The position numbers were made by a program, and so were the translations under genes. The notes under the pieces are model-generated. The model worked only from the letters and a program-made list of their open reading frames with translations. It was not told the origin of the DNA and did no database searches. A DNA stretch of 10,884 bases, from NCBI GenBank assembly GCA_025451425.1, contig JANWKK010000155.1:1-10884 (forward strand), read 5' to 3'. This DNA comes from Gemmatimonadaceae bacterium. GTDB taxonomy: Bacteria; Gemmatimonadota; Gemmatimonadetes; Gemmatimonadales; Gemmatimonadaceae. Shown here piece by piece: positions 1-10,884 of the stretch; positions within the stretch are counted from its first letter, which is position 1; the number at the start of each line of letters is the position of its first letter.

Positions 1-154
1 CTCCAGATACCAATAACGCGCCGAAGGTCGCCGAGAACCCCATGAGGAGGCGTCCCCGAATCGTCCGCAGGCGCCACTTTCGCACCGCGGATCCGATTCG
101 GACCACGGTCGATTGTCGCTGTCCCCAGATCGGACGCATCATGCGACTGCTCAT
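1..154 (-). CDS. N-terminus of a membrane protein, possibly a sensor kinase (partial, runs off left edge)
   Basis: An uninterrupted reading frame starts at an ATG at 154-152 and is open to the window edge, giving 51 codons. It begins MSSRMMRPIWGQRQ, has a basic cytoplasmic stretch ending in TIRGRLLMGF, and then enters a hydrophobic segment (SATFGALLVSG), the start of a first membrane helix. The 'IRGRLLxGF' entry into a first helix is typical of HAMP-type sensor histidine kinases and chemoreceptors, but the diagnostic domains lie outside the window, so the kinase call is an inference. The start ATG shares its last two bases with the TGA of the upstream binding-protein gene (ATGA overlap), which suggests translational coupling. 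Alternative in-frame starts are the ATG pair at 142 and 139. It could instead be a permease or phosphatase subunit. Confidence 0.5.
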   Translation of the reverse strand, partial: MSSRMMRPIWGQRQSTVVRIGSAVRKWRLRTIRGRLLMGFSATFGALLVSG

Positions 155-1359
155 GGCTCGATGGTTCCGATCACCACCGGTTTGCCGACGGCGTCGCCGT
201 GATCGTCGAAGCGGATGTCACCAGTGACGCCGTGCACTGGCGGCAAGGTGGTTCCTATCGACGCGACCCAGTCGCGAATGCGATGCCGATCGGGTCCGAC
301 GGCGAGCTCCGCGCGGCCGATAACCATCGTCGCGTCGTACGCGAGCGCCGCCTGCGGCGTCGGCGCCGCGCCGAAGCGGCGCGCATAGTCCGCGGCGAAC
401 TGCCTCGCGTCTCCGTCGGCAGCGTGCTCGGGATCGTAGAATGCCGTAAAGCGGACTCCTCGAAAGAGCGCGCGATCGTCGGTCGCTTGGGTCTCGGGCG
501 CGGGACGCCGCTGGCGAGGTGCGTGCGCGACCGGAAGCATGTTCGGGACGATCGTCTTGACGCCATCGAGGATGCTCGCGACGTCGTCCGTGCCGAGAAT
601 CGCTGGATGCGCCGACTCATTATGCAGTGCCCGCACGAGATCCGCGGCGTCGACTCCGCCGCCGGCGAAGATTACTGCCTCGATGCCGCTCCGCGCGATC
701 CGCGCCGCGTACGCCTGGTACTCGGTGATCTCGGCGAGATATGGATCTCGTTCCGCGATGGTCACACTCGCATTGGTCAGTTCAGGCGCGATCGTGCGGG
801 TGAACCCACGACCGAAGAGATCATTGCGATACACGACGGCGACGCGATGCACGTGCAGCGAATCGATCGCGAAGCGGGCAAGGGCACGGGCCGCGTCGTC
901 GTCTGTTGGGCAGACGCGAAAAATCCAGCGATTGATGCGCGTGACCTGTGGATTCGTCGCCGTGGGTGTCACGGCGATGACGGCGTGTTTGCCTCCATTG
1001 GCGGCGTCGGCATAGATCGGCGCGACCTCTACGGTCTGCGCGCTGCCGGTGTGCCCGACGACGCCGATCACCGCGGGATCGTCGCGAAAGCGCGCGGCAA
1101 CCGCAACCTGCGTCGTCTGCAACATCGCGGGCATCCGCATTCCCAGCGGCGGCGATTCTCTCGGACGCTCGACATTCAGTTTCTCGAGCGCCAACTGCGC
1201 GCCGCGAAAGTAGGCGACGCTCGTCCGTGTAGCGGCTACGCCAATGAATACGGTATCGGCGCCAGCGTTTGTGCTGGCACCGAAACGAGAGCACGACGTG
1301 CTGCCGGCGCCGATGGCAGCCGCAATCGTGATCGCGGCGACGAGTTGGCCGACGGTCAT
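151..1359 (-). CDS. Periplasmic branched-chain amino acid-type ABC substrate-binding protein (Peripla_BP_6 / LivJ-like)
   Basis: A 402-residue exported type I periplasmic binding protein. Residues 1-20 form a signal peptide (MTVGQLVAAITIAAAIGAGS), followed by Cys23 in a TSC context that is a weak, non-canonical lipobox, so lipidation is uncertain. The mature part has the family layout: FIGVAATRTS (38-47), ARGAQ-like FRGAQLALEKLN (51-62), VIGVVGHTGS (98-106), the hinge signature TPTATNPQVT (131-140) followed by IFRVCPTDDDAARA, AVVYRNDLFGRGF (174-186) and a C-terminal YDA (341-343). The family binds amino acids or other small ligands for ABC import or for signalling; the ligand cannot be read here. 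The ATG at 1359 is preferred over an upstream TTG at 1395 because it has a CAGGGGGCT Shine-Dalgarno region and gives a proper signal peptide, while the TTG lies inside a dyad. No LivHMGF transport genes are visible nearby; the coupled downstream partner is the membrane protein at the left edge. Confidence 0.85.
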   Translation of the reverse strand: MTVGQLVAAITIAAAIGAGSTSCSRFGASTNAGADTVFIGVAATRTSVAYFRGAQLALEKLNVERPRESPPLGMRMPAMLQTTQVAVAARFRDDPAVIGVVGHTGSAQTVEVAPIYADAANGGKHAVIAVTPTATNPQVTRINRWIFRVCPTDDDAARALARFAIDSLHVHRVAVVYRNDLFGRGFTRTIAPELTNASVTIAERDPYLAEITEYQAYAARIARSGIEAVIFAGGGVDAADLVRALHNESAHPAILGTDDVASILDGVKTIVPNMLPVAHAPRQRRPAPETQATDDRALFRGVRFTAFYDPEHAADGDARQFAADYARRFGAAPTPQAALAYDATMVIGRAELAVGPDRHRIRDWVASIGTTLPPVHGVTGDIRFDDHGDAVGKPVVIGTIEP

Positions 1360-1391
1360 AGCCCCCTGAGGACGGGCGACGTGACCGAGGC

Positions 1392-1427
1392 GCAACAGGA
1401 TCAGCCAGAGCGCGCAGATCCTGTTGC
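1392..1427. promoter_or_regulatory. Perfect 11-bp inverted repeat in the leader of the binding-protein gene
   Basis: GCAACAGGATC at 1392-1402 and its exact reverse complement GATCCTGTTGC at 1417-1427 are separated by 14 nt. The dyad sits 32 bp upstream of the ATG at 1359, between this gene and the peptidase gene. No T-run follows it in the direction of transcription (minus), so an intrinsic terminator is unlikely. It could be a repressor or activator operator, or a leader-RNA hairpin controlling the binding-protein/sensor pair. The structure is seen directly; the function is inferred. Confidence 0.5.
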
Positions 1428-1471
1428 AGTCCTATTTGAAGTCGCTCGCGATGCGCGCGCTCGCTTCCGAT

Positions 1472-1527
1472 CCTCTCACTGGCTACTCTCTATCCTCAAC
1501 CTCTACCCTCTACCCTCTACCCGCTAC
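1472..1527 (-). repeat. Degenerate heptad array (GTAGAGG type) at the 3' end of the S9 peptidase gene
   Basis: Read on the minus (mRNA) strand from 1527 downward, the sequence divides into eight 7-mers: GTAGCGG, three copies of GTAGAGG, TTGAGGA, TAGAGAG, TAGCCAG, TGAGAGG. The first unit contains the TAG stop of the peptidase gene (1526-1524), so the array starts at the stop codon itself. The early part carries three GGG runs and further GG runs spaced by 4 nt, enough for a G-quadruplex on the RNA strand. I found no inverted second arm nearby, unlike the two other arrays in this window. It is too short-period to be a CRISPR. Confidence 0.7.
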
Positions 1528-3686
1528 GGCGTCACCTTCGTCGTCATTCCCATGTTCGCCGCCGTGAAGGCCCACTCGTCCGCCAGCTCGGCGATCCGTT
1601 TGTCGGTGGGCCGATAGCCATGCGACCCCTGCGTCTCGACCCGAATTATTACGGGCTTCGCGCACGACTGCGCCGCCTGCATCGCCGCGGCGAACTTGAA
1701 TGAGTGGCTCGGCACCACGCGATCGTCATGATCGGCCGTCGTGATCAGCGTCGCGGGATAGCACGCGCTCGACTTCACGTTATGCACAGGCGAAAACTTT
1801 ACTAAGTACTGAAACTGTGTCGAGTCGGCAGCCGACCCGTACTCGGTCGCCCATGCGCCGCCGCCGGTGACCTTGTGATAGCGCAGCATGTCCATCACGC
1901 CGACCGCGGGGAGCGCGACGGCAAACAGCTCCGGCCGTTGCTCCTCTACGGCGCCGACGAGCAGACCCCCATTCGAGCCACCCATGATACCGAGCTTCGC
2001 CGGTGACGAGTAACCCTCCTTCACGAGATACTCGGCGGCCGCGATGAAGTCGTCGAAGACGTTCTGCTTTCGCTCGAACATTCCCGCTTTGTGCCACGCC
2101 TCCCCGTACTCGCTACCGCCGCGCATGCTCGCGGTTGCCCAGATGCCGCCCTGCTCGAGCCACGCGAGGACATCTGGTCGGAAGCTCGGCGTCGTCGCGA
2201 TATCGAAGCCGCCGTATCCGTAAAGCATCGCCGGGTTGCTGCCATCGAGAGCGAGTCCCTTCTTCATCGTCACGAACACCGGCACGCGCGTTCCGTCCTT
2301 CGACGTCGCGAAGACTGCGCGCGTCTCGTATTGGCTCGCGTCGAAGCTGAGCTTCGGGGCTTCGAAGGGCGTGCTCTTCTTGGTTACCGGGTCGTATCGG
2401 AAGACCGTCGACGGATAGAGCGGCGAGGTGAAGCCGTAGAAGATCTCGGGTGTGTCCTCGCGAGTTGAGAGACCTTGCAACGAGCCGATTCCAGGAAGCA
2501 CGAGATCGCCGATCGGCTTCCCATCGAGATCGTACAGCCGAACGTGCGACTTCACGTCCTCGAGGTAGTTGACGGCGATACCCCCTTTGTACATCGCGAT
2601 CTGATCGATTGCGTTCATCTGCTCTGGGATTACCGTGCGCCACGATTCGGGCGACGCGATATCGAACGCGACAACCTTACTCCGCTCCGCGTCGCGGTCT
2701 GTCTGCAAATAAATCGTCGAGGCCACGTTGCCGATCGGCGAGTATTGCGCGTCGCCCTTATCGAAGAGCGGCCGAATCGGTGCGTTGATCTTCGGCTGAT
2801 TCGGATTGCCCAGATCGGCGACGTAAAGTCGATTCTGCTGCTCCGTCCCACGATTCACAAACACGAACAGGTAGCGGCCATCTTCACTCACACCGCCGCC
2901 CACGAACCAATCCGGATGGTCGGGCCGCTCGTAGATCACCACGTCCTGTGACTGCGACGTGCCAATGCGGTGGTAGTAGATCTTCTCGTCCCGGATTGCA
3001 TTCTGCAGCTGCTTGCCTGCTTCGGGCTGCGGGAAACGCGAGTAGTAGAAGCCTTTGCCGTCTTTTGTCCAGCTCATGCCACCGCCCTTGAGCCAGCGCA
3101 CCGTATCGGCTAGCTGCTTTCCCGAGTCCAACTCGCGAACGAGCAGCGTTCGCCAATCCGCGCCGCCTTCCGAGATGCCGTATGCGAGAAACTTCCCATC
3201 AGGCGATGGAGAGAAACCGGCGAGCGCGATCGATCCGTCTGCCGAAAGCGTGTTCGGATCGATGACGAGCTTGGGCGTTCCACCTAACGAGATTCGGCTG
3301 TAGAACACACTCTGTCGCTGAAGTCCCGTGTTGCGCGCGTAGTACAAGCGCCCACCTGCACGGAAGGGCAGCGAGACCTTCGGGTAATTCCACAGCTCCG
3401 TAATGCGATTCTTGAAATGGGCGCGCATGCCGAGCTGCGAGAAGTACTGCTCGGTGACGGCGTTCTCCTGCTTCACCCACTCGGCGACGTCGGTCGAGTT
3501 GAGGTCCTCCATCCATCGATACGGATCGGCAACCTTGGTTCCGAAGAAGTCGGTGACCGTGTCGACCCTTCTTGTCTCCGGATAAGCGAGCCGCTGGCTC
3601 TGTTGGACCTGTGCGCTGGCACCTGACGCCAGCAGCATGGCAACAGCGGCAGCGACGATCGACCGCGCCCGATGAGATTGCGGCAT
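1524..3686 (-). CDS. Secreted prolyl oligopeptidase family serine peptidase (S9A)
   Basis: A 720-residue exported peptidase that would cleave short proline-containing peptides, probably in the periplasm or outside the cell. The signal peptide covers residues 1-25 (ends SGASAQ). The N-terminal part has the family entry DPYRWMEDLNS (54-64) and a beta-propeller with recurring SPDGK/SEDGR-type turns (residues ~80-440). The alpha/beta-hydrolase domain follows (~450-715) with YGYGGF (489-494), GGSNGG around nucleophile Ser571, TADHDDRVVP with catalytic Asp654 and substrate-binding Arg656 (by alignment to porcine enzyme Asp641/Arg643), and GSHGY with catalytic His689. Length matches the family, and nothing essential is missing. 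The start is fixed by AGGGAGGA at 3697-3690, three bases before the ATG. Transcription is divergent from the serine hydrolase at 3845, and the stop codon lies within a heptad repeat array. The molecular role is confident; the natural substrate is unknown. Confidence 0.93.
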   Translation of the reverse strand: MPQSHRARSIVAAAVAMLLASGASAQVQQSQRLAYPETRRVDTVTDFFGTKVADPYRWMEDLNSTDVAEWVKQENAVTEQYFSQLGMRAHFKNRITELWNYPKVSLPFRAGGRLYYARNTGLQRQSVFYSRISLGGTPKLVIDPNTLSADGSIALAGFSPSPDGKFLAYGISEGGADWRTLLVRELDSGKQLADTVRWLKGGGMSWTKDGKGFYYSRFPQPEAGKQLQNAIRDEKIYYHRIGTSQSQDVVIYERPDHPDWFVGGGVSEDGRYLFVFVNRGTEQQNRLYVADLGNPNQPKINAPIRPLFDKGDAQYSPIGNVASTIYLQTDRDAERSKVVAFDIASPESWRTVIPEQMNAIDQIAMYKGGIAVNYLEDVKSHVRLYDLDGKPIGDLVLPGIGSLQGLSTREDTPEIFYGFTSPLYPSTVFRYDPVTKKSTPFEAPKLSFDASQYETRAVFATSKDGTRVPVFVTMKKGLALDGSNPAMLYGYGGFDIATTPSFRPDVLAWLEQGGIWATASMRGGSEYGEAWHKAGMFERKQNVFDDFIAAAEYLVKEGYSSPAKLGIMGGSNGGLLVGAVEEQRPELFAVALPAVGVMDMLRYHKVTGGGAWATEYGSAADSTQFQYLVKFSPVHNVKSSACYPATLITTADHDDRVVPSHSFKFAAAMQAAQSCAKPVIIRVETQGSHGYRPTDKRIAELADEWAFTAANMGMTTKVTP

Positions 3687-3844
3687 TGGTCCTCCCTTTG
3701 TTCTCGCCCCGAGTCTACGCGATCACCTGCCTGTCATCCAGCGGGCAGTGACAGGCCGGCGTCGTACTCCTGTAAGGATTCCGTTGGCTCGCGCCGCGCG
3801 TGTTCCGGCGCTAACATCCCCGCGCCACTCCTCACGAGACTGAC
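3687..3844. promoter_or_regulatory. Divergent intergenic region with a possible shared operator
   Basis: This 158-bp spacer must hold promoters for both the S9 peptidase (minus) and the serine hydrolase (plus). The clearest element is an exact inverted repeat, GCCTGTCA at 3729-3736 and TGACAGGC at 3749-3756, with a 12-nt centre; a competing CTGCC/GGCAG pairing (3727-3731/3744-3748) overlaps it. A second small dyad, TCCT-GTA-AGGA, lies near 3769-3779. Promoter boxes are not convincing: a TAGACT -10-like hexamer occurs on the minus strand near 3714-3719, and TAACAT on the plus strand near 3812-3817, neither with a good -35. A regulator binding the dyad could affect both genes; that is inference. 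Confidence 0.4.
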
Positions 3845-5377
3845 ATGCTCAGCCGTCATTTGGTTCGAACGGGAATTTTGCTTGTGTTGCCATATACCGC
3901 CGTCGCGCAGACGAGACCAGCGGTCGATCCTATCCGCGATCTCGATGCGTACACCGCGAAGGCCGTCGCTGACTGGAAGGTGCCAGGGCTCGCGATCGCC
4001 GTCGTGAAAGACGGCCGCATTGTATTTGCGAAGGGCTACGGTGTGCGAGAGATCGGCAAGCCCGCGCCCGTCGATACACAGACGCTCTTTGCAATCGGCT
4101 CGACCACGAAGGCGATGACGTCCGCCTCGATCGCCATGCTCGTCGACGAAGGCAAGCTCAATTGGGACGACAAGGTCACGAAGATCCTGCCAGGCTTTCA
4201 GCTCGCCGATCCCTACGTTACGCGCGAGCTCACCGTTCGCGACTTGCTCACCCATCGCACCGGCCTCGGGAACGCGGACGTGCTGTGGTATCGCTCAGAC
4301 AACTCCGCGAACGAGGTGATCCGTCGCGTGCGCTTCGCTGAGCCTGTGTATTCCCTGCGCTCGAGCTTCATCTACCAGAACATCATGTATGCGGTCGCTG
4401 GCCAGGTCGTGTCGGTCGAGAGCGGCATGCCCTGGGAGCGATTTGTACGGACGCGCATCTTCGCGCCAATCGGCATGCCTAACACCGTACCGCTGGGTGA
4501 TTCCCTGCGCGGGCGAAGCAACGTCGCGTCTCCGCACTATCGCTTTGGCGACACCGTTCGTGCCGTGAGTAATGCGAGCGTCGACGCCGTCGCGTCAGCG
4601 GGCGCGGTGTGGGCGAGCGTCGCCGACATGGCGCGCTGGATGCGTTTCGTGCTCGACAGCGGCCGCGTCGACGGAAAGCGACTCATGAAGCCGGAAACCT
4701 ACGCGGAGTGGCTCAAGCCGGAGACAATGGTCACGCCGGACGAGTTCTATCCGACCGCTCGCCTAACGAAGCCCCACTGGACGACGTATGCCTTCGGCTG
4801 GTTCCAGGAGGACTACTCCGGGAAGATGGTCGAGTTCCACACCGGGAGCATCGACGGCATGGTCGCGATTATCGGCTTGATCCCGGACGAGCGCCTTGGC
4901 GTGTACGTGCTTGCCAATCTTGATCACGCCGAGCTCCGGCACGCGCTCATGTATCGCGTGTTCGACGCATACCTCGGCAATCCGCCGCGCGATTGGAGCG
5001 CCGATCTACTCAAGCTGTACGGCGGCATGAGCGCCGCGAGCGATTCGGCACGGCGCCGCACCGAAGCGCGTCGTATCCCGAACACGCATCCATCCCTCTC
5101 ACTCGACCAGTACGCCGGCGCGTACGCGGATTCACTCGTCGGTGATGTCGTCGTGTCGTTCGAGAATGGTAAACTCCGGCTCCGCGCCAGCTCGACGCAT
5201 GCGGGAACGCTCGAGCACTGGGAGTACGACACGTTCCGTTTACGCTGGGACAACGCGTGGGAGGGATTCTCGTTCGCGACGTTCACGATCGGCCGCGACG
5301 GAGTACCGAGCCGTCTCGACTTCGAAGGCACCGTTCTTCGTCGGGTCGAACGCCAGCACGCCAGCGCCCAGCGCTGA
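3845..5377 (+). CDS. Secreted serine beta-lactamase-fold hydrolase (class C/esterase-like) with C-terminal DUF3471-like domain
   Basis: A 510-residue exported serine hydrolase of the beta-lactamase / penicillin-binding-protein-like family (Pfam Beta-lactamase). The signal peptide covers residues 1-22 (ends PYTAVAQ). The active-site series is complete: Ser86-x-x-Lys89 in AIGSTTK, Tyr177-x-Asn179 in IYQN, and His332-Thr-Gly334 in EFHTG, which replaces the KTG box of true class C enzymes. The HTG form is usual in esterases, D-aminopeptidases and uncharacterised members rather than resistance enzymes. After the catalytic domain (~30-380), a basic linker (403-412) leads to a ~95-residue all-beta domain (418-503; LDQYAGAYADSLVGDVVVS) like DUF3471. 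The role may be peptide, ester or cell-wall fragment hydrolysis in the periplasm; antibiotic resistance should not be inferred. The Shine-Dalgarno is poor (GAG about 10 nt upstream), but the ATG gives a clean signal peptide. It is followed by two hairpins. Confidence 0.88.
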   Translation: MLSRHLVRTGILLVLPYTAVAQTRPAVDPIRDLDAYTAKAVADWKVPGLAIAVVKDGRIVFAKGYGVREIGKPAPVDTQTLFAIGSTTKAMTSASIAMLVDEGKLNWDDKVTKILPGFQLADPYVTRELTVRDLLTHRTGLGNADVLWYRSDNSANEVIRRVRFAEPVYSLRSSFIYQNIMYAVAGQVVSVESGMPWERFVRTRIFAPIGMPNTVPLGDSLRGRSNVASPHYRFGDTVRAVSNASVDAVASAGAVWASVADMARWMRFVLDSGRVDGKRLMKPETYAEWLKPETMVTPDEFYPTARLTKPHWTTYAFGWFQEDYSGKMVEFHTGSIDGMVAIIGLIPDERLGVYVLANLDHAELRHALMYRVFDAYLGNPPRDWSADLLKLYGGMSAASDSARRRTEARRIPNTHPSLSLDQYAGAYADSLVGDVVVSFENGKLRLRASSTHAGTLEHWEYDTFRLRWDNAWEGFSFATFTIGRDGVPSRLDFEGTVLRRVERQHASAQR

Positions 5378-5386
5378 CAAATAATC

Positions 5387-5420
5387 CACTCGGCGGCATG
5401 TTTGTCCGTGCTGCCGAGTG
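5387..5420 (+). terminator. 14-bp stem hairpin just after the serine hydrolase gene
   Basis: Arms 5387-5400 and 5407-5420 pair over 14 positions (12 Watson-Crick, 2 G-T) with a 6-nt loop (TTTGTC). It begins 10 bp after the TGA at 5377. There is no T-tract after it on the plus strand, so if it ends transcription it is an atypical terminator; it could instead protect the mRNA 3' end. On the minus strand the hairpin would be followed by GATTATTTG, but no minus-strand gene needs ending here. Confidence 0.5.
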
Positions 5421-5432
5421 AACGCGGGTCAA

Positions 5433-5467
5433 GTCGTCCGCTGTCGCCTAACGCAACAGCGGACGAC
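5433..5467. other. Second hairpin, perfect 12-bp stem
   Basis: GTCGTCCGCTGT at 5433-5444 is the exact reverse complement of ACAGCGGACGAC at 5456-5467, with an 11-nt loop (CGCCTAACGCA). It lies 12 bp after the previous hairpin and 79 bp before the next gene. No T-run follows. The tandem pair might act together as a terminator or 3' stabiliser, or the second may belong to the leader or operator of the DUF2199 gene. Structure is directly seen; role is unknown. Confidence 0.5.
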
Positions 5468-5546
5468 ACGCGTTTGCATGTGCGTGTTCGTGCAACTCGA
5501 TCGTCAATGCGTAGAGCATGGCGCGTAACATCGAGCGCCCATCGCT

Positions 5547-6116
5547 ATGCCCGCAACACTCTTTGCGATGACGCATCCCATTCAGACAACGATCGATTTC
5601 CAAGCCTCGGAGCCATTTCGATTCGAGTGCGCGAGCTGCGGCACGCTGCACGATGGCATCCCGAGCTTCGGTTGGGATTTCCCCGCCCAATATCTCGCTG
5701 TACCCGAAGGAGAGCGCGCGCGGCGCGTCGTACTCTCCGATGACGCGTGCGTCATCGACAACGAGTGGTTCTTCATCCGGGGCTGTCTCGAGATTCCAGT
5801 TCATGGCTACCTGGAACCGCTGACCTATTGCGTCTGGCTCTCGCTCAGTCGCGACAGTTTCACGCGTTATTCAGCGAGCTTCGATGACGTGAATCGCCGC
5901 AGCGCTCAATTCTTCGGCTGGCTCTGCACGGCAATTCCGGGCTATCCCGATACACAATTGCTAAAGACCGTGGTGCGCGTTCGCCCGTGGCCCGCGCATC
6001 CGCTGGTGCAGCTCGAGCCAACCGATCATCCACTCGCGATCGAGCAACGTAACGGTGTGAATCCATGGCGCGTGCAGCAGATCGTCGAGCGGATCATGCA
6101 TCCTCGGCATCGATAG
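5547..6116 (+). CDS. DUF2199 family protein
   Basis: A 189-residue soluble protein with no signal peptide, of unknown function. It resembles the DUF2199 family: a single CxxC knuckle near the N-terminus (Cys28-Ala-Ser-Cys31, FECASCGTLHDGIP), P..Y..VPEGER (46-57), DDACVID (65-71), FFIRGCLEIPVHGY (75-88), the WLSLSRDSFTRY stretch (97-108), IPGYPDTQLLK (130-140) and the C-terminal LEPTDHPLAIEQRNG (156-170). All these blocks are in order and length is normal, so the gene looks intact. With only one CxxC, any metal site would need other ligands or dimerisation. The start could be ATG 5547 or ATG 5568 (MTHPIQTT); neither has a strong Shine-Dalgarno, and the family usually begins close to the 'F.C..CG' block, so the shorter form is quite possible. 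Confidence 0.8.
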   Translation: MPATLFAMTHPIQTTIDFQASEPFRFECASCGTLHDGIPSFGWDFPAQYLAVPEGERARRVVLSDDACVIDNEWFFIRGCLEIPVHGYLEPLTYCVWLSLSRDSFTRYSASFDDVNRRSAQFFGWLCTAIPGYPDTQLLKTVVRVRPWPAHPLVQLEPTDHPLAIEQRNGVNPWRVQQIVERIMHPRHR

Positions 6117-6188
6117 CCGTCAGTGAGCGACTGATAAGCTCGACGTGGCTAGTGCCGCGGAGCCCGCTCTGATCGTCCGAGAGATGTC

Positions 6189-7055
6189 ATGAGCACCGAC
6201 GCGCACCAGCCCTCGGGCAACAAGCCCCCGCAGTTCGATGTCGCCGAGTCCAGCACGGCGGCGATCTCGCGGCGTTCCGGTGCGGCTGAGATGGCGTGCA
6301 AAACCTGCTGCCGTCCCCTCGCCAGCACGTACTCCCAAGTCAATACTGCCGTCATTTGCGAATCCTGTCGCGCATTGCTCGACAGACCCAGCGGGACACG
6401 ATTCACTCGCGGCCTGCATGCGACCGGCCTTGGGCTGCTCGCCGCCATCGCTGGATCGCTGCTCTATTTCGCTGTCGCCGCGATCACCGGTCGAGAGTTC
6501 GGTCTCGTCGCGATCGCAGTTGGTTTCATGGTTGGAAAGGCGGTGCGAAGAGGCTCGCGTGGCCGCGGTGGCTGGGCGTATCAGTCGCTCGCCATCGCCC
6601 TGACGTACCTCGCGATCGTCTCCACCTACATCCCGCTCATCGCGAAGGAATTTCAGAAGAACGCCCAGGCGGTAGCACGCGCTCGACCCAGCGTGCCCAC
6701 GATCGACACCATTACGATCTCGGCTCGTGCTCCGGTCGCTGGACTTGCGCCCGATTCGAGCACCACGGCGAGAACCGATGGCGGCTTCTCCGTTATGCAA
6801 GCCGGCTCACCTGCCGCGACGTCACCCGCGCGATCGAAGCATCTCGGTGCGGGCACGATGTTGTTAGGCGCCGGTTCCCTTGTGTTGCTCGCGGCGATGA
6901 TACCGATCTTCGCCGGCTTCTCGAATCTCATCCTCCTGCTCATCATCGGCATCGCGGTGTTCGCGGCGTGGATACTCAACCGTCGCATCGCTCTGCCCGT
7001 AATGGGACCGTACCGCGTCGATGACGGCGCTCAGAGCGCCGGCGCCGTTGTCTGA
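6189..7055 (+). CDS. Zinc-ribbon polytopic membrane protein, conserved hypothetical
   Basis: A 288-residue integral membrane protein of unknown function. A disordered N-terminus (1-35) precedes a treble-clef/zinc-ribbon-like motif with Cys37-x2-Cys40 and Cys57-x2-Cys60 (CKTC...VICESC). Then come hydrophobic segments at about 76-99, 104-118 (ITGREFGLVAIAVGFMVGKAV) and 131-152. A polar, Ser/Ala/Thr-rich loop (160-220) follows, and two further helices at about 222-242 and 244-263. The 'EFGLVAIAVGFMVGKAVR-GSRGRGGW-YQ' core is one I recognise from uncharacterised proteins of Acidobacteria and Gemmatimonadota, in which a LIM-like CxxC pair precedes the membrane domain. ATG 6189 has GAGAG about 5 nt upstream; Met35 is a less likely internal start. 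The zinc binding and topology are inferences from sequence pattern. Confidence 0.75.
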   Translation: MSTDAHQPSGNKPPQFDVAESSTAAISRRSGAAEMACKTCCRPLASTYSQVNTAVICESCRALLDRPSGTRFTRGLHATGLGLLAAIAGSLLYFAVAAITGREFGLVAIAVGFMVGKAVRRGSRGRGGWAYQSLAIALTYLAIVSTYIPLIAKEFQKNAQAVARARPSVPTIDTITISARAPVAGLAPDSSTTARTDGGFSVMQAGSPAATSPARSKHLGAGTMLLGAGSLVLLAAMIPIFAGFSNLILLLIIGIAVFAAWILNRRIALPVMGPYRVDDGAQSAGAVV

Positions 7056-7295
7056 ACGCATTGGCTCACGTTTCGGACTCGAGTGTCTGCAGTCGCTGCC
7101 CTGCTCGCTGCGGCAATCCCGTCGGTTGGGTTCCCTTCGCCGGTGCGAGCTGGGCCGTAGTCACCTCGCCTCCGGCGCGTGCCGATGTGCGTGCCGTGGG
7201 GTATTATATGAGTCTCGCCGGAGCGCTCACCCTCCTTGCCGCGCTCTCTCGCGTGCCGGTCTAGCTGCACCCGCATCGGACGTGGAGTAAAGCTA
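7056..7295 (+). other. 240-bp gap without a confident gene; AT-rich promoter-like island
   Basis: No frame here gives a convincing protein. Two fragments are worth noting. A GTG-started 25-codon frame (7083-7160) reads like a signal peptide (MSAVAALLAAAIPSVGF...) but stops at TAG. The next frame, open from TTG 7061 to TAG 7264, ends in a hydrophobic stretch (VGYYMSLAGALTLLAAL). Together they resemble a small exported or membrane protein split by a frameshift, though chance is quite possible in GC-rich DNA. TATTAT at 7202-7207 is an isolated AT-rich hexamer that could be the -10 for the gene at 7296, without a recognisable -35. Confidence 0.3.
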
Positions 7296-7571
7296 ATGCC
7301 ACTTTTCGAGCTCATCGACCGCCTCTTCATCCCGCTCGCCGCCGCGATCGTTCTGATCCTTGGCGCGTCGGCGTATCTCGTCAGGCGCTCCGTCAAGATC
7401 GACGCGTGGCCGCTGCGCACGGACAATGACGTTCGGGGTCAGGCGGCAGCGCGCGCGGCACTCGCCCAGGCGCGTCGGATACTCGGTCGCGCCGCGTGGC
7501 GCGCACTCTTGCTCGTGTCTCTTCTCTTCGCGGGCGTTGCGCTGCTGAACGATCTGGCGGCGATGCGGTGA
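7296..7571 (+). CDS. Small two-helix membrane protein, hypothetical
   Basis: A 91-residue protein that I do not recognise. It has two hydrophobic segments, about residues 9-29 (RLFIPLAAAIVLILGASAYL) and 68-88 (WRALLLVSLLFAGVALL), joined by a polar loop rich in Ala and Arg (QAAARAALAQARRILGR, 49-64) that looks helical and amphipathic. This suggests an inner-membrane hairpin protein. The ATG at 7296 has GGAG about 9 nt upstream; a longer frame from 7236 adds an unlikely Cys/Arg-rich N-terminus. The stop at 7571 is followed after 4 bp by a heptad repeat array and then an intrinsic terminator. Codon bias looks like that of neighbouring genes, which supports it being real. Confidence 0.65.
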   Translation: MPLFELIDRLFIPLAAAIVLILGASAYLVRRSVKIDAWPLRTDNDVRGQAAARAALAQARRILGRAAWRALLLVSLLFAGVALLNDLAAMR

Positions 7572-7575
7572 GGCC

Positions 7576-7610
7576 GGTGTTTGGTTCCTGGTGATTGGTT
7601 GTTGGTTGCT
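7576..7610 (+). repeat. Heptad array, five GGT-led 7-mers (left arm)
   Basis: Five consecutive 7-mers run without a gap: GGTGTTT, GGTTCCT, GGTGATT, GGTTGTT, GGTTGCT. The array starts 4 bp after the stop of the small membrane protein gene, with the GG-bearing strand in the mRNA sense. A GG every 7 nt allows a two-layer G-quadruplex. It pairs imperfectly with the inverted array at 7651-7678, enclosing the terminator at 7618-7642. Confidence 0.75.
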
Positions 7611-7617
7611 AATACGT

Positions 7618-7642
7618 AGGCCGACGAGAGACTCGTCGGCCT
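7618..7642 (+). terminator. Rho-independent terminator
   Basis: A perfect 11-bp stem (7618-7628 with 7632-7642; core GGCCGACGAG / CTCGTCGGCC) closes an AGA triloop and is followed by TCTTAATT on the plus strand. This is a classic intrinsic terminator for the gene ending at 7571. It sits exactly between the two inverted heptad arrays. Confidence 0.85.
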
Positions 7643-7650
7643 TCTTAATT

Positions 7651-7678
7651 CACCAATCACCAATCACCAACCACGAAT
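7651..7678 (-). repeat. Inverted heptad array (right arm)
   Basis: Four 7-mers on the plus strand, CACCAAT, CACCAAT, CACCAAC, CACGAAT, are the inverted equivalent of the GGTGATT/GGTTGTT units at 7576-7610. Aligning the reverse complement with the left arm gives a 10-base exact match (GGTGATTGGT) within a longer imperfect one. The whole 7576-7678 segment can therefore fold as a long stem around the terminator hairpin. Confidence 0.7.
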
Positions 7679-7732
7679 CCACGCATGGGCTATTTCTTGC
7701 CTCATGTGCTCGAAAAGCGGCGGAGCGTAGCG

Positions 7733-8593
7733 ATGAAGTGGACACCCGGTGGGGAAAGCTCGGACATCGAAGATCGACGTGGCGAAGGCGGTGGCTTTAT
7801 TCCTGGCGGTCGCGCGGGAATGGGAATCGGTGGCACCGTTGTGTTGCTCGTCCTCAGCTTGATCTTCGGTCGCAATCTTGTGACCGGCGGCACAACAAGC
7901 GACAACACTGGCGCGCCGGCGACGTCGAATGGCGAAGTCGCGAGCACACCGGCCGAGGACCGGCTCGTCCAGTTCGTCTCGTTCGTGCTCGACGACGTTC
8001 AGAATACGTGGCGCTCGATTCTCGCCGACCGACACGTCCCCTATCAGGACGCGAAGCTCGTGCTCTTCCGCGACGCGACGCAATCCGACTGTGGAACGGC
8101 CCAATCGACGATGGGGCCGTTCTACTGTCCGCTCGATCAGAAGGTGTACATCGATCTCGGATTCTATGACGAGTTGCAGCGCCGCTTCGGCGCGCCTGGC
8201 GATTTCGCCGAAGCATACGTCCTGGCTCACGAGCTCGGACATCACGTTCAGCATTTGCTCGGCATCGACGAACAGGCGCGGCGTCTCCAGCGCGAAAATC
8301 CAAGCACGGCAAATGCGGTCTCGGTGCGACTCGAGTTACAGGCGGATTGCTTTGCTGGCATTTGGGGCCACAGCACCGAGCAGCGACGCCTGCTCCAGCA
8401 GGGAGACATCGAGGAGGGCCTGAACGCCGCTGCGGCGGTTGGCGACGATCGAATCCAGCGCGCAACGACGGGTCACGTCAACGCGGAAACGTTCACTCAC
8501 GGATCTTCGGCGCAACGTACCGCGTGGTTCAAACGCGGCCTCACGACGGGCCAGATCGAAGCGTGCGATACGTTTGGAGATCGAGGCCCGTGA
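7733..8593 (+). CDS. ypfJ: Neutral zinc metallopeptidase, YpfJ family (Zn_peptidase)
   Basis: A 286-residue membrane-anchored metallopeptidase-like protein, the same length as E. coli YpfJ (about 287). A Gly-rich cytoplasmic N-terminus (KWTPGG...RRGEGGGFIPGG) precedes one membrane helix (31-46) and a variable linker (50-75). The periplasmic domain then carries the zinc motif HELGHH (His167, Glu168, His171) in AYVLAHELGHHVQHLLG and a downstream ELQADCFAG (201-209), with Glu201 the likely third ligand. Cys120 and Cys132 (SDC...FYC) and Cys206/Cys278 could form disulfides. All catalytic positions are present; the biological substrate of this family is not established. The start was moved to ATG 7733 because it gives the conserved family N-terminus and has GGAG 8 nt upstream; the 16 extra codons upstream look non-coding. 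The gene is bracketed by two repeat palindromes. Confidence 0.92.
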   Translation: MKWTPGGESSDIEDRRGEGGGFIPGGRAGMGIGGTVVLLVLSLIFGRNLVTGGTTSDNTGAPATSNGEVASTPAEDRLVQFVSFVLDDVQNTWRSILADRHVPYQDAKLVLFRDATQSDCGTAQSTMGPFYCPLDQKVYIDLGFYDELQRRFGAPGDFAEAYVLAHELGHHVQHLLGIDEQARRLQRENPSTANAVSVRLELQADCFAGIWGHSTEQRRLLQQGDIEEGLNAAAAVGDDRIQRATTGHVNAETFTHGSSAQRTAWFKRGLTTGQIEACDTFGDRGP

Positions 8594-8607
8594 GGCGCCA
8601 GCTGCCA

Positions 8608-8667
8608 AGGGCTAGGTGCTAGGTGTTAGGTGCTAGAACGGACCGCTAGCACCTAACACTTAGCACC
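8608..8667. repeat. Heptad-built palindrome (GGTGCTA type), 22-bp stem
   Basis: The left arm is made of 7-mers AGGGCTA, GGTGCTA, GGTGTTA, GGTGCTA (8608-8635). The right arm, 8646-8667, is its inverted copy: 8615-8636 pairs with 8646-8667 over 22 positions with a single G-T mismatch, around a 9-nt loop (AACGGACCG). It begins 14 bp after the stop of the metallopeptidase gene, again with the G-rich strand in the mRNA sense. No T-run follows, so it is not a standard intrinsic terminator, though a stem this stable could stop or protect RNA. Confidence 0.8.
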
Positions 8668-8682
8668 ACTTCGCAAGCCTCC

Positions 8683-8711
8683 TTGTCAGAAGCCGTCCGA
8701 CGCACGATACT
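8683..8711 (+). promoter_or_regulatory. Sigma-70-like promoter for the regulatory/TonB-plug gene
   Basis: TTGTCA at 8683-8688 (5 of 6 to the -35 consensus) is followed by exactly 17 bp and GATACT at 8706-8711 (4 of 6 to the -10 consensus). Transcription would start near 8718, leaving a short leader of about 25 nt with GGAG at 8734-8737 before ATG 8743. This also argues against any translation start at 8683, which lies inside the -35 box. Confidence 0.6.
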
Positions 8712-8742
8712 GGTTCGTCAATCGATACGATCTGGAGACCGC

Positions 8743-10161
8743 ATGGGCGCTCGACGCGCCATCGGATGCGTTGCCGCGGCAATCGTCGTCGCACTGCCGA
8801 CGACGGCGCGCACTCAGGGAACGAGGCTTCATGGCCTCGTCTACGACAGCGTGGCGGCTCTCCCACTCGCCGGTGCGCATGTGGAGATCGTCAATGTCGA
8901 CGATCGTTCACACATCCTCTTCACCACGACGTCGGATTCGTTAGGTCGCTTCGTTCTCGATAGCATCGCGCGGGGCCGGTATATCGCCGGTTTCATTCAC
9001 CCGATGCTCGACTCGTTGGGGCTCGCGATCGCGCAGCGACTCCTCACCATTACGAGCGACGGCGATGTCCGCTTCGATCTCGCGGTACCATCGCCCGAAC
9101 GGATCGAAGGTGCGCTGTGCGGTGGTTCCAACAACCAGAATACCAATGGCGCCGTTATCGGCTACGTCCTGAACTCGCACTCCTTCGCCGCGGCCGACAG
9201 CACAACCGTCATCGCGGCGTGGACAGAGATCATTCTCGGGAGCAAGGTCGTCGGTCACGAAGTGCTTTCCCGTCGGGCGATGACTGACGCCAACGGTTGG
9301 TTTGTCGTGTGCGGCGTGCCAACTGCATCATCGGTCATCCTGCGCGCCGTCAGCGGCTCGGATACGAGCGGCGCAATCGAGTTGGATGTTCCAAAGTCGC
9401 GAATCGCACGCAGAAACCTGTACGTCGATCATCTCCCGCTCTTCGACCGTGCGACACACCTCGCCCCGATGTCAGATAGCGGCGCAGGCCAGAGCCGAAA
9501 CAGCGCCGTTCTCACCGGCTGGGTACGTACCGAGGACGGCGTGCCAATTTCCGGCGCTCGCGTGCGGGTCTACAACAGCGACGTCTTCGCCACTACGAAT
9601 GGCGAGGGCGCCTTTCAGCTCTCGGGAATTCCTGGCGGTACGCAAACGCTCAACACGCGGGCAATCGGTTTCGTGCCTGACGACCGCGCAGTCGACCTCA
9701 CCGACCGCCACGTCCCCGTGGTGATCGGTCTGCTCACAATTCGGCGCTTCCTCGATACAGTGCACGTTCACGCCGAGAGACCAACCCTGATGTCCGCTGT
9801 CGGGTTCGACGAACGAAAACGTGGCGGGGCGGGACAGTTCTTCACCGCGAACGACATCGAACGATTCCATCCGCATGAGATCACAGACGTTCTCAGTCAC
9901 GCGCCAAGCATCAGCGTCTCGACAGACAACCAGCAGAACGTGAAGATCCGGATGCGTGGCGATATGGAGAACTGCACGCCGGCGATCTTCCTCGATGGCA
10001 AGCAGTTGATTAACTGGGAGCTGAGCGACGTGAACGCGCTCGTCGAGCCTGAGACGGTCGGCGCGATGGAGGTGTACACGCCTGCACTGACGCCGGCCGA
10101 ATTCCGCACGAAACAAGGTTGCGGCAGCATACTCCTCTGGACACGGTCGGCGCGGCGATAG
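8743..10161 (+). CDS. Secreted carboxypeptidase-regulatory-like / TonB-plug domain protein without barrel
   Basis: A 472-residue exported protein. The signal peptide is 1-25 (ends PTTARTQG). Three beta-sandwich regulatory-like repeats follow: ~27-115 (HGLVYDSVAALPLAGAHVEI ... DSLGRFVLDSIARGRY), ~135-228 (GYVLNS...AMTDANGWFVVCGVP) and ~255-330 (LTGWVRTEDGVPISGARVRV ... TNGEGAFQLSGIPGG). A TonB-receptor plug-like domain ends the protein (~335-468): GFDERKRGGAGQFFTANDIERF (354-375), DVLSHAPSISV, CTPAIFLDGKQL (411-422) and the final GCGSILLWTR (459-468). Cys411 and Cys460 probably pair. No beta-barrel follows, and the ending is the normal one for this protein type, so it is not a truncation. It may act in the periplasm or at the outer membrane in uptake or signalling; that is inference. 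ATG 8743 was chosen over 8683 because of GGAG at 5-nt spacing and the signal peptide. Confidence 0.82.
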   Translation: MGARRAIGCVAAAIVVALPTTARTQGTRLHGLVYDSVAALPLAGAHVEIVNVDDRSHILFTTTSDSLGRFVLDSIARGRYIAGFIHPMLDSLGLAIAQRLLTITSDGDVRFDLAVPSPERIEGALCGGSNNQNTNGAVIGYVLNSHSFAAADSTTVIAAWTEIILGSKVVGHEVLSRRAMTDANGWFVVCGVPTASSVILRAVSGSDTSGAIELDVPKSRIARRNLYVDHLPLFDRATHLAPMSDSGAGQSRNSAVLTGWVRTEDGVPISGARVRVYNSDVFATTNGEGAFQLSGIPGGTQTLNTRAIGFVPDDRAVDLTDRHVPVVIGLLTIRRFLDTVHVHAERPTLMSAVGFDERKRGGAGQFFTANDIERFHPHEITDVLSHAPSISVSTDNQQNVKIRMRGDMENCTPAIFLDGKQLINWELSDVNALVEPETVGAMEVYTPALTPAEFRTKQGCGSILLWTRSARR

Positions 10162-10170
10162 ACGCACCGG

Positions 10171-10884
10171 TCATCTCGAGGCGCGCAACGACGATGGATC
10201 TGCTTTTCCTCGCCGCCACGCAAAGTACGCTGGCACTCCCGCGAGCAGGATCAACACGCCGATCCCGGCGGAGCTAGGATTGTGACTCACGGTGTTGACC
10301 GCCAGTGCCCAGAACGCTGCGACAAAGACAATCGTCGTCCAGGGATGCCCCGGCATCCGGAATCCACCCGAAGGACGCGGATCTCGCCGCCGGAACACCA
10401 GCAGCGTCGCGCCCGTAAGGCCGAAGAACACCGCGTCGAGCGCGACGACATAATTGAGAATTTGCTCATACCGGCCGGACAACGCGATCACCGAGGCCCA
10501 TGCACCTTGCACGGCGATCGCGACGACCGGTGCCCGCGATCGTTCGCTCACGTACGCGACCTGCCTGAAGAACACACCGTCGCGCGCCATCGCGAAGTAC
10601 ACCCGCGGCGCCGTCAGCATTCCCTGGCTGAGGAACCCCACCGTCGATACGGCAATGCCAGCGGCGATGAGCCGCCCGCCGGCCGAGCCCAGCACACGAC
10701 GCATCACCTCCGATGCCGGCGTCGTCGTCGCTGCCAGGCCGTCCGCGCCGAGCACATGAAGGCAGACAACGTTCACAGCGGCGTACAGGACGACGACGCC
10801 GAGCACGCCAATCAGCAATGCGCGCGGGAGATCGCGCCGCGGCTCGCGCATCTCGCCACTCACGAACGAGGCCGTCTGCCATCC
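10171..10884 (-). CDS. APC-family amino acid permease, C-terminal part (partial, runs off right edge)
   Basis: The frame is open to the right edge, giving the last 237 residues. It starts GWQTASFVSGEMREPRRDLP (residues 1-20 of the fragment), the conserved 'DGW...aGE..dP.RnlPrAl' loop of APC-superfamily amino acid transporters. Six further membrane segments lie at about 19-40, 68-91, 117-137, 142-163, 182-200 and 205-222. PRVYFAMARDGVFF (93-106) is the other family signature. It is an inner-membrane secondary transporter, most like the amino acid permease (LAT-type) branch; substrate is unknown. The GTG at 10863 within the fragment is an internal codon, not a start, because the conserved motif continues upstream of it. 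Its stop is 9 bp from the stop of the convergent TonB-plug gene. Confidence 0.88.
   Translation of the reverse strand, partial: GWQTASFVSGEMREPRRDLPRALLIGVLGVVVLYAAVNVVCLHVLGADGLAATTTPASEVMRRVLGSAGGRLIAAGIAVSTVGFLSQGMLTAPRVYFAMARDGVFFRQVAYVSERSRAPVVAIAVQGAWASVIALSGRYEQILNYVVALDAVFFGLTGATLLVFRRRDPRPSGGFRMPGHPWTTIVFVAAFWALAVNTVSHNPSSAGIGVLILLAGVPAYFAWRRGKADPSSLRASR

Follow-up and report, generated by a model that had tools for sequence, protein, structure and literature searches.

Heptad arrays at gene ends in a branch of the Gemmatimonadaceae, about half of them in inverted repeats built like the paired heptads of Xanthomonas

The STRR of heterocystous cyanobacteria are tandem heptanucleotides. 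More widely, a survey of bacterial genomes is reported to have found that heptads outnumber the other classes of long simple repeats in most of them (Mrazek 2007, quoted in PMC4679880). The repeats of Xanthomonas and Nostoc have GGGAATC or GGGGA(C/T)T units, are intergenic and genome-wide, and vary in copy number (Rehm et al. 2015, PMC4692102). They lie mostly <50 bp from a stop codon (on the sense strand) or from an ORF start (on the antisense strand) and are rare between divergent genes. These genomes are described with one unit type, which contains G3 or G4 tracts and tends to stand in sets of four (PMC4692102). Convergent paired sites number 70 in Xcc and 75 in Xac; pairs are few in Nostoc, where the non-coding strand is favoured (PMC4692102). 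No function is known for these heptads, and heptanucleotide repeats in Calothrix are also mentioned (PMC4692102). In Beggiatoaceae, a single unit, TAACTGA, is repeated in tandem between genes at many loci, mostly a short way ahead of a start codon, with only one indirect repeat in the genome described (PMC4679880). Elements of four heptanucleotides with the consensus GGACCGG occur in Geobacter metallireducens in 49 copies, inside and between genes (PMC2700814). REP and REPIN sequences are dispersed extragenic palindromes for which roles in termination and mRNA stabilisation have been hypothesised (PMC2817692, PMC3116915, PMC3733652). Heptamer terms are absent from PMC4060949, and the literature matches for the unit sequences reported below concern, by title, aptamers and other unrelated subjects.

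The DNA analysed here, called the window, is a stretch of 10,884 nucleotides from an uncultured soil bacterium of the Gemmatimonadaceae. It had been noticed from its letters that three arrays of degenerate 7-bp units adjoin stop codons at distances of 0, 4 and 14 bp. The arrays are real and the distances correct (Table 1), the distance of 0 arising because array 1 covers the stop codon at 1524-1526, where the prolyl oligopeptidase gene ends. At a score of at least 12, three period-7 runs are detected in the window (1500-1527, 7650-7674 and 8611-8636) and none of periods 3-6 and 8-14, which leaves 7 as the only one of these periods to form arrays there; the mean over 300 second-order Markov shuffles of the window is 0.003 such runs. 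The left arm of array 2 is degenerate and stays below this threshold, whereas the 7650-7674 run of its right arm exceeds it. Period-7 identity amounts to 33/49 in array 1, 19/28 in array 2 and 18/22 in array 3, and all other periods from 3 to 12 reach at most 0.52 at the three arrays.

Table 1. Heptad arrays, hairpins, genes and promoter-like motifs of the window
Feature	Position	Strand	Remarks
Separate inverted repeat	1392-1427		14-nt arms, 8-nt loop; same spacer as array 1
Array 1	1472-1527	-	GTAGAGG heptads; strict period-7 core 1500-1527, degenerate on to 1472
Prolyl oligopeptidase (S9) gene	1524-3686	-	Upstream of array 1
91-aa ORF	7296-7571	+	No Pfam match; kept in G016 (81%) and G015 (84%); array 2 follows its stop
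Array 2, left G-rich arm	7576-7610	+	GGTGATT/GGTTGTT heptads; stop at 7571, 4 bp before
GC-rich terminator-like hairpin	7618-7642	+	Between arms of array 2; weak T-rich tail
Array 2, right C-rich arm	7650-7679	+	TCACCAA heptads
Zn-metallopeptidase (PF04228) gene	7685-8593	+	Between two hairpins; conservation from about residue 17 (7733)
TTCTTGCC motif	7694-7701	+	Just outside array 2 right arm
Array 3, left G-rich arm	8608-8636	+	GGTGCTA/GGTGTTA heptads; strict core 8611-8636; stop at 8593, 14 bp before
Array 3, right C-rich arm	8646-8667	+	95% complementary to 8615-8636; mirrors variant unit GGTGTTA
Promoter-like pair TTGTCA-17-GATACT	8683-8711	+	Just past array 3 right arm

One part of the anatomy had been missed, namely that arrays 2 and 3 are the left arms of inverted repeats. 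Complementarity is 83% over 23 nt in array 2 (7577-7599/7652-7674) and 95% over 22 nt in array 3 (8615-8636/8646-8667). The fold energies of the two spacers are -50.7 kcal/mol (z -5.7) and -48.2 kcal/mol (z -6.2), respectively. Array 1 folds no better than its shuffles (z +1.2) and is without a reverse-complement partner anywhere in the window; its orthologous spacer in G016, the closest genome among the relatives used, has both arms. The hairpin enclosed by array 2 fits the pattern of an intrinsic terminator (a T run behind a GC-rich hairpin) weakly, and has the longest stem among four terminator-like sites in the window, a number exceeded by the shuffled mean of 6.6. No T run follows the heptad hairpin at 8615-8667 and array 1 has no hairpin; that a T-rich tail is confined to the inner hairpin of array 2 speaks against a role of the elements in ending transcripts. 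Rfam gave no match in the window at gathering score.

The window hairpins lie between a stop codon and candidate promoter motifs. The TTCTTGCC motif, possibly a promoter element of the following gene, also precedes the Zn-peptidase start in relatives (the pattern is present in five of nine sequences scanned, namely the window, L081, L085, L086 and L091) and is visible in G016 too. A sequence resembling the promoter-like pair is seen by eye at the corresponding position in G016, and promoter-like sites number three in the window versus 2.3 in shuffles, which is weak by itself. The nine genes of the window keep their synteny in G016. Because each of the three spacers with arrays has heptads of its own unit type in the G016 orthologue as well (n = 3, by eye), a single recent transposition, against which the original prediction had argued, continues to be disfavoured for the window. 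Upstream of the Zn-peptidase, however, the orthologous G016 spacer has a left array of one unit type and a right array of another, and these would not pair (by eye).

The scan for period-7 arrays proposed with the original prediction was applied to stretches of the genomes of relatives, picked by contig number or length (L152 instead for its orthologous region); the match list of a pattern survey was already in view when some later stretches were picked. Genes were called by a hexamer-score script, which renders starts rough and stops firmer. G016 (1.14 Mb) has 57 intergenic period-7 arrays and at most five of each remaining period between 4 and 15 (14 excepted), with none of period 7 in simulated Markov spacers, and G015 has 17, other periods (14 excepted) giving at most one. 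The arrays are mainly intergenic (57/67 in G016, 17/19 in G015 and 9/11 in G100). In the pattern survey, where matches overlap so that one array yields several, a control with the pattern read backward also matches in some of the heptad-rich genomes (68 times in G016, 39 in G100, 36 in G005, 20 in G015 and 0 in G014). That the arrays are short is all that speaks for chance or an assembly artefact, to which we give practically no credence, since it is contradicted by the window shuffles and refuted by the independent occurrence of heptad arrays in G014, G015, G016 and G100. Elsewhere the picture differs: G075, picked as a genome without a match in the survey, has similar numbers of intergenic arrays with period 7 (16), period 8 (22) and period 9 (24), and at 76 loci of other groups the six intergenic arrays of period 7 are no commoner than those of period 12 (eight) or period 15 (seven).

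Period-7 excess, stop proximity and a bias of G to the sense strand thus came out of the scan in G016 and in G016 and G015 combined; the strand bias is not significant in G015 alone (10/15, p 0.3) or in G100 (3/4). Position counts refer to the 69 of 74 arrays of G016 and G015 with both flanking genes called. A stop is the nearest gene end for 45 of these (median distance 3 bp), 36 of which carry G on the sense strand (p 6.6e-5); a start is nearest for 24 (median 15 bp), 19 of which carry G on the antisense strand. Arrays are nearer to gene ends than under random placement (p 4e-8), and their density is 1.11/kb in convergent gene spacers versus 0.15/kb in divergent ones. For G100 alone (eight arrays) the placement p is 0.23, and seven of nine arrays are without a partner. 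TAG stops seem enriched beside arrays in G016 (13/27 vs 234/889, p 0.016); this is gone in G016 and G015 combined (15/39 vs 292/1096, p 0.14) and is therefore not claimed. Nor is a 'three-frame stop trap' (all frames closed on the G strand of 34/74 arrays and on the C strand of 11/74), since a strand rich in G is by its composition alone prone to TAG and TGA.

A reverse-complement partner accompanies 36 of the 74 arrays, and in all 36 the order is 5'-G-array...C-array-3'; the other 38 are without one at the threshold used. Random array-free intergenic segments have a partner in 5/204 cases in G016 (from an earlier, smaller sample of 755 kb), 7/75 in G015 and 0/43 in G100. A motif count over four unit families in G016, G015 and G100, with each pair taken once, gives 48 G..C, no C..G and none in coding sequences. 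Partners are local: G016 arrays match their own right flank in 29/57 cases, their own left flank in 0/57 and the right flanks of other arrays in 86/456. These orientation counts are not independent: members of one array family have a common ancestry, and a pair can enter the count with both its arms. The C arrays beside start codons are the other arm of the inverted repeat. The earlier description as GG-led repeats at 3' ends holds for position and strand but is incomplete: the partnered form is an inverted repeat with G on the left and C on the right. G075 follows no such orientation rule (6 G..C, 8 C..G and 2 without partner), and the rule is hence not general to the Gemmatimonadaceae.

These counts bear on the view that the arrays are a by-product without function, replication slippage preferring 7-nt steps and being seeded by hairpins, with 3' ends as the sites least harmed, a view that builds on the heptad proposal of Mrazek (quoted in PMC4692102 and PMC4679880). 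Near-identical units stand in runs inside arrays, the G015 and G016 spacers compared share no array of the same kind (by eye), and array-free G016 hairpins also lean G-left (39 vs 17 of 67), all as this view would have it. Slippage alone, however, predicts neither the G..C order of 36/36 partnered arrays, nor the local matching of arms, nor the few unit superfamilies at dozens of loci. We consider the by-product view a doubtful but serious candidate, and its account of origin is compatible with the explanation preferred below.

Structure and unit sequence distinguish the array-bearing spacers further. A fold z below -3 is found in 28 of 43 array-bearing 3' spacers versus 8 of 60 sampled from 308 array-free ones. 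The GC core hairpin occurs in 6/43 array spacers versus 0/308 array-free spacers, the pattern having been written after the array spacers were read and thus not blind, and lies inside 10 of the 48 counted pairs; short-loop GC hairpins are hardly commoner with arrays (8/43) than without (41/308). About three superfamilies (TTGGTnn, GAGGGnn and TAGGGnn), which recur at many loci, account for most G016 units. The earlier formula of a shared design without shared sequence is thus right in that several units follow one design, but overstates their diversity, and copying of units between loci is likely, since a few superfamilies are repeated at many G016 loci.

Such recurrence would also be expected of dispersed mobile palindromes of REP or MITE type that carry heptads and spread by transposition, as would the similar GC core hairpin in some TTGGTnn elements at many loci and the presence of an element in one species where the orthologous spacer of another has a different sequence. 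The distribution of candidate agents over 16 genomes does not support spread by Y1 transposase or reverse transcriptase: the former (PF01797) is found in one genome (G005) and is absent from G014, G015, G016 and G100, and the latter (PF00078) is found in two, G016 and the heptad-free G012. The search for these two families in the 16 genomes revealed no mobility gene linked to the elements, and neither fixed ends nor target duplications came to notice in an unsystematic inspection. Spread as mobile palindromes is accordingly rather unlikely in our estimate, although it too would be compatible with the preferred explanation.

How these arrays compare with described systems can now be stated. The STRR of heterocystous cyanobacteria, which the original prediction had brought up as a possibly related phenomenon, share the tandem heptanucleotides and belong to a different phylum. 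Among the matches listed, the nearest precedent is the GGGNATC-type repeats of Xanthomonas and Nostoc (PMC4692102). Common to both are the mainly intergenic 7-nt tandem unit and its sense position after stops and antisense position before starts (significant in G016 and G015 combined), and common to Xanthomonas are the convergent inverted pairs, seen here in the partnered arrays and in window arrays 2 and 3 (PMC4692102). Unlike what is described there (PMC4692102), several unit superfamilies coexist in one Gemmatimonadaceae genome, four G3 tracts are missing from most arrays, and a GC core hairpin lies within some of the pairs. Exact tandem pairs of GGGAATC, GGGGATT and GGGGACT are absent from the window and the G016 and G015 samples; the Nostoc units GGGGATT and GGGGACT are present in the G100 sample only, and the Xanthomonas unit in none of the samples. 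The Gemmatimonadaceae heptad hairpins match the design of the known paired heptads of Xanthomonas, but have several units per genome and mostly no G3 quadruplex motif. Other systems are more distant. The Beggiatoaceae repeats (PMC4679880) have intergenic tandem heptamers in common and the Geobacter elements (PMC2700814) dispersed tandem heptanucleotides, but TAACTGA and GGACCGG are both absent from the window and the samples of relatives. REP and REPIN differ in that the arms here are tandem heptads and the REP-associated Y1 transposase is present in only 1/16 genomes.

If the arrays were G-quadruplexes at work on DNA or mRNA, as has been suggested for the Xanthomonas and Nostoc heptads, this would account for a strand and position rule that is the same as in PMC4692102. 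Two-tetrad G2 motifs are present in 62/74 arrays of G016 and G015 and in all three window arrays, but only 25/74, and no window array, have four G3 tracts. Quadruplexes of the G2 type are generally weak, and this explanation appears improbable.

The explanation that we prefer, with slightly more confidence than doubt, is that the window arrays are copies of dispersed intergenic 3'-end stem-loops of one Gemmatimonadaceae branch, whose arms have grown by slippage and which may act at transcript ends. Period 7, the inverted-repeat form of about half of the arrays, their orientation, their position and their turnover between species are observed. A complete element would consist of G-rich heptads at or just after a stop codon, a loop, sometimes with a GC-rich core hairpin, and then C-rich heptads finishing near the following gene or its promoter, array 1 being the one-armed copy among the three of the window. 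Slippage in 7-nt steps would lengthen and homogenise the arms, and the elements would disperse to many loci by a route left unspecified. The long RNA stem, whether or not it encloses the inner hairpin, could serve as a two-way transcript end or as a 3'-end shield, which would keep the elements at 3' ends; the predicted action of the stem is between neighbouring transcription units. It is also conceivable, if not what we expect, that the element is defined by geometry alone, a process in this branch building and renewing transcript-end hairpins from any available heptad, so that nothing but the 7-nt period and the G-left, C-right order stays constant and units drift, are replaced and differ by species and locus.

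An agreed reason for the abundance of heptads in bacteria is lacking. Different-looking units that obey one rule of orientation and position within one genome separate the 7-nt period and its strand asymmetry from any particular sequence and from G3 quadruplexes. The similar rule in Xanthomonas, and partly in Nostoc, suggests that a common cause may underlie these repeats.

The three heptad arrays of the window are real. A run scan recovered period-7 runs at 1500-1527, 7650-7674 and 8611-8636, with no comparably scoring run at periods 3-6 or 8-14, and 300 second-order Markov shuffles of the window gave a mean of 0.003 such runs. Array 2 is degenerate (period-7 match at 19 of 28 positions) and lies under the run-scan threshold, which its inverted partner at 7650-7679 exceeds. 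The distances from stop codon to array in the original prediction (0, 4 and 14 bp) are correct, and the stop codon of the preceding gene is located inside array 1. The arrays had also been described as one-sided features, and this has to be abandoned for arrays 2 and 3, which are the left arms of inverted repeats. The folding energy of the corresponding spacers is -50.7 kcal/mol (z -5.7) for array 2 and -48.2 kcal/mol (z -6.2) for array 3, while array 1 folds no better than shuffles (z +1.2). Terminator-like sites number four in the window, below an expectation of 6.6, and the hairpin between the arms of array 2 has the longest stem of them; given the low count, the terminator scan by itself is no proof. 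The TTCTTGCC motif matched by pattern in 5 of the 9 sequences scanned and is also visible in the related genome G016. Such promoter-like sequences just past the right arms place the window hairpins between the stop of one gene and the possible promoter of the next.

Heptad arrays and associated features of the window
Feature	Position (strand)	Remarks
Array 1, GTAGAGG	1472-1527 (-)	after prolyl oligopeptidase gene
Array 2, GGTGATT/GGTTGTT	7576-7610 (+)	after 91-aa ORF without assigned family
Array 2 pairing	7577-7599 with 7652-7674	23 nt, 83%
GC-rich hairpin, weak T-rich tail	7618-7642	between array 2 arms
Motif TTCTTGCC	7694-7701	just past array 2 right arm
Array 3, GGTGCTA/GGTGTTA	8608-8636 (+)	after Zn-peptidase gene (PF04228)
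Array 3 pairing	8615-8636 with 8646-8667	22 nt, 95%
Promoter-like pair	8683-8711	just past array 3 right arm; similar sequence in G016 (by eye)

The Zn-peptidase of the window is 92% identical to a 'Gemmatimonadaceae bacterium' protein and has matches in 92 of the 179 genomes in the family that includes G002, from which locus L006 comes, the closest being G016 (90%) and G015 (87%). Syntenic orthologues of 9/9 window genes are found in G016. Sampled sequence amounted to 1.14 Mb for G016, 0.30 Mb for G015 and 0.33 Mb for G100, another relative, plus 1.31 Mb in 76 loci titled as other groups. The anticipated period-7 excess was found in G016, with 57 intergenic arrays versus at most 5 for any other period from 4 to 15 (14 being set aside as twice 7); third-order Markov spacers yielded 0. 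G015 and G100 contain 17 and 9 intergenic period-7 arrays; the 76 other-group loci contain 6, no excess over period 12 (8) or 15 (7).

Stop proximity also holds in the relatives. Both neighbouring genes were called for 69 of the 74 intergenic arrays of G016 and G015, and the nearest gene end is a stop for 45 arrays, at a median of 3 bp. A stop is at most 25 bp away from 41 arrays; of these, 8 extend over the stop codon, 3 begin within it and 5 directly after it. Array density per kb is 1.11 where the flanking genes converge, ~0.45 where they run in tandem and 0.15 where they diverge. The proposed sense-strand G after stops is borne out in both genomes together (36/45) and significantly in G016 (26/30), but not in G015 alone (10/15, p 0.3); near starts, G is antisense in 19/24. 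In G100, with 8 arrays, placement (p 0.23) and strand bias (3/4) both fall short of significance.

An inverted partner within 150 bp accompanies 36 of the 74 arrays, and in 36/36 of these the G-rich array is on the left and the C-rich array on the right (G..C), while random array-free segments have partners in 5/204 (G016), 7/75 (G015) and 0/43 (G100) cases. A separate motif count of four unit families in the three genomes gave 48 G..C pairs, 0 C..G and 0 within genes. Because an inverted repeat is identical on both strands, the G..C rule explains both strand biases in paired arrays. Partners are local: of the 57 G016 arrays, 29 find a match in the flank to their right and 0 in the flank to their left, and the right flanks of other arrays match in 86/456 comparisons. 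Folding z is below -3 for 28/43 array-bearing 3' spacers versus 8/60 sampled array-free ones. In array-free 3' spacers of G016, hairpins with a G-richer left arm outnumber the converse 39 to 17 (of 67), so that the arrays perhaps amplify a wider bias. The rule does not hold everywhere: G075, a more distant genome, has 6 G..C and 8 C..G among its partnered arrays, and its stretches L222-L241 contain 16, 22 and 24 intergenic arrays of period 7, 8 and 9. G075 is a different kind of repeat-rich genome, without the G..C rule.

The elements would be dispersed 3'-end stem-loops, whose arms may alter by 7-nt slippage. A functionless slippage product is possible and partly compatible with this reading. 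So is a mobile palindrome, but a Y1 transposase was found in just 1/16 genomes. The strongest objections to the main reading are that 38/74 arrays are without partner and that 2/3 window elements are without a hairpin bearing a T run.

Same-type heptads occur in the G016 orthologues of 3/3 array-bearing window spacers: GAGGGTA/GGGCAGA with both arms after prolyl oligopeptidase, GGTGTTA after Zn-peptidase and, before Zn-peptidase, CACCAATC, facing a left array of another type. In G015 a TTATCAG-type inverted repeat occupies the spacer after prolyl oligopeptidase (L244), with plain hairpins in both remaining spacers; at the few comparable spacers where one of G015 and G016 has an array, the other has none of the same kind. 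From the three window spacers, read by eye, it appears that elements can outlast close speciation, then turn over. The L244 repeat surrounds a second palindrome containing CATCCTGAGCGAAGCGAAGGAT, which has 4 copies in G016 stretches, 1 in G015 L182-L201, 0 in G100 and 0 in the 76 other-group loci. In the place of window 7056-7295, G015 has an intact ~350-aa ORF with a HEMGH motif, presumably site-2-protease-like; the window retains a stretch like its 3' end and G016 a short remnant only, which suggests gene decay.

G016 arrays belong mostly to the TTGGTnn, GAGGGnn and TAGGGnn superfamilies, and kinds are more numerous in G015. The GGTGNTN pattern occurs in 28/179 family genomes, with overlapping matches in G015 (169), G016 (102), G014 (72) and G100 (41) far above the rest, the backward-read control also giving 68 matches for G016 and 39 for G100; outside, 2/49 genomes reached from other loci (50 of 80 loci) have 1 match each. 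GAGGGTA arrays occur in 7/395 phylum genomes (128 overlapping matches in G016). Unit abundance thus varies by lineage. The GAGGGTA backward-read control matches 165 and 61 times in genomes G124 and G136, where GATGGGA-type arrays therefore seem present. A GC core hairpin of some TTGGTnn elements, its pattern drawn up after viewing array spacers, is found in 6/43 of these versus 0/308 array-free ones, and inside 10/48 pairs.

G-rich heptads are described in Xanthomonas and Nostoc by Rehm et al. 2015 (PMC4692102), with 70 and 75 convergent pairs in Xanthomonas and few in Nostoc; a single unit type is followed and the argument is quadruplex-based. Strand and position rules are similar there, whereas several unit types stand side by side in the present arrays. 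The GGGAATC unit is absent from all samples, and four G3 tracts are present in 25/74 arrays of G016 and G015 and 0/3 window arrays. G100 stretches L202-L221 contain tandem GGGGATT and GGGGACT, the heptad reported for Nostoc. Among the open-licence literature matches listed, none describes such repeats in Gemmatimonadota. This likeness, the unit and quadruplex differences and that literature result together lead us to judge the arrays a new variant of a known repeat kind. Their position, orientation and folding are in keeping with a putative role in ending transcripts from both sides or in shielding 3' ends.
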